Assembly: GCF_013466785.1 (NCBI RefSeq)
Contig: NZ_CP059163.1
Location: 2,852,001-2,916,000, forward strand
DNA from: Nocardioides marinisabuli
Lineage (GTDB): Bacteria; Actinomycetota; Actinomycetes; Propionibacteriales; Nocardioidaceae
Reading direction: 5' to 3'
Length of the DNA: 64,000 bases
Shown here: one piece after another, positions 1 to 64,000 of the stretch
How positions within the stretch are numbered: position 1 is the first letter of the stretch
How the letters are laid out: each line of letters starts with the position of its first letter
The notes under the pieces: generated by a model
Database searches by the model: none
What the model saw: the letters and a program-made list of their open reading frames with translations, nothing else
Told to the model about the DNA's origin: nothing
Program-made: the position numbers and the translations under genes

Positions 1-187
1 CCTCGTCGAGCAGCAGCTCGACCAGGGCCTCGAGGCCCCGGTCGGGGTTCTGGACGGCCGAGACGCTGCGCGAGAGGCGCAGCAGGAACTCGGCGCGGCT
101 GACGGCCTGGGCCAGCCGTGCGCGCGGCTCGGCGGATCGTGAGTCGGCGAGCAGACGCGCAGGACGTTCCCGCGTCGTCGCCGTCAT
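1..187 (-). CDS. N-terminal fragment of an unidentified protein, possibly a GAF-type sensor
   Basis: The reading frame starts at ATG 187 and runs off the left edge after 62 codons. GGAGG lies 5 nt before the start. The fragment begins [13 protein letters not shown], and its second half ([15 protein letters not shown], then an ALVELLLDE stretch) resembles the helix leading into GAF domains of actinobacterial sensor kinases or SpoIIE-type phosphatases. That resemblance is only suggestive, because no catalytic part is in the window. It is divergent from gatC. A candidate -10 (TACTGT on the minus strand) lies at 218-223. Confidence 0.55.
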
Positions 188-294
188 CGAGCCTCCATGC
201 TGCCGTTGCCTGCGACCACAGTAAGGAACTCGTGGGTGAAGTGCCCGTTCCCGGGCCCCGACCCACCCGGTCGGGTGGTCGGGCGCCGGCCTCC

Positions 295-300
295 TAGGAT
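295..300 (+). promoter_or_regulatory. -10 element of the gatCAB operon (leaderless)
   Basis: TAGGAT, a good TAnnnT -10, ends 7 nt before ATG 308, so transcription probably starts at the gatC start codon. An in-frame ATG at 299 lies inside the -10 and is less likely to be the start. Confidence 0.6.
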
Positions 301-307
301 GGCGCCC

Positions 308-607
308 ATGCCCGAGATCACCCGAGACGAGGTCGCCCACCTGGCGACCCTGGCCCGGATCGACCTGTCCGACGACGAGCTCGACCACCTGGCACCCCAG
401 CTGTCGGTCATCCTCGAGTCGGTCGCCTCGATCAGCGAGGTGGCCGGCGCCGACGTGCCGCCGACCTCGCACCCGCTGCCGCTGACCAACGTCTTCCGCG
501 AGGACGTCGTCAGGCCCGGCCTGAGCGCCGAGGAGGCCCTCGCGGGCGCCCCGGCCTCCGAGGAGCAGCGCTTCATGGTGCCGCGGATCCTGGGGGACGA
601 GCAGTGA
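308..607 (+). CDS. gatC: Asp-tRNA(Asn)/Glu-tRNA(Gln) amidotransferase subunit GatC
   Basis: 99 residues, normal length for GatC, the small subunit that wraps GatA and GatB in the amidotransferase converting misacylated Glu-tRNA(Gln) and Asp-tRNA(Asn). The N-terminus has the family pattern [22 protein letters not shown] and the C-terminus ends in FMVPRIL. ATG 308 was chosen because it starts 7 nt after a -10 hexamer. The stop overlaps the gatA GTG by 4 nt, so the three subunits are translationally coupled. Confidence 0.95.
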
Positions 608-2130
608 GCATCGACCTGACCCGCGCCAGCGCCGACGCGATGGCGCGCGCCCTGGCCGCCGGCGAGACGACCTCGGTCGAGCTCACGCAGGCGGCGCTCG
701 ACGCGATCGCCGCCGTCGACGGCGCCGTGCACGCCTACCTCCACGTCGACGCCGAGGGTGCGCTCGCGCAGGCCGCCGCCTCCGACGCCCGCCGCGCCGC
801 CGGCACCCCCGCCTCGGCCCTCGACGGCGTGCCCGTCGCGGTCAAGGACGTGCTGGCCACCACCGGCCTGCCCACCACCTGCGGCTCGAAGATCCTCGAG
901 GGCTGGCTGCCGCCGTACGACGCCACGGTCGTGGCCCGGCTCAAGGCCGCGGGCCTGCCGATCCTGGGCAAGACCAACATGGACGAGTTCGCGATGGGCT
1001 CCTCCACCGAGCACTCCGCCTACGGCCCGACCCACAACCCCTGGGACCTCGAGCGCATCCCCGGCGGCTCCGGCGGCGGCTCGGCCGCGGCCGTCGCCTC
1101 CTTCACCGCGCCGCTGGCCCTGGGCACCGACACCGGCGGCTCGATCCGCCAGCCCGGCGCCGTCACCGGCACCGTGGGCGTCAAGCCGACGTACGGCGGG
1201 GTCTCGCGCTACGGGCTGGTGGCGATGGCCAACTCCCTCGACCAGGTCGGCCCGGTCACCCGCACCGTCCTGGACGCGGCGCTGCTGCACGAGATCATCG
1301 GCGGCCACGACCCGCTCGACTCCACCTCGGTCGACCAGCCGCTGCCCCCGCTGGTCGAGGCGGCCCGCCAGGGCGCGGCCGGCGACCTGTCGGGGCTCAA
1401 GGTCGGGGTCATCACCGAGCTGTCCGGCGAGGGCTACCAGGCCGGCGTGCTGGCCCGCTTCCACGAGTCCGTCGAGCTGCTGGTGCAGGCCGGGGCTGAG
1501 GTCGTGGAGGTGTCGTGCCCGAACTTCGTGCACGCGCTGGCGACCTACTACCTGGTGATGCCCTGCGAGGCGTCCTCCAACCTCGCCAAGTTCGACGCGA
1601 TGCGCTACGGCCTGCGGGTGCTGCCCGAGGGCGTGGAGTCGCCGTCGGCCGAGGAGGTCATGCGCGCCACCCGCGACGCCGGCTTCGGCGACGAGGTCAA
1701 GCGCCGCATCATCCTGGGCACCTACGCGCTCTCCAGCGGCTACTACGACGCCTACTACGGCACCGCGCAGCGGGTGCGCACCCTGATCTCCCAGGACTTC
1801 GCGGCTGCCTTCGAGAAGGTCGACGTGCTGGTCAGCCCGACGTCGCCGACCACCGCCTTCAAGCTCGGCGAGAAGCTCGACGACCCCCTCGCGATGTACC
1901 TCAACGACCTCGCGACCATCCCCGCGAACCTCGCCGGCGTGCCGGGCATCTCGGTGCCCAGCGGCCTCGCCGAGGAGGACGGGCTGCCCACCGGGTTCCA
2001 GGTGCTGGCCCCCGCCCTGGCCGACGACCGGCTCTACCGCGTCGGCGCGGCCCTGGAGGCCGCGCTGGAGGCGCAGTGGGGCGGCCCGCTGCTCGACAAG
2101 GCCCCCACCCTGGAAGGAGCGGCCCGATGA
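604..2130 (+). CDS. gatA: Amidotransferase subunit GatA (amidase-signature glutaminase)
   Basis: 508 residues, start GTG overlapping the gatC stop. It releases ammonia from glutamine for transamidation. The amidase-signature triad is visible: Lys81 (VAVKDVL), cis-Ser156 in GGSGGGS and nucleophile Ser180 in [11 protein letters not shown]. Length and triad spacing match characterised GatA proteins. The end overlaps the gatB start (ATGA). This is the only intact amidase-signature protein here; the one near 57.5 kb is frameshifted. Confidence 0.96.
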
Positions 2131-3626
2131 GCGCCGCCGAGACCCTCGTGCCGTTCGACGACGTGCTGGCCGCCTACGACCCCGCCCTGGGCCTCGAGGT
2201 CCACGTCGAGCTCAACACCAACACGAAGATGTTCTGCGGCTGCCCGACGGCCTTCGGCGCCGAGCCCAACACGCAGGTCTGCCCGACCTGCCTGGGCCTG
2301 CCGGGCGCGATGCCGGCGGTCAACCGGGTCGCGGTCGAGTCGGCGATCCGGATCGGCCTCGCGCTGAACTGCGAGATCGCCGAGTGGTGCCGCTTCGCGC
2401 GCAAGAACTACTTCTACCCCGACATGCCGAAGAACTTCCAGACCAGCCAGTACGACGAGCCGATCGCGTTCGAGGGCTGGATGGACGTCGACGTCGACGG
2501 GGAGACCTACCGGGTCGAGATCGAGCGCGCCCACATGGAGGAGGACACCGGCAAGTCGCTGCACGTCGGCGGCTCCACCGGCCGCATCCACGGCGCCGAC
2601 TACTCGCTGGTCGACTACAACCGCGCCGGCATCCCCCTGATCGAGATCGTCACCAAGCCGATCACCGGCATGGGGGAGAAGGCCCCGGCGGTGGCCCGCG
2701 CCTACGTGCAGCAGCTGCGCGACCTGATCGTCGCGCTCGGGGTCTCCGAGGCGCGGATGGACCAGGGCAACCTGCGCGCCGACGTGAACCTGTCGCTGGC
2801 CCCCAAGGGCTCCACGACGCTCGGCACCCGCACCGAGACCAAGAACGTCAACTCCTTCCGCTCGGTGGAGCGCGCGGTGCGCTTCGAGATGCAGCGCCAC
2901 GCCGGCATCCTGGGCTCCGGCGGCTCGATCCTGCAGGAGACCCGGCACTGGCACGAGGACACCGGCGTGACCACCAGCGGTCGCGAGAAGTCCGACGCCG
3001 ACGACTACCGCTACTTCCCCGAGCCCGACCTCGTCCCGGTGGCGCCCTCGCGCGAGTGGGTCGAGCAGCTGCGCGGCACCCTGCCCGAGAACCCGACGCA
3101 GAAGCGGGCGCGGCTGCAGGCCGACTGGGGCTTCACCGACCTCGAGATGCGCGACACCGTGGGTGCCGGGGCGTTCGGGCTGGTCGAGGCCACCGTGGCC
3201 GCCGGCTGCGCGCCGCAGGCCGCCCGCAAGTGGTGGCTGGGCGAGATGGCGCGACGCGCCAACGACTCGGGCGCCGACATCGCCGACCTCGGGGTCACCC
3301 CGCTCGACGTGGCCCGGGTCCAGGCCCTGGTCGACGAGGGGTCGCTCAACGACAAGCTGGCGCGCCAGGTCTTCGACGGGCTCCTGGCCGGCGAGGGCAC
3401 GCCCGACGAGATCGTCGCGGCCCGCGGCCTGGCCATCGTCTCCGACGAGGGTGCGCTCAACGCCGCCGTCGACGAGGCGATCGCCGCCAACCCCGACGTC
3501 GCCGACAAGATCCGCGACGGCAAGCACGCCGCGGCCGGTGCGCTCATCGGCGCGGTGATGAAGCAGATGCGCGGCCAGGCCGACGCCGCCCGGGTGCGCG
3601 AGCTGGTGCTCGAGAAGCTCGCCTGA
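2127..3626 (+). CDS. gatB: Amidotransferase subunit GatB
   Basis: 499 residues, ATG overlapping the gatA stop. GatB phosphorylates the misacylated tRNA and performs the transamidation. It starts with the family's [19 protein letters not shown] segment; the two Cys pairs (FCGC and CPTC) are the usual zinc-site cysteines. The C-terminal YqeY-like tail domain is complete, ending in [10 protein letters not shown]. It is the last gene of gatCAB. The GC-rich dyad just after it has no T-run and is probably not its terminator. Confidence 0.96.
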
Positions 3627-3636
3627 CGGGCGCGTG

Positions 3637-3659
3637 CCGCCGCCGGGCCCCGGCGGCGG
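3637..3659. promoter_or_regulatory. Perfect inverted repeat next to the first cobalamin-riboswitch promoter
   Basis: CCGCCGCCGG, 3-nt spacer, CCGGCGGCGG: a perfect 10-bp dyad ending 1 nt before the -10. A similar dyad occupies the same place at 5938-5959. The matching position suggests an operator rather than a gatB terminator, and there is no T-run. Confidence 0.45.
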
Positions 3660-3665
3660 TACGCT
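3660..3665 (+). promoter_or_regulatory. -10 element before cobalamin riboswitch 1
   Basis: TACGCT follows the dyad directly and starts about 20 nt before the conserved riboswitch core. The second copy has TATGCT at 5960-5965 in the same relative position. Confidence 0.55.
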
Positions 3666-3683
3666 CCGCTCACCAACTCCACA

Positions 3684-3782
3684 TGCACGCCCTCGCAGGG
3701 GGAAGCCGGTCGAACTCCGGCGCTGACCCGCAACCGTGGGCCGTCCCAGGACGGCGAGCCGGAGCACCCTCGTGCGGCGTAC
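3684..3782 (+). promoter_or_regulatory. Cobalamin (B12) riboswitch, copy 1
   Basis: The core carries hallmark adenosylcobalamin-riboswitch blocks in order: GGGGGAAGCCGGT, CTCCGGCGCTGACCCGCAAC, then GCGAGCCGGAGCACC. GCACG near 3686 can pair with CGTGC near 3773 to close it. The edges are approximate. The 39 nt that follow (3781-3819) are identical to 6077-6115 in copy 2. A CCGCTG-ctcg-CAGCGG hairpin near 3841-3856 lies directly before the ribosome-binding GAGAGGA of the next gene, which suggests control at translation. Confidence 0.93.
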
Positions 3783-3867
3783 CGATCACACGCTGTCGAG
3801 GACCGCAGCGGTGTCGCCCTCGCCGCGCGTGGGGTCGTCGCCGCTGCTCGCAGCGGAGAGGAACCCC

Positions 3868-4983
3868 GTGAAGCACCCCCTCACCCGTGGTGCGGCGCTC
3901 GTCGCCGGCACCGCCACGGCCCTGGCCGTCGTGGCCGCCGGCACGCCCGCCGTGGCCGGCACGGCTGACAAGCAGCAGGCCGCCGCCGACTGGCTGGCCG
4001 GCGAGCTCGACGGCGGTCTCGCCGTCGGGTCGTACACCGACCAGCAGGGCGCGACCGTCGAGTACGACGACTACGGCCTGAGCATCGACACCGGTCTGGC
4101 GCTGCGCGCCCAGGGCCTCAAGGCCCGCAAGATCGCGAAGATCAGCGACGCGCTCGCCGGCGCCGTCGACAGCTACACCCGGGGCGACGAGTACGACCCC
4201 GAGGGCGTGTACGCCGGTCCGACGGCCAAGCTGGCCTCCTTCGTGGTCCGCACCGGCGGGGACCCGGCCGCCTTCGGCGGCGTCGACCTCGTCGAGCGCC
4301 TCGAGGGCCTGGTCGCCACCCAGGCCCCGGTCGCCGGACGCCTGCAGGACTCCTCCTCCTACGGCGACTACGCCAACACCATCGGTCAGGCCTTCGCCGC
4401 CCAGGCGCTGCAGTCCGTGGGCGCCGAGCAGGCCGCGCCGGTGACGTCGTACCTGCTGCAGCAGCAGTGCGAGGTCGGCTACTTCCGGCTCTCGTTCGCC
4501 GCCGCCGACGCCCCCGAGCAGGGCTGCGACGCCGACCCCGGCGACCCCGAGCAGGGCGCCGACGTGACCGCGCTGGTGGTGCTGAACCTGCTCGAGATCG
4601 AGGACCCCTCGGCCGAGGTGCGCACCGCGGTCGACGACGCCACCGCGTGGCTGGTCAGCCAGCAGAGCGACGGCGGCGCCTTCGACGGCGGTCCCGACGC
4701 CGGGGTGAACTCCAACAGCACCGGCCTGGCGGGCTGGGCCCTCGGCGAGGCCGGCGTGTGCGGCAAGGCGCAGGGTGCCGCGCAGTGGGTGAAGAAGCAG
4801 CAGGCCGGCGGCCGGGACAAGGCCCTGGCCCAGGAGAAGGGCGCGATCGCCTACGACCGCGCCGCCTTCCTGACCGGCAAGAAGAAGGGCATCACCTCGG
4901 CGAAAGCCGACCAGTGGCACCGGGCGACCGCCCAGGCCGCCCCGGCGCTGGAGAACCTGCGCAAGGTGGAGTGCAAGGCGTGA
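3868..4983 (+). CDS. Secreted alpha/alpha-toroid protein, candidate corrinoid-binding (transcobalamin alpha-like)
   Basis: 371 residues from GTG 3868, with GGAGAGGA as ribosome-binding site. Residues 1-31 form a Sec signal (AGTPAVAG). The mature protein is all-helical with repeats of the prenyltransferase/terpene-cyclase toroid type (GLSIDTGLALRA, NTIGQAFAAQAL, DVTALVVLNLLEIE, NSNSTGLAGWAL). The cyclase catalytic DxDD motif is absent. Eukaryotic transcobalamin and intrinsic factor use the same toroid fold as their alpha domain, and the gene follows a B12 riboswitch. Corrinoid binding is therefore inferred, not shown. It has no anchor and overlaps the beta-domain gene by 4 nt (GTGA). The protein at 6159 is a lipoprotein paralog. 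Confidence 0.72.
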   Translation: MKHPLTRGAALVAGTATALAVVAAGTPAVAGTADKQQAAADWLAGELDGGLAVGSYTDQQGATVEYDDYGLSIDTGLALRAQGLKARKIAKISDALAGAVDSYTRGDEYDPEGVYAGPTAKLASFVVRTGGDPAAFGGVDLVERLEGLVATQAPVAGRLQDSSSYGDYANTIGQAFAAQALQSVGAEQAAPVTSYLLQQQCEVGYFRLSFAAADAPEQGCDADPGDPEQGADVTALVVLNLLEIEDPSAEVRTAVDDATAWLVSQQSDGGAFDGGPDAGVNSNSTGLAGWALGEAGVCGKAQGAAQWVKKQQAGGRDKALAQEKGAIAYDRAAFLTGKKKGITSAKADQWHRATAQAAPALENLRKVECKA

Positions 4984-5927
4984 GCCTGCGCCGCTCCCGC
5001 ACCGGCTCGGTCCTGCTGTCCGCCGTCGTCGCGCTCGGCGCGGCGACGGCGGGGCTGGTGGCGGCCCCGCCGACGGCGAGCGCCGCCACCTGCAGCGACG
5101 CCGGCGGCGTCTCGGTCGTCGTCGACTTCAAGGGCCTCGGTGGCGGGCAGCAGACGGGCTGCGTCACCGGTGAGGGCGGCAGCAGCGCCGCGGCGATCTT
5201 CTCCGCGGCCGGGGTCTCGCTGACCCGGGCCCGCAGGCAGCAGGGCTTCGTGTGCCGGGTGCAGGACGTGCCCGCCGACGACCCGTGTGTCAACGCCTCG
5301 CCCGCCGATGCCTACTGGTCGCTGTGGTGGTCCGACGGCTCGTCGGGCTCGTGGAGCTACTCCAGCCTGGGCGTCGACCAGCTGGAGATCCCCGAGGGCG
5401 GCTCGGTCGGCTTCGCCTGGGACGACCAGTCGGGCCAGGTGCAGCCCGGCACCGCCCCGCCGACCAAGCCGGCCGCCGCGCCCTCGCCCAGCAGCTCGGG
5501 CGGCTCGGGGGGCTCCGGTGGCTCGGGCAGCACGGGCTCGACCTCGGGTGGCTCAAGCGGCTCGAGCGGCACGGGCTCGACGACCCCGGCGACGCCCGCG
5601 CCGTCCGGGGGCAGCGCCAGTGCCGGCGCCGCCGTCGAGGACGAGGCCACCACCGGGGCCGAGCAGCAGGGCCGCAAGAGGACGAAGCAGGACAAGGACG
5701 CGACGGGGCGGTCGAAGGCCGGGCGCGACGAGGAGCCCGAGGAGCCCGGGGAGAGCGCCGGCGCCGACGACCAGGACACCGTGGTCGACCTCGACGACAC
5801 CGAGCCGGTCGCGGTGCCCGCGACCGACTCCGACGGGCTGCCGACCTGGGTCGCCCCGGCGGTGCTCGCCCTGCTGGGGCTGGGCCTGGCCGGCGTCGCG
5901 GTCGTACGCCGCCGTCGTCGGCTGTGA
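4980..5927 (+). CDS. Membrane-anchored DUF4430-like beta-domain protein, candidate partner of the toroid protein
   Basis: 315 residues, GTG overlapping the upstream stop. The signal peptide ends near residue 36 (TASAATC). Residues 37-150 form a compact domain with four cysteines (38, 61, 92, 103) and YWSLWWSDGSS followed by LEIPEGGSVGFAW, resembling the DUF4430-type domain that forms the beta half of transcobalamin and intrinsic factor. A Ser/Gly/Pro/Thr-rich then charged linker of about 120 residues follows, ending in one membrane helix and an RRRRRL tail. It would hold the domain at the outer membrane face. No sortase LPxTG motif is seen. The domain assignment is from memory of the family, unsearched. 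Confidence 0.65.
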   Translation: MSLRRSRTGSVLLSAVVALGAATAGLVAAPPTASAATCSDAGGVSVVVDFKGLGGGQQTGCVTGEGGSSAAAIFSAAGVSLTRARRQQGFVCRVQDVPADDPCVNASPADAYWSLWWSDGSSGSWSYSSLGVDQLEIPEGGSVGFAWDDQSGQVQPGTAPPTKPAAAPSPSSSGGSGGSGGSGSTGSTSGGSSGSSGTGSTTPATPAPSGGSASAGAAVEDEATTGAEQQGRKRTKQDKDATGRSKAGRDEEPEEPGESAGADDQDTVVDLDDTEPVAVPATDSDGLPTWVAPAVLALLGLGLAGVAVVRRRRRL

Positions 5928-5937
5928 GGCTGGCATG

Positions 5938-5959
5938 CCGCCGTCGGGACCGGCGGCGG
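5938..5959. promoter_or_regulatory. Inverted repeat next to the second cobalamin-riboswitch promoter
   Basis: CCGCCG-T-CGG / CCG-G-CGGCGG, a dyad with one T/G mismatch, ends directly at the -10. It corresponds in position and sequence to 3637-3659. Confidence 0.45.
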
Positions 5960-5965
5960 TATGCT
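5960..5965 (+). promoter_or_regulatory. -10 element before cobalamin riboswitch 2
   Basis: TATGCT, in the same position relative to dyad and riboswitch as TACGCT in the first copy. Confidence 0.55.
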
Positions 5966-5982
5966 GCACCCACCAACCACAC

Positions 5983-6078
5983 CCGCGCACGTCGGGGGAA
6001 GCCGGTCGAAGTCCGGCGCTGACCCGCAACCGTAGGCCGCCCCAGGGTGGCGAGCCGGAGCACCCGCGTGACGCGCAC
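5983..6078 (+). promoter_or_regulatory. Cobalamin (B12) riboswitch, copy 2
   Basis: It has the same conserved blocks as copy 1: GGGGGAAGCCGGTCGAAGTC, CCGGCGCTGACCCGCAACCG and GGCGAGCCGGAGCACC. CGCGCACG and CGTGACGCG can close the outer helix. The downstream 39 nt are identical to copy 1. It precedes the lipoprotein toroid gene and the ECF transporter, so both transcription units of the cluster carry the sensor. Confidence 0.93.
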
Positions 6079-6158
6079 CGATCACACGCTGTCGAGGACC
6101 GCAGCGGTGTCGCCCCTGCACCACCGGGTCGCCGCCGCGTGCAGCGGAGGGGAGCCCC

Positions 6159-7292
6159 GTGAGGAGCCAGAGCCGTCGAGCCCCGCTCGCCGCAGCCCTC
6201 GCCGTCGCCCTGCTGGGTGCGACCGCGTGCGGCGCGGAGGAGCCGGCGGCCCCCGAGGCAGCCCCCCGGGCCGAGCAGCCGCCCGAGGCCGCGCTGGCCG
6301 GCGACTGGTTGTCCGAGCAGCTCACCGACGGGGTCGTGCGCAACGAGCAGTACGACTTCGACGACCACGGCCTGAGCATCGACGTGGCCCTCGCGCTGCG
6401 CGCCCTCGGCCGCCACGAGGCCACCGTCGCGCAGGTCGCCGACGCGCTGGACGGTGCGGTCGAGGCCTACACCAGCGGTGGCACCGACGGCCTCTACTCC
6501 GGCGCGGTCGCCAAGCTGGCCTCGTTCATGACGCTCGCGGGGGAGGACCCGACCGACGTCGGCGGCGCCGACCTCGTCGAGCGCCTCGAGGGCCTGGTCA
6601 GCAGCCGGCCTGCCTCGGCCGGCCGCCTGCAGGACACCGCCCCCGGCGCCGACGTCTCCAACACCATCGGCCAGGCCTTCGCCGCCCACGCGCTCGCCGC
6701 GGCCGGCTCGGCGGCCGCCGAGCCGGTCACGGACTACCTGCTCGAGCAGCAGTGCGCCGACGGCTGGTTCCGGCTCCTGCTCACCGAGGACGCGCGGGCC
6801 GCTGACCAGTCCTGCGACGCTGGGGCGGCCGCGCGCACCGACGACCGCAGCGTCCCCGACACCGACGCGACGGCGCTCGTGGTCCTCTCGCTGCTCGAGC
6901 TCGAGGACCCCCCGCCGCAGGTCGTGGCGGCCGTCGACCGAGCAGCGGCCTGGCTCGTCGAGCAGCAGGCCGCCGACGGCAGCCTCACCGGCGAGCCGGC
7001 CAGCGGATCGACGGTCGCCAGCGCCAACTCCACCGGCCTCGCCGGCTGGGTGCTGGGGCGGCTCGGCTCCTGCGCCGAGGCCGCCCGCGCCGCGCAGTGG
7101 CTCAGCGACCTGCAGGTGCCGGCGGGTGAGCGCGAGGCCGGTGCGGTCGCCTACGAGGAGGCGGCGTACGACGCGCTGCCGGGCACCGGTCGCATCAGCA
7201 CCCCCGAGCGCGACCAGTGGCGCCGCGCCACTGCCCAGGCGGCCCCCGCCCTGGAGCACCTCGAGCCCGGGCGCTGCGAGGCCGGGTCGTGA
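6159..7292 (+). CDS. Lipoprotein alpha/alpha-toroid protein, candidate corrinoid-binding
   Basis: 377 residues from GTG 6159 with GGAGGGGAG as ribosome-binding site. It is a lipoprotein: a hydrophobic stretch ending in GATAC puts the lipidated Cys at 24. The body aligns block by block with the upstream toroid protein (GLSIDVALALRALG, AKLASF, DLVERLEGLV, NTIGQAFAAHAL, DATALVVLSLLELE, NSTGLAGWVLG, QWRRATAQAAPALEHL), so the two are paralogs. Both have Cys in the same blocks (QQC...SCDA, SCAEA, RCEAG). GTG 7289 of the ECF T gene overlaps its stop, tying it to the transporter. It may present ligand to the transporter. Confidence 0.72.
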   Translation: MRSQSRRAPLAAALAVALLGATACGAEEPAAPEAAPRAEQPPEAALAGDWLSEQLTDGVVRNEQYDFDDHGLSIDVALALRALGRHEATVAQVADALDGAVEAYTSGGTDGLYSGAVAKLASFMTLAGEDPTDVGGADLVERLEGLVSSRPASAGRLQDTAPGADVSNTIGQAFAAHALAAAGSAAAEPVTDYLLEQQCADGWFRLLLTEDARAADQSCDAGAAARTDDRSVPDTDATALVVLSLLELEDPPPQVVAAVDRAAAWLVEQQAADGSLTGEPASGSTVASANSTGLAGWVLGRLGSCAEAARAAQWLSDLQVPAGEREAGAVAYEEAAYDALPGTGRISTPERDQWRRATAQAAPALEHLEPGRCEAGS

Positions 7293-8425
7293 CCAGCACC
7301 GCGAGCCCGGCGACGACCCCCGGGGCCCCCGTCGGCGGCAACGCCCGGTTGCCGCGCGACCTGCACCCGGTGGCCTGGTGGGTCTGGGCGATCGGCCTGG
7401 CCGCGGCCGCCTCGGGCACCACCAACCCGTTGAGCCTGCTGCTGCTGGTCGGCGTCGCCGCCCTCGTGGTCTCGGCCCGCCGCTCCGACCAGCCCTGGGC
7501 GGGCTCGTTCCGGCTCTACCTGTGGTTGGGGCTGGCGATCGTGGTGGTCCGGGTGCTCTTCCGCATCCTGCTCGGCGGTGGGTACGCCGGCGGGCCGGTG
7601 CTGCTCGACCTGCCCGAGATCCCGCTGCCCGACGCCGCCGCCGGCATCGCGCTGCTCGGCCCGCTGACCTCGCAGGCCCTGCTCGCCGGTCTGTACGACG
7701 GGATGCGGCTGGCCACCATCGTGGTGTGCATCGGCGCCGCCAACTCGCTGGCCAACCCCAAGCGGCTGCTGCGCTCGGTGCCCCCGGCGCTCTACGAGAT
7801 CGGCACCGCCCTCGTGGTGGCGGTGACGGTGCTGCCGCAGCTGGCCGACTCGGTACGCCGGGTGCGCGCCGCGCAGGGCCTGCGGGCCGGCGCCGGTGGC
7901 CGCACCGGCCTGGTGCGGCGCTCGCTGGTGCCGGTCCTCGAGGACGCGCTCGACCGCTCGTTGGCGATGGCGGCCGGCATGGACGCGCGCGGCTACGGCC
8001 GCAGCCCCGAGCAGGGGCGTGGCGCCCGGCTGCTGACCGGGTCGCTGATGGTGGCCGGGCTGGTCGGGGTCTGCGTGGGCGTCTACGCCCTGCTCGACAC
8101 GACCGCGCCGCGGGTGCTGGCGCTGCCGATGCTGGGCCTCGGCGTCGTCCTGGCGGTGGCGGGGCTGGCCACGGCCGGCCAGCGCGTCGAGCGCACCCGC
8201 TACCGGCCCGACCGCTGGCGCTGGCCCGACCTGGTCGTGGCGTCGAGCGGCGTCGGCGCCGGGGCGCTCGGCCTGTGGGTCGCCCGCGAGCAGCTCGCCA
8301 TCGCCCACCCGCCGCTCGACGGCGTACCGACCGTGAGCGCCGCGGTGCTGCTGGCCACGGGCCTGGCCCTGGCCGGTGGGCTCGCGGCGCCCGACGCCGC
8401 CGTCCGGGGCGGGGGAGCGTCGTGA
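7289..8425 (+). CDS. ECF transporter transmembrane (T) subunit
   Basis: 378 residues, GTG overlapping the previous stop (GTGA). It has multiple membrane helices plus the two cytoplasmic coupling signatures of EcfT/CbiQ proteins: AQGLRAGAG near residue 192 and AGMDARGYGR near residue 230. It couples the ATPase subunits to the substrate-binding S subunit. It is longer than usual because two or three extra C-terminal helices follow the coupling region. It is the second gene of a four-gene riboswitch-controlled unit. Confidence 0.88.
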   Translation: MTSTASPATTPGAPVGGNARLPRDLHPVAWWVWAIGLAAAASGTTNPLSLLLLVGVAALVVSARRSDQPWAGSFRLYLWLGLAIVVVRVLFRILLGGGYAGGPVLLDLPEIPLPDAAAGIALLGPLTSQALLAGLYDGMRLATIVVCIGAANSLANPKRLLRSVPPALYEIGTALVVAVTVLPQLADSVRRVRAAQGLRAGAGGRTGLVRRSLVPVLEDALDRSLAMAAGMDARGYGRSPEQGRGARLLTGSLMVAGLVGVCVGVYALLDTTAPRVLALPMLGLGVVLAVAGLATAGQRVERTRYRPDRWRWPDLVVASSGVGAGALGLWVAREQLAIAHPPLDGVPTVSAAVLLATGLALAGGLAAPDAAVRGGGAS

Positions 8426-10029
8426 TCGAGCTGCGCGGCATCCGCTTCGGCTACGCCACCGGGCCCGACGACGAGCGCCGCATCCTCGACGGCGTCGACC
8501 TGGTCGTCGAGGAGGGCGAGCTGGTGGTGGTCTCCGGCCCCACCGGCGTCGGCAAGTCGACCCTGCTCGGGGTCGTCACCGGGCTGGTGCCGCGCTTCTC
8601 CGGCGGCGTCCTCGAGGGCGACGTGCTGCTCGACGGCGAGAGCATCGTGCACCGGCCGCCGCGCGAGCGGGCCCACGCGATCGGGTACGTCGGGCAGGAC
8701 CCGGCCCGCGGCTTCGTGACCGACACCGTGGAGGAGGAGCTGGCCTACGGGATGGAGCAGCTCGGCCTGCCCGGCGAGACGATGCGCCGTCGTGTCGAGG
8801 AGACCCTCGACCTGCTCGGCATCGCCGACCTGCGCTCCCGCGACCTGCGCACGCTCTCGGGCGGCCAGCAGCAGCGGGTGGCCATCGGCTCGGTGCTGAC
8901 CATGCACCCCCGCCTGCTGGTGCTCGACGAGCCGACCTCGGCGCTCGACCCCACCGCCGCCGAGGAGGTGCTGGCCACGCTGACCCGCCTGGTGCACGAC
9001 CTGGGTGTCTCGGTGCTCCTGGCCGAGCACCGCCTCGAGCGCGTGGTGCCGTTCGCCGACACCATGTGCCTGCTGCCCGGCGACGGGCGGCTGCTGGTGG
9101 GCCCGCCCGCCGAGCTGCTGCGCACCTCGCCGGTCGCGCCGCCGATCGTCGAGCTGGGCCGCGCCGCCGGCTGGTCGCCGCTGCCGCTGAGCGTGCGCGA
9201 GGCGCGCCGCGCCGCCAGGTCGCTGCGCCCCCGGCTGGTCGACCCGCCGGAGGAGCGCGCCACGGTGAGCCACGACCCCCGCACGGGCCTCGTGGCCCGC
9301 GGCCTGACCGTCAGCCACGGCGCGACCGTCGCGGTGCGCGAGGTCGACCTGAGCCTGCCGCCAGGCCGGGTGACCGCGCTGATGGGCCGCAACGGCGCCG
9401 GCAAGTCGTCGCTGCTGTGGGCGCTGCAGGGCACCGGTCGCCGCTTCGCCGGAGCCGTCACCGCGGCGGGCACCGACCCGGCCTCGGTCCAGCCCGCCGA
9501 GCGCAGGGCGTTGGTGGGCCTGCTGCCCCAGAACGCCGCCGACCTGCTCTACCTCGAGACCGTCGACGAGGAGCTGGACGCCGGCGACCCCGCCGGCTCC
9601 CCGGGCGCCTGTCGGGCCCTGCTCGACCGGCTGGTGCCCGGCATCGACGGCGGCGCCCACCCCCGCGACCTCTCCGAGGGCCAGCGCCTGGCGCTGGCCC
9701 TGGCCCTGGTGGTGGCGGCCCGCCCCGGGGCGGTGCTGCTCGACGAGCCCACCCGCGGCCTCGACTACTCGGCCAAGGCCGAGCTGGCCCGGGTGCTGCG
9801 GGCCCTGGCCGCCGAGGGGCACGCCGTCCTGGTCGCCACCCACGACGTCGAGTTCGTGGCCCAGGCCGCCGACGACGCCGTGGTGATGGCCGAGGGCGAG
9901 GTCGTCTCCTCGGGGCCGGCCCGCCGCGTGGTCGTCGAGTCGCCCGCCTTCGCGCCCCAGGTCACCAAGGTGCTGGGCGCGCCGTGGCTGCGCGTCGACG
10001 AGGTCGTCACCGCCCTGGAGCCGGCGTGA
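8422..10029 (+). CDS. ECF transporter ATPase, two ABC domains fused in one chain (A-A')
   Basis: 535 residues, GTG overlapping the T gene. Domain 1 has Walker A GPTGVGKST (39-47), signature LSGGQ (145-149) and Walker B LLVLDE (165-170). Domain 2 has Walker A GRNGAGKSS (322-330), a variant signature LSEGQ (417-421) and Walker B AVLLDE. Most ECF modules encode the two ATPases separately; here they are fused. It powers substrate release from the S subunit encoded next, which it overlaps by 4 nt. Confidence 0.9.
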   Translation: MIELRGIRFGYATGPDDERRILDGVDLVVEEGELVVVSGPTGVGKSTLLGVVTGLVPRFSGGVLEGDVLLDGESIVHRPPRERAHAIGYVGQDPARGFVTDTVEEELAYGMEQLGLPGETMRRRVEETLDLLGIADLRSRDLRTLSGGQQQRVAIGSVLTMHPRLLVLDEPTSALDPTAAEEVLATLTRLVHDLGVSVLLAEHRLERVVPFADTMCLLPGDGRLLVGPPAELLRTSPVAPPIVELGRAAGWSPLPLSVREARRAARSLRPRLVDPPEERATVSHDPRTGLVARGLTVSHGATVAVREVDLSLPPGRVTALMGRNGAGKSSLLWALQGTGRRFAGAVTAAGTDPASVQPAERRALVGLLPQNAADLLYLETVDEELDAGDPAGSPGACRALLDRLVPGIDGGAHPRDLSEGQRLALALALVVAARPGAVLLDEPTRGLDYSAKAELARVLRALAAEGHAVLVATHDVEFVAQAADDAVVMAEGEVVSSGPARRVVVESPAFAPQVTKVLGAPWLRVDEVVTALEPA

Positions 10030-10871
10030 GCACCCCGGTGCTGACCCGCGTCGCAGCCGTGCCGCTGGGCCGGCGCTCGGCGCTCGTGCTCGCCCTGGCC
10101 TCGGTGGCCGGGCTGATGATGCTGGTCTGGCCGCTGCTGCTGCAGGTGCCCGAGGGCACCCGGGTCGACCCGCCGTTCCTCTTCCTGGCGCTGCTGCCCG
10201 TCGTGGTCGCGGTGGTGCTGGCCGAGGTCAGCGAGGGCGGCCTCGACGCCCGGGTGCTGGCGGTGCTCGGGGTGCTCAGCGCCGTCAACGCCCTGGCCCG
10301 GGCCATCTCCCCGGGCATCGCCGGGGTCGAGCTGGTCTTCTTCCTGCTGGTGCTCGGCGGCCGGGTCTTCGGGCCCGGGTTCGGGTTCGTGCTGGGCTGC
10401 ACCAGCCTCTTCGCCTCCGCCCTGGTCACCGCCGGGGTCGGGCCGTGGCTGCCCTACCAGATGCTGGTCGCGGCCTGGGTCGGCATGGGCGCCGGCCTGC
10501 TGCCGCGCCGCCCCCGCGGGCGCAGCGAGATCGCGATGCTGGTCGTCTACGGGATCGTGGCGGCCTACGTCTTCGGCGCCCTGATGAACCTGTCGGGCTG
10601 GCCGTTCACCTTGGGGGTCGCGGTGCCCGGCCACGAGGGCGACCTCAGCTACGTCGCCGGTGCGCCGGTGCTCGAGAACCTGCACCGGTTCGCGATCTAC
10701 ACCCTGCTGACCTCGACCGGCGGCTGGGACACCCTGCGGGCGGTCACCAACACGGTGGCGATCGTGCTCCTGGGGCCCTCGATCCTGGCCGTCCTGCGCC
10801 GGGCGGCCCGCCGGGCCACCGTGACCGGCAGCGTGACGGGCAGCGTGACGGGGGTCAGGGACGGATCCTGA
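10026..10871 (+). CDS. ECF transporter substrate-binding S subunit, probably for corrinoids
   Basis: 281 residues, GTG overlapping the ATPase stop. About six to seven hydrophobic helices are visible (LVLALASVAGLMMLVWPLLL, FLALLPVVVAVVLAEV, VFFLLVLGG, FVLGCTSLFASALV and others). The C-terminus is basic with a short VTGSVTGSVTG repeat from a 12-nt triplication at 10820-10855. I do not recognise a named S family such as BtuM or CbrT. Corrinoid specificity is inferred only from the riboswitch and toroid neighbours. Its 3' end overlaps the convergent dehydrogenase gene by 17 bp. Confidence 0.75.
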   Translation: MSTPVLTRVAAVPLGRRSALVLALASVAGLMMLVWPLLLQVPEGTRVDPPFLFLALLPVVVAVVLAEVSEGGLDARVLAVLGVLSAVNALARAISPGIAGVELVFFLLVLGGRVFGPGFGFVLGCTSLFASALVTAGVGPWLPYQMLVAAWVGMGAGLLPRRPRGRSEIAMLVVYGIVAAYVFGALMNLSGWPFTLGVAVPGHEGDLSYVAGAPVLENLHRFAIYTLLTSTGGWDTLRAVTNTVAIVLLGPSILAVLRRAARRATVTGSVTGSVTGVRDGS

Positions 10872-12027
10872 GGATCTTGTCGTCCTCGGCGCCCGGGCTG
10901 CCCCGGCCGTCGCGGTTGCTGGTGGTCACCCACAGCGACCCGTCGGGCGCCTCGGCGACGGTGCGCAGGCGGCCGTGCTCGCCCACCAGGTACGCCGTCG
11001 CCTCGCCGGCCCGGCGACCCTGGTCGTCGACCTCGACGCGCCAGAGCCGCTCGCCCTGCAGCGCGCCGAGCCACAGGTGGCCGCCCGCCAGCGCCAGCCC
11101 CGAGGGCGAGGCCTCCCCGGTGGGCCAGGTGACCTGCGGGTCGACGTACGCGTCCTGCTCGCCGACCCCCTCGACGGCCGGCCACCCGTGGTCCTCGCCG
11201 CCGTCGATGCGGTTGAGCTCGTCGGCGGTGCTGTCGCCGAACTCCGAGGCCCACAGCCGGTCGCCGACGAAGGCCAGGCCCTGCACGTTGCGGTGGCCCG
11301 AGGAGAAGACCGGGCTCTCGGGGCGGGGGTTGCCCGGGGCCGGCTCGCCGTCGGTGGTGATCCGCAGGATCTTGCCGCCGAGGCTGTCGGGGTCGGGGGC
11401 CCGGGAGGGTTCGCCGGCGTCACCGGTCGAGACGTAGAGGTGGCCGTCGGGGCCGAAGAGGAGCCGGCCGCCGTCGTGGATGAAGCCGTTGGGGATGCCG
11501 GTCAGCACCGGTTCGGTCTCGCCCAGCCGCATCCCGCGCAGCCGGGCCCGCACCACCCGGTTGTCCTCGGCGGTGCTGACGTAGAGGTAGAGCATCCGGT
11601 CGTCCTCGAAGTCCGGCGAGACCGCGACGCCCAGCAGGCCCGCCTCGCCCTGCGCGACCCGTTCCTCGACGGTGCCGGCCACGACCACTCGGTGCTGCTC
11701 GCCGCGCAGCAGCAGCACCCGGCCGCTGTCCCGCTCGGTGACGACCGCGTCACCGTCGGGCAGGAAGTCCAGACCCCACGGCACCTCGAGCCCGGTCGCG
11801 ACGGTCTCGAGCAGCCGCGGCGCCCGGGCCGGGGCCGTGGACGTCGACGCCGTGGCGGAGGGGGAGGGGGAGTCGGACCCCGACCCGGTCGGGGTGGCCG
11901 GCAGCGGTGTGGTGTCCGGCGTCGTCTCGATGATCCGCACGTCGGTGCTGTTGCCCTCCTCCAGGCAACCGCCGAGCAGCACCGCACCCAGCAGGGTGCC
12001 GGCGAGCAGGGCCGGCCGGCGCCTCAC
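10855..12027 (-). CDS. PQQ-dependent sugar (glucose/sorbosone-type) dehydrogenase lipoprotein
   Basis: 390 residues, GTG overlapping the upstream hydrolase stop. An N-terminal lipoprotein signal (LLGAVLLGGC, Cys21) and a Pro/Ser/Thr linker precede a six-bladed beta-propeller of the GDH/sorbosone-dehydrogenase family: GLEVPWGLDFLPDG, GEAGLLGVAVSPDF, GGRLLFGPDGHLYVSTGD, GGKILRI, SSGHRNVQGLAF. These are the usual active-site and PQQ/calcium-site blocks. It probably oxidises a sugar at the cell surface; the substrate is unknown. No PQQ biosynthesis genes are in the window. Confidence 0.85.
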   Translation of the reverse strand: MRRRPALLAGTLLGAVLLGGCLEEGNSTDVRIIETTPDTTPLPATPTGSGSDSPSPSATASTSTAPARAPRLLETVATGLEVPWGLDFLPDGDAVVTERDSGRVLLLRGEQHRVVVAGTVEERVAQGEAGLLGVAVSPDFEDDRMLYLYVSTAEDNRVVRARLRGMRLGETEPVLTGIPNGFIHDGGRLLFGPDGHLYVSTGDAGEPSRAPDPDSLGGKILRITTDGEPAPGNPRPESPVFSSGHRNVQGLAFVGDRLWASEFGDSTADELNRIDGGEDHGWPAVEGVGEQDAYVDPQVTWPTGEASPSGLALAGGHLWLGALQGERLWRVEVDDQGRRAGEATAYLVGEHGRLRTVAEAPDGSLWVTTSNRDGRGSPGAEDDKILRIRP

Positions 12028-12935
12028 CCGCACCGCTCGAGCAGCTCGAGGAGCAGGCGGTGCACCTCGTCGGGGTGCTCCAGCGGCAGGAAGTGGCTGC
12101 CGGGCAGCTCGTGGTACGCCGCCCCCGGCACCCGGGCGGCCGCCCGGGCCATGTCGCGCGCCCCGGCCAGCACGTCCCAGGTGCCGGCCACGAAGGTGAC
12201 CGGCACCCGCAGGTGGCGCAGCGAGACCCGGGCGTGCTCGGAGGTGCGCAGCGCGAGGTGGAAGTACCAGTCGAGGGGGGTGGTCAGGAACTCGCGCACC
12301 GCCATCGCCGCGATGTCGGGGTCGCGCACCGGCAGCATGAAGCCGGTGTGGCTCAGGGCCGTGATCGTGCGCGGACCGATCGGCAGCCGCGTCGAGATCG
12401 GGGTGAGCGCGCAGCCGGCGTGCTTGGCCACACGGGCGGCGTTGACGGTCAGCAGCCGGGCCACCGGCCGCGGCAGCCGCAGCGGGGCGAGCATCGTGGC
12501 GAAGGTGTCGCCGGGCACCCCGGCCACGGCGAAGAGGCCGCTGACGCGCTCGGGGTGGCGCAACGCGAGCTCGAACATGGTGTTCACGCCCATCGACCAG
12601 CCCATCAGCACCGCCCGGTCGATGCCGAAGTGGTCCATCACGGAGAGCCCGTCGTCGACGATGTCCTCGATCCCGCAGTGGGACCTGTCGCGGGGGCGCT
12701 CGGAGCCGCCCACCCCGCGGTGGTGCCACGACACCACCCGCACCCCGCAGCCGGGGTCGAGCAGGGCCGGCCAGGCGTAGGCGCTGGTGCCGAGCCCGTT
12801 GCACAGCACGACCGTGGGGCCCTCGATGGTGCCCTCGGGGTCGTTGGTCCAGGCTCGCAGCCGGGTCCCGTCGTCGGAGATGACCTCGGAGAACGCGAGG
12901 GACGGCGTCGAGGTGCGGGCCTGGGAGGTCGGCAT
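12024..12935 (-). CDS. Alpha/beta hydrolase
   Basis: 303 residues. The start is set at ATG 12935 because CACAAT (12942-12947, minus strand) lies exactly 6 nt upstream, a leaderless arrangement; an in-frame ATG at 12953 lies before that -10. The fold is clear: oxyanion region VVLCNGLGTSAYAWP, nucleophile elbow GWSMGVN, and catalytic His in LPGSHFLPLEHPDEV. The substrate cannot be told from sequence. It is the first gene of a two-gene unit with the PQQ dehydrogenase. Confidence 0.85.
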   Translation of the reverse strand: MPTSQARTSTPSLAFSEVISDDGTRLRAWTNDPEGTIEGPTVVLCNGLGTSAYAWPALLDPGCGVRVVSWHHRGVGGSERPRDRSHCGIEDIVDDGLSVMDHFGIDRAVLMGWSMGVNTMFELALRHPERVSGLFAVAGVPGDTFATMLAPLRLPRPVARLLTVNAARVAKHAGCALTPISTRLPIGPRTITALSHTGFMLPVRDPDIAAMAVREFLTTPLDWYFHLALRTSEHARVSLRHLRVPVTFVAGTWDVLAGARDMARAAARVPGAAYHELPGSHFLPLEHPDEVHRLLLELLERCG

Positions 12936-12978
12936 GCGCCGATTGTGCCGCACCGCGCGGGCGTCGGCCCGCGGGTGC

Positions 12979-13221
12979 TCAGAAGTGCTGCGCGCGCGGT
13001 GGGTGGTGGGGGTCGTGGTGCTGCTGCTGGCGGTGGTGGCGCGCGAGCTCGAGGCGCTCGAGGTAGGTCTCCACCTCGTGGCGCTCCACCCGGCGACGGG
13101 CGGCGTCGGTGCTGGCCACCATGGCGTTGTGCTGGGCGCGCTCCTGGGAGGCGACGGGCCAGCGGCGGGCGGCGTCGGCGAGCCCCAGGACAGGCAGGAC
13201 GAGGTGGCGGGCGAGAGACAT
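12979..13221 (-). CDS. Small protein of unknown function
   Basis: 80 residues in a 390-nt stretch otherwise without genes. It begins MSLARHLVLPVLGLADAARR and ends in a His/Gln-rich tail. GGGGAG precedes the ATG by 7 nt, and a TAGTGT -10 lies at 13255-13260 on the minus strand. The central part (EVETYLERLELARHHRQ) is amphipathic. No family is recognised. The start signals favour a real gene, but the tail composition is odd. Confidence 0.45.
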   Translation of the reverse strand: MSLARHLVLPVLGLADAARRWPVASQERAQHNAMVASTDAARRRVERHEVETYLERLELARHHRQQQHHDPHHPPRAQHF

Positions 13222-13324
13222 CGAGGGGCTCCCCAGGGGGTCGGCGAGACCCCGACACTAGGACGCGTGACCGACGCTGGGGAGACCGTGGCGTCAAGCC
13301 TGCGTGAACAGCCAGGTCAGCGAC

Positions 13325-14203
13325 TCAGTCGAGGACCGGCACCCGGGCGCGCTGGGAGCGGGTGGCGCCGATGCTGGCCAGCACCACGCAGGCCACGGCG
13401 ACGTACTGCACCGCCCCGAGCAGCTCGCCGAGCACGATGATGCCGGCGAGGGCGGCGGCGGCCGGCTCCAGGCTCATCAGGATGCCGAAGACGGCCGGGC
13501 GCAGGCTGCGCAGCGCGACCAGCTCGCAGCTGTAGGGGATCACCGACGACAGCAGGCCGACCGCGGCGCCGATGAGCAGCACCCGCGGGTCGAGCAGGTC
13601 GCTGCCGCCGGTGCCGACGGCGAAGGGCAGCAGCACCAGGGCGGCGACCGCGCTGGCCAGCACCAGGCCGTCGACGCCCTCCCAGTGCCTGCCGGTCTCG
13701 GCGCTGAGCAGGATGTAGGCCGCCCACGCGGCGCCGGCCAGCAGCGCGAAGCCGACGCCGGCCCAGGTCAGGTCGTCGCCGTCGAAGCCGAGCAGCGCGA
13801 CCCCCACCCCCGCCAGCACCACCCAGACGAGGTCGCGGGCGCGGCGCGAGCCCAGCACGGCCAGGGTGAGCGGACCGATGAACTCGATGGTCACCGCCAC
13901 CCCCAGCGGGATGCGGGCGAAGGACTGGTAGATCGACCAGTTCATCAGGCCCAGGCTGAGCCCGAACGCCACCACCACCGCCCAGTCGCGCCGGGTGCGT
14001 CCACGCAGGCGCGGGCGCACGACCAGGGCGAGCACCAGCACGCTCGAGGCCAGGCGCAGCCACACCATCGTGGTCGGGCCGATCTCGTCGAAGATCGACT
14101 TCGCGACGCTGGCGCCGAGCTGCACCGAGGCGATCCCGATGAGGACCAGCCACACGGGTGACACGGCCCGCGGCAGGGGCGACGATGAGTTCGGGCCGAC
14201 CAC
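13325..14203 (-). CDS. EamA-family exporter (RhtA-like)
   Basis: 292 residues, ten predicted membrane helices in two EamA repeats. Typical blocks are VWLRLASSVLVLAL, ARIPLGVAVTIEFIGPLTLA and YSCELVALRSLRPAVFGILMSLEPAAAALAG, the last characteristic of the RhtA threonine/homoserine exporter branch. GTG 14203 is the start: TACATT (14210-14215, minus strand) ends 6 nt before it. It likely exports an amino acid or related small molecule and is divergent from the Asp-box gene. Confidence 0.88.
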   Translation of the reverse strand: MVGPNSSSPLPRAVSPVWLVLIGIASVQLGASVAKSIFDEIGPTTMVWLRLASSVLVLALVVRPRLRGRTRRDWAVVVAFGLSLGLMNWSIYQSFARIPLGVAVTIEFIGPLTLAVLGSRRARDLVWVVLAGVGVALLGFDGDDLTWAGVGFALLAGAAWAAYILLSAETGRHWEGVDGLVLASAVAALVLLPFAVGTGGSDLLDPRVLLIGAAVGLLSSVIPYSCELVALRSLRPAVFGILMSLEPAAAALAGIIVLGELLGAVQYVAVACVVLASIGATRSQRARVPVLD

Positions 14204-14245
14204 GCGGTCAATGTACGGGTGGGACGTCGAGGAGAGGACAGCGAC

Positions 14246-15349
14246 ATGACGCAGCAGGGCAGGACGGTGCTGATGGTCGGCACCCGCAAGGGACTGTGGG
14301 TGGGGGAGTCCGACGAGCGGCGCCAGGAGTGGTCGTTCACCGGCCCCCACCACGACATGCAGGAGGTCTACTCCTGCCTGGTCGACACCCGGGTGCGCGA
14401 CGAGCACGGCCGGCCCCGGTTGCTGGCCGGTGCCGCCTCGACGTGGTTCGGGCCGCAGGTGCAGGTCTCCGACGACCTCGGCGGCGCCTGGCACGAGGCG
14501 GAGCAGCCGCCGACCTTCCCCGACGACGTCGACGCCTCGGTCGAGCGGGTGTGGCAGCTGGTGGCGGGCAGCGAGCCGGGGGTGCTGTGGGCCGGCACCG
14601 AGCCGGGGGCGGTGTTCCGCTCCCGCGACGACGGCCGCACCTGGCAGCTCGAGCGCGCCCTGTGGGACCACCCGCACCGTCCGCAGTGGGTCGCGGGATT
14701 CGGCGGCCAGGCCTTCCACACCGTGCTGCCGCACCCCACCGACCCGGGCTCGGCGGTGGCGGCGCTCTCGACCGGCGGCGTCTACCGCACCACCGACGAC
14801 GGCGCGTCGTGGCACCCGCGCAACCAGGGCATCCGGGCCGAGTTCCTGCCCGAGGGCGAGCAGTACCCCGAGTTCGGCCAGTGCGTGCACAAGGTCGCGC
14901 GCCACCCCGCCCGCCCTGAGCGGCTCTTCGCGCAGAACCACGGAGGTGTCTACCGCTCCGACGACGAGGGCGGCAGCTGGACCTCGATCGCCGACGGTCT
15001 GCCGGCCGACTTCGGCTTCCCGGTGGTGGTGCACCCGCACGAGCCCGACACGGCCTACGTCTTCCCCCTCGCCGGCGCCGACGGCCGCTACCCGCCCGGG
15101 GGCCGCGCCCGGGTGTGGCGCTCGCGCGACGCGGGGGAGAGCTGGCAGGAGCTGGGCGAGGGCCTGCCCGACAGCTTCTTCGTCGGGGTGATGCGTGACG
15201 CGATGTGCAGCGACGACCACGCCTCGGCCGGGCTCTACGTCGGCGCGCGCAACGGCAGCGTCTGGGCCTCCGCCGACTCCGGCGAGACCTGGCGCTGCGT
15301 CGTCAGCGACCTGCCCGACGTGGTCTGCGTGCGCGCCGCCTCCTACTGA
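14246..15349 (+). CDS. Asp-box (BNR-like) beta-propeller protein
   Basis: 367 residues, ATG 14246 preceded by GAGGAGAGGA. Six Asp-box motifs of the form SxDxGxxW occur along the chain: SDDLGGAW, SRDDGRTW, TTDDGASW, SDDEGGSW, SRDAGESW, SADSGETW. This is the beta-propeller architecture shared by sialidases, VPS10-like proteins and photosystem assembly factors. No signal peptide is present, so it is cytoplasmic. No sialidase catalytic Arg triad or Tyr is evident. The function is unknown. Confidence 0.8.
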   Translation: MTQQGRTVLMVGTRKGLWVGESDERRQEWSFTGPHHDMQEVYSCLVDTRVRDEHGRPRLLAGAASTWFGPQVQVSDDLGGAWHEAEQPPTFPDDVDASVERVWQLVAGSEPGVLWAGTEPGAVFRSRDDGRTWQLERALWDHPHRPQWVAGFGGQAFHTVLPHPTDPGSAVAALSTGGVYRTTDDGASWHPRNQGIRAEFLPEGEQYPEFGQCVHKVARHPARPERLFAQNHGGVYRSDDEGGSWTSIADGLPADFGFPVVVHPHEPDTAYVFPLAGADGRYPPGGRARVWRSRDAGESWQELGEGLPDSFFVGVMRDAMCSDDHASAGLYVGARNGSVWASADSGETWRCVVSDLPDVVCVRAASY

Positions 15350-15388
15350 CCCGCCGCCGGCGTACGGCGGGCTGCTCGACCGCCGGGG

Positions 15389-17890
15389 TCACAGGGTGGC
15401 GGCGGGGACCCCTGCGGTGATCCGGCTGCCGTCGGCCCGGGTGCCGCCCAGCTGGGGGCGGTCGTCGAGCGGGTGCGGCAGGCGGGTGCCGTGGGCGTCG
15501 AGCTCGACGACCAGCGGCCGGTCGGGGCCGACCTCGTGCTCGGTGCCGCGCACGCTCAGCCGCACCGGGCCGGGCCCGTCGACGACCGCGACGCACAGGC
15601 GGTCGGGACGCACCTCGAGCGCCAGGCGGTGGCCCTGCCAGGCGAGCTGGCAGCGCAGCACCGGGAAGGCGTCGGGCAGGCGCGGGTCGAAGGTGAGGCG
15701 ACCGCCGTGGTCGCGCATGCCGGCGAAGCCGTTGACCAGCGCCGCCCACACCCCGCCGGCCGAGGCGATGTGGAGGCCGTCGTCGGTGTTGCCGTGCAGG
15801 TTGGCCAGGTCGACGTGCAGCGCCTGGCGGAAGTAGCCCCAGGCCGCGTCGGCGTACCCGACCTCGGCGGCGACCACCGACTGCACCACCGCCGAGAGCG
15901 TGGAGTCGCCGGTGGTGATCGGGTCGTAGTACTCGAAGTCGGCGAGCTTCTCCTCGGCGGTGAAGCGGTCGCCCTGCAGGAACAGCGCCAGCACGACGTC
16001 GGCCTGCTTGAGCACCTGGAACCGGTAGATGACCAGCGGGTGGTAGTGCAGCAGCAGGGGGCGCAGCGAGTCGGGGGTCTCGGAGAGGTCCCACACCTCG
16101 CGGTCGAGGAAGGCGTCGTCCTGCGGGTGGATGCCCAGGCCCTCGTCGAAGGGGATGTGCATGCCCTTGGCGCAGCGCGCCCACTCGGCGACCTCGTCGT
16201 CGTCGAGCTCGAGACGGGCCCGCACCTGCTCGAAGTCCTCGGGGTGGTCGCGGCGCACCGTCTCGACCGCGGCCACGGCCTGCTCGAGGTTGTAGCGGGC
16301 CATCACGTTGGTGAACAGGTTGTTGTTCACGACGGTCGTGTACTCGTCGGGCCCCGTGACGCCGTGGATGTGGAACGACGGCGTGCCGTTGGAGCGCCAG
16401 AAGCCGAGGTCGACCCACATCCGGGAGGTCTCGACGAGCATGTCGATGCCGTCGCGCACCAGGAAGCCCACGTCGCCCGAGGCGGCGACGTACTGGATCA
16501 GGGCGTGGGCCACGTCGGCGTCGATGTGCACCTGCGCGGTGCCGGCGGCGTAGTAGGCCGAGGCCTCCTCGCCGTTGATGGTGCGCCACGGGTAGAGGGC
16601 CCCGCTCTGGGCCATCTCGCGGGCCCGGTGGCGGGCGGCGGGCAGCATCCGGCTGCGGAAGTGCAGCAGGTTCCGCGCCAGGTGCGGCTGGGTGTAGGTC
16701 AGGAACGGCGCGACGTAGATCTCGCTGTCCCAGAAGTAGTGGCCCTCGTAGCCCGACCCGGTGACGCCCTTGGCGGGCACCCCCTGCTGGTCGGCGCGGG
16801 CGCTGGCCTGGGCCAGCGAGAAGAGGTTGAAGCGGATCGCCTGCTGGATGGCGATCTGCTCGTCGGGCGCGTCCTCCTCGGTGACCTCGACGTCGGCGGC
16901 CGCCCAGAAGTCGGCGTACCAGTCGCGCTGCTCCTCGAGGTAGTGGTCCAGGCCGTGGTGGCGCGCCCGGTCGAGGGTGCGCTCGCAGCGGTCGGCCAGC
17001 TCGCGCACGGGCACGCCGCGCGAGGTGTGGTAGGCCACCGTCTTCTGCAGGCGCACCGGGTTGCCCTCGGTGGCCTCGACCCGGAAGACCATCTTGGTGA
17101 GGTCCTCGTCGGCACGCCGCACGACCTCGGTGGAGTCGTCGGTGGTGAGCACGTGGTCGGCGGCCACCGCGATGGTCATCCGCGAGTTCGCGCAGGTGTA
17201 GCCCAGCTCCATGCGCTGCTGCTGCGCCGAGTGCAGGCGCGGCACGAGCACCCGGTCCTCGAAGGCGGCCGCCTTGCGCGGGTCGATGCCCTCGCCCATG
17301 GCCGCGTGCGGGTCGTGGTACTCGTCGGTGCCGTCCTGGCGGTTCATCAGCTGCGAGGAGATGGTGATCGGCGCGTCGCCCTCGACCATCGTCACCGTCA
17401 GCCCGAGCAGGGCCAGGTGGCGCTGGGTCATCGAGACCATCCGCGTCGACTCGACCTTGACCCGCTTGCCCGACGGGGTGCGCCACAGCAGGGAGCGGCG
17501 CAGCACGCCGTCGCGGAAGTCGAGGGAGCGCTCGTAGCGCTCGAGGTCGGCGGTGCCCAGGATGAGCGGCTCGTCGTCGACGTAGACCTTCATCAGCTTC
17601 GCGTCGGGCACGTTGACGATCGTCTGGCCGGTCTGGGCGAAGCCGACGGCGGCCTCGGCGTGCCGGATCGGCCAGGTCTCGTGGAAGCCGTTGACGAAGG
17701 TCCCGTGGGCGTGGGCGTCGCGCCCCTCCTCGGGGTTGCCGCGCATGCCGAGGTAGCCGTTGGCGACGCTGAAGAGGGTCTCGGTGACCCCGAGGTCGTC
17801 GGCGCGGTGCGAGCGCTCGACCAGGCGCCACGGGTGCACCGGGAACCGCCCGCGGTCGATCGGGTCGTCGGTGACGAAGCGGCGGGTCAC
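15389..17890 (-). CDS. Glycoside hydrolase family 65 disaccharide phosphorylase
   Basis: 833 residues, GTG overlapping the upstream gene's stop (GTGA). It has the GH65 N-terminal domain (LFSVANGYLGMRGNPEEG), then the (alpha/alpha)6 catalytic domain with the general-acid Glu in HGVTGPDEYT (about residue 511) and the downstream KQADVVLALFLQGDRF block. GH65 enzymes phosphorolyse alpha-glucosides such as maltose, trehalose or kojibiose to beta-glucose 1-phosphate. The coupled beta-phosphoglucomutase fits that product; the disaccharide cannot be read from sequence. Confidence 0.9.
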   Translation of the reverse strand: MTRRFVTDDPIDRGRFPVHPWRLVERSHRADDLGVTETLFSVANGYLGMRGNPEEGRDAHAHGTFVNGFHETWPIRHAEAAVGFAQTGQTIVNVPDAKLMKVYVDDEPLILGTADLERYERSLDFRDGVLRRSLLWRTPSGKRVKVESTRMVSMTQRHLALLGLTVTMVEGDAPITISSQLMNRQDGTDEYHDPHAAMGEGIDPRKAAAFEDRVLVPRLHSAQQQRMELGYTCANSRMTIAVAADHVLTTDDSTEVVRRADEDLTKMVFRVEATEGNPVRLQKTVAYHTSRGVPVRELADRCERTLDRARHHGLDHYLEEQRDWYADFWAAADVEVTEEDAPDEQIAIQQAIRFNLFSLAQASARADQQGVPAKGVTGSGYEGHYFWDSEIYVAPFLTYTQPHLARNLLHFRSRMLPAARHRAREMAQSGALYPWRTINGEEASAYYAAGTAQVHIDADVAHALIQYVAASGDVGFLVRDGIDMLVETSRMWVDLGFWRSNGTPSFHIHGVTGPDEYTTVVNNNLFTNVMARYNLEQAVAAVETVRRDHPEDFEQVRARLELDDDEVAEWARCAKGMHIPFDEGLGIHPQDDAFLDREVWDLSETPDSLRPLLLHYHPLVIYRFQVLKQADVVLALFLQGDRFTAEEKLADFEYYDPITTGDSTLSAVVQSVVAAEVGYADAAWGYFRQALHVDLANLHGNTDDGLHIASAGGVWAALVNGFAGMRDHGGRLTFDPRLPDAFPVLRCQLAWQGHRLALEVRPDRLCVAVVDGPGPVRLSVRGTEHEVGPDRPLVVELDAHGTRLPHPLDDRPQLGGTRADGSRITAGVPAATL

Positions 17891-18606
17891 GCGTCGGCCC
17901 CCGAGACCAGCTCGGCGAGGTCGCCGACCACCAGGTGGGCCCCGGCCTCGCGCAGCACCTCGGCGCCGACGCCGCGGTCGACGCCGATGACCAGCCCGAA
18001 GCCGCCGGCCGCGCCGGCGCGCACGCCCGAGACGGCGTCCTCGAAGACCACGCAGCGCTCGACCTCGGCGCCGAGCTCGCGGGCGGCGTGCACGAACGTG
18101 TCGGGCGCCGGCTTGCCGGGCAGGCCGAGCTCGGTGGCGACGGCGCCGCTGACGACGGTGCCGAAGCGCTCGGCCAGGCCGGCCGCCTCGAGCACGGCCG
18201 GCGCGTTGGCCGAGGACGACACGACGGCCAGGGGCATGCCGAGCGCGCGCAGCTCGTCGAGCAGCGCGACCGAGCCGGGGTAGGCCTCGACGCCGTCCCG
18301 GGCCAGCACCGCGTTGAACGCGTCGTTCTTGCGGTCGCCCAGCTCGCGCACCTGCTCCTCGGTCAGCTCGATGCCGCGCGAGGCCACGAAGTCGCGCACC
18401 CCGTCGTAGCGGGGCTTGCCGTCGACGTGGGCGAAGTAGTCGGCGTCGGTGTACGCCGAGCGGTCGCCGTCGGTGCCCTCGTGGGACTCCAGGAAGGCGT
18501 TGAACATCTCCGCCCAGGCGCGCATGTGCACCTCGGCGGTCGGCGTGATCACGCCGTCGAGGTCGAGCAGCACGGCGTCGTGGTCTCTCCAGGTCACAGT
18601 CCTCAC
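17887..18606 (-). CDS. pgmB: Beta-phosphoglucomutase-like HAD phosphatase
   Basis: 239 residues. HAD motif I is DLDGVITPTAE, motif II VVSSSANA, the Lys motif GKPAPDTF, and motif III VFEDAVSGVRAG. The Thr/Glu after motif I and the cap are as in beta-phosphoglucomutases, which convert beta-glucose 1-phosphate to glucose 6-phosphate. It is the first gene of an operon with the GH65 phosphorylase. TAGCCT (18613-18618, minus strand) ends 6 nt before GTG 18606, so the mRNA is probably leaderless. Confidence 0.87.
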   Translation of the reverse strand: MRTVTWRDHDAVLLDLDGVITPTAEVHMRAWAEMFNAFLESHEGTDGDRSAYTDADYFAHVDGKPRYDGVRDFVASRGIELTEEQVRELGDRKNDAFNAVLARDGVEAYPGSVALLDELRALGMPLAVVSSSANAPAVLEAAGLAERFGTVVSGAVATELGLPGKPAPDTFVHAARELGAEVERCVVFEDAVSGVRAGAAGGFGLVIGVDRGVGAEVLREAGAHLVVGDLAELVSGADA

Positions 18607-18686
18607 CCCTCGAGGCTAGGGCCCCGACCGGTGCGCGCGCAGATCGACGTACTGAGACGGGGCGATGGTGCGACGACCGTCACGGA

Positions 18687-18692
18687 TAGCCT
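18687..18692 (+). promoter_or_regulatory. -10 element of ilvD (leaderless)
   Basis: TAGCCT ends 6 nt before ATG 18699. It is only 69 bp from the identical hexamer that drives pgmB in the opposite direction. Confidence 0.6.
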
Positions 18693-18698
18693 GGCCCC

Positions 18699-20387
18699 AT
18701 GACCGGACCGTCCGAGCGCCCCGACCTCAAGCCCCGTTCCCGCGACGTCACCGACGGCCTCGAGCGTGCCGCCTCGCGCGGCATGCTGCGAGCGGTGGGG
18801 ATGGGCGACGACGACTGGGAGAAGCCCCAGATCGGCGTCGCGTCGAGCTGGAACGAGATCACCCCCTGCAACCTGTCGCTGGACCGCCTGGCCAAGGCGG
18901 TCAAGAACGGCGTGCACGCCGCGGGTGGCTACCCGCTGGAGTTCGGCACCATCTCGGTCTCCGACGGCATCTCGATGGGCCACGAGGGCATGCACTTCTC
19001 GCTGGTCTCCCGCGAGGTCATCGCCGACTCCGTCGAGGTCGTGATGAGCGCCGAGCGCCTCGACGGCTCGGTGCTGCTCGCCGGCTGCGACAAGTCGCTG
19101 CCCGGGATGCTGATGGCCGCCGCGCGCCTCGACCTGGCCTCCGTCTTCATGTACGCCGGCTCGATCATGCCCGGCCAGGTCGACGGCGAGGACGTCACGA
19201 TCATCGACGCCTTCGAGGCGGTCGGCGCGTGCCTGGCCGGCAAGATCACCCGCGAGGAGGTCGACCGCATCGAGCGGGCGATCTGCCCCGGTGAGGGCGC
19301 CTGCGGCGGCATGTACACCGCGAACACGATGGCTGCCGTCGGCGAGGCCCTGGGCATGTCGCTGCCGGGCTCGGCCGCGCCGCCGGCCGTCGACCGTCGC
19401 CGCGACGGCTTCGCGCACCGCTCCGGCGAGGCCGTGGTCGGGATGCTGCGCGAGGGCATCACCGCGCGCCAGATCATGACGATGGAGGCCTTCGAGAACG
19501 CGATCACCGTCGTGATGGCGCTCGGCGGCTCCACCAACGCCGTGCTGCACCTGCTCGCGATCGCCCGCGAGGCGGAGGTGCCGCTGACGATCGACGACTT
19601 CAACCGCATCGGCGACAAGGTGCCGCACCTGGGCGACCTCAAGCCGTTCGGCAAGTACGTCATGAACGACGTCGACAAGATCGGCGGCATCCCCGTGGTC
19701 ATGAAGGCGCTGCTCGACGCGGGCCTGATGCACGGCGACGTGCTGACCGTCACCGGGCGCACCATGGCCGAGAACCTCGAGGCGCTGGCGCCGCCGGCCC
19801 TCGACGACGACGTGATCCGCAGCCTGCAGCGCCCGATCCACGCCACCGGCGGCCTGACCATCCTCAAGGGCTCGCTGGCCCCCGAGGGCGCGGTCGTGAA
19901 GTCGGCCGGCTTCGACGAGACCGTCTTCGAGGGCACCGCCCGGGTCTTCGACGGCGAGCGCGCCGCGATGGACGCCCTGTCGGCCGGCGAGATCAAGGCC
20001 CGCGACGTGGTCGTGATCCGCTACGAGGGCCCCAAGGGCGGCCCCGGCATGCGCGAGATGCTCGCCATCACCGGCGCCATCAAGGGCGCGGGTCTGGGCA
20101 AGGACGTGCTGCTGCTCACCGACGGCCGGTTCTCCGGCGGCACCACCGGACTGTGCGTGGGCCACGTCGCGCCCGAGGCCGTCGACGGCGGCCCGATCGC
20201 GTTCGTCCGCGACGGCGACAAGATCACCCTCGACGTCCTCAACCGCACCCTCGAGGTCGAGCAGGGCGACGACTGGGAGTCGCGCAAGGAGGGCTGGGAG
20301 CCCAACCCCCCGAAGTACACCCGCGGCGTGCTGGGCAAGTACGCCAAGACCGTCTCCTCGGCGGCCCACGGGGCGGTCACCGGCTGA
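18699..20387 (+). CDS. ilvD: Dihydroxy-acid dehydratase
   Basis: 562 residues. It dehydrates dihydroxy acids to 2-oxo acids in isoleucine, valine and leucine synthesis. Three conserved cluster cysteines are present: Cys57 (EITPCN), Cys130 ([12 protein letters not shown]) and Cys202 ([11 protein letters not shown]), the pattern of DHADs with an iron-sulfur cluster. The C-terminal [21 protein letters not shown] block is complete. It stands alone, apart from ilvBNC, and is followed by a four-arm palindromic repeat that may end its transcript. Confidence 0.96.
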
Positions 20388-20396
20388 CGGCCGACC

Positions 20397-20484
20397 GGTC
20401 ACTTTCGAACCTTCCACCGGTCACTTCTGAACCCGCGGGCGGGTGCGAAAGTGACTGCTCGATGGTTCAGAAGTGACTGCTCGG
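20397..20484. repeat. Four-arm palindromic dispersed repeat, copy A
   Basis: Four arms share a GTCACTT / AAGTGAC core: two forward (20397-20410, 20419-20433) and two reversed (20445-20455, 20464-20477). Arm 2 (20420-20433) and arm 4 (20464-20477) are perfectly complementary over 14 bp; arms 1 and 3 pair over 10 bp. A related copy is at 55771-55862. It fills the gap between convergent ilvD and the carboxyltransferase gene and could act as a bidirectional terminator or a REP-like element. Confidence 0.75.
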
Positions 20485-20488
20485 CTTG

Positions 20489-22048
20489 CTACCAGGTGTC
20501 GACGGTGCGGCCGGAGCCGACGAGGCGGCCGTCACGGGCCGCGGCGCCGATCACGGCGGCGAGCACCTGACGGGTCTCGGCGGGGTCGATGACGTCGTCG
20601 ATCTCGAAGTGCCGGGCCACGTTGAGGGCGGTCGAGTGCGCCTGGGCGTACGCCGTGAGCTCGCGCACCTGCTGCTCCCGCTCGGCCTCGTCCTCGATCG
20701 CCTCGAGCTCGCGGCGCATCGACAGGCGCACCGCGCCCTCGAGGCCCATCGCCCCGAGGTGGGCGCCGGGCCAGGCCAGCGTCATCAGCGGCTGGTGGGT
20801 GCTGCCGCCGAGCATCGCCTGGGCGCCGAGGCCGTAGCCGCGGCGCAGCACCACGCCGACGAGCGGCACCTGCAGCTGGGCGCCGGCCACCAGCAGCCGG
20901 GAGGTGTGGCGCACCAGGCCGGTGCGCTCGGCGTCGGGGCCGACCATCATCCCGGGGGTGTCGACCAGCGACACGACGGGGAAGCCGTGCGCGTCGCACA
21001 GCTGGAGGAACCGGGCGGCCTTGTCGCCGGCGTCGGCGGTGATCGCGCCGGCCAGGTGCCGGGTGTCGTTGCCGAGCAGGCCGACGGTGCGGCCCTCGAT
21101 GCGCCCCAGCGCGGTCAGCAGCTCGGGCGCGAAGTCGGGGCGCAGCTCGGTGACCGTGCCCTCGTCGCAGATCGTCTCCACCACCGGCCCCAGCTCGTAC
21201 GACGTCCGCTCGCCGTCGGGCACGGCCTCGCGCAGCGGCGTCTGGTCGGGGACCTCCCAGGTCTCCTCGTCGCCCAGGAAGTAGCCGATGAGCGCGCGGG
21301 CGGCGTCGACCGCGTCGTCCTCGTCGACGGCGACGTCGACCACGCCGTTGGCGGTCATCACGTCGAGGGGGCCGACGTCGGCGGCCCGGACGTCACCGAG
21401 CCCGCCGCCGGCGATCATCGCCGGGCCACCCATGCCCAGCGAGGCGCGGGGCGTGGCGACGACCAGGTCGGAGCAGCCGGCGACGACCGCGTTGCCGGCG
21501 AAGCAGGGGCCCTCGACGACGGCGATGCGCGGCACCTTCCCCGACAGCCGGGCCCAGGCGGCGAAGGTGGTCACGTCGAGCGCGGAGACCAGCGGGATGT
21601 CGGTGTCGCCGGGGCGGCCCCCGCCGCCGGTGGCGAAGAAGACGCAGGGCAGGGCGAGGCGCTCGACGACGTCGAGCAGCCGGTCGGTCTTGCGGTGCCC
21701 GCGCATGCCCTGGGTGCCGGCCATCACCAGGTAGTCGTAGGACAGCACCGCGACCGGGCGGCCGTCGATGGTGGCCAGCCCGCCGACGATGCCGTCGGCG
21801 ACGGTGCGGTCGAGCAGGTCGTCCATCGACCGCTTGTCCTCCTGGGCGGCGGTGACGAAGCGGCCGTACTCGACGAAGCTGCCGGGGTCGACGAGCGCCG
21901 CGACCTGCTCGCGGGCGGTGCGGCCGCCGCGCGCGTGCAGCGCCTCGACCGCCTCGGGGCGGGCGGCGTCCTCGGTCAGGGCCCGCCGCGCGAGCACCTC
22001 CAGCAGCTCGGGTCGGATCGACCCAGGACTCGAAGCGAGGGGGGACAT
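20489..22048 (-). CDS. Acyl-CoA carboxylase beta (carboxyltransferase) subunit
   Basis: 519 residues with both crotonase-type halves of the biotin-dependent carboxyltransferase family: N-terminal GGGGRPGDTDIPLVSALDV and EGPCFAGNAVVAG, and C-terminal VSLVDTPGMMVGPDAE and RRGYGLGAQAMLGG. It would move CO2 from carboxybiotin to an acyl-CoA. No biotin carboxylase gene is adjacent, so the partner is elsewhere and the substrate is unknown. The start is ATG 22048, 7 nt after TAGACT (22056-22061, minus strand); an upstream in-frame ATG at 22105 would lie inside kynU. Confidence 0.85.
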   Translation of the reverse strand: MSPLASSPGSIRPELLEVLARRALTEDAARPEAVEALHARGGRTAREQVAALVDPGSFVEYGRFVTAAQEDKRSMDDLLDRTVADGIVGGLATIDGRPVAVLSYDYLVMAGTQGMRGHRKTDRLLDVVERLALPCVFFATGGGGRPGDTDIPLVSALDVTTFAAWARLSGKVPRIAVVEGPCFAGNAVVAGCSDLVVATPRASLGMGGPAMIAGGGLGDVRAADVGPLDVMTANGVVDVAVDEDDAVDAARALIGYFLGDEETWEVPDQTPLREAVPDGERTSYELGPVVETICDEGTVTELRPDFAPELLTALGRIEGRTVGLLGNDTRHLAGAITADAGDKAARFLQLCDAHGFPVVSLVDTPGMMVGPDAERTGLVRHTSRLLVAGAQLQVPLVGVVLRRGYGLGAQAMLGGSTHQPLMTLAWPGAHLGAMGLEGAVRLSMRRELEAIEDEAEREQQVRELTAYAQAHSTALNVARHFEIDDVIDPAETRQVLAAVIGAAARDGRLVGSGRTVDTW

Positions 22049-22055
22049 GGCGGGG

Positions 22056-22085
22056 AGTCTAGGAGCGGGCCCGGTGGGGTAGACA
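22056..22085. promoter_or_regulatory. Back-to-back -10 elements for the carboxyltransferase and kynU genes
   Basis: The two start codons are 43 nt apart. Minus-strand TAGACT (22056-22061) lies 7 nt from ATG 22048, and plus-strand TAGACA (22080-22085) lies 6 nt from GTG 22092. Each -35 must lie over or beyond the opposing -10, so the promoters probably interfere. Confidence 0.5.
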
Positions 22086-22091
22086 TGCGCC

Positions 22092-23327
22092 GTGACCTCC
22101 ACCACCCACGAGACCGCCGCACGCCTGGACGCCGAGGACCCGCTGGCGTCGTACCGCGACCGCTTCGTCGGCTCCGAGACGCCGCTGGTCTACCTCGACG
22201 GCAACTCGCTGGGCCGCCCGCTGCGCACCACGGGGGAGCGGCTGCGCAGCTTCGTCGACCAGGAGTGGGGCGGCCGGCTGATCCGCGGCTGGGACGAGGC
22301 CTGGATGGACCTGCCGACCGTCGTCGGCGACCGGATCGGCTCGGCGTGCTTGGGCGCGGCCCCCGGCCAGGTGGTCGTGGGCGACTCGACCACGGTGCTG
22401 CTCTACAAGGCGCTGCGCGCCGGGGTCGCGGCCCGCCCCGGTCGCACCGAGGTCGTGCTCGACCGCGACAACTTCCCGACCGACCGCTACGTCGCAGCCG
22501 GGGTCGCCGACGAGCTCGGGCTCACGCTGCGCTGGATCGACGTCGACACCAGCGCCGGGGTCACCCTCGAGCAGGTGCAGGAGGTGGTCGGGGAGGAGAC
22601 CGCGGTGGTGCTGCTCAGCCACGTCGCCTACCGCTCGGCGTGGCTGGCCGACGCGCCGGCGATCACGGCCGCGGTGCACGACGCGGGCGCGCTGGTGCTG
22701 TGGGACCTGAGCCACTCGGTCGGCTCGGTGCCGCTCGAGCTCGACGCCTGGGGTGTCGACCTGGCGGTCGGCTGCACCTACAAGTACCTCAACGGCGGGC
22801 CCGGCTCGCCGGCCTTCGTCTACGTCGCCGAGCGGCTGCTCGACGGGCTGCGCCAGCCGATCCCGGGCTGGATGGGCCACGCCGACCCGTTCGCCATGGG
22901 GCCCGGGTGGACCCCCGCGCCGGGCATCCGCCGGATGATCTCCGGCACCCCGCCGGTCGTCGGCATGCTCGCGCTGCAGGACATGCTCGCCCTCGTCGAG
23001 GAGGTCGGCATGGAGGCGGTGCGCGCCAAGTCGGTCGGTCTCACCGAGCACGCCCTCGCGCTGACCGAAGACCTGCTCGCCCCGCTCGGCGTCGGCCTCG
23101 CCACGCCCCGCGAGGCGCGGCGCCGCGGCGGCCACGTCACGCTCACCCACCCGGCGATGCGCGAGGTGACCGCGCGGCTGTGGGAGGTCGACGTGATCCC
23201 CGACTACCGCGACCCCGGCGGCCTGCGCCTGGGGCTCTCGCCGCTCTCGACGTCGTACGACGAGGTGGCGCGCGGGCTCGCACGGGTTCGCGACGTGCTG
23301 CTCGACCTGGGAGCCTCGGGCGCATGA
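22092..23327 (+). CDS. kynU: Kynureninase
   Basis: 411 residues, PLP enzyme of aminotransferase fold type I that cleaves kynurenine to anthranilate and alanine. Seen: YLDGNSLGRPL near the N-terminus, RDNFPTDRYV, the cofactor-contacting WDLSHSVG (Asp205, His208) and the PLP Lys231 in GCTYKYLNGGPGSPAF. No tryptophan 2,3-dioxygenase or kynurenine formamidase gene is adjacent. GTG 22092 is the start, 6 nt after a -10. It is coupled (ATGA) to an LD-carboxypeptidase gene. Confidence 0.93.
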   Translation: MTSTTHETAARLDAEDPLASYRDRFVGSETPLVYLDGNSLGRPLRTTGERLRSFVDQEWGGRLIRGWDEAWMDLPTVVGDRIGSACLGAAPGQVVVGDSTTVLLYKALRAGVAARPGRTEVVLDRDNFPTDRYVAAGVADELGLTLRWIDVDTSAGVTLEQVQEVVGEETAVVLLSHVAYRSAWLADAPAITAAVHDAGALVLWDLSHSVGSVPLELDAWGVDLAVGCTYKYLNGGPGSPAFVYVAERLLDGLRQPIPGWMGHADPFAMGPGWTPAPGIRRMISGTPPVVGMLALQDMLALVEEVGMEAVRAKSVGLTEHALALTEDLLAPLGVGLATPREARRRGGHVTLTHPAMREVTARLWEVDVIPDYRDPGGLRLGLSPLSTSYDEVARGLARVRDVLLDLGASGA

Positions 23328-24370
23328 GCCCCGACCCCACGCCCGAGGTCCGCTTCCCGCGCCCGCTCCGCCCCGGCGACACCATCGGGGTCACCGCGCC
23401 CTCCTCGGGGGTGCAGACCCCGCTGGCGGCGCGCCTCGACGTGGCCTGCGACCACCTGCGCCAGCGCGGCTACGAGGTGCGCCGCGGGGCCGTGCTGGAG
23501 ACGCCCGACGGGGGAGTGGCGGCCCCGGCCGCCCAGCGCGCGGCCGAGCTGACCGCGATGCTCTGCGACCCCGACGTGCGCGCGGTCGTGCCGCCGTGGG
23601 GCGGCGAGCTGGCGATCCAGGTCCTCGACCACCTCGACTGGGACGCGCTGGCGGCCGCCGAGCCGACCTGGCTGGTCGGCTGGAGCGACCTGACCACGCT
23701 CATGGTGCCGCTGCTGACCCGGCTGGGCTGGGCCTCGCTGCACGGCGGCAACCTGATGGACACCCCCTACCGCCAGCCCGACGGGCTCGCGCACTGGGTG
23801 GACGTGCTCGAGACCGACCCGGGCGACCCGGTCGTGCAGTCCTCGCCGGGGCGGCACCGCACCGGCGGCTTCGCCGACTGGGAGGCAGATCCCGGCCTCA
23901 CCGAGCAGCGCCTCGACGCCAGCGGCGCCTGGGAGGTCGTCGGCGGGGGTGGGCTCGACCTGACCGGCCGCCTGGTCGGCGGCTGCATCGAGGTGCTCGG
24001 CCCGCTGGTCGGCACGCCGTACGCCGACGTCGCGGGCTGGGGCCGCAGCCAGGTCGACGAGGGCCTGGTGGTCTACGTGGAGGCGGCCGAGCACGCCGCC
24101 TTCGACGTGTGCCGCGCGCTGCACGGCATGCGGATGGCCGGCTGGTTCGACGAGGCCGAGGCGGTGCTGGTGGGCCGCACGTCGGCCCCCGACAGCCCCG
24201 GCCTCACCCAGCGCCAGGCCGTCGTCGACGCCCTCGGCCCGCTGGAGGTGCCCCTGGTGCTGGGGGTCGACGTCGGCCACGTGCCGCCGAACCTGCCGCT
24301 GGTCAACGGCGCCTCCTGCCGGGTGGTCGTCGACCACCGCCGCAGCGAGATCACCCAGACGTGGGGCTGA
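23324..24370 (+). CDS. S66-family LD-carboxypeptidase (LdcA/MccF-like)
   Basis: 348 residues, ATG overlapping the kynU stop. The family serves murein tetrapeptide trimming or, in MccF, self-immunity. Seen: GDTIGVTAPSSGVQ at the N-terminus, nucleophile Ser121 in LVGWSDLT, and the catalytic His in VDVGHVPPNLPLVNG. The wall substrate is not given by sequence, and coupling to kynU is unusual. Its last 20 bp overlap the convergent molybdoenzyme gene. Confidence 0.87.
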   Translation: MSPDPTPEVRFPRPLRPGDTIGVTAPSSGVQTPLAARLDVACDHLRQRGYEVRRGAVLETPDGGVAAPAAQRAAELTAMLCDPDVRAVVPPWGGELAIQVLDHLDWDALAAAEPTWLVGWSDLTTLMVPLLTRLGWASLHGGNLMDTPYRQPDGLAHWVDVLETDPGDPVVQSSPGRHRTGGFADWEADPGLTEQRLDASGAWEVVGGGGLDLTGRLVGGCIEVLGPLVGTPYADVAGWGRSQVDEGLVVYVEAAEHAAFDVCRALHGMRMAGWFDEAEAVLVGRTSAPDSPGLTQRQAVVDALGPLEVPLVLGVDVGHVPPNLPLVNGASCRVVVDHRRSEITQTWG

Positions 24371-26537
24371 GCGCGGCGACCGGCACCACCTCGACGACGT
24401 GGGCCAGCATCACCGCCTGACCGCTGACCGGCTCCATGTGCGGCGCCCCGCCGGGCACCACCTCGTTGACGTTGACCCCGGCGCGGGCGCGGGCGCGCGA
24501 GGCGCCGCTGGCGCGGTGGCCCCAGCCGTGCGGCACCACCACGACCCCGCGAGCGACGTCGGTGGTCAGCCGCGCCGGCAGCCGCACCGCACCGGCCTCG
24601 CCGCGCACCTCGACCTCGTCGCCGTCGGCGATCGCGCGCTCCTCGGCGTCGAGGGGGTGCAGCAGCGCGGTGTTGCCGTCGGGCTGCTCGATGTAGGGGT
24701 TGTTGTGCATCCAGCTGTTGTGCGAGCGCCGGTCGCGGCGCCCCACCAGCCGCAGCACGCCCGGGCGCGCGAGGTCCGCCTCCATGGCGGCCAGCCGCTC
24801 GAGGTCGGCGACCAGGTCGGCGGGGGCCAGGTCGACCAGCCCGTCGGGCGTCGCGACCCGGCGGCCCAGGAAGGTGCCCGGCTCGGTCGGGGGCAGCAGC
24901 ACGCCCTCGGGTCGGCGCCGCAGCTCGCCGAGCGTGGTGCGCCGCCCCCAGCGCAGCAGCACCGCGAGCAGCTGCTCGAAGCCGACCTGCGGTGAGCCGG
25001 GCAGCCGGGCCAGCAGCCGGTTGAGCCGGGGGAGCAGGTGGGCCGGGGTGGTGCCCCACGGACGCACCCCCGAGGCCAGGGCCAGGTCGGAGAAGATCCG
25101 CCACTCCGTACGCCGCTCGCCCAGGGGCGCGACCACCGGCGGGGTCCACTGCGCGTGCGGCACCACCTGCAGCGACTGGTGGGAGGCCGGGAAGTCGCTG
25201 CGCTCGAGCATGTCGGTGGCCGGCAGCACGTAGTCGGCGTGCGCGGCGGTCTCGTTGCGGTAGAGGTCGACGCTGACGACCAGGTCGAGCCGCTCCAGCG
25301 CCGCGCCCAGCCGGCCGCCGGGCACCGAGTGCACCGGGTTGCCGGAGGTCACGAACAGCGCCCGGGTGCGGTCGGGGTGCTCGGTGGTGATCTCGTCGGC
25401 CAGCGCCGCGACGGGGAACGCGCCGGCGACCCGGTGCCAGCGCCCGTCGGTGGTGCGGTGCTCGTCGAAGCGGCCCAGGCCCACCAGGTCGGCCAGGCGC
25501 AGGGTGTCGAAGGCGCCGCGTGGCACCAGCAGCCCGCCGCGCCGGTCGAGGTTGCCCGTGAGGAGGTTGAGCCCCTGCACCAGCCAGGCGCAGATCGAGC
25601 CGAAGGGCCCCATGTTGACCCCGGTCGAGCAGTAGAGCGCGGCCCCGTCGGCGGCGGCGTACGCCGTCGCGAGCTCGCGGATGGTCGCGGCCGGCACCCC
25701 GGTCACGGCCTCGGCGCGCTCGGGGGTCCAGGGTGCGCCGGCGGCGACGAAGGCGTCGACGCCGCGGGCGACCGCGCGGGCCGGGGCCAGGTCGACGCCG
25801 ACCTCGCGGGTCACCACGTGCAGCATCGCGGCCAGCAGGTAGGCGTCGGTGCCGGGACGGATCGCGACGTGCTCGCCGACGCGGCGCGCGGTCTCGGTGC
25901 GCCGCGGGTCGACGACCACGACCCGGCCGCCGCGCTCCTCGACCGCGCGCAGCACCCCGGCCGCGTCGGCGACCTGGACCACCGACATCTGGCTGACCAG
26001 CGGGTTGGAGCCCAGGCACATGAACATCTCGACGTGCGCGAGGTCCGGCACCGGCTGCACCAGCGAGAGCCCGTACATCTCGGTGGAGACGTGGAACTTG
26101 GTGTTGACGTCGATGGAGTGCGACGCGAAGACGTTGGGGGAGCCGAGCGCCTCGACGTACCCGGCCGACATCAGGGTGCCGGCCAGGGAGAAGAAGGTGG
26201 GGTTGCCCTGGTACATCCCGACCGCGCGCGGCCCGTGCTCGTCGACCAGCGCACGCACCCGGGCGCCGATCTCGCGGTTGGCCTGCTCCCAGCTGATCGG
26301 GACCAGCTCGCCGCCGACCCGCTTGAGCGGCGTCTCGAGGCGGTCCTCGTCGTGGTGCAGCGCGCCGAGGCCGAGTCCCTTGACGCAGCAGTAGCCCCGG
26401 GAGACGGGGTGCTCCCGGTCGGGCCGGACCTTGACGACCCGCTCGCCCCCGCCGACGCCGGGGGTGCCCTCGACGTCGACGACCAGGCCGCAGTGCACCT
26501 CGCAGATGCGGCAGAAGGTGCGCACGCTGCGGGTCAT
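24351..26537 (-). CDS. Molybdopterin-dependent oxidoreductase with N-terminal [4Fe-4S] site
   Basis: 728 residues, ATG overlapping the upstream membrane-protein stop (ATGA). Cys9, Cys12, Cys16 and Cys50 form the N-terminal CX2CX3C...C cluster site of the formate dehydrogenase/nitrate reductase superfamily. It continues with the bis-MGD domains (GMYQGNPTFF, MCLGSNPLVSQM, VVVDPRRTETA, FVTSGNPVHSVPG, VVPHGWGHR). No Tat signal is seen, so it is cytoplasmic. No electron-transfer subunit is adjacent. The substrate is unknown; formate or a small oxyanion is possible. The position where formate dehydrogenases carry Cys or Sec reads as Ser in FASHSID. Confidence 0.85.
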   Translation of the reverse strand: MTRSVRTFCRICEVHCGLVVDVEGTPGVGGGERVVKVRPDREHPVSRGYCCVKGLGLGALHHDEDRLETPLKRVGGELVPISWEQANREIGARVRALVDEHGPRAVGMYQGNPTFFSLAGTLMSAGYVEALGSPNVFASHSIDVNTKFHVSTEMYGLSLVQPVPDLAHVEMFMCLGSNPLVSQMSVVQVADAAGVLRAVEERGGRVVVVDPRRTETARRVGEHVAIRPGTDAYLLAAMLHVVTREVGVDLAPARAVARGVDAFVAAGAPWTPERAEAVTGVPAATIRELATAYAAADGAALYCSTGVNMGPFGSICAWLVQGLNLLTGNLDRRGGLLVPRGAFDTLRLADLVGLGRFDEHRTTDGRWHRVAGAFPVAALADEITTEHPDRTRALFVTSGNPVHSVPGGRLGAALERLDLVVSVDLYRNETAAHADYVLPATDMLERSDFPASHQSLQVVPHAQWTPPVVAPLGERRTEWRIFSDLALASGVRPWGTTPAHLLPRLNRLLARLPGSPQVGFEQLLAVLLRWGRRTTLGELRRRPEGVLLPPTEPGTFLGRRVATPDGLVDLAPADLVADLERLAAMEADLARPGVLRLVGRRDRRSHNSWMHNNPYIEQPDGNTALLHPLDAEERAIADGDEVEVRGEAGAVRLPARLTTDVARGVVVVPHGWGHRASGASRARARAGVNVNEVVPGGAPHMEPVSGQAVMLAHVVEVVPVAALSPTSG

Positions 26538-27181
26538 CGGACCGGCTGCTTCTCGGGACCGCGGGTGCGGGAGCGGTCCAGGAGCGCCAGGGCGCCGAGC
26601 AGCAGCACGAAGAGCGCGGTGATCGCGGCGCACGTGACGACGACCGCCGCCCAGCCCTCCTCGCGGTGGTCGAGGAAGGGGTAGGGTAACCAGCCGGTCA
26701 CCAGTCCCACCACCAGGGTCCAGGCCAGCCAGCCGAGCGGCCAGGCCAGCGCCAGGGCCGCCGTACGACGGGTGACGCGCGGGCGGGGTCCGACGGCGAC
26801 GAAGCCGACGAGCGCTGCCACCGGCACCACGAGGTGCAGCATCGCGTCGGCGAGCGCGTCGAGGCCCTCGAGGTCGAGCAGCGGGCGCAGCAGCACGAAG
26901 TGCACCAGCCCGGTGATGGTGATGCCGACCAGGGCGTCGAGGCGCAGCACCGGGCGGCCGGGTCGGGCGCTGCGGGCCAGGTGGGCGGCGGCCAGGGCGA
27001 CCAGCAGGTTGCTCTGGATCGTGAAGTAGGAGACCAACCGGCCCAGGCGCACCTCCAGCGGTGGCACGGACTGCTCGTCGAGCACCCGCCCGCCCTGGAG
27101 GACCAGCACCAGCTGCAGCAGCAGGGCCGCGGTCGCCAGGACGGCGACCAGGGCGTGGAAGGACCGGTGCCTCGACGTCAT
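26534..27181 (-). CDS. Pr6Pr-family integral membrane protein
   Basis: 215 residues with about six membrane helices. Characteristic blocks are YFTIQSNLLVALAAAHL and PLGWLAWTLVVGLVTGWLPYPFLD followed by HREEGWAAVVV, typical of the Pr6Pr (FAR-17a/AIG1-like) family of unknown function. It is coupled by a 4-nt overlap to the molybdoenzyme gene. A TACGGT hexamer (27190-27195, minus strand) lies 8 nt before ATG 27181. Confidence 0.8.
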   Translation of the reverse strand: MTSRHRSFHALVAVLATAALLLQLVLVLQGGRVLDEQSVPPLEVRLGRLVSYFTIQSNLLVALAAAHLARSARPGRPVLRLDALVGITITGLVHFVLLRPLLDLEGLDALADAMLHLVVPVAALVGFVAVGPRPRVTRRTAALALAWPLGWLAWTLVVGLVTGWLPYPFLDHREEGWAAVVVTCAAITALFVLLLGALALLDRSRTRGPEKQPVR

Positions 27182-27217
27182 GGGCCATGACCGTAGGGCA
27201 TCTGGGACCATGGGGGC

Positions 27218-27625
27218 GTGGATCAGCGGATCAGCTTCATCACCCTGGGCGTGCGTGACCTGCACGCCTCGAGGACCTTCTTCCTCGACGGCCTGGGCTG
27301 GCAGGCCAGCCACGACGACGAGGAGGTGCTGATGCTGCGGGTCGGCGAGCACCTGGTGCTCTCGCTGTGGGACCGCTCGGCGATGGAGGCCGAGATCGGC
27401 CCGCTCGGCTCGGGCGCGGCGCCGCTGACGATCTCGCACAACGTCGCGACCCGCGAGGAGGTCGACGAGGTGCTCGAGCAGGCCCGGGTCGCCGGCGCCC
27501 GGGCGGTGCTGGCGCCCCAGGACCGCGCCTGGGGCGGCTACACGGGCTACTTCGCCGACCCGGCGGGCTACCGCTGGGAGGTCGCCTGGAACCCGGGACC
27601 GGTCGGCCAGGAGGTCCTGCCCTGA
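27218..27625 (+). CDS. VOC-family (glyoxalase/dioxygenase fold) protein
   Basis: 135 residues, one vicinal-oxygen-chelate module pair: FITLGVRDLHASRTFFLDGL at the start and YTGYFADPAGYRWEVAWNP at the end. Metal-ligand candidates lie in the last block. It is divergent from the Pr6Pr gene with 36 nt between starts, and a GACCAT hexamer sits 6 nt before GTG 27218. The substrate is unknown. It lies directly before the ilvB leader but has its own end. Confidence 0.82.
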   Translation: MDQRISFITLGVRDLHASRTFFLDGLGWQASHDDEEVLMLRVGEHLVLSLWDRSAMEAEIGPLGSGAAPLTISHNVATREEVDEVLEQARVAGARAVLAPQDRAWGGYTGYFADPAGYRWEVAWNPGPVGQEVLP

Positions 27626-27711
27626 ACGCCCGTGGCGCCAGCATGTGGGACCGACGTCTCGGATGCTGGGACGCGTGACAGACTGGCGTGACGAGGTGAG
27701 CGGCACCGGGA

Positions 27712-27717
27712 TACCGT
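27712..27717 (+). promoter_or_regulatory. -10 element of the ilvBNC leader
   Basis: TACCGT ends 6 nt before the leader-peptide ATG at 27724, so the leader peptide is itself leaderless. GTGACG at 27688-27693 could be the -35, with 18-bp spacing. Confidence 0.6.
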
Positions 27718-27723
27718 GCAGCC

Positions 27724-27765
27724 ATGCGCCAGGACCTTCTCGTACCCACGCGACGCGTGAGCTGA
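27724..27765 (+). CDS. ilvBNC leader peptide (Leu-Leu-Val attenuator peptide)
   Basis: 13 residues, [13 protein letters not shown]. The run Leu-Leu-Val is encoded CTT CTC GTA; CTT and GTA are rare in this GC-rich sequence, which suits ribosome stalling when branched-chain aminoacyl-tRNA is scarce. It resembles other actinobacterial ilvB leaders in form (Met-Arg, hydrophobic run, Arg-Val end). Regulatory hairpins follow, and ilvB begins 101 nt after its stop. Confidence 0.85.
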
Positions 27766-27826
27766 GTCGGACCCGGCACCAGCCAGCGCGTCGCCCCTCG
27801 TTGCCCACCGGGCCGAGGGGTTTTTT
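27750..27826 (+). promoter_or_regulatory. Transcription attenuator of ilvBNC with alternative helices
   Basis: GCGACGCG (27750-27757, within the leader peptide) pairs with CGCGTCGC (27787-27794). TCGGACCCGG (27767-27776) pairs with CCGGGCCGA (27808-27816, one bulge), an antiterminator that occupies the 3' arm of the terminator at 27794-27826. Stalling at the Leu-Leu-Val codons would cover the first strand and favour the antiterminator; a ribosome at the stop codon would cover 27767-27776 and favour termination. Confidence 0.8.
27794..27826 (+). terminator. Intrinsic terminator of the ilvBNC attenuator
   Basis: CCCCTCG-tt-GCCC-acc-GGGC-CGAGGGG followed by six T, ending 40 nt before ilvB. This is one of only two strong T-tailed terminators noticed in the window; the other precedes cimA. 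Confidence 0.9.
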
Positions 27827-27827
27827 C

Positions 27828-27869
27828 ATGAGCGGACCACGCACGAGCAAGGAAAGCGGCAAGGGATGA
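27828..27869 (+). CDS. Possible second mini-ORF coupled to ilvB
   Basis: ATG right after the T-run encodes [13 protein letters not shown], and its TGA overlaps the ilvB ATG (ATGA). It could couple translation into ilvB, which otherwise has only a weak ribosome-binding site, or it may be chance. It contains no branched-chain residues. Confidence 0.3.
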
Positions 27870-29635
27870 GCACTGAAGCCTCAGGCACACAGATCACGGG
27901 CGCGCAGAGCCTGGTCACCTCGCTCGAGGCTGCCGGCGCGACCGACATCTTCGGCATCCCCGGCGGCGCGATCCTGCCCGCCTACGACCCGTTGATGGAC
28001 TCCTCCATCCGCCACATCCTGGTGCGCCACGAGCAGGGCGCCGGCCACGCCGCCCAGGGGTACGCCGCCGCGACCGGCCGGGTGGGCGTCTGCATGGCCA
28101 CCTCGGGGCCCGGTGCGACCAACCTGGTCACCGCGCTGGCCGACGCGCACATGGACTCGGTGCCGATGGTCGCGGTGACCGGGCAGGTGGGTGCCTCGCT
28201 GATCGGCACCGACGCCTTCCAGGAGGCCGACATCCGCGGCATCACGATGCCGATCACCAAGCACAACTTCCTGGTCACCGACCCCGACGAGATCCCGCAG
28301 CGGATCGCCGAGGCCTTCCACATCGCCTCCACCGGCCGCCCCGGCCCGGTGCTGGTCGACGTCGCGAAGTCGGCGCTGCAGTCGATGACGACCTTCCGCT
28401 GGCCCACCGAGCTGCACCTGCCGGGCTACCGCCCGGTGACCAAGCCGCACAGCAAGCAGATCCGCGAGGCCGCCCGGCTGATCCTCGAGGCCCGCCGCCC
28501 GGTGCTGTACGTCGGCGGCGGCACGGTCCGCGCCAACGCCTCGCGCGAGCTGAGGGTGCTCGCCGAGATGACCGGCATGCCGGTGGTGACCACGCTGATG
28601 GCGCTGGGTGCCTTCCCCGACAGCCACCCCCAGCACCTGGGCATGCCCGGCATGCACGGCACCGTCGCGGCCGTGGCCGGGCTGCAGAAGAGCGACCTGA
28701 TCATCAGCCTCGGCGCGCGCTTCGACGACCGCGTCACCGGCAACCTCGACTCCTTCGCGCCCGGCGCCAAGGTGATCCACGCCGACATCGACCCGGCCGA
28801 GATCGGCAAGAACCGCTACACCGACGTCCCGATCGTGGGCGACTGCCGCGAGGTCATCTCCGACCTCGTGGTGGCCCTGCAGGCCGAGGCCGACGCCGGC
28901 CACACCGGCGACTACGAGGGCTGGGTGTCGTTCCTGGCGGGGGTCAAGAAGAAGTACCCGCTCGGCTACGAGCAGTCGCCCGCCGGCACCCTGGCCCCCC
29001 AGCACGTCATCGAGCGGCTCAGCGCCATCGCCGGGCCCGAGGCGATCTACACCTCCGGGGTGGGCCAGCACCAGATGTGGGCCGCCCACTTCGTGCAGTA
29101 CGAGCACCCGCGCACCTGGCTGAACTCCGGCGGCCTGGGCACCATGGGCTACTCGGTGCCGGCCGCGATGGGCGCCAAGGTCGGTCGCCCCGAGGCCACC
29201 GTGTGGTCCATCGACGGCGACGGCTGCTTCCAGATGACCAACCAGGAGCTCGCGACCTGCGCGATCGAGAACATCCCGATCAAGGTGGCGGTCATCAACA
29301 ACGAGTCGCTGGGCATGGTGCGCCAGTGGCAGACGCTCTTCTACAACGAGCGCTACTCCAACACGAACCTGCAGCGCCACGGCGGCCCCGTGCGGATCCC
29401 CGACTTCGTCAAGCTCGCCGAGGCCTACGGCTGCGTGGGCCTGGCGTGCGACGGCCCCGACGACGTCGACGCCACCATCGAGAAGGCCATGGAGATCGAC
29501 GACGTGCCCGTGGTCGTCGACTTCCGCGTGCACCGCGACGCGATGGTCTGGCCGATGGTCGCCGCCGGCACCAGCAACGACGACATCAAGTACGCCCGCG
29601 ACCTGGCGCCCGACTTCGACCAGGACGACCTGTGA
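27866..29635 (+). CDS. ilvB: Acetolactate synthase large subunit
   Basis: 589 residues. This TPP- and FAD-dependent enzyme makes acetolactate or acetohydroxybutyrate, the first common step of valine/leucine and isoleucine synthesis. Seen: [15 protein letters not shown], the TPP-activating Glu in [14 protein letters not shown], the FAD-domain block [12 protein letters not shown], and the TPP/Mg motif beginning [15 protein letters not shown]. It is the first structural gene after the attenuator; ilvN follows after 10 nt. Confidence 0.97.
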
Positions 29636-29645
29636 GGACCTCTCG

Positions 29646-30185
29646 ATGACCCAGCACACCCTGTCCGTCCTGGTCGAGGACAAGCCCGGCGTCCTGACCC
29701 GCATCGCCGGGCTCTTCAGCCGCCGCGGCTTCAACATCCACAGCCTCGCCGTCGGCCCGACCGAGCACCCCGAGGTCTCCCGGATGACCATCGTGGTCAA
29801 CGTCGACGAGTCGCCGCTCGAGCAGGTCACCAAGCAGCTCAACAAGCTCATCGAGGTCATCAAGATCGTCGAGCTCGACCCCGACGCCTCGGTCAACCGC
29901 GAGCTGGTGCTGGTCAAGGTCAGCGCCAACGCCGAGACCCGCGGGCAGGTGCTCGACACCGTGCAGCTGTTCCGTGCCAAGGTGATCGACGTGGCGCCCG
30001 ACGCCATCACCATGCAGATCACCGGCAACCAGGGCAAGATCGCCGACTTCCTCAAGATGCTCGAGCCCTTCGGCATCCGTGAGCTCGTGCAGTCGGGCAT
30101 GGTCGCGATCGGGCGCGGCCCGCGCTCGATCTCCGAGCGCAGCCAGCGCCCGGTGGCCGTGCCCGCCCCTCCCGCAGCAGTCTGA
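29646..30185 (+). CDS. ilvN: Acetolactate synthase regulatory (small) subunit
   Basis: 179 residues. An N-terminal ACT domain (LSVLVEDKPGVLTRIAGLFS, RRGFNIHSLAVG) carries the valine feedback site and is followed by the ALS_ss C-terminal domain (FRAKVIDVAPDAITMQITG). It starts 10 nt after the ilvB stop. It stimulates IlvB and gives it end-product sensitivity. Confidence 0.96.
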   Translation: MTQHTLSVLVEDKPGVLTRIAGLFSRRGFNIHSLAVGPTEHPEVSRMTIVVNVDESPLEQVTKQLNKLIEVIKIVELDPDASVNRELVLVKVSANAETRGQVLDTVQLFRAKVIDVAPDAITMQITGNQGKIADFLKMLEPFGIRELVQSGMVAIGRGPRSISERSQRPVAVPAPPAAV

Positions 30186-31262
<1,077 letters not shown>

Positions 31263-31284
31263 GCCGAGCACCCTGAGAACGCAC

Positions 31285-31320
31285 ACCGGAGGCCCCCCGC
31301 TGACGCGGGGGGCCTCCGGT
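31285..31320 (+). terminator. Terminator hairpin after ilvC
   Basis: A 16-bp perfect stem (ACCGGAGGCCCCCCGC with its complement) around a 4-nt loop, 22 nt after the ilvC stop, followed by gctttgc. The T-run is poor but the stem is very stable. Confidence 0.8.
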
Positions 31321-31438
31321 GCTTTGCATACCCCAGGGAGTAATAGTCGGAACGGGTGGTTCGAGCCCGTTGGCCCTCGGGGGGCCCAGTTGCGCTCCTA
31401 GTCTCCAGCTCGTCCGTGCTGATCAACCTGGAGGTTCG

Positions 31439-31825
31439 ATGTCCTGCTCGCTCACCCGTCGTGTCCGGCTCCTGCTGGCCGTCGTCCTGCTGACCCTCAC
31501 GCCCGTCGTCGCCGTGGCGGGGCCGGCGCAGGCGGCCCCCAAGCCGTTGATCTGCAAGGCGCGGGTCTCCGACTCCACGCCCAAGCAGTACACGAACGTC
31601 AACGTCACCGTGAACACCGGACAGGCGAACGCCGCCGTCAAGACCGTTGCCCACTACAAGACCACCGACACGACGAAGAGCGGGAAGTCGGGCAAGAAGG
31701 GGTTCGCCGTCCTGACGTACTACATCTCCGGAGCGACGGCCGGCTACAAGGTCGTCGTCAACGTGACGGTGAGCAACGGCAGCGCCACGCGTACCTGCGC
31801 CACGTCCTTCACCCCGCACGCCTGA
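31439..31825 (+). CDS. Small secreted protein of unknown function
   Basis: 128 residues, ATG preceded by GGAGG at the usual distance and by TAGTCT (31399-31404). The signal peptide covers about residues 1-32 (LLLAVVLLTLTPVVAVAGPA, cut after AQA). The mature part of about 95 residues is Thr/Lys/Ser-rich with exactly two cysteines, near its start (LICKA) and end (TRTCAT), probably one disulfide closing an immunoglobulin-like beta domain. GC content and Lys use are lower and higher, respectively, than in the neighbours. No family is recognised. Confidence 0.75.
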   Translation: MSCSLTRRVRLLLAVVLLTLTPVVAVAGPAQAAPKPLICKARVSDSTPKQYTNVNVTVNTGQANAAVKTVAHYKTTDTTKSGKSGKKGFAVLTYYISGATAGYKVVVNVTVSNGSATRTCATSFTPHA

Positions 31826-31853
31826 GGCAGGCTCGCCCGGGTCGGCGTCGGCG

Positions 31854-32684
31854 TCACTTCACCTCGACGCGGGCGACCCGCCACAGGCCCACCGCGAGCG
31901 GCAGCACCAGCCACAGCAGGCTGGTGGCGCCGAGCTGGGCCCAGGCCTGCGCGGTCTCGGGGAAGCCCTCGAAGAGGGAGCCCTGCGTGTAGTTGAAGTC
32001 GACCCACGGCTGCAGGTCGGCGAACCACTGCTGGGCCTGGGCGAGGGCGAAGGTCAGCCCCGTGAACACGTAGACGTAGACCAGGTAGCCGACCAGCGCG
32101 GCCGACGAGCTGCGCAGCACCACCCCGAGCATGAAGCCGATCAGCACGCCGAGGACGTTGGCCAGCACGATGGCGGCGAAGTCGGCCAGGGTGACGTCCC
32201 ACACCGTCGGCGTGCCGGCCAGGGCCGAGCCGAGCAGGTTGCCCAGGACCCCGACGCCGGCGGCCACGAGCATCCCGCCGACCGCGACCACGACGGAGTC
32301 CACGGCCTTCGCGGCGATGACCCGTCCCCGGTGGGGCACGAGGGTGAAGGTGGTCAGCCCGCTGCGCTGGCTCCACTCGCTGGTGACCGAGAGGATCGCG
32401 ATCACCGGCAGCAGCACCGCCATCGGGAAGCCGACCGCCTGGGCGAACGCCGCGTAGGTGATGGCCTCGTCGGGCGCCCACAGCACCACCGCGCCGCTGG
32501 CCAGCACCGACAGGACGCCCACGCCGATCATCAGCCAGGCTCCCGAGCGGGTGTCGAACATCTTGCGCAGCTCGACCTCGAGGAGCCGGGCGAAGGGGAT
32601 CGGGGGCGGCGCCGGGCGGGCGGCGTACGCCGTCGCGGACCGGTCGGGCACGGTGCCGGGGGTGGTCAGGGTCGGGGTGCTCAT
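31854..32684 (-). CDS. ABC-2 type permease
   Basis: 276 residues with about six membrane helices after a Pro-rich cytoplasmic N-terminus. VELRKMFDTRSG and SVTSEWSQRSGLTTFTLVP are typical of ABC-2 permeases of the lantibiotic/stress exporter type. It overlaps the ATPase gene by 4 nt (ATGA), forming a two-component exporter. The substrate is unknown. Confidence 0.85.
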   Translation of the reverse strand: MSTPTLTTPGTVPDRSATAYAARPAPPPIPFARLLEVELRKMFDTRSGAWLMIGVGVLSVLASGAVVLWAPDEAITYAAFAQAVGFPMAVLLPVIAILSVTSEWSQRSGLTTFTLVPHRGRVIAAKAVDSVVVAVGGMLVAAGVGVLGNLLGSALAGTPTVWDVTLADFAAIVLANVLGVLIGFMLGVVLRSSSAALVGYLVYVYVFTGLTFALAQAQQWFADLQPWVDFNYTQGSLFEGFPETAQAWAQLGATSLLWLVLPLAVGLWRVARVEVK

Positions 32685-33598
32685 GCTGCTGCTCCTGGTG
32701 GGGTCGTGGTGGTCTCGCGCTGGGTGTCGGCGGTGAGGTCGAGGAACATCTGCTCCAGGCCCGCGCCGTCGGCGGCGCGCAGCTCGGAGAGGGCCAATCC
32801 GGCCTGCAGGGCCAGCCGGCCGACGAGGTCGGGCGGGGCGTCGGTGGACAGGGCGCCGTCACCGGTCGGCTCGGCGCCGTGCCCGGCGCCGGCCAGTGCC
32901 CGCGCCAGGGCTTCGGGGTCGGGGGAGCGGACCACGGTGCCGGCCGAGGCGAGTAGCTCGGCCTTGGTGCCGCTGGCCACGATCCGCCCGCGGCCGATGA
33001 CGACGAGGTCGTCGGCGACCACCTCGATCTCGTGCAGCAGGTGGCTGGAGAGCAGCACGGTGCCGCCGCGGTCGGCGTACTCGCGCAGCAGGTCGCGCAT
33101 CCAGCGGATGCCGGCGGGGTCGAGGCCGTTGGCGGGCTCGTCGAGCACGAGCACCTCCGGGTCGCCGAGCAGGGCGTGGGCGATGCCGAGCCGCTGGCGC
33201 ATGCCCAGCGAGTAGTGCCGCACCCGCCGCCCGGCCTCCTCGTCGGTGAGGCTGACCCGGTCGAGCATCTCCTGCACCCGGGCCCGGGGCAGGCCCATCG
33301 TGCGCTGGGCCAGGGTCAGGGTCTCGCGGCCGGTGCGGCCGGCGTGCTGGGCGGAGGCGTCGAGCAGGACCCCCACCTCGCGACCGGGGTCGGGCAGGTC
33401 GACGAAGCGGCGGCCCAGCACGGTCGCGCTGCCCGACGTCGGCGGGGTGAGCCCGACGAGCACGCGCATGCACGTCGACTTGCCGGCGCCGTTGGGACCC
33501 AGGAAGCCGGTGACGCGCCCGGGTCGTGCGGTGAAGGTGACGTCGTCGACGGCCGTGTGGGCGCCGTAGCGTCGGGTGAGGTTCTCGATCGTGATCAT
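32681..33598 (-). CDS. ABC exporter ATP-binding protein
   Basis: 305 residues. Walker A is GPNGAGKST, signature YSLGMRQRLGIAHAL (LSGGQ replaced by YSLGM, common in this ABC-2 exporter class), Walker B VLVLDEPANGLDP. A C-terminal extension of about 90 residues after the ATPase core is usual for this class. It is the first gene of the pair with the ABC-2 permease, starting at ATG 33598. Confidence 0.88.
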   Translation of the reverse strand: MITIENLTRRYGAHTAVDDVTFTARPGRVTGFLGPNGAGKSTCMRVLVGLTPPTSGSATVLGRRFVDLPDPGREVGVLLDASAQHAGRTGRETLTLAQRTMGLPRARVQEMLDRVSLTDEEAGRRVRHYSLGMRQRLGIAHALLGDPEVLVLDEPANGLDPAGIRWMRDLLREYADRGGTVLLSSHLLHEIEVVADDLVVIGRGRIVASGTKAELLASAGTVVRSPDPEALARALAGAGHGAEPTGDGALSTDAPPDLVGRLALQAGLALSELRAADGAGLEQMFLDLTADTQRETTTTPPGAAA

Positions 33599-33706
33599 GC
33601 TCGGAGCCTCGCGCCCGCGGGGGTCTCGGCGCATCGGGGATGACGCGGGTCGCGACCCGGAGAACCACCCGGGAAGAACCAGGGGTCTCTCGGGGTTGGG
33701 CCCCAC

Positions 33707-34426
33707 ATGCGTATCGAGATCTGGTCCGACGTCGTCTGCCCGTGGTGCTACATCGGCAAGCGGCGCCTCGAGACCGCCCTGGCCGACTTCGAGCACCGCG
33801 ACGAGGTGGAGGTCGTGTGGCGCTCCTTCCAGCTCGACCCCGGCGCGCCCTCCGTCGCCGACGAGACGATCGCCGAGCACCTGGGCCGCAAGTACGGCGG
33901 CGGGCCCCGGGCCGGCCAGCAGATGATCGACCAGATGGAGGCCGTGGCGGCCGAGGAGGGGCTACTCTACCGGTTGGGCCAGGCCCACCGGGTCGGCACC
34001 GCCGACGTGCACCGCGTGCTGCACGCGGCCGCCGACCACGCCCAGCGCGGTGACCTCAAGGAGGCGCTGCTGAAGGCGTACATGATCGAGGCGCGCAACG
34101 TCGCCGACCACGACGTGCTGACCGAGATCGCGGTCTCCGCGGGGCTCGACGAGGCGCGGGTGCGTGAGGTGCTGGCCTCCACCGAGTACGCCGACGAGGT
34201 CGAGGCCGACATCCGCCAGGCCGGGGCCTACGGGGCCACCGGTGTGCCGTTCTTCGTCGTCGACGGGCGCTACGGCATCGCCGGCGCCCAGCCCGCGGAC
34301 GTCTTCGCCGACGTGCTGCAGCGGGCCTGGGACGACGCCCACCCGGCCGTCGAGATGGTCGGTGCGCCGGTCGGTGACCAGGCCGGGGCCGACGGCGCGG
34401 TGTGCGGACCCGACGGCTGCAGCTGA
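33707..34426 (+). CDS. DsbA-family oxidoreductase (FrnE-like)
   Basis: 239 residues. Thioredoxin-fold CPWC at 11-14 directly after the first strand (IEIWSDVVCPWCYIGKRRLE), a helical insertion, and cis-Pro in GATGVPFFVVDGRYGIAGAQ. No signal peptide, so cytoplasmic, as for FrnE-type DsbA proteins of unknown substrate. The last residues CGPDGCS add two cysteines, like the C-terminal pair reported in some FrnE proteins. It ends 54 nt before efeU. Confidence 0.87.
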   Translation: MRIEIWSDVVCPWCYIGKRRLETALADFEHRDEVEVVWRSFQLDPGAPSVADETIAEHLGRKYGGGPRAGQQMIDQMEAVAAEEGLLYRLGQAHRVGTADVHRVLHAAADHAQRGDLKEALLKAYMIEARNVADHDVLTEIAVSAGLDEARVREVLASTEYADEVEADIRQAGAYGATGVPFFVVDGRYGIAGAQPADVFADVLQRAWDDAHPAVEMVGAPVGDQAGADGAVCGPDGCS

Positions 34427-34438
34427 GGGGAACCTCAC

Positions 34439-34457
34439 TTTGGTTAGGCAAACCTAA
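34439..34457 (+). promoter_or_regulatory. IdeR/DtxR-type iron box upstream of efeUOB
   Basis: TTTGGTTAGGCAAACCTAA matches the TTAGGTTAGSCTAACCTAA consensus at 17 of 19 positions, allowing S at position 10. It lies 10 bp upstream of the -10, so IdeR with iron would block RNA polymerase. Confidence 0.85.
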
Positions 34458-34467
34458 GTGTTTGGTC

Positions 34468-34473
34468 TAGTGT
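34468..34473 (+). promoter_or_regulatory. -10 element of efeUOB (leaderless)
   Basis: TAGTGT ends 7 nt before GTG 34481, the efeU start. Confidence 0.6.
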
Positions 34474-34480
34474 CCGGCGG

Positions 34481-35320
34481 GTGCTCGGTAACTTCCTGAT
34501 CGGCCTGCGCGAGGGCCTCGAGGCCTCCCTCGTGGTGAGCATCCTCGTCGCCTACCTCGTCACCTCGGGTCGCCGGCACCTGCTGCCGCGGGTCTGGGCC
34601 GGTGTCGCGCTCGCCCTCGGGTCCTGCGCGGCCCTCACCGTGGTGCTGGGCCTGCAGGCCCGCCAGCTCACCTTCCAGACCCAGGAGCTGGTCGGCGGCT
34701 CCCTGTCGATCGTCGCCGCCGGCTTCGTGACCTGGATGGTCTTCTGGATGGCGACCGCGGCCCGCTCGATGGGCGGTCAGCTGCGCGGTCGCGTCGACGC
34801 CACCGCCGACGGCCCGGCCTGGGGCCTGGTCCTCGTGGCCGTGCTGGCGGTGGGGCGCGAGGGCCTCGAGACCTCGCTCATCCTGTGGAGCAACACCCGG
34901 CAGGCCACCGGCGACGCGGTCGGCGAGCAGACCGCCACCCCGATCCTCGCCGCCCTGCTCGGCATCGGCGTCGCCGTGCTGCTCGGGTGGCTGCTCTACC
35001 GCGGCGCGATCAGCATCGACCTGACCCGCTTCTTCACCTGGACCGGCGCGCTGCTCGTCGTGGTGGCGGCCGGGGTGCTGGCCTACGGCTTCCACGACCT
35101 GCAGGAGGCCGGCGTGCTGCCCGGCCTGCACTCCTACGCCTTCGACGTCTCCGGCCTCGTCAGCGCCGGTGGCTGGCTCGGCACCCTGCTCAAGGGCGTC
35201 TTCAACTTCTCCCCGCAGACGACCTGGGTGGAGGCGGTGGTCTGGGTGGCGTACGTCGTGCCCGTCCTGGCGCTCTTCCTGGTCCGGGTCCGTCGCCCCG
35301 TCCCGGCCCCCGGCCACTGA
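34481..35320 (+). CDS. efeU: Iron permease EfeU (FTR1 family)
   Basis: 279 residues, seven membrane helices. Two REGLE motifs, the iron ligands of FTR1 permeases, are at residues 10-14 and 126-130 (GREGLETSLILW). It moves iron across the membrane with EfeO and EfeB. GTG 34481 is the start, 7 nt after a -10 and just after the iron box. efeO follows after 4 nt. Confidence 0.93.
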   Translation: MLGNFLIGLREGLEASLVVSILVAYLVTSGRRHLLPRVWAGVALALGSCAALTVVLGLQARQLTFQTQELVGGSLSIVAAGFVTWMVFWMATAARSMGGQLRGRVDATADGPAWGLVLVAVLAVGREGLETSLILWSNTRQATGDAVGEQTATPILAALLGIGVAVLLGWLLYRGAISIDLTRFFTWTGALLVVVAAGVLAYGFHDLQEAGVLPGLHSYAFDVSGLVSAGGWLGTLLKGVFNFSPQTTWVEAVVWVAYVVPVLALFLVRVRRPVPAPGH

Positions 35321-35324
35321 CCCG

Positions 35325-36512
35325 ATGAGGAACCTGCTCGTGCACACCGTGATCTCCCGTCCCCTGGCCGCCGCCCTGGTGGTCGCCCTCCCGGCCCTGG
35401 CCGCCTGCACCGAGAGCACCGAGTCCTCCGCGACCGGTGCGGACTCCCGCACGGTGACGGTCACCTCGAGCGAGGAGGCCTGCGAGGTCTCCGACGTCGA
35501 GGCACCCTCGGGCACGCTGCGCTTCGACGTCACCAACGCCGGCTCGCAGGTCACCGAGTTCTACCTGCTGGCCGACGACGGGCTGCGGATCGTGGCCGAG
35601 ATCGAGAACATCGGTCCCCAGGCCACCCGCCAGCTCGTGACGAGCGTGCCCGCCGGCTCCTACCGCACCGCCTGCAAGCCGGGCATGAGCGGCGAGGGCA
35701 TCCGCGCCGCCTTCACCGTGACCGACTCCGGGGAGGAGCGCGACGTCTCCGCCGACGAGCAGGAGCTCGTCGACGCGGCCCTGGCCGGCTACCAGGCCTA
35801 CGTCGAGGACCAGTCGGCCCAGCTGCTGGAGAAGACGGCGCGGTTCGTGGCGCTCTACGAGGCGGGCGAGGACGACGAGGCCCGGGCGCTCTACCCGGTC
35901 GCGCGCACCCACTGGGAGCGCATCGAGACCGTGGCCGAGTCCTTCGGCGACCTCGACCCCCGCATGGACCTGCGCGAGGCCGACCTCGAGCCGGGCCAGG
36001 AGTGGACCGGCTGGCACCGCATCGAGAAGGACCTGTGGCCCGCCCGCGCCGAGGACTACACCGCGCTCACGCCGCGGCAGCGCTCGACGTACGCACAGGA
36101 CCTGCTGGCCAACACCGAGACGCTGGACGCGCAGATCCAGGGGCTCGAGTTCACCGTCGACCAGATCGCCAACGGCTCGCGCGGGCTGCTGGAGGAGGTC
36201 GCCACCGGCAAGGTGACCGGCGAGGAGGAGTACTGGTCGCGCACCGACCTCTACGACTTCCAGGCCAACGTCGACGGCGCCCGGGTCGGGTTCGAGGGCG
36301 TCCAGCCGATCGTGGCCGAGAAGGACCCCGAGCTCGCCGAGACGCTCGAGGACCGCTTCGAGGCGCTGCAGGACCTGCTCGACGAGCACCGCAGCGGCGA
36401 CGGCTTCGTGGCCTACGACGAGCTCGGGACCGAGGAGGTCAAGGCGCTCGCCGACGCCGTCAACGCGCTCTCCGAGCCGCTGTCGCGACTGACCGCGGCC
36501 GTCCTGGCGTGA
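35325..36512 (+). CDS. efeO: EfeO iron-binding lipoprotein (cupredoxin plus M75 domain)
   Basis: 395 residues. Lipoprotein signal LPALAAC puts the lipid Cys at about 28. An N-terminal cupredoxin-like domain (LRFDVTNAGSQVTEFYLL, ACKPGM) is followed by the M75/imelysin-like domain with the HxxE metal motif in GWHRIEKDLW. It captures ferric iron outside the membrane for EfeU. Its stop overlaps the efeB GTG. Confidence 0.93.
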   Translation: MRNLLVHTVISRPLAAALVVALPALAACTESTESSATGADSRTVTVTSSEEACEVSDVEAPSGTLRFDVTNAGSQVTEFYLLADDGLRIVAEIENIGPQATRQLVTSVPAGSYRTACKPGMSGEGIRAAFTVTDSGEERDVSADEQELVDAALAGYQAYVEDQSAQLLEKTARFVALYEAGEDDEARALYPVARTHWERIETVAESFGDLDPRMDLREADLEPGQEWTGWHRIEKDLWPARAEDYTALTPRQRSTYAQDLLANTETLDAQIQGLEFTVDQIANGSRGLLEEVATGKVTGEEEYWSRTDLYDFQANVDGARVGFEGVQPIVAEKDPELAETLEDRFEALQDLLDEHRSGDGFVAYDELGTEEVKALADAVNALSEPLSRLTAAVLA

Positions 36513-37777
36513 GCCCCGCAGGCTTCTCCCGACGCGGACTCCTGGGCGGGAGCGGCGCCCTGCTCGTCGGCGTGGCCGGAGGGTTCGCCGGCGGCCGCGC
36601 GGTCACCAGCGGTGACGCGGAGACGGCGGCGGAGGCGGCGTCGTACGCCTTCCGCGGCGAGCACCAGGCCGGCATCGTCACCCCGGCCCAGGACCGCCTG
36701 CACTTCGCGGCGCTCGACGTCACCACCGACTCCCGCGAGGAGCTGGTGGCGCTGCTGCAGGAGTGGACCGAGGCCGCCGAGCGGATGACCCGCGGCGAGG
36801 ACGCGGGGCCGGAGGGCGCCGTCGGTGGCAGCTACCTGCTGCCACCCGACGACACCGGCGAGGCGATCGGCCTGCCCCCGGGCGGACTGACCATCACCTT
36901 CGGGCTGGGGCCCGGGCTGTTCCGCGACGCCGAGGGGCGCGACCGGTTCGGGCTGGCGGACCGGCAGCCCGAGGCGCTGCGCGACCTGCCGCACTTCCCC
37001 GGGGACGTGCTCGACCCGCGCCGCTCGGGCGGGGACCTGTGCATCCAGGCGTGCGCGCAGGACCCGCAGGTGGCGGTGCACGCGGTGCGCAACCTGGTGC
37101 GGATCGGCTTCGGCCGGGTCTCGGTGCGCTGGTCGCAGCTGGGCTTCGGGCGCACCTCCTCGACCTCGACCAGCCAGGCCACCCCGCGCAACCTCTTCGG
37201 CTTCAAGGACGGCACCGCGAACGTGAAGGCCGAGGAGCCCGAGGCGCTCGCGGAGCACGTGTGGGTGGGCCCTGGCGACGACCCGGCTGCGGGGTGGCTG
37301 GCGGGCGGCACCTACCTCGCGGCCCGGCGCACCAACATGACGATCGAGGTCTGGGACCGTCAGCCGCTGGGGGAGCAGGAGGCGTTCATCGGTCGCACCA
37401 AGGGCACCGGGGCGCCGCTCTCGGGAGGCTCGGAGCACACCGAACCCGACTTCGAGATGCCCGGCAGCAACGGCACCACCGTGATCGCTCCCGACGCCCA
37501 CGTCCGCGTCGTGCACCCCGACGCCCACGGGGGAGCACGGATGCTGCGCCGGGGCTACAACTTCGTCGACGGCAGCGACGACCTCGGCGGCCTCGACGCC
37601 GGGCTGTTCTTCATCGCCTTCGTGCGCGACCCCGCGACCGGGTTCATCCCGGTGCAGAACGCGATGGCCAAGAACGACGCGCTGATGGAGTACCTGCGCT
37701 TCACCGGCTCCGCGCTGTTCGCCGTGCCGCCCGGGGTGGGCGAGGGCGAGTTCGTCGCCCAGGCGCTCTTCGCCTGA
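36509..37777 (+). CDS. efeB: EfeB, Tat-exported DyP-type heme peroxidase
   Basis: 422 residues, GTG overlapping efeO. A twin-arginine signal (FSRRGLLGGSGALLVG) is followed by the DyP peroxidase fold: GFKDGTAN (about residues 231-238, the catalytic-Asp GXXDG motif), RRTNMTIEVWDR and RGYNFVDGSDD. EfeB oxidises ferrous iron or handles heme iron for EfeU/EfeO. The set efeU-efeO-efeB is complete and in the common order. Confidence 0.94.
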   Translation: MSPAGFSRRGLLGGSGALLVGVAGGFAGGRAVTSGDAETAAEAASYAFRGEHQAGIVTPAQDRLHFAALDVTTDSREELVALLQEWTEAAERMTRGEDAGPEGAVGGSYLLPPDDTGEAIGLPPGGLTITFGLGPGLFRDAEGRDRFGLADRQPEALRDLPHFPGDVLDPRRSGGDLCIQACAQDPQVAVHAVRNLVRIGFGRVSVRWSQLGFGRTSSTSTSQATPRNLFGFKDGTANVKAEEPEALAEHVWVGPGDDPAAGWLAGGTYLAARRTNMTIEVWDRQPLGEQEAFIGRTKGTGAPLSGGSEHTEPDFEMPGSNGTTVIAPDAHVRVVHPDAHGGARMLRRGYNFVDGSDDLGGLDAGLFFIAFVRDPATGFIPVQNAMAKNDALMEYLRFTGSALFAVPPGVGEGEFVAQALFA

Positions 37778-37811
37778 GGGTGGTCGCGCCCGCATCGTGG
37801 AGGATGACGGC

Positions 37812-38234
37812 ATGGAGGAGAACCACGGAGCGGGCCCGTTCTTCCACGGGACCAGGGTGGCGCTGTCACCCGGCGAGGAGCTGGTGGCGGGCCACGGCTC
37901 GAACTTCCAGCGAGGGCGCACGTCCAACAACGTCTACTTCACCTCGCTGATCACGACCGCGGCCTGGGGTGCCCAGCTGGCGAGCGCGCTGCACGGCGAC
38001 GACGAGTCGGGCCGCGTCTACGAGGTGGAGCCGCTCGGCCCGTTCGAGGACGACCCCAACGTCACCGACAAGAAGTTCCCCGGCAACCCCACCCGCTCCT
38101 ACCGCAGCAGGCACCCGTTGCGCGTCGTCGCGGAGGTGGTCGACTGGCCGCGCCACCCGCCGGAGGCGGTCGAGGAGATGCTGGCCGGCCTCGCCCGGCT
38201 GCGCGAGCAGGGTCTGGACGTGATCGACGACTAG
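37812..38234 (+). CDS. arr: NAD+--rifampin ADP-ribosyltransferase
   Basis: 140 residues, usual Arr length. The protein starts FFHGTRVALSPGEELVAGHG and contains RGRTSNNVYFTSLITTAAWG and GPFEDDPNVTDKKFPGNPTR, matching the Arr family closely. Arr inactivates rifamycins by ADP-ribosylation and is widespread on actinobacterial chromosomes. ATG 37812 is preferred over the in-frame ATG 37797 because GGAGG lies 8 nt before it. Its TAG overlaps the stop of the convergent F420 gene (CTAG). Confidence 0.93.
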   Translation: MEENHGAGPFFHGTRVALSPGEELVAGHGSNFQRGRTSNNVYFTSLITTAAWGAQLASALHGDDESGRVYEVEPLGPFEDDPNVTDKKFPGNPTRSYRSRHPLRVVAEVVDWPRHPPEAVEEMLAGLARLREQGLDVIDD

Positions 38235-38611
38235 CTGGGACGTCCGGGTGTCGGGGGCCGGTCAGGCGTGACCAGCACGACGGTGTCGACGCGTCGCGCG
38301 CCGAACCGGCTGCGCCACCCGTACTTCTCGCGCACGCGCCCGCGCACCTCGTCGAAGACGGCGCCGGAGCGGACCACCTCGGCCTGGCCGGCGACGGGCG
38401 CGCCGGTCCCCGTGGGTCGACCGCGGCGGTCGCAGGGCACGACCCGCACCCGGGCGGAGGTGGGCGGGGCGGTCCACAGTCCGAGCCGTCCGTCGGTGGT
38501 CAGCACCACCCACGCCGGGGGTGCAGCGGTCCCATCGGTGGAGCCGTCCGCGGTGAGCGCGACACGCCTCTCGGAGGCGATGGCCGCGGCAGCGCTGTCG
38601 GTGGTGGTCAC
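38231..38611 (-). CDS. PPOX-class F420-dependent oxidoreductase
   Basis: 126 residues, split beta-barrel flavin/F420-binding fold. Seen: VALTADGSTDGTAAPPAWVV, GRLGLWTAPPTSARVRVVPC with DRRGRPTG, VRSGAVFDEVRGRVREKYGW and DTVVLVTPD, the block order of this family. GTG 38611 has GGAGG about 10 nt upstream. It is unusually close (4 nt) to the end of the ABC-F gene region and convergent with arr. The substrate is unknown. Confidence 0.82.
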   Translation of the reverse strand: MTTTDSAAAAIASERRVALTADGSTDGTAAPPAWVVLTTDGRLGLWTAPPTSARVRVVPCDRRGRPTGTGAPVAGQAEVVRSGAVFDEVRGRVREKYGWRSRFGARRVDTVVLVTPDRPPTPGRPS

Positions 38612-38615
38612 CGGC

Positions 38616-40214
38616 TCAGCCTCCCACCCGCGGAGCGCCGAGGTCGACGGTGCGCCCGAGGTCCAGGTCGTCGAGGAAGGCCCGGTCGTGGCTGGCGACC
38701 ACCAGCGCGCCCCGGTAGCCGGCGAGCGCGGCGACCAGGGCGTCGTACGACGCGAGGTCGAGGTTGTTGGTCGGCTCGTCGAGGAGCAGCAGGCGCGGGG
38801 CCGGGTCGGCCAGCAGCAGGGCGGCGAGGGTGGCGCGCAGCCGCTCGCCGCCGGAGAGGTCGCCCACGAGGCGGTCGCCGGCGCTGCCGCGGAAGCCGAA
38901 GCGGGCCAACCGGGCGCGCACCTGCTCCGTCGTGGCGCCGGGGTTGCGGCGAGCGACCTCGCTGGCCAGCGGCAGGGCGTCGTCGAGGACGTCGAGGCGC
39001 TGGGGGAGCAGGGCGACCGGGACGTGGGCGCGGACCTCGCCCGAGAGCGGGGCCAGCCGCCCCGACCAGGTGTGCAGCAGGGTGGTCTTCCCGCTGCCGT
39101 TGGGCCCGACGAGGGCGATGCGCTCGGGACCGACGACCTCGACGTCGACGGAGGCACCGGTGCGCAGCACCAGGTCGCGGCTGCTGAGCACCCGTGCGCC
39201 GCGGTGCACCTCGGTGGCGGGGAGGTCGACGCGGATCGCCACGTCGTCCCGCAGCGCCTCCTGGGCGCGGTCGAGGTCGCTGCGGGCCGAGCCGAGCCGG
39301 TCGGCGTGCACCTGGCGGTAGGACGCGGCCGAGCGCTCGGCGCGCCCCACCATGTAGTCGCGCGCCGCCTTGCCGATGCCGGTCGTGGCCTCGGCCTTCG
39401 CGGCCACGCGGCGGCGCTGGGCCAGCGCCTTCTCGGCCTGCACGACGTCGCGGCGCTGGCGGCGCACCTCGTTGCGGGCGGTCGTCACCGCCTGCCGGGC
39501 CGCCTCCTGCTCGGAGGCGACCTGGGCGGCGTACGACAACCAGCCGCCGCCGTACCAGCGCACCGCGCCGTCGCGCAGGTCGGCGATGCGGTCGACCCGT
39601 TCGAGCAGCTCGCGGTCGTGGCTGACGACCAGCAGGGCGCGCGGCCAGGTCGCGACGAGCTCGTGCACCCGCTCGCGGCCGGCCCGGTCGAGGTTGTTGG
39701 TGGGTTCGTCGAGCAGCAGCAGGTCGGGGCGCCGCAGCAGCAGTCGCGCCAGGCCGAGCCGGGTCACCTCGCCACCGGAGAGCTCCCCGAGGCGACGGTG
39801 CAGGGTGTGCGCGGGGAGCCCGAGCCGGTCGAGCTCGGCGGCGGCGCGCTCCTCGACGTCCCAGTCGTCGCCCACCGCGTCGAAGTGGTGCTGCTCGGTG
39901 CTGCCGGACTCGATGGCGCGCAGGGCCTCGAGGGTCGGAGCCACGCCGAGGAAGGTGGCGACGGGTTGGGCGACGTCGAGCGTCAGGTCCTGCGGCAGGT
40001 GGGCGACCTCGCCGCGCACCTGCACGTGCCCCCGGGTCGGGGCCAGCTCGCCGGCGAGCACCCGCAGCAGGGTGGACTTGCCGCTGCCGTTGGCGCCGAC
40101 GAGGCCGGCGCGTCCCTGGCCGAGGGTGAGGTCCAGGCCGCGCAGGGCATGGCTCCCGTCGGGCCAGGTGACGTCGAGGTCGGAGACGACGCAGAGGGGT
40201 CGGGTCGAGGGCAT
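38616..40214 (-). CDS. ABC-F family ATPase (ribosome-protection/translation-factor type)
   Basis: 532 residues, two ABC domains without membrane segments: Walker A GANGSGKST and GPNGSGKTT, signatures LSGGE (twice), Walker B LLLLDEPTNNLD (twice). The inter-domain linker of about 80 residues is basic and helical (ARNEVRRQRRDVVQAEKALAQ), the part that reaches into the ribosome in ABC-F proteins. It could be a housekeeping factor or an antibiotic-resistance factor. SD-like CTGGAG precedes ATG 40214. A TAGCCT -10 at 40316-40321 gives a leader of about 95 nt. Confidence 0.87.
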   Translation of the reverse strand: MPSTRPLCVVSDLDVTWPDGSHALRGLDLTLGQGRAGLVGANGSGKSTLLRVLAGELAPTRGHVQVRGEVAHLPQDLTLDVAQPVATFLGVAPTLEALRAIESGSTEQHHFDAVGDDWDVEERAAAELDRLGLPAHTLHRRLGELSGGEVTRLGLARLLLRRPDLLLLDEPTNNLDRAGRERVHELVATWPRALLVVSHDRELLERVDRIADLRDGAVRWYGGGWLSYAAQVASEQEAARQAVTTARNEVRRQRRDVVQAEKALAQRRRVAAKAEATTGIGKAARDYMVGRAERSAASYRQVHADRLGSARSDLDRAQEALRDDVAIRVDLPATEVHRGARVLSSRDLVLRTGASVDVEVVGPERIALVGPNGSGKTTLLHTWSGRLAPLSGEVRAHVPVALLPQRLDVLDDALPLASEVARRNPGATTEQVRARLARFGFRGSAGDRLVGDLSGGERLRATLAALLLADPAPRLLLLDEPTNNLDLASYDALVAALAGYRGALVVASHDRAFLDDLDLGRTVDLGAPRVGG

Positions 40215-40331
40215 GGGTGCTCCAGGTGAGGGGTCGGGTGCGTCGCGACGGACGCGGGGACGGGCCTCAGAGGAGCAACGTGACCTTGCCTGGGGTGCGG
40301 GGGTGGGACCTCGCCAGGCTAGGGCGGGCGC

Positions 40332-40673
40332 GTGGCGCCGCGCACCTGGTTTAGCCGCGACCCGGCTGGTTCGAACGAGCCGGCTCGGCGCGTGGGTGTC
40401 GTGGCGGCCGCGGTCGCGACGGCCGACCTCGACGCGGTGCTCGCTGCAGAAGCCGTCCTCGTCGTGCTGTCCGAGCACGAGGGGCGGGGGATGTACGTCG
40501 AGCTCGGTGCGGCGCTGGCCAGGGCCGCCGCCGGCGAGCTCGCGCACGTGGCGCTGATCGGCCAGGTCCGCCACCAGAGCGTGTTCCTCCACCACCCGAC
40601 CGTGACCCGATGGGTCAGCGCCGAGGCGTGGCTGGCGAGCCTGGATCGAGCTCGAGGGTGCCTTGGCGGGTGA
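40332..40673 (+). CDS. Short protein resembling the C-terminal half of nucleoside 2-deoxyribosyltransferase-like proteins; possible remnant
   Basis: Up to 113 residues. DLDAVLAAEAVLVVLSEHEG, GRGMYVELGAALARA and FLHHPTVTRWVSAEAWLASL fit the C-terminal half of the deoxyribosyltransferase-like fold. The usual N-terminal strand (MxxxLAG-type start) is missing: residues before about 22 (TWFSRDPAGSNEPARR) look non-homologous. A later GTG (40395) gives a shorter product. No ribosome-binding site is evident. Its 3' end overlaps the convergent DUF222 gene by 59 bp. It may be a truncated gene. Confidence 0.4.
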   Translation: MAPRTWFSRDPAGSNEPARRVGVVAAAVATADLDAVLAAEAVLVVLSEHEGRGMYVELGAALARAAAGELAHVALIGQVRHQSVFLHHPTVTRWVSAEAWLASLDRARGCLGG

Positions 40674-41961
40674 CGGCGTAGGTGTGTCCGTGCTGGTCGT
40701 GCCAGAGGTAGTCGCCGTGGTGGGTGCGGTGGTAGGTCCAGTGGCCGTGGGTCTTGTTGCGGTGGTGGTGCCTGCACAGGGGTGCCAGGTTGGCTGGGTG
40801 GGTCTGGCCGGGTGGGCCGCCTTCGTCCATGGGGATGTAGGCGGTGATGTGGTCGAGGTCGCAGCGGGTGGCGGGGGTGTCGCAGAAGGGGTGCACGCAG
40901 TGGGTGTCGCGGCGGGTGACCAGGTCGCGCATCCACCGCGGCGGGTCGTGGGCGTCGATGGCGTCGGTGCGGGCCATGTCGAGGACCGGGAGCACGGTGA
41001 CCGAGGCCCCGGCCAGCCAGTCGCGGATCGTGGCGAGGGTGGCGGGGCCCAGCCCGAGCACCCGCCCGACCTGCGCGCTGTGGCCAGTGAGGTCGCCGGT
41101 GAGGTCGCCGGTGAGGTCGTCGGTGGTGATGTCGATGGCCAGCCGTACCCGGGGGCGGGGTGCGCCGAGGCCGTCGAGGACCTCGGCCAGCGCCTGGATC
41201 TGGCGTACGCCGAGGTCGCGCTGACTGTGGGGGTTTGCGTCGGGGTCTGCGGGTGGGGCGGTGGTGTCGGTGATCAGGTCGTGCAGGCGCTGCAGGGTGG
41301 GGGTGTCGCCGGTGATCGCGAGCCAGGAGGTGCCGGCCCAGTGGCGGCCCTCACCGGCGCGGTGGTGGCGCAGCGTGATGCCCCACTCGTGGACCCGGGC
41401 GTGCTCCTCGGCGTCGGTGAGGGTCTCGGGGTCGTACAGGGCGGCCGCCTCGGCGACCGCGCGGTCGATGCGGGTGGGGCCCACGGAGTCCCCGAGGGGT
41501 GCCAGGACCGCATCGACGTGCGCGGCGGCCTCGACCGAGAGGCCCTGGGTGGCCTTCGCGACCCGACGCGCGCGCCACAGCGCGGCGTCGAGGGACTCCA
41601 CCCGGGCGTGGATCCTGGGCAGCCGGTGCCGCAGCTCGAGCGCCTCGCCCATCAGCGAGGTGGTCGCGGCCGGTGACATCCGCATCACCGCCGCCAACGG
41701 CTCGGCGGTGAACTCCGCCACCGCCGGGACCCCCTCGCCACCGATCCAGGCATCGCAGTCCCAGACCCGGTCCTGCTCGCCCCACGAGAGCCGCTGGGAG
41801 TCGTCGAGGGCGGGGTGCAGGTCGCACCAGCGCAGCACCAGCCGCAACCGGCGGCGCTCGGCGCGACGTACCTCGACCTCGACCTCGCGGGCCACCTCGA
41901 GCAGCCGGTCAGCGTCGAGGTCCTCGACCTCGCAGAGCTGCTCGTGGCGGGGCTGGTCCAT
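40615..41961 (-). CDS. DUF222/HNH endonuclease-domain protein (13E12-repeat type)
   Basis: 448 residues. A long helical DUF222 region (about 1-330) precedes a C-terminal HNH nuclease: CVHPFCDTPATRCDLDHITA, then NLAPLCRHHHRNKTHGHW. A DDLTGDLTGDLTGH repeat (12-nt triplication near 41085-41120) lies in between. Such genes are multicopy in Nocardioides and mycobacteria and are of unclear function. It is leaderless: TAAAAT 6 nt before ATG 41961, with a perfect SOS box next to it. Confidence 0.9.
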   Translation of the reverse strand: MDQPRHEQLCEVEDLDADRLLEVAREVEVEVRRAERRRLRLVLRWCDLHPALDDSQRLSWGEQDRVWDCDAWIGGEGVPAVAEFTAEPLAAVMRMSPAATTSLMGEALELRHRLPRIHARVESLDAALWRARRVAKATQGLSVEAAAHVDAVLAPLGDSVGPTRIDRAVAEAAALYDPETLTDAEEHARVHEWGITLRHHRAGEGRHWAGTSWLAITGDTPTLQRLHDLITDTTAPPADPDANPHSQRDLGVRQIQALAEVLDGLGAPRPRVRLAIDITTDDLTGDLTGDLTGHSAQVGRVLGLGPATLATIRDWLAGASVTVLPVLDMARTDAIDAHDPPRWMRDLVTRRDTHCVHPFCDTPATRCDLDHITAYIPMDEGGPPGQTHPANLAPLCRHHHRNKTHGHWTYHRTHHGDYLWHDQHGHTYAVTRQGTLELDPGSPATPRR

Positions 41962-41967
41962 GACCCG

Positions 41968-41990
41968 ATTTTACTCGAACGTGCGTTCGA
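41968..41990 (-). promoter_or_regulatory. -10 element and LexA SOS box of the DUF222/HNH gene
   Basis: TCGAACGTGCGTTCGA (41975-41990) is a perfect actinobacterial LexA box, TCGAAC-N4-GTTCGA. It lies 1 bp upstream of the -10 TAAAAT (41968-41973, minus strand), which is 6 nt from ATG 41961. LexA would cover the promoter spacer. Confidence 0.9.
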
Positions 41991-42119
41991 AGGCAATGCT
42001 TCGTCCACACCTGCGTCAGTGCCCTGGAGCCCCGGTGAGCACCGCAGAGCGGTCGGCTCCCCGGTCAGGAGCCGGGGTGCCGTGCGTTGCTCCGGAGCCC
42101 CGTGTGCGGCCCGAACCGG

Positions 42120-42542
42120 TCAGTCCTCTGTGGCGACGAGCAGGCAGAACGGGTGACCGGCCGGATCGGCCAGCACGTAGAGCGGTTCGGTGTCGTCGTG
42201 GGTCCGGTCGAGGAGCAGCCGGGCACCCAGGGCCTCGGCGCGCCGGCGGTGAAGTTCGAGGGTCACGCGGTCGGCGACGCCGAAGTCGAGGTGCATCTGC
42301 ATGGGTATGAGGGGGACCGGCCAGGTCGTCGCGGCGAGCTCCTCGACCTCCTGGATCGCGAGCACCCGTCCGCCCTGGCCGTCGACCAGCACGAGCCAGT
42401 CCGCCTCGTCCTCGTCTCCGTCGGGCGGGGGCTCGTCACCGGGGCGGTAGGTCAGGCCGAGCAGGTGGCGGTAGAACTCGGACAGTCCGCGGGCGTCCGT
42501 GGCGTCGATCGCGGTGTGCAGCAGCCGGGGGTAGTCGCTCAT
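42120..42542 (-). CDS. VOC-family (glyoxalase/dioxygenase fold) protein
   Basis: 140 residues: LHTAIDATDARGLSEFYRHL at the N-terminus, MQMHLDFGVAD in the middle with a His in metal-ligand position, and YVLADPAGHPFCLL at the end. It is a typical small VOC protein. A Pro/Asp/Glu-rich loop (PPPDGDEDEAD) is present. The substrate is unknown. It is transcribed alone, with the triple repeat upstream of its start. Confidence 0.82.
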   Translation of the reverse strand: MSDYPRLLHTAIDATDARGLSEFYRHLLGLTYRPGDEPPPDGDEDEADWLVLVDGQGGRVLAIQEVEELAATTWPVPLIPMQMHLDFGVADRVTLELHRRRAEALGARLLLDRTHDDTEPLYVLADPAGHPFCLLVATED

Positions 42543-42670
42543 GGGTGCTCCTCGAGGATCGGAACGGGTGTCGGGTGGTGGGCGGGATGGTGGTCAGGCC
42601 GGGGTCTCGAGCGTCTGTCCAGTCCGTGTACCCAGCGACGTACGGCGTACGGCGGGCGCGGTGCTCGCGG

Positions 42671-42837
42671 GGTCTCGGCGACGCTCCTCGCTGGCGCTCG
42701 TCGCTGCTCGACCAACGGAGGGTGGGGGTCTCGGAGACGCTCCTCGCTGGCGCTCGTCGCTGCTCGACCAACGGAGGGGGGGTCTCGGCGACGCTCCTCG
42801 CTGGCGCTCGTCTCTGCTCGACCAAAGGAGGGTGGGT
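42671..42837. repeat. Three tandem copies of a 54-56 bp intergenic repeat
   Basis: Copies start at 42671, 42727 and 42781. Each reads GGTCTCGG(C/A)GACGCTCC, then TCGCTGGCGCTCGTC, then CTGCTCGACCAA and GGAGGG. They differ at only a few positions. The array occupies the 294-nt gap between the VOC gene and the MocR gene. The element can be read as a short amino-acid run in several frames but looks non-coding. Confidence 0.85.
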
Positions 42838-44270
42838 CAGGCGACCATGACCCGGGTCCCGCGGCGGACCCGCCTGACGGGGGCGGCGCGGACCTCGGCC
42901 CAGGCGAGGGCGAGGCGCTCGACGGCGAGGGTGAGCTCGTCGGGGCGGCGGGTCCAGGGGATGCGGACGAAGCGGTCGAGGCCGCCCTCGGCGGCGAAGA
43001 CCGGGCCGGGGGCGACGATGACGCCGTGCTGCTCGGCGGCGGCGGCGAGGGCGCTGCCGCGGGCCGAGGGCAGCTCGACCCACAGCGCCAGCCCGCCCCC
43101 CGGCACGTGGAAGCGCCACTCGGGCAGGTGCTGGGCGAGGTCGGCGACCAGCCGGTCGCGCTGCTCGCGCAGCTGGTCGCGGTGGCCCGGCAGCACCGAG
43201 CCGTGCTCCAGGAGCCGCGCGAGGGTCAGCTGCTCGAGCACCGGCGCGCCCAGGTCGAGCGCCAGACGCGCCTCCTGCAGCGTCTCGACGCAGTCGTGCG
43301 GGGCGCGGATCCACCCCAGCCGCAGCCCGCCCCAGAAGCTCTTGCTGGCGCTGCCGATGGTGATGGTGGCGGGGGAGTGGGCGGCGAACGGTGCCGGCAT
43401 CTGCTGCCCGTCGAGCGCCAGTGCCTGGTGCGCCTCGTCGACCACCGCGCGGGTGCCGGCGGCGCGCAGGTGGGCGGCGTACGCCGCGCGCTGCTCCTCG
43501 CCCATCACGTGGCCGGTCGGGTTCTGGAAGTCGGGTACCAGGTAGGCCAGTCGTGGCCGGGCGTCGCGCAGCGTGGCGCCGACCGCGTCGAGGTCCCACC
43601 CGTCCGGGTCGACCGCGGAGGGGACCAGCCGGGCACCGGCGTTGCGCAGCGCCTGGGTGGCGTTGGGGTAGACCGGCGACTCGACGAGCACCCGGTCGCC
43701 CCGCCCGGCGAAGGCCTGCGCCACCACCGCGGCCGCGGCCAGGGCCCCCGGCGTGACCAGCACCTGGTCGGGGTCGGTGGGCAGCCCCCGGGCGTCGTAC
43801 GACGCTGCGATGCGCTGCTGGAGCCGGGGCAGCCCGGCCGGGAAGTAGCCGTGGCCGCCGAGGTGGGCCGGCAGGTCGCCGATCGCCTCGGTGTAGGCCT
43901 GCATCAGCCCCGCGGGCGCGGCCGCCGCAGCGCAGTTGAGGTCGATCGCGTCGCGGTCGTCGAGACCGGGCAGCAGTGCGCGGTCGTGCGAGCGGGCGCG
44001 GCCGCCGGGCACCCGCGTGAAGGTCCCCGACCCCTGCCGCGACACGGCGTACCCGCTCTCGCGCAGCAGCGCGTAGGCCCGGGTCACCGTCGTGCGGGAG
44101 ACCCCCAGGGCCTCGGTGAGCTCGCGCTCGCTGGGCAGCCGCACGTCGTAGCCGATGCGGCCGTCGCCCACCAGCAGGGTCAGCGCGTCGGCGAGCCCGA
44201 CGTAGGCGGGGGAGCGGTCGAAGGGGCCGACGAGACCGGCGACCCGCGCGGCCGACACGGAGGTGACCAT
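42837..44270 (-). CDS. MocR-type regulator (GntR helix-turn-helix plus aminotransferase domain), YczR-like
   Basis: 477 residues. N-terminal winged helix (LPSERELTEALGVSRTTVTR, AYALLRESGYAVSRQGSGTF), then a fold-type I aminotransferase domain with YLVPDFQNPTG and PLP Lys in SASKSFWGGLRLGWI. MocR proteins of the YczR subfamily are encoded divergently from yczE, as here. ATG 44270 is preferred because the longer start at 44312 would cover the shared operator. Confidence 0.88.
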   Translation of the reverse strand: MVTSVSAARVAGLVGPFDRSPAYVGLADALTLLVGDGRIGYDVRLPSERELTEALGVSRTTVTRAYALLRESGYAVSRQGSGTFTRVPGGRARSHDRALLPGLDDRDAIDLNCAAAAAPAGLMQAYTEAIGDLPAHLGGHGYFPAGLPRLQQRIAASYDARGLPTDPDQVLVTPGALAAAAVVAQAFAGRGDRVLVESPVYPNATQALRNAGARLVPSAVDPDGWDLDAVGATLRDARPRLAYLVPDFQNPTGHVMGEEQRAAYAAHLRAAGTRAVVDEAHQALALDGQQMPAPFAAHSPATITIGSASKSFWGGLRLGWIRAPHDCVETLQEARLALDLGAPVLEQLTLARLLEHGSVLPGHRDQLREQRDRLVADLAQHLPEWRFHVPGGGLALWVELPSARGSALAAAAEQHGVIVAPGPVFAAEGGLDRFVRIPWTRRPDELTLAVERLALAWAEVRAAPVRRVRRGTRVMVA

Positions 44271-44286
44271 GCAGACCACTGTCGCA

Positions 44287-44315
44287 CGATTGGCTATTTC
44301 GCGACAGGCCAATCG
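44287..44315. promoter_or_regulatory. Putative MocR operator between the regulator and yczE
   Basis: CGATTGGC, 13 nt, GCCAATCG: a perfect 8-bp inverted repeat whose half-sites are 21 bp apart, two helical turns. It lies 17 nt from each start codon. yczE has CACCCT (44321-44326) 6 nt before its ATG. Confidence 0.65.
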
Positions 44316-44332
44316 CGCGCCACCCTGGACCC

Positions 44333-45013
44333 ATGCTCCTCGCCGACCTCGGACCCATCGCCCAGCTCCGCGCTGGCCGCCTGGGTCGCCGCCTGCCCCA
44401 GCTCTACGTCGGCCTGTGGCTGTACGGCGTCTCGCTGGCCATGATGGTGCGCGCCGACCTCGGCGCCGCCCCGTGGGACGTGCTGCACCTCGGCATCGCC
44501 CGCTACGTGCCGCTGAGCCTGGGCGAGGTGCTGATCGTGGTCAGCCTGCTGGTGCTGCTGCTGTGGATCCCGCTGCGCGAGGTGCCGGGCCTGGGCACGA
44601 TCTCCAACGCGCTGGTCATCGGCATCGCCGCCGACGCGACGCTCGCGGTGCTGGAGCGGCCCGACGAGATGTGGCTGCGGATCGTGCTCATGGTCGTCGG
44701 GGTGCTCGGCAACGGCGCCGCGACCGCCTTCTACATCGGCGCCCAGCTCGGCCGCGGGCCGCGCGACGGGCTGATGACCGGGCTGCACCGGCGCACCGGC
44801 GTCTCCCTGCGCGTGGTGCGCACCGGGCTCGAGGTCACCGTGGTCGCGATCGGCCTGCTGCTCGGCGGGGTCGCCGGCATCGGCACCGTGCTCTACGCCC
44901 TGAGCATCGGCCCGGTCACCCAGGCCCTGCTGCCCGCGCTGACCGTGCGGCTGCCGGCCCCCGTGGACCCGCCCGAGGTCGACCCGGTGACGACTACCGC
45001 TTCGTCGCGATGA
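44333..45013 (+). CDS. YczE/YyaS/YitT-family membrane protein
   Basis: 226 residues with about six membrane helices. LWLYGVSLAMMVRADLGAAPWDVLHLGI is the characteristic first-helix region of YczE (given here as one feature of the family, seen at residues 26-53). GNGAATAFYIGAQLGRGPRD follows. Divergence from a MocR gene matches the known YczR-YczE pairing. Transported ligand unknown. Its last 20 bp overlap the convergent methyltransferase gene. Confidence 0.85.
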   Translation: MLLADLGPIAQLRAGRLGRRLPQLYVGLWLYGVSLAMMVRADLGAAPWDVLHLGIARYVPLSLGEVLIVVSLLVLLLWIPLREVPGLGTISNALVIGIAADATLAVLERPDEMWLRIVLMVVGVLGNGAATAFYIGAQLGRGPRDGLMTGLHRRTGVSLRVVRTGLEVTVVAIGLLLGGVAGIGTVLYALSIGPVTQALLPALTVRLPAPVDPPEVDPVTTTASSR

Positions 45014-45563
45014 TCGTGGAGGCGTCGGAGGCGACCATCACCTCGACGGCGGTGAAGCGCGGGTCGGTGAGCCACTGCTCGCGCAGCACGTCGACGCGGC
45101 CGTAGGTCACCGGCGGCCACTGCTCGCAGGGCGTGAAGTCGTCGAGCACCACGACGCCGCCGTCGGCGACCAGGTCGGCGATCGCGTCGACCCCGACCTC
45201 GCCGGGCTGGCCCGAGTCGAGGAACAGCAGCGAGAAGGGGCCCTTGTCGAGCAGGGTCGACCAGTCGGCGGCCAGCACCTCCACCAACGGGTCGTCCTCG
45301 AAGATCTCGCCGGCCGCCCGGGCCAGGCGCGGGTCGAGCTCGGCGGTGACGATGCGGGCGTCCTGCCCGCGCACCCCGCTGCGCAGCCAGGCCGTGCCGA
45401 CCCCGCAGCCGGTGCCGAACTCGGCCATCGTGCCCTCGCGGGTGGCGGCCAGCGTCGCCAGCAGCCGACCGGTCTCGTTGCGGCAGAACGACACGTAGCC
45501 GGCGCGGCGCGAGACCTCGAAGGCCCGGCGTACGACGTCGGGCAGCTCGGGTGGGGCACTCAT
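44994..45563 (-). CDS. Class I SAM-dependent methyltransferase (O-methyltransferase-like)
   Basis: 189 residues. SAM motif I is MAEFGTGCGVGTAWL, motif II VTAELDPRLARAA, and a motif like post I/IV is LLFLDSG with GGVVVLDDFTP. It resembles small catechol-O-methyltransferase-like enzymes. The substrate is unknown. A CAGACT hexamer lies 7 nt before ATG 45563 on the minus strand, fitting a leaderless start. Confidence 0.83.
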   Translation of the reverse strand: MSAPPELPDVVRRAFEVSRRAGYVSFCRNETGRLLATLAATREGTMAEFGTGCGVGTAWLRSGVRGQDARIVTAELDPRLARAAGEIFEDDPLVEVLAADWSTLLDKGPFSLLFLDSGQPGEVGVDAIADLVADGGVVVLDDFTPCEQWPPVTYGRVDVLREQWLTDPRFTAVEVMVASDASTIIATKR

Positions 45564-45599
45564 GGCGTGGAGTCTGTCATCTCGAGACGCCCGTCCCGG

Positions 45600-45665
45600 A
45601 TGATGGACACATTCCGGAAAGCGGTAGCCGGTGTCCGCACTGCGTGCCTACGATGTGTCCATCAT
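45600..45665. promoter_or_regulatory. 13-bp perfect inverted repeat around a promoter
   Basis: ATGATGGACACAT (45600-45612) and ATGTGTCCATCAT (45653-45665) are exact complements 40 nt apart. The right arm overlaps the -10 TACGAT (45649-45654) and the start of the following mini-ORF. It could be a looping operator or a remnant of a mobile element. Confidence 0.55.
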
Positions 45666-45717
45666 GCGGAGCATTTTCGTACTTATCGAGTGCCGCGGCG
45701 AGGCCCAGCAGCGATAG
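45664..45717 (+). CDS. Candidate leader peptide rich in Ile/Phe/Val/Leu
   Basis: 17 residues, MRSIFVLIECRGEAQQR. The run Ile-Phe-Val-Leu-Ile is coded ATT TTC GTA CTT ATC, using ATT, GTA and CTT, which are rare here. TACGAT ends 9 nt before the ATG. Its 3' codons form one arm of a helix with two alternative partners. It lies 390 nt upstream of leuB/ilvE, so control of branched-chain synthesis is possible but unproven. Confidence 0.5.
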   Translation: MRSIFVLIECRGEAQQR

Positions 45718-45795
45718 CTGCCAGTGAGGCCACCTCGCCGCGGTGTTCGGCGTTGCTCTCGGTCTCACGGCACATCTGAAGATGTCTCCGCGGCG
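45693..45795 (+). promoter_or_regulatory. Structured RNA with mutually exclusive helices upstream of leuB
   Basis: CCGCGGCGAGG (45693-45703) pairs perfectly with CCTCGCCGCGG (45733-45743). Part of the latter (45736-45743) can instead pair with CCGCGGCG (45788-45795). Small hairpins CAGC-gata-GCTG (45708-45719 region) and ACATCT-ga-AGATGT (45772-45785) lie inside. No T-tailed terminator follows. From 45796 to 45955 nothing further is recognised. Confidence 0.5.
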
Positions 45796-45970
45796 GGTCC
45801 ACCTTCGCTAGCACGCGTGATCCGCTCCTCTCGAGGTCTCCACCTCCCATGCGATCCATGGGTCGTCCGTCCCCACCGCGGGGTCATCTCCGGCCGTGGC
45901 GTGAGCCATCCCCGGAGCACCACCGCAGGACCGCACGACACCCATCGACCACCCGAGAAGGAGACGCACC

Positions 45971-46096
45971 ATGTACGACATGTACCCCGAGTGGGGCCCG
46001 GCAGCGCACAACCCCGAGAACCCCCGCAGCCGCGAGGCCGTCCAGGTCTCGCTCGACCTGCGGGACAACGGCGGCCAGCGCCCCGACGACAACTAG
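45971..46096 (+). CDS. Small 41-residue protein upstream of leuB
   Basis: [20 protein letters not shown] begins the product, which ends in [15 protein letters not shown] strong AAGGAGA lies 7 nt before ATG 45971, better than most ribosome-binding sites here. It is acidic, Pro/Asn-rich, without signal or membrane segment. Its TAG stop is also the first three bases of the leuB -10. Likely a real small gene; function unknown. Confidence 0.65.
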
Positions 46097-46099
46097 CGT
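46094..46099 (+). promoter_or_regulatory. -10 element of leuB (leaderless)
   Basis: TAGCGT ends 7 nt before ATG 46107 and overlaps the stop codon of the small upstream ORF. Confidence 0.55.
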
Positions 46100-46106
46100 T
46101 CGGCCC

Positions 46107-47189
46107 ATGACCTCCACTCCTGCCGCCACCGGTCCCGTCACGCTCGCCGTCATCCCCGGCGACGGCATCGGGCAGGAGGTGACCGCCGAGGCCCTCAAGG
46201 TCCTCGAGGTCGCCTCACCGGCGGGAGTCACCTTCGAGCAGACCCGCTACGACCTCGGCGCGGAGCGCTACCTCGCGACCGGCGAGGTGCTGCCCGACAC
46301 CGTGCTCGGCGAGATCCGCGAGCACGACGCCATCCTGCTCGGCGCGGTGGGCGGCAAGCCCAACGACCCGAACCTGCCCCCGGGCATCCTCGAGCGCGGG
46401 CTGCTGCTGCGGCTGCGCTTCGAGCTCGACCACTACGTCAACCTGCGCCCCTCGCGGATCTTCCCCGGCGTCACCTCGCCGCTGAGCCGCGACGTGCTCG
46501 GCGACGACGAGGTCGACTTCGTCGTGGTGCGCGAGGGCACCGAGGGCCCCTACACCGGCAACGGCGGCGCGCTGCGCGTCGGCACCCCGGCCGAGGTCGC
46601 CACCGAGGTCTCGGTCAACACGGCGTACGGCGTGGAGCGGGTCGTGCGCGACGCCTTCGCCCGCGCCGAGAAGCGCCCCCGCAAGAAGCTGACCCTGGTC
46701 CACAAGACCAACGTGCTCGTGCACGCCGGCGCGGTGTGGTGGCGGCTGACCCAGCAGGTCGCCGCCGAGCACCCCGACGTCACCGTCGACTACATGCACA
46801 TCGACGCGGCGATGATCCACATGACCACCAACCCGCAGCGCTTCGACGTGATCGTCACCGACAACCTCTTCGGCGACATCATCACCGACCTGGCCGGCGC
46901 CATCAGCGGCGGCATCGGGCTCGCGGCCTCGGGCAACATCAACCCCGATCGCACCGCGCCGTCGATGTTCGAGCCGGTGCACGGCTCGGCGCCCGACATC
47001 GCCGGCCAGCAGATCGCCGACCCCACCGCCGCGATCCTCTCCACCGCGCTGCTGCTGGACCACCTCGGCCACCCCGAGGCCGCGGCCCGCATCGAGGACG
47101 CCGTGCTGGCCGACCTCGCCGAGCGCGGCACGGCCCGGCGTCGTACGCCCGAGGTGGGCGACGCCGTCGCCAAGCGCGTGGCGGGCTGA
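46107..47189 (+). CDS. leuB: 3-isopropylmalate dehydrogenase
   Basis: 360 residues. It oxidatively decarboxylates 3-isopropylmalate in leucine synthesis. Seen: [38 protein letters not shown] (substrate Arg residues), [13 protein letters not shown], the Lys in [28 protein letters not shown] and the NAD motif [20 protein letters not shown]. It is a short actinobacterial-type LeuB. ilvE follows after 35 nt with its own -10. Confidence 0.94.
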
Positions 47190-47211
47190 GCACCACGTCG
47201 AGAGAGGGCGG

Positions 47212-47217
47212 TAGTTT
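47212..47217 (+). promoter_or_regulatory. -10 element of ilvE (leaderless)
   Basis: TAGTTT ends 7 nt before ATG 47225. An alternative in-frame ATG at 47219 is only 1 nt after the hexamer and is unlikely to be the start. Confidence 0.55.
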
Positions 47218-47224
47218 GATGCCC

Positions 47225-48313
47225 ATGGAGATCAGCGTCACCCGCAACCCCGCGCCCGTCCCCGACGACCGGCTGGCCGAGATCCTGGCCAACCCCGGGT
47301 TCGGGACCCACTTCACCGACCACATGTTCACGGTGGAGTGGACCCCCGAGAAGGGCTGGCACGACGCGCGGATCACGCCGTACGGGCCGCTGACCCTCGA
47401 CCCGGCCACCGCGGTGCTGCACTACGCGCAGGAGACCTTCGAGGGGATGAAGGCCTACCGGCACGAGGACGGGTCGGTGTGGGCGTTCCGTCCCGAGCAG
47501 AACGCCGAGCGGATGGCGCGCTCGAGCCACCGCCTGGCGCTGCCGGTGCTGGAGACCGAGGACTTCCTGGCCGCGGTGCGCGCGCTGGTCGAGGTCGACG
47601 AGCGCTGGGTGCCCGACCAGGGCGGCGAGAAGAGCCTCTACCTGCGCCCCTTCATGTTCGCCTCGGAGAAGTTCCTCGGCGTGCGCCCGGCCCAGCACGT
47701 GACCTTCATGGTCATCGCGAGCCCGGCGGGTGCCTACTTCAAGGGCGGGCTGAAGCCGGTGAGCTTGTGGCTCACCGAGGAGTACACCCGCGCCGGTCGC
47801 GGCGGCATGGGCGCGGCCAAGACGGGCGGCAACTACGCCTCGTCGCTGGTCGCCCAGCAGGAGGCCACCGCGCACAGCTGCGACCAGGTGGTCTTCCTCG
47901 ACGCGCAGGAGATGCGCTACGTCGAGGAGCTCGGCGGCATGAACATGTACTTCCTGCACGACGACGGCACGATCGTGACCCCCGCGACCGGCACGATCCT
48001 CGAGGGCATCACCCGCGCCTCGATCATCGAGCTGGCCGCCAAGCTCGGCCACCGCGTCGAGGAGCGCCGCTTCTCGGTCGAGGAGTGGCGCGAGGGCGTG
48101 GAGTCGGGCCGGATCCGCGAGATCTTCGCCTGCGGCACCGCCGCCGTGGTCACGCCGGTCGGCACGCTCAAGCACGCCGGGGGAGAGGTGGCCGCGCCCG
48201 CGGACACCGGTCCCGCCGGGGGCGAGCTGACCCAGCGCATCCGCCAGGCGCTCGTCGACATCCAGTTCGGCCGCGCCGAGGACTCCTTCGGGTGGATGCA
48301 CCGCATCGTGTGA
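47225..48313 (+). CDS. ilvE: Branched-chain amino acid aminotransferase
   Basis: 362 residues, fold-type IV PLP enzyme making the last step of leucine, isoleucine and valine synthesis. Seen: HYAQETFEGMKAYRHEDG, YLRPFMFASEKFLGVRP, PLP Lys in GGMGAAKTGGNYASSL, EELGGMNMYF, and TGTILEGITRASIIELA. Complete and of normal length. Its TGA stop is the first three bases of the IdeR-like box of the next operon. Confidence 0.96.
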   Translation: MEISVTRNPAPVPDDRLAEILANPGFGTHFTDHMFTVEWTPEKGWHDARITPYGPLTLDPATAVLHYAQETFEGMKAYRHEDGSVWAFRPEQNAERMARSSHRLALPVLETEDFLAAVRALVEVDERWVPDQGGEKSLYLRPFMFASEKFLGVRPAQHVTFMVIASPAGAYFKGGLKPVSLWLTEEYTRAGRGGMGAAKTGGNYASSLVAQQEATAHSCDQVVFLDAQEMRYVEELGGMNMYFLHDDGTIVTPATGTILEGITRASIIELAAKLGHRVEERRFSVEEWREGVESGRIREIFACGTAAVVTPVGTLKHAGGEVAAPADTGPAGGELTQRIRQALVDIQFGRAEDSFGWMHRIV

Positions 48314-48333
48314 GGTGAGGCTACCCTAACTGG
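48311..48333 (+). promoter_or_regulatory. IdeR/DtxR-type iron box and -10 of the siderophore ABC operon
   Basis: TGAGGTGAGGCTACCCTAA (48311-48329) matches the 19-bp IdeR consensus at about 15 positions. The -10 TACCCT (48322-48327) lies inside the box, 6 nt before GTG 48334. Confidence 0.75.
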
Positions 48334-49362
48334 GTGACCTCGACCCTGGCCGCGCCGTCGCGCCCTGCCTCGCGGCACCTCGTGACGGTGCTGGGGCTGC
48401 TCGTGCTCCTGGCGGTCGCGCTGGCCGCCAGCCTCGCGCTGGGTGCGCGCGACGTCTCGCCGGCCCAGGTCTGGGCCGCGCTGGTCGACCCGGTGGCCGG
48501 CGACAACGACCACCTGGTGGTGCGCGACCTGCGGGTGCCGCGCACCCTCGTCGGGCTGGTGGGCGGCGCCGCGCTCGGCGTCGCCGGCGCCCTGATGCAG
48601 GGCGTGACCCGCAACCCCATCGCCGACCCCGGGCTCCTCGGGCTCAACTCGGGGGCCTCGCTGGCGGTGCTGGTGGCCATCTCGGGCCTCGGCGTCACCT
48701 CGGCCTCGGGCTACCTGTGGTTCGCCTTCGCCGGAGCCGCGCTGGCCGCCGTCGTGGTCTACGGCGCGGCCTCCCTGGGCTTCGAGGGGGTCACGCCGGT
48801 CAAGCTGGCCCTGGTCGGCGCGGCGTTCACCGCGACGGCGACCTCGCTGATCACCGTGCTGCTGCTCGCCGACACCCAGGCCCTCGACGACTACCGCTTC
48901 TGGCAGGTCGGGTCGCTGGCCAACCGGCCCCTCGACGTGCTGCTCACCGTGCTGCCCTTCGTGCTGGTCGGCCTCGCGCTCGCGCTCGCCGCGGGCCGGG
49001 TGCTCAACGCCCTCGCGCTCGGCGACGACGTCGCGCGCGGCCTGGGCCAGGACGTCGCCCGCGGCCGGCTGCTGGTGGTGCTGGCGGTGGTGCTGCTGTG
49101 CGGGTCGGCCGTCTCCATGGTGGGGCCCATCGCGTTCGTGGGCCTGGCCGTGCCGCACCTGGCCCGCGCGCTGGTCGGCCCCGACCACCGCTGGATCGTG
49201 GTGCTCTCGGCCCTGCTGGGCCCGGTGCTGCTGATCGCCGCCGACGTCGTGGGCCGGCTCGTGGTGCGCCCCGGTGAGCTCGAGGCCGGGCTGGTCGTGG
49301 CGCTGGTGGGCGCGCCGGTCCTGCTGCTGATCGTGCGTCGCTCGCGGGCGGTGGCCGCATGA
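48334..49362 (+). CDS. Iron-siderophore ABC transporter permease, FecCD family (first subunit)
   Basis: 342 residues with about nine membrane helices. Family blocks: LRVPRTLVGLVGGAALGVAG, ALMQGVTRNPIADPGLLGLN, FWQVGSLA, GPIAFVGLAVPHLARALVGPDHR. GTG 48334 directly follows the iron box and -10. Its end overlaps the second permease by 4 nt (ATGA). Confidence 0.92.
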   Translation: MTSTLAAPSRPASRHLVTVLGLLVLLAVALAASLALGARDVSPAQVWAALVDPVAGDNDHLVVRDLRVPRTLVGLVGGAALGVAGALMQGVTRNPIADPGLLGLNSGASLAVLVAISGLGVTSASGYLWFAFAGAALAAVVVYGAASLGFEGVTPVKLALVGAAFTATATSLITVLLLADTQALDDYRFWQVGSLANRPLDVLLTVLPFVLVGLALALAAGRVLNALALGDDVARGLGQDVARGRLLVVLAVVLLCGSAVSMVGPIAFVGLAVPHLARALVGPDHRWIVVLSALLGPVLLIAADVVGRLVVRPGELEAGLVVALVGAPVLLLIVRRSRAVAA

Positions 49363-50415
49363 GCGCCGCCGTCGCCGAGCGCACCGAGGTCGCCACCGCC
49401 GGGCTGCGCGCCGTACGGCGCCGTCGCCGCGCGCGGCGCGCGGGCGTGCTGGTGGTGCTGGCGGCCCTGGTGCTGGCGTCGTCGGTGGCGGCGCTGGTGC
49501 TGGGCGACTTCCCGCTCTCGGTCGGGCAGGTCCTGGGTGCGCTGGTGGGCGCCGAGGACCCCTCGGCGCGCTTCATCGTCGTCGAGCTGCGCCTGCCGCG
49601 GCTGCTGCTGGGCCTCCTCGTGGGCCTCGCCTTCGGCCTGGCCGGGGCGCTGTTCCAGTCGGTGCTGCGCAACCCGCTGGCCAGCCCCGACATCATCGGC
49701 ATCTCGCAGGGCGCCAGCGCGGGCGCCGTCGCGGCGCTGCTGCTCGGCGGGCTGGGCGGGGGCCGCGGTCTCCGCGTCGGCGTTGGCCGGTGGTGCGCTG
49801 GTCGGTGTGCTGCTGTACGCCGTCGCGTGGCGGGGCGGCATGACCGGTCACCGCTTCGTGCTCTCGGGCATCGGCGTGGCCTACGTCTGCGCGGCGGTGG
49901 TCGGCTACCTGCTGACCCGCAGCGAGGTGAACCAGGCCCAGGTGGCGCTGCGCTGGATGGCCGGCAGCCTGGCCCAGGCCGAGTGGTCGCTGGTGCAGGT
50001 GCTGGCCGGGGCGCTGGCGGTGCTGGTGCCGATGGTGGCCCTGGTCGCGCGGCGCCTCGACCTGCTGCTGCTCGGCGACGACCAGGCCGGGAGCCTGGGC
50101 CTGCGGCCCGAGGCGGTGCGCGCCTGCGTCATCGCGCTCGGTGTGGCGCTGGCCTGCGCGGCGACCGCGGCGGCCGGCCCGGTGGCGTTCGTGGCCTTCG
50201 TGGCCGCACCGGTCGCCCGCCGGCTGCTGCGCGACGGCAGCCTGGCGCTGGTGGAGTCGGCGCTGGTCGGCGTGGTCCTGGTGGTGGGCGCCGACCTGGT
50301 CGCCCAGCACCTGCTGCCCGGCGACCTGTCCGTGCCCGTCGGGGTCGTCACCGGCGCGGTCGGCGGGCCCTACCTGATCTGGCTGATGGCGACCGGAGGA
50401 ACCCGACGTGAGTGA
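49359..50415 (+). pseudogene. Iron-siderophore ABC permease, FecCD family (second subunit), interrupted by a +1 frameshift
   Basis: The N-terminal part (to about residue 133; ELRLPRLLLGLLVGLAFGLA and NPLASPDIIGISQGASAGA) is in the frame of ATG 49359. The rest (AAVSASALAGGALVG, MTGHRFVLSGIGVAYV, LRWMAGSLAQAEW, GPVAFVAFVAAPVARRLL) is in the +1 frame to TGA 50415. The switch falls at a GGGGG run (49758-49762); removing one G restores a 351-residue permease. It may be a real mutation, a slip-corrected gene, or a sequencing error. Everything else about the operon looks intact. Confidence 0.85.
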
Positions 50416-51265
50416 GGAGCAGCGGATGGAGGCAGCGGCAGCGCCGCCCCGGCTGGTGGCGCACGGCGTGCACCTGGCCTACGACCAGCGCCGGGTGGTG
50501 CACGGCGTCGACCTCGCGGTCCCGACCGGGCGGGTCACGGTGATCGTCGGCGCCAACGGCTGCGGCAAGTCGACCCTGCTGCGCGGCCTGGGCCGGATCC
50601 TGCGCCCGGTGGAGGGCGTCGTCGAGCTCGACGGGCACGACCTGCACCGGATGCGCGCCCGCGAGGTCGCCTCGGTGCTGGGGCTGCTGCCCCAGCAGCC
50701 GGTCGCCCCCGAGGGCATCAGCGTCGGCGACCTGGTCGGGCGGGGGCGGCACCCCCACCAGGGCGCCTTCGGGCGCTGGAGCGCCGACGACGCCGACGCG
50801 GTGGCGCGGGCGCTGGCCCTGACCGACACCCACGACCTGGCCGCCCGCCGGGTCGAGGAGCTCTCCGGAGGGCAGCGCCAGCGGGTGTGGGTCGCCATGA
50901 TGCTCGCCCAGGACCCGCACGTCCTGCTGCTCGACGAGCCCACGACGTACCTCGACATCGCCCACCAGGTCGACGTCCTGGACCTGCTCGCCGACCTCAA
51001 CGAGGAGCGCGGCACCACCGTGGTGATGGTGCTGCACGACCTGAACCTGGCCGCGCGCTACGCCGACCACCTGGTGGTGATGGCGGCCGGCCGGGTCGTG
51101 CGCGAGGGGCCGCCGGCCGACGTGCTCGACGAGGACTGCGTGCGCGAGGCGTTCGGCCTCGTGGCCCGCGTGGTCGCCGACCCGGTGACCGGCTGCCCGA
51201 TGGTGGTCCCGGCGGGGGTCCGGGAGCGTCGAGGTCTGGCTTGCAGTAAGGTTAGCCTCACCTAA
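50408..51265 (+). CDS. Iron-siderophore ABC transporter ATP-binding protein (FecE/FepC-like)
   Basis: 285 residues. Walker A is GANGCGKST, signature LSGGQRQRVWVAMMLAQ, Walker B VLLLDEPTTYLD with the family's TTYLDIAHQ, and H-loop VMVLHDLN. GTG 50408 has GGAGGA upstream. Its last codons (VSLT-stop) are written in the iron box that controls the next gene, so the coding end and the operator coincide. Confidence 0.94.
   Translation: MSEEQRMEAAAAPPRLVAHGVHLAYDQRRVVHGVDLAVPTGRVTVIVGANGCGKSTLLRGLGRILRPVEGVVELDGHDLHRMRAREVASVLGLLPQQPVAPEGISVGDLVGRGRHPHQGAFGRWSADDADAVARALALTDTHDLAARRVEELSGGQRQRVWVAMMLAQDPHVLLLDEPTTYLDIAHQVDVLDLLADLNEERGTTVVMVLHDLNLAARYADHLVVMAAGRVVREGPPADVLDEDCVREAFGLVARVVADPVTGCPMVVPAGVRERRGLACSKVSLT
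51247..51265 (+). promoter_or_regulatory. IdeR/DtxR-type iron box before the siderophore-binding protein gene
   Basis: TAAGGTTAGCCTCACCTAA matches the IdeR consensus at about 17 of 19 positions. It ends in the stop codon of the ATPase gene and lies 42 bp upstream of the binding-protein start. Confidence 0.88.
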
Positions 51266-51307
51266 CAACGACCGGACTCGGCCGGTCCTTCACAGTGAGG
51301 AGTGGAC

Positions 51308-52357
51308 GTGTCGTCCCTTCCCCGACGGACCTCCCGGTCCCGCCTGTCCGGTCTCGTCCTTCCCCTCGTGGCGGGCCTGCTGGTCCTGCCCCTGGCCGCC
51401 TGCGGCAGCGACGACGCTGCTGAGGAGACCCGGTCCGACGACGCCGCCGGTGCCGAGGACTTCGAGCCGGTCACCGTCGAGCACGCCTTCGGTGCCACCG
51501 AGGTCACCGAGCGCCCCGAGCGTGTCGTCACCTGGGGCTGGGGCACTCCCGACGCCGTGCTGGCCCTGGGCGTGGTGCCCGTGGCCATGGAGAAGCTCAG
51601 CTACGGCGCCTCCGAGGAGGGGTTCATGCCGTGGCAGGAGGAGGCCTTCGAGGAGCTCGACGCCGGGCAGCCCACCGCGCTGACGCCCGGCGAGGCGCCG
51701 CCGTTCGAGGAGATCGCCGCCGCGGCCCCCGACGTGATCCTGGCCAGCTACTCCGGCATCACCGAGGCCGACTACGACAAGCTCACCCAGATCGCCCCGA
51801 CCGTGGCCTACCCCGACGAGCCGTGGAGCACCCCCTGGCGCGACGTGATCACCACCGTGGGCGAGGTCCTGGGCCAGGACGAGGAGGCCGAGCAGGTGCT
51901 CGCCGACATCGACGCCGACGTGGCCGCCGCGGCTGAGGCGCACCCCGAGTTCGAGGGCACCAGCATCGCTGCGGTCGCCATCGACCCGGGCGCCTTCTAC
52001 GTCTACAGCGCCGCCGACCCGCGCGTGCAGTTCCTCGAGGACCTCGGCTTCACCGTCGCGCCGAGCGTCGACGAGCTCGACACGGGCGAGAGCACCTTCT
52101 ACTACACGCTCAGCACCGAGAACGTCGACCGGCTCGAGTCCGACGTGCTGCTGTCCTACGCCGCCACGCAGGAGCGGGCCGACGAGATCGCCGAGGACCC
52201 GACGTACCAGACCATGGAGCAGTTCCAGGAGGGGCACGTGGCCACCGTCGCGGGCGAGGCCGTCGTCTCCTCGGTCTCGCCGCCGACCGCGCTGTCGCTG
52301 ACCTACAGCCTCGACACGTTCGTCGACGCCCTGGCCGGTGCCGTCTCCACCGACTGA
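51308..52357 (+). CDS. Iron-siderophore substrate-binding lipoprotein (FepB/FecB-like)
   Basis: 349 residues from GTG 51308, with GAGGAG 5 nt upstream (GTG 51302 overlaps that site and is less likely). Lipoprotein signal LLVLPLAAC. Class III binding-protein features: VTVEHAFGATEVTERPERVV, AAAPDVILASYSGITEADYD and the long helix DVITTVGEVLGQDEEAEQVL. It delivers a ferric siderophore to the adjacent permeases. Transcribed from its own IdeR-boxed promoter or by read-through. Confidence 0.92.
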   Translation: MSSLPRRTSRSRLSGLVLPLVAGLLVLPLAACGSDDAAEETRSDDAAGAEDFEPVTVEHAFGATEVTERPERVVTWGWGTPDAVLALGVVPVAMEKLSYGASEEGFMPWQEEAFEELDAGQPTALTPGEAPPFEEIAAAAPDVILASYSGITEADYDKLTQIAPTVAYPDEPWSTPWRDVITTVGEVLGQDEEAEQVLADIDADVAAAAEAHPEFEGTSIAAVAIDPGAFYVYSAADPRVQFLEDLGFTVAPSVDELDTGESTFYYTLSTENVDRLESDVLLSYAATQERADEIAEDPTYQTMEQFQEGHVATVAGEAVVSSVSPPTALSLTYSLDTFVDALAGAVSTD

Positions 52358-52371
52358 GGGCCCGGGGTCGG

Positions 52372-52377
52372 TAGCCT
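52372..52377 (+). promoter_or_regulatory. -10 element of the Ser/Thr kinase gene (leaderless)
   Basis: TAGCCT ends 6 nt before GTG 52384. Confidence 0.55.
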
Positions 52378-52383
52378 CGTGAG

Positions 52384-54066
52384 GTGAGCACCTCGCCGGG
52401 CAGTGACGCCCTCGCCACCGTCGGCGGCTACACGCTGCTGACCAAGATCGGCGAGGGCGGCATGGGCGTGGTGCACCTGGCCCGCCGACCCGGCGGCGAC
52501 CGGGTGGCCCTCAAGGTGCTGCGGCCCCAGGTCGTCGGCGGCGACGAGGCCCGCCAGCGCCTCGAGCGCGAGGTCGCCTCGCTGTCGCGGGTGCGCAGCC
52601 GGTGGGTCGCCGAGGTGCTCGACGCCGACCCGTGGGGCGACGTGCCGTACGTCGCCACCCGCTACGTGCCCGGGCTCTCGCTGCACGACCACGTCGTCGA
52701 GGAGGGTCCGCTCACGGGCCGCGACCTCGTCTGGTTCGCCGGGTGCCTGGCCGAGGGGCTGGCCTCGGTCCACGAGGTCGGGGTGCTGCACCGTGACGTC
52801 AAGCCCTCCAACGTGCTGATGGAGGGGCGCACCCCGATCCTCATCGACTTCGGCCTGGCCCGGGTCGCCGACGACCCCCGCCTCACCCACACCGGGTGGC
52901 TCATCGGCACCCCGGGCTACCTGGCCCCGGAGATCCTCTACGGCGACGACGCCAGCACCGCCTCCGACGTGCACTCGTGGGCGGCCACGGTCGCCTACGC
53001 CGGCACCGGCCGGGCCCCCTTCGGGCGGGGGCCGTCGATGGCGGTGATGGACCGGGTGCGCCGCGGCGAGCACGACCTCCACGGGTTGCGCGGCGACCTG
53101 CACGACGTCGTCGAGGCCGCCCTCGACCCCGACCCGCAGCGCCGGCCGAGCCTGGGGGAGATCCTCGACTGGCTGCGCCCGCAGTCGACCCAGGTGCGCC
53201 GGCGCCCGGTGCCCGGGCCGCTGCCCGAGGCCGTCGAGACCGCGCCGATGCGCGCCGCCGCGTGGCCCGAGGAGGCCACGCGCGTCGAGCGCGAGCCGGA
53301 GCCCGACGACACCTGGGTCGAGGACCGGCCCGCGGAGGACTGGCCCGCGGAGGACTGGCCCGCGGAGGACTGGCCCGACGAGGGTCCGCACACCATGCTC
53401 CTGCCCTGGGACGACGAACCGGCGGCCCCGCGGGTGCCGGCGGGGGAGCGGCTGCGGCGAGGCCTGCTCACCCTGGGGGTCGGCGCCGCCGTCGCGGTGG
53501 GCGTCGCCGCCGTGCCCTATGCCGGGCTCGCGACGGTGCTGGTGGTCGTCTGGCTGCTGCGCAGCGGGTCCCTGGCCGGCAGCCGCGTCGGCGAGCGCCG
53601 GGCCCTGCGCGGCCGGCGCTGGTACGACGCCCCGGTCGTGCTGGTGCGCGCGCCGTGGGACCTGCTGCGCTCCATCCCCTCCACGCTCGTGCTCCAGCTG
53701 TGGGCCCTCGGCCTCGCCGCGGCGGCCGGGCTGCTGTGCTACGCGGTCGCCGCCGGCCCCACCACGACGCTGCTGGCCGGGGCGGGCACGCTGGTGCTGG
53801 GGCTGTGGTGGGGCCCGGGCGGCTCGCGGGTGCGCTCGCCGCTGGGTCGTGTGGTGCGGCCGCTCTCGGCCGCCCCGGGGCGCTGGGTCGCGGCGCTGCT
53901 GCTGGTCGCGGCGGGCGCCGGGGCGGCGGCGTACACGCTGGAGACGCGGGGGCCCTGGTGGGTGCCGGCGCAGGACCAGCCGATCGGATCGCGAGACGCC
54001 GCGCCGACCGGCGTGGTCGGTGGCACACTCGAGCACGTGCAGCACCACGCCTCCATCATTCGCTAG
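52384..54066 (+). CDS. Membrane Ser/Thr protein kinase (Hanks type)
   Basis: 560 residues. Kinase domain at about 16-270: Gly loop IGEGGMGVVHLA, Lys44, HRDVKPSN (Asp138), DFGLA (155-157), GTPGYLAPE. A linker carries a short acidic tandem repeat of PAEDW (four near-copies, around 53330-53380). Four or more hydrophobic segments follow in the last 180 residues, not the single helix of PknB-like kinases. There are no PASTA repeats. The last nine codons coincide with a candidate Ile leader peptide for cimA. Confidence 0.9.
   Translation: MSTSPGSDALATVGGYTLLTKIGEGGMGVVHLARRPGGDRVALKVLRPQVVGGDEARQRLEREVASLSRVRSRWVAEVLDADPWGDVPYVATRYVPGLSLHDHVVEEGPLTGRDLVWFAGCLAEGLASVHEVGVLHRDVKPSNVLMEGRTPILIDFGLARVADDPRLTHTGWLIGTPGYLAPEILYGDDASTASDVHSWAATVAYAGTGRAPFGRGPSMAVMDRVRRGEHDLHGLRGDLHDVVEAALDPDPQRRPSLGEILDWLRPQSTQVRRRPVPGPLPEAVETAPMRAAAWPEEATRVEREPEPDDTWVEDRPAEDWPAEDWPAEDWPDEGPHTMLLPWDDEPAAPRVPAGERLRRGLLTLGVGAAVAVGVAAVPYAGLATVLVVVWLLRSGSLAGSRVGERRALRGRRWYDAPVVLVRAPWDLLRSIPSTLVLQLWALGLAAAAGLLCYAVAAGPTTTLLAGAGTLVLGLWWGPGGSRVRSPLGRVVRPLSAAPGRWVAALLLVAAGAGAAAYTLETRGPWWVPAQDQPIGSRDAAPTGVVGGTLEHVQHHASIIR
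54024..54029 (+). promoter_or_regulatory. Candidate -10 of the cimA leader, inside the kinase gene
   Basis: CACACT ends 7 nt before the in-frame GTG 54037. The spacing equals the leaderless starts elsewhere in the window; the same CAC start of the hexamer is seen at 12942-12947 and 44321-44326. Confidence 0.4.
54037..54066 (+). CDS. Candidate cimA leader peptide nested in frame at the kinase 3' end
   Basis: GTG to TAG encodes MQHHASIIR, with adjacent Ile codons ATC ATT. It shares frame and stop with the kinase gene. A stable hairpin (54066-54090) and a T-tailed terminator (54092-54118) follow, then cimA, whose product feeds isoleucine synthesis. This is the layout of an Ile-responsive attenuator. 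Confidence 0.55.
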   Translation: MQHHASIIR

Positions 54067-54118
54067 CGCGCCGGGACCACCCCGACGCGCCAACCTCTCG
54101 TCCGCGGGAGGTTTTTTT
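54066..54118 (+). terminator. Attenuator region and intrinsic terminator upstream of cimA
   Basis: First hairpin: GCGCGCCGGG with CCCGACGCGC (54066-54090, one bulge). Terminator: AACCTC (54092-54097) pairs with GAGGTT (54108-54113), T-run 54112-54118. cimA starts 47 nt later. It ends the kinase transcript and probably gates cimA. Confidence 0.8.
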
Positions 54119-54164
54119 GTTGGAGCAGCACCCCGACCAGCACCCGAGCAGCGGAGCAGCAGCG

Positions 54165-55763
54165 ATGGACCTCCACGGCGCCTTCCACGTCTACGACACG
54201 ACCCTGCGCGACGGCGCCCAGCAGGAGGGGCTCAACCTCAGCGTCGCCGACAAGCTGGCCATCGCGCGCCAGCTCGACGGTCTCGGCGTGGGCTACATCG
54301 AGGGCGGCTGGCCGGGGGCGAACCCCAAGGACACCGAGTTCTTCCGCCGCGCCGCCACCGAGCTCGACCTCACCCACGCCCGGCTCGCGGCCTTCGGGGC
54401 GACGCGTCGCGCCGGCGCCCGGGCCGCCGACGACCCGCAGGTGGCGGCGCTGCGCGACAGCGGCGCCGGCGTGGTGACGCTGGTGGCCAAGTCGCACGAC
54501 CGCCACGTCGAGCTCGCGCTGCGCACCACCCTGGAGGAGAACCTGGCGATGGTGCGCGACACCGTCGCCCACCTGCGGGCCGAGGGCCAGCAGGTCTTCC
54601 TCGACGCCGAGCACTTCTTCGACGGCTACCGCGCCAACCGCGACTACGCGCTGGAGGTGCTGCGCACCGCCTTCGAGGCCGGCGCCGAGGTCGCGGCGCT
54701 GTGCGACACCAACGGCGGGATGCTGCCGCCGTGGGTCTCCGAGGTGGTCCACGACGTCGTCGAGACCACCGGCGGGCGCATCGGCATCCACTGCCACAAC
54801 GACACCGGCTGCGCGGTGGCCAACTCGCTGGCCGCCGTCGACGCCGGGGCCACCCACGTGCAGGGCACCGTCAACGGCTACGGCGAGCGCACCGGCAACG
54901 CCGACCTCGTCACGGTGGTGGCCAACCTCGAGCTCAAGCTGGAGCGCCCGGTGCTGCCGCCGGGGCTGCTGCGCGAGGCCACGCGCATCGCCCACGCCGT
55001 CGCCGAGGTCACCAACATCGCGCCGTCGGCGCGCCAGCCCTACGTCGGCACCTCCGCCTTCGCCCACAAGGCGGGGCTGCACGCCAGCGCGATCAAGGTC
55101 GACCCCGACCTCTACCAGCACATGGACCCCCTCGGCGTCGGCAACGACATGAGGCTGCTGGTCTCCGACATGGCCGGGCGCGCCTCCATCGAGCTCAAGG
55201 GCCGCGAGCTGGGCTTCGACCTGTCGGGCGACACCCCCGAGGCCAAGGCGCTGCTGACCCGCATCACCGAGCGGGTCAAGGTGCTCGAGGGACGCGGCTA
55301 CACCTTCGAGGCCGCCGACGCCTCCTTCGAGCTGCTGCTGGTCGAGGAGGTCGAGGGCGAGCGGCCGTCGTACGTCGACGTGGAGTCGTGGCGCGTCATC
55401 ACCGAGACCCAGCCCGGCCCCGGCGAGGAGGCGCTCTCGGAGGCCACGGTCAAGCTGCGCGCCCAGGGGGTGCGCTACGTCGTGGCCGGCGAGGGCAACG
55501 GCCCCGTCAACGCGCTCGACCACGCCCTGCGCTCCGCGATCGGCCAGGCCTACCCCGAGGTCGCCAGGCTCGAGCTGGTCGACTACAAGGTGCGCATCCT
55601 CGACCAGGGCCACGGCACCGACGCGATCACCCGCGTGCTCATCGAGACCGCCGACGGCGAGGGCTCGTGGGTCACCGTCGGGGTGGGCCACAACGTCGTG
55701 CAGGCCTCCTGGGAGGCCTTGCTCGACGCCGTCACCTTCGGCCTGCGCCGCCACCACCGCTGA
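54165..55763 (+). CDS. cimA: Citramalate synthase
   Basis: 532 residues. DRE-TIM enzyme condensing pyruvate and acetyl-CoA to citramalate, the threonine-independent entry to isoleucine. Seen: VYDTTLRDGAQQEGLNLSV (the DTTLRDG metal motif), YIEGGWPGANPKD, AALCDTNGGMLP, GIHCHNDTGCAVANSLAAVD, AHKAGLHASA, and the C-terminal LeuA-dimer regulatory domain. YIEGGWPGANPKD and total length match CimA rather than LeuA. ATG 54165 has GGAG 8 nt upstream. Confidence 0.93.
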   Translation: MDLHGAFHVYDTTLRDGAQQEGLNLSVADKLAIARQLDGLGVGYIEGGWPGANPKDTEFFRRAATELDLTHARLAAFGATRRAGARAADDPQVAALRDSGAGVVTLVAKSHDRHVELALRTTLEENLAMVRDTVAHLRAEGQQVFLDAEHFFDGYRANRDYALEVLRTAFEAGAEVAALCDTNGGMLPPWVSEVVHDVVETTGGRIGIHCHNDTGCAVANSLAAVDAGATHVQGTVNGYGERTGNADLVTVVANLELKLERPVLPPGLLREATRIAHAVAEVTNIAPSARQPYVGTSAFAHKAGLHASAIKVDPDLYQHMDPLGVGNDMRLLVSDMAGRASIELKGRELGFDLSGDTPEAKALLTRITERVKVLEGRGYTFEAADASFELLLVEEVEGERPSYVDVESWRVITETQPGPGEEALSEATVKLRAQGVRYVVAGEGNGPVNALDHALRSAIGQAYPEVARLELVDYKVRILDQGHGTDAITRVLIETADGEGSWVTVGVGHNVVQASWEALLDAVTFGLRRHHR

Positions 55764-55770
55764 GGACGGC

Positions 55771-55862
55771 CGAGCAGTCACTTGTGAACCATCGAGCGGT
55801 CACTTTCGACCGCTCGACAGGTTCGCAACTGACTGCTGGATGGTTCAGAAGTGACCGCTCGG
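55771..55862. repeat. Four-arm palindromic dispersed repeat, copy B
   Basis: The same arrangement as 20397-20484: two forward GTCACTT arms, two reversed arms. The first arm (55771-55790) and last arm (55842-55861) are complementary at 18 of 20 positions, and the last arm nearly repeats the last arm of copy A (GGTTCAGAAGTGAC). It lies 8 nt after the cimA stop. Confidence 0.75.
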
Positions 55863-55938
55863 CGGCCGGGTGAGGCAGGTCACTGCCGATGGGGAGGGGT
55901 GCGGGAATGCCCAGCACGCCCAGGAGGTTGAAGTTTGT

Positions 55939-56484
55939 ATGACTTCTACTCGTGTCGCTGTGCTCGTCGGCAGCCTCCGCGCCGACTCCCTCAACCGTCG
56001 CATCGCCGAGGGCCTCGTGGCCAGCGCCGCCGACGGCGTCGAGCTCGAGATCGTCACCGGGCTCGACGAGCTGCCCTTCTACAACGAGGACGTCGACGGG
56101 GACACCCCGCCCGCCGGTGCCGCGCGCCTGCGGGAGACCGTCGCCGCCGCCGACCGCGTCCTGGTCGTCACCCCGGAGTACAACGGCACCATGCCCGCGG
56201 TCCTCAACAACGCCATCGACTGGCTCTCGCGTCCCTACGGTGCGGGCGCCCTGGTCGGCAAGCCCGTCGGTGTCATCGGCGCCACCCCGACGCCGTACGG
56301 CGGCAGGTGGGCGCACGCCGACGTCGTCCGCTCGGCCGGCGTCGCCGGGGCCACCGTCGTCGAGGACGTCACCGTCTCGCAGTCGGCGCTCGAGGTCGAC
56401 CCGCTGACCGACCCCGAGGTGCAGGAGAAGCTGGCCGCCGCCGTGCGCACGCTGGTCGACTTCACCTCTGCTGCCGCGGCCTGA
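55939..56484 (+). CDS. NADPH-dependent FMN reductase family protein
   Basis: 181 residues, flavodoxin-like. VAVLVGSLRADSLNRRIAEG (phosphate-binding loop) and VTPEYNGTMPAVLNNAIDWL are diagnostic of the family that includes chromate/azo/quinone reductases. AGGAGG lies 11 nt before ATG 55939. The physiological substrate is unknown. Confidence 0.9.
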   Translation: MTSTRVAVLVGSLRADSLNRRIAEGLVASAADGVELEIVTGLDELPFYNEDVDGDTPPAGAARLRETVAAADRVLVVTPEYNGTMPAVLNNAIDWLSRPYGAGALVGKPVGVIGATPTPYGGRWAHADVVRSAGVAGATVVEDVTVSQSALEVDPLTDPEVQEKLAAAVRTLVDFTSAAAA

Positions 56485-56498
56485 GGCCGCGCATCCCG

Positions 56499-57293
56499 TC
56501 AGGCCGGCGGGCGGGTCAGCAGGACGTAGGCGTAGTGCGAGTCGAGCTGGTCGCGGGTCACCAACGTGAGCGTGTGCGGACGCAGGCCCTCCGACTCGCA
56601 GAGGGTCCAGAAGTCGTGGACCGCGAAGGTCGTCCCGGCGACCCGTCGCTGGTAGTCGCGCCGACGGATGGCTCCTGAGCGCGTCCCGTCGTCGTACTTG
56701 AACTGGATGACCGCGGCCCCGTCCTCGACGAGGACCCTGCGCACGGCCCGCAGCACGCGCACGGCTGCCTCCCTGGAGGCCAACAGCTCGAAGACGTAGA
56801 AGCACACGACGAGCTCCACCGTCTGCTCGCCGACGGCGTCGACGGCCTGCTGGGGGGCCTCCGGTTCCGTCAGGACGGCACGGACAGCGCGCCCGGTGCG
56901 CGCCAGGACCTGCCGGCGGCACTCCTGGAGGCTCGCCGCGGAGATGTCCACCACCACGAGCTCGTCGCACAGCGGCGCGAGCGCGACCGCGTTGGCGCCT
57001 CCGCCGCACCCCCAGTCTACGATCCGTCCAGCAGGGACATCGCGACCCAACGAGGCCAGGAGCCTGCGTGTGACGTCGACCTGCGCCGGACCCACAGCGC
57101 TCCACTTCTCGCCCAGGCCGGACTCCCAGTGCGAATCGGCCTCCCAGCGCGGTGCCGAGACACCGGCCCAGTAGGCCGCGGCCTGTGCGTCGAGCTGGCG
57201 CGCAGACTGCGGCGGGGCCCACTGACGCGCGGCTGCACGGACTCCGCCCAGTACCGACCTACCAGCGCTGACAGCAGCTTTGGTCGACGACAT
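56499..57293 (-). CDS. Class I SAM-dependent methyltransferase
   Basis: 264 residues. Motif I is IVDWGCGGGANAVALAP, followed by ELVVVDISAASLQECRRQ and VVCFYVFELLASREAAVRVL. An N-terminal segment (YWAGVSAPRWEADSHWESGL) precedes the fold. ATG 57293 has AGGAGG at normal spacing. GC content is slightly lower and codon use looser than in the neighbours, possibly a later acquisition. The substrate is unknown. Confidence 0.85.
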   Translation of the reverse strand: MSSTKAAVSAGRSVLGGVRAAARQWAPPQSARQLDAQAAAYWAGVSAPRWEADSHWESGLGEKWSAVGPAQVDVTRRLLASLGRDVPAGRIVDWGCGGGANAVALAPLCDELVVVDISAASLQECRRQVLARTGRAVRAVLTEPEAPQQAVDAVGEQTVELVVCFYVFELLASREAAVRVLRAVRRVLVEDGAAVIQFKYDDGTRSGAIRRRDYQRRVAGTTFAVHDFWTLCESEGLRPHTLTLVTRDQLDSHYAYVLLTRPPA

Positions 57294-57447
57294 GTCGGTC
57301 CCTCCTCATCGAGATCTCGGTCCGAGCCGGATGACTCCTGGGGGGAACGGGCTCGACCGCCACGCTGACAGGTCTCCGCGCCGCCTCGGACGGAACACCG
57401 CGGTATTCATCTGTTCGGGGTAGTGCCCGGCGGCCTCGCAGCGGGGA

Positions 57448-57453
57448 TAGGTT
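57448..57453 (+). promoter_or_regulatory. -10 element of the amidase gene (leaderless)
   Basis: TAGGTT ends 6 nt before GTG 57460. Confidence 0.55.
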
Positions 57454-57459
57454 GGCGCG

Positions 57460-58864
57460 GTGGCTGACCTGCACGACCTGACAGCGCTCGAGCAGGGGGC
57501 GCTCGTCCGCCGCGGCGAGACGTCCCCGCTCGAGCTCGCGGAGCACTACCTCGACCGCGTCGAGCGCCTCGACGACGTCGGCGCCTTCGTGCACCGCACC
57601 GCCGAGCAGGCTCGCGAGCGGGCCGCCGCCCTCGGCGCCGTGCCCCCCGAGGGTGCCGGGCCGCTGTGGGGGGTGCCCACGGCCGTCAAGGACCTCCACC
57701 TGACCGCCGGGGTCCGCACCGCCTTCGGCTCCGCGGCCTACGACGACTTCGTGCCCGAGGTCTCCGACGGCGTCGTGCTCTCCCTCGAGGAGGCCGGGCT
57801 GGTCAGCCTCGGCAAGACCGCGACCCCCGAGTTCGGCTCGCCCTGCTACACCGAGCCCGAGGGGCACCCGCCGGCGGTGACGCCCTGGGACCGCACCCGG
57901 ATGGCCGGCGGCTCCTCCGGGGGCGCCGCGGCCGCCGTGGCCGCCGGGCTGGTGCCGCTGGCCCAGGGCTCCGACGGGGGCGGCTCGATCCGGATTCCCC
58001 GCCTCCTGCTGCGGTCTCGTCGGCCTCAAGCCCGCGCGCGGACGCATCAGCGGCTTCCCCATGTACGGCGACCCGATCGGGCTGGCCACCGCCGGCCCGA
58101 TCGCGCGCACCGTGCGCGACGCCGCCGCCCTCCTCGACGTGCTGGCCGGCCCCCGCACCGGCGACCCGAGCTGGGCCCCGGAGCCCGGCACGTCCTTCCT
58201 CGACGCCTGCGACCGCGAGCCCGGCCGGCTGCGGATCGCCCGGTTCGCCGAGCCCGTGATCGCCGACGTCGCCGTGGACCCCGAGTGCCTGACCGCCTGG
58301 GACGACGCCTCCCGGCTGCTGGAGCGGCTGGGCCACGAGGTGGTCGACGTGCCGGTGCCGATGAACCGCGACGCCGTGCCCGTCTTCCACACCTGCTGGG
58401 CGGTGCTCACGGCCATGTCGAGCGCGCCCGAGGGGCGTGAGCACCTGCTGCGACCGCTCACCCGGTGGCTCAGCGAGCGTGGCCGCGCCGTGACCGGCCC
58501 CGAGCTGGGCCTGGCCATCGGGGCGATGCGCCGCCACGCGGCCGAGGCGGTGCGCGCGCTGGCGGCGTACGACGCCGTGCTGACGCCGACCCTGGCCGCG
58601 CCGCCGCTGCCGGTCGGGGCGCTGCGCGACGACGCCGACCCCGCTGCCGACTTCGAGGCCCAGAAGCGCTTCACTCCCTGGACCTCGGCCTGGAACGTCA
58701 CCGGCATGCCCGCCATCAGCCTGCCCCTGCACTGGACCCCCGACGGCCTGCCCGTCGGTGTCATGCTCGCCGGCCGGCCCGTCGGCGAGGCCGGGCTGCT
58801 GGCCCTGGCCGCCCAGGTCGAGCAGGCCGCGCCCTGGCACCACCGGAGGCCGCCGGGCTGGTGA
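57460..58864 (+). pseudogene. Amidase-signature protein interrupted by a +1 frameshift
   Basis: The first 180 codons (from GTG 57460) contain Lys77 (PTAVKDLH), cis-Ser152 (GGSSGG) and Ser176 (GSDGGGSIRIP). The family's next block, ASCCGLVGLKPARG, is present but one frame later, and the remainder (MYGDPIGLATAGPIARTV to the TGA at 58864) is intact there. The shift falls in a CCCC run (57997-58000); removing one C gives a complete 467-residue amidase. The catalytic triad would precede the break, but the fold would be lost. It may be a real mutation or a sequencing error. Confidence 0.85.
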
Positions 58865-58872
58865 GGCCCTCG

Positions 58873-59014
58873 GGGTCGTGGCCCGGGTCGTGGTTTGAGT
58901 CGTGGCCTGGGTCGTGGCTCGGGTCGTGGCCCGTGACCGCGGCATGACGCGTCCTCAGGCACACGACCCGGACCACGACCCGGACCACGACCCGGACCAC
59001 GACCCGGACCACGA
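58873..59014. repeat. Two inverted arrays of a 12-bp tandem repeat between convergent genes
   Basis: Left array: five units of GGGTCGTGGCCC type (58873-58932). Right array: four and a half units of CACGACCCGGAC (58962-59014). GGGTCGTGG and CCACGACCC are complementary, so the arrays can form a long cruciform or RNA hairpin around a 29-nt spacer. Both strands are open in several frames, but no gene is indicated. Confidence 0.85.
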
Positions 59015-59034
59015 GTGGGCGTGGGGACGCGGGC

Positions 59035-59649
59035 TCAGTCGTCGCCGAGGCCGCGGGCGTGCAGGGCGTCGCCGGTCTCGTGGGCCCGGGCCACGACCCG
59101 CACCACGAACGGGGTGACGTAGGCGCGGGGGTGTCCACCCAGTCCGCGGGCCCGCGCCGCGTCGCGGGTCTCGAGCGCGAGGCCGACAGTGCCCGGCAGC
59201 GCCCCGATGGCCATCGAGAAGGTCAGGGCCACCCGCTCGGGGTCGACCCCGACCCGTCGCAGCGGGCCGACCCACCGCACGATCGCGTCGAGCATGGCGT
59301 TGACCGACGTGGTCGCGCTGACCACGATCGCGCCCAGCGCGAGCGCCAGCAGGTCGACCAGCGTCTCCACCGCCTTCGCCGGCCCGTCGATCCACCACTG
59401 GAACGCCGAGACGACCACCGCCAGCACCAGGACCAGCCGGGCCGCACGCAGCAGGGTGGCCAGGTCGGTGCGGGCCACCAGTGCGGCGAGCAGCGCCAGG
59501 CCCAGCCACACCCACGAGGCCGGCATCGAGCGCACCAGCACCACCGAGAGGCTGAAGAGCGCCAGCGCGCCCAGCTTCGCGCCGACCGGAAGCCGGTGCA
59601 CCAGCGTGTCGCCGGGCCGGTACGCCGCGACCGTCACCGCGCTGCTCAT
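59035..59649 (-). CDS. bioN: Biotin ECF transporter T subunit (BioN)
   Basis: 204 residues, EcfT-type membrane protein. N-terminal YRPGDTLVHRLPVGAKL, then helices, and the two coupling signatures ETRDAARARGLG and ETGDALHARGLGDD near the C-terminus. It is the third gene of the bioYMN set, after an imperfect 11-bp duplication (ATCGGGGGCTC) at 59648-59670 that separates it from bioM. Confidence 0.88.
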   Translation of the reverse strand: MSSAVTVAAYRPGDTLVHRLPVGAKLGALALFSLSVVLVRSMPASWVWLGLALLAALVARTDLATLLRAARLVLVLAVVVSAFQWWIDGPAKAVETLVDLLALALGAIVVSATTSVNAMLDAIVRWVGPLRRVGVDPERVALTFSMAIGALPGTVGLALETRDAARARGLGGHPRAYVTPFVVRVVARAHETGDALHARGLGDD

Positions 59650-59667
59650 CGGGGGCTCATCGGGGGC

Positions 59668-60363
59668 TCATCCCAGCACGCTCGCCTCGTACGCCGCCAC
59701 GGCGGCCTCGGGCTCGCCGTCGTGCACGACCCGGGCGTCCTCGACCACCAGCACCCGGTCGCAGCGCCGGGCCAGGGCGAGGTCGTGGGTGACCAGCACC
59801 AGCTGCTGGTCCAGGCCCAGCAGGAGGTCGCCCACCCGACGGGTGTTGGCCAGGTCGAGCAGGGTGGTCGGCTCGTCGGCGACCAGCACGTCGGGGTCGG
59901 TGGCCAGCACCCCGGCCAGTGCCAGCAGCTGGCGCTGGCCACCGGAGAGGCTGTGCACCGAGACGTCGGCCTTCTCGGCCAGCCCGTAGCGCTCCAGCAC
60001 CGCGAGCGCGAGGTCGCGCCGCCGTCCGGCGCTGCGCTCGTGCCGGCGCAGCGAGAGCTCGACGTCCTCCACGCAGGTCGGCATCACGAGCTGTGCCGAG
60101 GGGTCGGTGAAGCTGAAGGCGACCTTGCGGCGCACGGCGGCGCCCTGCCTGCGCACGTCGAGCCCGTCGACGCGCACCGCTCCGGTGGTGGGGGCGACGA
60201 GGCCGTTGAGCATGCGGGCCAGCGTCGACTTGCCCGACCCGTTGGCCCCGACGACGGCGACGCGCCGCTCGGTGAGGGTGAGCGTGGTGGGCTCGAGCAG
60301 CACCCGGTCGCCGTCCGGGGTCGCGACGGCGACCCCGGCGGCGTCGAGCTCGATCAGTGGCAC
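59668..60363 (-). CDS. bioM: Biotin ECF transporter ATPase (BioM)
   Basis: 231 residues. Walker A GANGSGKST, signature LSGGQRQLLALAGVLA, Walker B VLVADEPTTLLD. A single ECF ATPase that works as a homodimer, as in other BioMNY systems. It lies 4 nt downstream of bioY. Confidence 0.9.
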   Translation of the reverse strand: MPLIELDAAGVAVATPDGDRVLLEPTTLTLTERRVAVVGANGSGKSTLARMLNGLVAPTTGAVRVDGLDVRRQGAAVRRKVAFSFTDPSAQLVMPTCVEDVELSLRRHERSAGRRRDLALAVLERYGLAEKADVSVHSLSGGQRQLLALAGVLATDPDVLVADEPTTLLDLANTRRVGDLLLGLDQQLVLVTHDLALARRCDRVLVVEDARVVHDGEPEAAVAAYEASVLG

Positions 60364-60367
60364 GCGC

Positions 60368-60982
60368 TCAGCGACGCGCGCGCAGCAGCTGGGGGAAGGC
60401 GCGGTGCACCTCGGCGGCGACGAGCGCCACCAGGGTGGTCTTGAGCAGGTCGCCGGCCCAGTAGAGGACGTCGATCTTGAGCGCCTCGACCAGCGAGATG
60501 TCGAGGTAGAAGGCCAGCCCGGCGATGCCGGCGGGGTGGATCACGAGCACCGAGGCGGCCAGCGAGCAGACGAAGACGATCGCCGCGCGGGACTTGCCGC
60601 GCTCGCCGGCGGCGTACTTGACCAGCAGGCCGCCGACCAGCGCGGCGACCGGGAAGGACCACAGGTAGCCGGCGCTGGCGCCCGTCATCGCGCCCAGGCC
60701 CGAGGCGTGCTGGGCGAAGACCGGCAGGCCCACCGCACCCAGGGCCAGGTAGAGCGCGACGGCCAGGAAGCCGCGGGTGGGCCCGAGCAGCACGCCCGCC
60801 AGCATCACGCCGGCGGTCTGCAGGGTGATCGGCACACCGGCGCCGCCGACCGGGATCCCGCCGATGTAAGCGAAGGCGGAGATGAGGGCCGCGAACGAGG
60901 CGACGAGCGCCAGGTCGGTCGGGGTCATCCGCCGGCGGCGGTCCTCGGTGGGGGCGTGCTGGGTGCGGTCGGTCATCGCCAT
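60368..60982 (-). CDS. bioY: Biotin ECF transporter S subunit (BioY)
   Basis: 204 residues, six membrane helices. The BioY signature is seen in IPVGGAGVPITLQTAGVMLAG and GPTRGFLAVALYLALGAVGLP, with GYLWSFPVAALVGG and IHPAGIAGLAFYLDISL. It binds biotin and is energised by BioMN. AAGG precedes ATG 60982 (a second in-frame ATG is at 60976). The promoter faces a BioQ-type operator. Confidence 0.92.
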   Translation of the reverse strand: MAMTDRTQHAPTEDRRRRMTPTDLALVASFAALISAFAYIGGIPVGGAGVPITLQTAGVMLAGVLLGPTRGFLAVALYLALGAVGLPVFAQHASGLGAMTGASAGYLWSFPVAALVGGLLVKYAAGERGKSRAAIVFVCSLAASVLVIHPAGIAGLAFYLDISLVEALKIDVLYWAGDLLKTTLVALVAAEVHRAFPQLLRARR

Positions 60983-61020
60983 GGTGGGCCTTCGGGTGCG
61001 GGGGTGGAGGACGTGGCCTC

Positions 61021-61043
61021 CTGAACGGCGTTCAGGTTAGGCT
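61021..61043. promoter_or_regulatory. BioQ-type operator with divergent -10 elements
   Basis: CTGAACGGCGTTCAG (61021-61035) is a perfect palindrome of the TGAAC-N3-GTTCA type used by BioQ. A minus-strand -10 TAACCT (61035-61040) places the bioY start site within it, and plus-strand TAGGCT (61038-61043) would serve the regulator. One protein could control both. Confidence 0.75.
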
Positions 61044-61091
61044 GGCTGCGAGATCGCGGTCAATGCCGCGCCCCGACCCCGCAGGAGTGAC

Positions 61092-61676
61092 GTGCGCCAC
61101 CACCGCGACGACGTCGTGCGCCACGCGCTCGGCGTGCTCGACACCTACGGGCTCGCCGACCTGACCATGCGACGGCTCGCCGGCGACCTCGACGTCCGCC
61201 CGAGCGCGCTCTACCACCACTTCCGCGACAAGCAGTCGCTGCTGGCCGCCGTGGCCGACGAGGTGCTGCGGCGCGGCGCCCGGCCGGTGAGCGCGACCGC
61301 GTGGGACGAGCAGGTCGTCGAGATCTGCTCGGGGCTGCGCGACGCGCTGCTGGCCTACCGCGACGGCGCCGAGCTGGTCTCCACGGTCATCGCCTTCGGG
61401 CTGGGCGCCTCCCAGCCGTACGACGACCTGGTCGCCGCGCTGGCCCCGGCGCGCCTGGGCGAGGACCTGGCCGCGACGGCCGCCCGCACCCTCCTGCACC
61501 TCGTGCTCGGGCACACCCTCGACGAGCAGACCCACCTCCAGGCCGGCAGCGCCGGGGCGATCGGCGACGGACCGCGCCCACGCTCGGACTTCGCGGCCGG
61601 GCTGGGGCTGGTCGTCGACGGCATCCGGCTGCGTGCCGCCACGGGCACGTCAGACCGGCTCGACCAGCGCGCCTGA
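61092..61676 (+). CDS. bioQ: TetR-family regulator, probable BioQ biotin repressor
   Basis: 194 residues. TetR helix-turn-helix at about 7-50 (HALGVLDTYGLADLTMRRLA, LDVRPSALYHHFRDKQSLL); a TetR C-terminal ligand domain follows. GTG 61092 has AGGAG 4 nt upstream. Divergence from bioY and the palindrome between them match BioQ of corynebacteria and mycobacteria. Named by context; the C-terminal domain alone would not tell. Confidence 0.78.
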   Translation: MRHHRDDVVRHALGVLDTYGLADLTMRRLAGDLDVRPSALYHHFRDKQSLLAAVADEVLRRGARPVSATAWDEQVVEICSGLRDALLAYRDGAELVSTVIAFGLGASQPYDDLVAALAPARLGEDLAATAARTLLHLVLGHTLDEQTHLQAGSAGAIGDGPRPRSDFAAGLGLVVDGIRLRAATGTSDRLDQRA

Positions 61677-62264
61677 CTGCTCGGCGAGCACCACCGCGCC
61701 CGCCACGTCGAGGCGCGCTCCGCGCAGCGCCACCCCGGCGAGGTCGGCGCCCTCGAGACGGGCGCCGCGCAGGTCGGCCTCGAGCAGGGAGGCGGCGCGC
61801 AGCGTCGCGCCCCGCAGGTCGCTGCCGCGCAGCACGGCGCCGGCCAGGTCGGCCCCGGCGAGGTCGGCCTCGCGCAGGTCGAGACCGGTCAGGTCGAGCC
61901 CGACCAGCCGGGCGCCCGCGAGGCCCACGCCGCGCCACTGCCCGCCCAGCACGCTCATCGGGCGCACCGTGCACCGCTCCAGCACCGACCCGGTCAGCTT
62001 GCACCCCTCGAGGGTCGCCGCGAAGAACGAGCAGCCGCGCAGGGTGCAGGCCACGAAGGCGCTCTCGGTGTGCGTCGAGGCGTTGAAGCGGCAGGACTCG
62101 AAGGTGCAGCCGGCGAAGACCGCGCCCCGGCTGGTGGCCTCGGTGAGGTCGACGTCGCGGAAGGTGCAGTCGGTGAAGCGCGCGTCGGCGAGGTCGGCGG
62201 CGTACCAGTCCGCGCCGGTGAAGGTGCGGCCGTCCTCGATGCGCCCGGCGAGGTCGCTGCTCAG
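61650..62264 (-). CDS. Pentapeptide-repeat protein with a probable CTG start
   Basis: About 204 residues of A(D/N)Lxx-type repeats: ADLADARFTDCTF, AFVACTLRGCSFF, LTGLDLREADLAGADLAGAV, LRGSDLRGATLRAASLLEAD and more, forming a right-handed beta-helix. Repeats continue upstream of the first GTG (62054), and no ATG/GTG/TTG is available there. CTG 62264 overlaps the previous stop (CTGA), so a coupled CTG start is the best guess. Function unknown; some such proteins protect gyrase. Confidence 0.78.
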   Translation of the reverse strand: MSSDLAGRIEDGRTFTGADWYAADLADARFTDCTFRDVDLTEATSRGAVFAGCTFESCRFNASTHTESAFVACTLRGCSFFAATLEGCKLTGSVLERCTVRPMSVLGGQWRGVGLAGARLVGLDLTGLDLREADLAGADLAGAVLRGSDLRGATLRAASLLEADLRGARLEGADLAGVALRGARLDVAGAVVLAEQSGALVEPV

Positions 62265-62488
62265 CGCGACCGACGCTCCCGCTTGTTCAGCAGGCCGTGC
62301 CCGCGGGAGAACCCGTAGGCCGCGCCCCGGCTCGCGGAGCCGTGCCCGAGGAAGTCGGAGTCGGTGCCGGGGCGCTCCGGGCTGCCCAGCCCGCGCTGCT
62401 GAGAGCGCGAGAGCAGCAGGTCCACGCCCAGCACCGCCAGCGCAAGCACGGCGACGACGATGACCACCACGATGCCGAAGGTCCCCAT
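62261..62488 (-). CDS. Small single-span membrane protein
   Basis: 75 residues: one N-terminal membrane helix (IVVVIVVAVLALAVLGVDLL) and a basic, Gly/Ser-rich cytoplasmic tail ending NKRERRSR. TAGGGT (62495-62500, minus strand) lies 6 nt before ATG 62488; its first three bases are the stop codon of the upstream phosphatase gene. Unknown function, likely expressed with the pentapeptide protein. Confidence 0.7.
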   Translation of the reverse strand: MGTFGIVVVIVVAVLALAVLGVDLLLSRSQQRGLGSPERPGTDSDFLGHGSASRGAAYGFSRGHGLLNKRERRSR

Positions 62489-62497
62489 GCGAGGACC

Positions 62498-63676
62498 CTA
62501 GTGCGTCGGGACCCCGAGGGCGAGAAGGGCGATGTCGTCGCGGGCCACACCGTTCTGGAAGGCCAGCACCTGGCTCAGCACGTTGTCGACCACCTCCGCG
62601 CTCGAGCCCGTCGGCCCGGAGTCGACCATGTCCAGCAGCCGCTCGTCACCGAAGAAGCCCGACGGGCCGGAGGCCTCGGTCACGCCGTCGGTGTAGAGCA
62701 GCATGGTGTCGCCGGGGCCCAGGAAGATCTCGCGGTCGGTGTAGACGGCGTCGTCGATCACCCCGAGGAGCGGGCCGAGCAGGTCGATCTGGCGGGCGCG
62801 GTCGTCGGCGCGCAGCAGCAGGGGAGCGGGGTGCCCGGCCACGCCGATCTCCGCGCGCCACCCGCCCTCGCGGCGCCGCAGCCGCACCAGCACCGCGGTG
62901 CAGAAGCGGTCGCTGCTGTGCTGGAGCAGGGTCTCGTTGACCTGCTCGAGCAGCAGGCACGGCCGGCGGGTCGCGACGGCGAGCGCGCGCACGGTGTAGC
63001 GCACCAGGGCGGTCACCACCGCGGCCTCGGGGCCCTTGCCGCGCACGTCGCCGAGCACCACCATCCAGTCGTCCTGGCCCAGGCTGAAGACGTCGTAGAA
63101 GTCGCCGCCGACCTCGGTGCCGTCCCCGGCCGGTCGGTACGCCGCCGCGACGTCGAGGTCCGGCACGGCCGGCGGCGTGGGCGGGATCAGCGTCTGCTGC
63201 AGGGTGCGGGCCAGGGTGCGCGCCCGCGCCTCGGAGGTCTCGGCCCGTTCCTTGGCGCTGAGCAGCTCACGCTCGTAGCGGCGCCGCTCGGTGGCGACCA
63301 GGACCGCGATCCGGGTGGTGCTCGGCGTCCCGTCGGGGTAGCGGGTCATCCGGGCGTTGAGCAGCACCGGCATCCGGGTGCCGTCGTGGCGGCGCAGGTC
63401 GACGGCGATCTCGTTGACCTCGTCGTGCATGTGCAGGAGCGGGGAGAGGTGGGTCTCGTGGTAGAGCCGGCCGCCCGGCGTGAGCAGGTCGACCAGCGAC
63501 ATCGAGACCAGCGCGTCGGTGCTGATGCCCAGCCACTCGGCCAGGGTCGAGTTGGCGTGCACGATCCGCCCGTCGGGCGTGGTGGTCAGGTAGCCGCAGG
63601 GGGCCTGCTCGAACGAGGTGTCCGCCACGTCGTGGGCCGGCGGCCACGACGAGCGGGGGGCATGGTCGTCGCTCAC
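62498..63676 (-). CDS. PAS-domain SpoIIE-type protein phosphatase (RsbP-like)
   Basis: 392 residues, GTG overlapping the upstream hydrolase stop. A PAS domain at about 15-130 (APCGYLTTTPDGRIVHANST, LAEWLGIS) is followed by a coiled linker (ERELLSAKERAETSEARART) and a PP2C/SpoIIE domain: GTEVGGDFYDVFSLG, VVLGDVRGKGPEAA, LYTDGVTEASG, ARDDIALLAL. PAS plus PP2C beside an alpha/beta hydrolase matches the RsbP-RsbQ energy-stress pair of Bacillus. Probable target: an anti-sigma antagonist not in the window. Confidence 0.87.
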   Translation of the reverse strand: MSDDHAPRSSWPPAHDVADTSFEQAPCGYLTTTPDGRIVHANSTLAEWLGISTDALVSMSLVDLLTPGGRLYHETHLSPLLHMHDEVNEIAVDLRRHDGTRMPVLLNARMTRYPDGTPSTTRIAVLVATERRRYERELLSAKERAETSEARARTLARTLQQTLIPPTPPAVPDLDVAAAYRPAGDGTEVGGDFYDVFSLGQDDWMVVLGDVRGKGPEAAVVTALVRYTVRALAVATRRPCLLLEQVNETLLQHSSDRFCTAVLVRLRRREGGWRAEIGVAGHPAPLLLRADDRARQIDLLGPLLGVIDDAVYTDREIFLGPGDTMLLYTDGVTEASGPSGFFGDERLLDMVDSGPTGSSAEVVDNVLSQVLAFQNGVARDDIALLALGVPTH

Positions 63677-64000
63677 GCCGGCACGACGTCGAGGTCGTCG
63701 AGGAACGAGGCGATCGCCCGGGTCGTGGCCTCCGGGGCGCTGAGGTTGGGGCAGTGGCCGGTCGCCTCGAGCATCACGAGCCGTCCGTCGGGCACCTGCT
63801 CGGCGACGTACTCGCCGACCGCGACAGGCGCGATGACGTCGTCGGTGCACTGCAGCACCAGCGTCGGGACGCCGATGCGCGGCAGCAGGTCGCGGCTGTC
63901 GGAGCGGAAGGTGGCGGTCGCGAAGCGGCGGGCCACGGCGGGGTCCATCCGGCAGAAGCTCTCGGTGAGCTCCTCGCCCAGCTCGGGCCGCTCGGAGTTG
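63673..64000 (-). CDS. Alpha/beta hydrolase, RsbQ-like (N-terminal part beyond the window)
   Basis: The C-terminal 108 residues are present; the start lies beyond 64000. Seen: IGVPTLVLQCTDDVIAPVAV (acid residue Asp) and EATGHCPNLSAPEATTRAIA (catalytic His), as in RsbQ. Its TGA overlaps the GTG of the phosphatase gene, supporting a joint sensor function. The nucleophile is not in view. Confidence 0.8.
   Translation of the reverse strand, partial: NSERPELGEELTESFCRMDPAVARRFATATFRSDSRDLLPRIGVPTLVLQCTDDVIAPVAVGEYVAEQVPDGRLVMLEATGHCPNLSAPEATTRAIASFLDDLDVVPA

Follow-up and report, generated by a model that had tools for sequence, protein, structure and literature searches.

To our knowledge, the gathering of vitamin B12 outside the membrane by Gram-positive bacteria has been little described. 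The closest precedent is a prediction by Burroughs, Balaji, Iyer and Aravind (2007; PMC1796856), who propose as B12 scavengers bacterial proteins in which SLBB domains of the transcobalamin type are fused, in either order, to toroid domains and are encoded with CbiO and CbiQ genes. In that paper's passages on this SLBB clade the stated distribution is low-GC Gram-positives, planctomycetes and some euryarchaea, with Actinobacteria unnamed, and the bacteria that carry it are said usually to be without B12 synthesis; the word 'riboswitch' is absent from the text. The initial annotation of the locus analyzed here named no described system of exactly this kind; these passages speak against full novelty, since toroid/SLBB/CbiO/CbiQ scavenging of B12 is already predicted there. 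On the import side, the vitamin B12 transporter ECF-CbrT (eLife 2018; PMC5997447) is, as reported, likewise an importer of the ECF type. In animals, transcobalamin, haptocorrin and intrinsic factor carry both domains in one chain, toroid first. Matching families are also listed in NCBIfam as SCO2321 and SCO2322 (NF053823 and NF040672), with printed descriptions that name no function; the locus tags from SCO2321 onward are neighbours in Streptomyces coelicolor. The open-access literature searched yielded nothing relevant for the locus tags SCO2321–SCO2325 and no description of the actinobacterial system.

The locus lies in a 64,000-nt stretch of the Nocardioides marinisabuli genome (the window; contig NZ_CP059163.1). 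We confirm six genes within 3673–10871 on the + strand, which form two adjacent units with a cobalamin riboswitch ahead of each, and we regard the two units as coupled because four gene junctions share 4-base overlaps. All the parts first annotated are present: an exported toroid, a membrane-anchored beta protein, a lipoprotein-like toroid, and an ECF transporter that is complete by Pfam, with T, two ATPases and S. Reading the translations by eye suggests Sec-type export signals, a lipobox-like LLGATAC in toroid b, and for the beta protein a layout of signal peptide, beta-grasp domain, long low-complexity linker and C-terminal membrane segment. We consider it probable that the locus is a system for capturing and importing corrinoids that is repressed by coenzyme B12 at the level of translation.

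Table 1. Features of the locus, in window coordinates.
Feature	Position	Strand	Description
Cobalamin riboswitch 1	3673..3815	+	Aptamer and P13-like hairpin; RF00174 28.4 bits, E 1.1e-4; model R1 133 bits (training-set site)
Hairpin CCGCTG-CTCG-CAGCGG	3841..3862	+	By sequence reading, continues into the toroid a ribosome-binding site, which is purine-rich
Toroid a	3868-4983	+	Alpha/alpha toroid, exported; 371 aa from a GTG start; fold via the homologous L125 domain
Beta protein	4980-5927	+	315 aa; predicted transcobalamin/SLBB-type beta-grasp domain at about residues 38-155
Cobalamin riboswitch 2	5969..6111	+	RF00174 27.3 bits, E 2.2e-4; model R1 125 bits (training-set member)
Toroid b	6159-7292	+	Second toroid, 377 aa, lipobox-like N-terminus
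ECF-T (CbiQ family)	7289-8425	+	PF02361 38 bits, cut-off 25
ECF-AA', fused double ATPase	8422-10029	+	PF00005, two stretches, E 1.4e-47
ECF-S, substrate-specific membrane protein	10026-10871	+	PF12822 (ECF_trnsprt) 36.7 bits, cut-off 30.7; conserved family A7

As far as the SLBB clade is characterized by Burroughs et al., the locus shares with it the transcobalamin-type beta-grasp, the alpha/alpha toroid, export and neighbours of the CbiO/CbiQ type. It differs in belonging to Actinomycetota, in keeping toroid and beta domain on separate proteins, in having cobalamin riboswitches and an S component, and in residing in a genome with cob genes. Compared with ECF-CbrT as described, the difference is that proteins for extracellular capture are encoded with the importer. 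What is new is a branch outside Pfam, its split form and its riboswitch control, while the idea of B12 scavenging itself is partly prior. Taken as a whole, the interpretation first put forward is partly supported: it holds for the beta fold, the toroid partner, the conserved set of riboswitch and ECF genes and the occurrence of fusions in the same gene context, is putative as to a corrinoid bound between two proteins, and does not hold for full novelty.

The riboswitches are best considered first. At the Rfam gathering threshold there is no match within the window. Both leaders match RF00174 by E-value, but their scores (Table 1) lie below the gathering threshold of 31.5 bits; because the E-value search and a custom model (R1) concur, we do not read the thresholded null as absence. 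Model R1 was built from 34 leaders that include both window leaders, and across the 4.17-Mb genome it gives these two 133 and 125 bits, with the remaining four matches at 30.6, 30.6, 19.2 and 18.8 bits. Core sequence and structure of the RF00174 type are conserved and recur ahead of these genes (alignment A5). The CCGCTG/CAGCGG hairpin overlaps the ribosome-binding site in our computation and is likely an OFF-state sequestor; a second CAGCG element that corresponds to it is present in 32 of 36 leaders. When intracellular adenosylcobalamin is plentiful, it would bind both leader RNAs and the P13 hairpin would form, leaving the downstream hairpin free to mask the ribosome-binding site, so that translation of both units would stop.

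The neighbourhood is conserved well beyond this genome. Gene set and riboswitch recur together with the ECF importer at 33/33 other loci of the genus (the riboswitch at 31 by motif and at 2 by model R1) and at 52 of the 53 complete named-genome loci outside the training set of R1; a length filter had removed L171 from the 54 complete named loci before R1 was applied. This bears out the co-occurrence that the initial annotation expected, and such conservation rules out chance. A complete T/AA/S transporter is present in 54/78 named loci, and all 54 have toroid and beta domain as well; at more distant loci model R1 finds the riboswitch in 17 of 20. The beta domain itself occurs in 189/215 sampled genomes of the genus and, phylum-wide, in 47 of 396 genomes and 38 of 237 genera; in seven of these 47 genomes the match is short and weak.

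For the fold of the beta protein, sequence comparison gives little. None of 114 beta domains matches any Pfam family at E ≤ 0.1, PF14478 (DUF4430) included; the window protein has no relevant Pfam match, and profiles of the domain searched against the PDB do not find transcobalamin. Only structure prediction could therefore decide the fold. The NCBI family SCO2322_fam (NF040672) does match 106/114 of the domains at E ≤ 0.01, the window protein itself being unmatched. Alignment A3 omits two L173 fragments. An AlphaFold2 model of the window domain from a 114-row alignment (pLDDT 82.1, pTM 0.78) was searched with Foldseek against 350,542 PDB chains: rows 1–17 consist of chains of transcobalamin, haptocorrin and bacterial 3u7z, each with probability 1.00, and row 18 drops to 0.47. 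The E-values are modest (three rows at E ≤ 0.001), with TM-scores of 0.49–0.56 by query length. VIA Z-scores range from 9.3 to 10.6 for 15 rows of transcobalamin, haptocorrin, intrinsic factor or 3u7z, the next row having 6.3. The modelled secondary structure (E13-19 E27-33 H40-46 E51-53 E61-64 E82-88 E112-118) can be read, from its strand order, as a beta-grasp in which a beta-hairpin follows the helix as an insert, a feature that Burroughs et al. (2007; PMC1796856) give for the transcobalamin-like SLBB clade. The model thus supports the transcobalamin beta-domain fold, and by predicted fold the domain belongs with DUF4430. The annotation of this protein as DUF4430-like is in that sense upheld as to fold and not as to the PF14478 profile.

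The toroids required a homologue. Toroid b is 49% identical to toroid a (alignment A6), and the window toroids give weak, sub-cut-off matches to Pfam toroid families. The initial annotation had pointed to PF01122, the eukaryotic cobalamin-binding family, with which neither toroid a nor toroid b has a match at E ≤ 1; among all 72 toroids of A6 it matches 13 at E ≤ 0.1 (best 4.8e-4), whereas SQHop_cyclase_C matches 58, more often and better. All 72 match SCO2321_fam (NF053823) at E ≤ 0.001, the window toroids at 33–37 bits against a cut-off of 300 bits. We modelled a natural toroid/beta fusion, L125, with pLDDT 92.6 and pTM 0.79. The alignment used for this contained 5 fused, 70/100 toroid and 15/108 beta rows, each toroid row keeping some 4.5 residues out of place; another with 60 beta-only rows, which placed about 64 toroid residues per row in beta columns, was dropped. 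From the homologous domain of the L125 model and from toroid profiles, the partner is supported as an alpha/alpha toroid. Among the matches listed for the fused model, the folds nearest to the toroid are terpene cyclases (Z about 25), and the best 50 rows of either structure search contain neither transcobalamin nor intrinsic factor. Profile searches of the PDB behave similarly, returning squalene cyclases and complement domains, with no transcobalamin in all 40 rows for the fused chain or among the best 60 of 90 rows for the toroid. A toroid motif, NSTGLA, presumably resembles intrinsic factor.

Fusions of the two parts also occur. Toroid and beta domain lie in a single open frame in 12 loci, as toroid–beta in 5 of 20 and as beta–toroid in 7 of 78, and four of the five toroid–beta fusions carry CWB2 or SLH wall-binding domains. 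Like the animal carriers, these relatives have both domains in one chain, with the same beta-domain fold and toroid fold class; their two-domain stretches measure 413–445 aa, as against 381–414 aa for transcobalamin chains in the PDB. The window differs from the animal carriers in having two separate proteins, though some relatives are fused toroid first; further differences are that the toroid is not specifically closest to transcobalamin and that corrinoid binding is here putative.

On this basis the exported toroid or toroids would correspond to one domain of transcobalamin and intrinsic factor, and the membrane-anchored beta protein, as a separate chain, to the other. They would capture cobalamin or another, related corrinoid on the outside of the membrane, most probably between toroid and beta protein, and pass it to the ECF importer dedicated to it. 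There the S component would carry it inward, with ATP hydrolysed by the fused AA' subunit. Tentatively, and with slightly more doubt than confidence, we propose in full that two separate exported proteins, one a toroid and one a beta-grasp, hold a corrinoid between them and deliver it to the importer: the system would be a split bacterial transcobalamin and its ECF transporter would depend on extracellular binding proteins, with the fused, wall-anchored chains as living counterparts of the stock behind animal intrinsic factor and transcobalamin. The locus points to a candidate, widespread bacterial route for catching and importing B12-like molecules, built on a widespread beta domain that no Pfam family matches and for which NCBI lists matching families but no function. 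The locus is relevant to the possible descent of the animal B12 carriers from a bacterial capture device still extant in split and fused forms, and it offers targets of a size suited to purified-protein work on the possible use of extracellular binding proteins by ECF importers.

Corrinoid could also be imported without being held between two proteins, the beta protein alone serving as receptor for the ECF transporter while the toroids bind another form of corrinoid, strip carriers or aid attachment to the wall. The window does have two toroids for one beta protein. Among eight same-class genomes with the beta domain, four (G065, G400, G282 and G325) are without a toroid genome-wide and the other four have one; of the five checked genome-wide, four have the beta domain only and G142 has a toroid. 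In two toroid-less loci that we read, a small lipoprotein-like beta protein adjoins a T-A-A'-S importer in a single open frame, and model R1 does not find the riboswitch at L112 or L113, both toroid-less loci. Against this stand the fusions in both orders, the confident model of a natural fusion, and the 37 genomes of the genus, in which toroid and beta domain occur together in 34 and are both absent from the same 3. We consider the beta protein acting alone unlikely.

The cargo need not be a corrinoid if the transporter takes up cobalt or another metal. Its T component is annotated as CbiQ, a cobalt transport protein, 3u7z, among the best fold matches of the beta domain, is titled a putative metal-binding protein, and cobalt transporters too are regulated by cobalamin riboswitches, according to the part of PMC3766115 that deals with them. 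Yet the S component matches ECF_trnsprt, with CbiM and CbiN not among its Pfam matches, and the modelled beta domain matches the domain with which transcobalamin binds cobalamin. Moreover, 56 of 59 CobQ-lacking genomes retain the system, compared with 133/156 with CobQ; the former, which presumably cannot complete cobalamin de novo, would gain little from importing cobalt to make B12. This association is weak (Fisher p 0.061 two-sided, 0.038 one-sided), ignores relatedness and includes some CobQ-lacking genomes that are incomplete. Altogether a metal importer seems very improbable. The S component (alignment A7, 33 of 53 S sequences and that of the window) has no sequence match at E ≤ 1 among solved chains in the PDB; CbrT was presumably among the chains searched. 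As to corrinoid supply, the species has cob genes for cobalamin biosynthesis and another riboswitch-led ABC importer, and may therefore not need scavenged B12.

More improbable still are toroids that act as exported cyclase- or glycosidase-type enzymes on corrinoid or envelope and are merely co-regulated with the importer, for although the closest folds and profiles among the matches listed are squalene/terpene cyclases and toroid glycosidases, the toroid is found fused to a transcobalamin-type beta domain and the DxDD site, catalytic in cyclases, is degenerate, which is suggestive only (consensus D-x-D-T; toroid a, GADVTA, retains only the middle aspartate). At the level of the order, matches bearing on co-occurrence of toroid and beta domain were weak and were left out except for one genome, G053, where a toroid match (1.5e-18) lies about 1.2 kb before a weak beta match.

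The six genes form two coupled units with a 4-base overlap at four gene junctions, and we consider it likely that the locus is a corrinoid capture-and-import system. Pfam matches T to CbiQ, finds two ABC domains in AA' and matches S to ECF_trnsprt; its toroid matches for both toroids are weak and below cut-off, and the beta protein has no relevant Pfam match. Signal peptides were seen by reading the protein sequences of the locus, as were a lipobox-like start in toroid b and a C-terminal membrane segment in the beta protein. The end of the beta protein (window 5820-5927), like that of its relatives in loci L043 and L047, carries a common G-L-P-x-W-V followed by the membrane segment and arginines, which is like a sortase motif, yet not one.

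Features of the two gene units at 3673-10871
Unit	Feature	Coordinates	Strand
1	riboswitch	3673-3815	+
1	toroid a	3868-4983	+
1	beta protein	4980-5927	+
2	riboswitch	5969-6111	+
2	toroid b	6159-7292	+
2	ECF-T	7289-8425	+
2	ECF-AA'	8422-10029	+
2	ECF-S	10026-10871	+

The initial annotation had treated toroid, beta protein, riboswitch and ECF importer as one gene set, and this set is indeed conserved. All 33 fetched genus loci contain toroid, beta domain and T, and 32 are complete with AA' and S, the remaining one (L033) being cut off by a contig end; the riboswitch element is present in 33/33 genus loci besides the window, 31 found through a simple motif and two more through the covariance model described below. 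The beta domain occurs in 37/58 related genomes, 34 of these among the 37 same-genus genomes (the window's included), and the toroid profile is positive in the same 34 and absent from the same three. By a hand count that ignores relatedness, the chance that the three losses coincide is 1 in 7770; among these three genomes, G031 has a completeness of just 84%. Over larger samples, the beta domain is found in 189/215 genus genomes and, across the phylum, in 47/396 genomes from 38/237 genera, 7 of the 47 being short matches with E > 1e-4. T, AA and S are complete in 54 of 78 loci from named genomes, and all 54 have toroid and beta domains; these loci were picked by a toroid/beta query, so that the ECF part alone is independent. 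The other 24 have no complete T/AA/S; 18 of them show a toroid with neither T nor S in the stretch, in some cases owing to a contig end.

At the gathering score, Rfam gives zero riboswitches in the window; an E-value search gives each leader an RF00174 match, scoring 28.4 and 27.3 bits (E ~1e-4; gathering score 31.5 bits). We built a covariance model from an alignment of 34 genus leaders, including both window leaders, which as training members score 133 and 125 bits. Beyond the window, the model finds two sites at 30.6 bits and two at 19.2 and 18.8 in the same genome, and in the two stretches around the 30.6-bit sites Rfam reports three RF00174 elements that exceed its gathering score (59.8, 42.3 and 41.5 bits). 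Outside the training set, the model detects the element in 17/20 phylum-level loci, the exceptions being L098 (contig end just upstream of the toroid), L112 and L113, and in 52/53 loci of named genomes, with L119 the sole exception. In 34/34 leaders the aptamer is followed by a hairpin whose arms are of the CGCTG and CAGCG type. A second CAGCG copy leads into a purine-rich stretch 15-19 bases upstream of the next start-type codon in 32/36 leaders, and a complementary stretch upstream of this copy is matched in 26/36. The expression-platform arms covary by eye (CCCGCTG/CAGCGGG, CCTCGCTG/CAGCGAGG, CTCCGCTG/CAGCGGAG). From the leader sequences we infer that these are translational OFF switches; the first hairpin after the aptamer we take to be the P13 kissing hairpin of the cobalamin riboswitch family.

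The beta domain is conserved across 34 aligned genus sequences, with three cysteines and W83, W95 and W117 invariant. Against Pfam, these 34 reach just six families at E <= 1, by one stray member each, and a wider set of 114 beta domains reaches no family at E <= 0.1; NCBIfam SCO2322_fam matches 106 of the 114, with the window protein itself unmatched. AlphaFold2, run on the 114-row alignment, gives a model (pLDDT 82.1, pTM 0.78) whose predicted strands are ordered as in a beta-grasp in which a hairpin follows the helix. The top 17 Foldseek rows against the PDB are transcobalamin, haptocorrin and 3u7z, each at probability 1.00 with the next row at 0.47, although the TM-score by query length is 0.49-0.56 and E <= 0.001 in 3 rows only. 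With VIA, 15 rows (transcobalamin, haptocorrin, intrinsic factor, 3u7z) reach a Z of 9.3-10.6 across 95-99 residues, after which Z falls to 6.3. The transcobalamin-type fold first proposed for the beta protein is thus confirmed for the predicted structure.

The toroid fold is less specific. All 72 aligned toroids match NCBIfam SCO2321_fam, and Pfam assigns SQHop_cyclase_C to 58, Prenyltrans to 48, TED_complement to 34 and the eukaryotic cobalamin-binding family PF01122 to 13 (best E 4.8e-4). A natural fusion, L125 from Actinomadura hibisca, scores 251 bits (toroid) and 97 bits (beta domain) against the genus profiles and is predicted with pLDDT 92.6 and pTM 0.79, the latter moderately suggesting that the two domains pack together. 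The best matches of its toroid half are terpene cyclases (Z ~25), and no transcobalamin is among the best 50 matches listed in the structure searches. These matches make the modelled toroid a genuine alpha/alpha toroid, though one whose fold is not specific to transcobalamin.

Fusions make the best case that the toroid and the beta protein may act jointly. Single open frames (stop to stop) in toroid-beta order occur in 5/20 loci (L099, L100, L103, L110, L114), with a two-domain stretch of 413-445 residues as delimited here, and the beta-toroid order in 7/78. Cell-wall-binding domain 2 (CWB2) is added in L099, L100 and L103, and SLH in L110; these four may be read as wall-anchored transcobalamin-like proteins. 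An Acidimicrobiia MAG has a beta-toroid fusion (L159:9791-11722), without a Pfam match at E <= 0.01, whose end looks like a sortase signal, with LPRTG, a membrane segment and arginines.

Genomes with a beta domain and no toroid count against a strict sandwich. Among eight same-class genomes with the domain in the phylum sample, a genome-wide search found no toroid in G065, G400, G282 and G325; one was found by such a search in G142 and within the locus in G228, G261 and G364. In the toroid-less loci of G065 and G400 (L112 and L113, also without a riboswitch by the model), a small lipoprotein-like beta protein adjoins a single open frame that covers T, A, A' and S and is 1013 and 1196 codons long between stops. 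Locus L116 also has no toroid, and one lies on another contig of the same genome. Capture of the corrinoid in a sandwich between toroid and beta protein is offered as a tentative prediction, with chances a little short of even.

The window's genome has CobQ, CbiE/CbiT, BluB, adenosyltransferase and CobC over cut-off, CobM just under it, and another ABC importer with RF00174 upstream. CobQ is over cut-off in 152/215 genus genomes; four more (E between 1e-68 and 1e-81) were taken as present, giving 156, and 59 as lacking. The system is kept in 56/59 genomes without CobQ vs 133/156 with it (Fisher one-sided 0.038, two-sided 0.061), 6 of the 26 system-less genomes being assigned by difference. Of the three genomes that lack CobQ and the system alike, G596 has a completeness of just 57%; several more of the genomes without CobQ are incomplete too. 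The pattern leans weakly towards uptake of finished corrinoid over cobalt. In the same genome, an ABC importer trio (L202:2399-5365; G000:C1 ~96.4-99.4 kb) matches NCBIfam 'putative F420-0' transporters, all below cut-off, and has an RF00174 riboswitch upstream (42.3 bits); the label may hide a corrinoid importer.

The initial annotation knew of no described system of this exact kind. In 2007 Burroughs et al. (PMC1796856) had already put forward the general idea, for other bacteria; to this the present locus adds its branch, the split arrangement, the pair of riboswitches and the spread. A record titled Spirochaetaceae MAG (L145) has a riboswitch motif, toroid, beta domain, T and part of AA', either by transfer or from a mis-binned contig. 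In L097, from the same family as the window, a second beta domain lies directly 3' of the S gene (10513-10863), giving paralogous beta proteins there without a second toroid.
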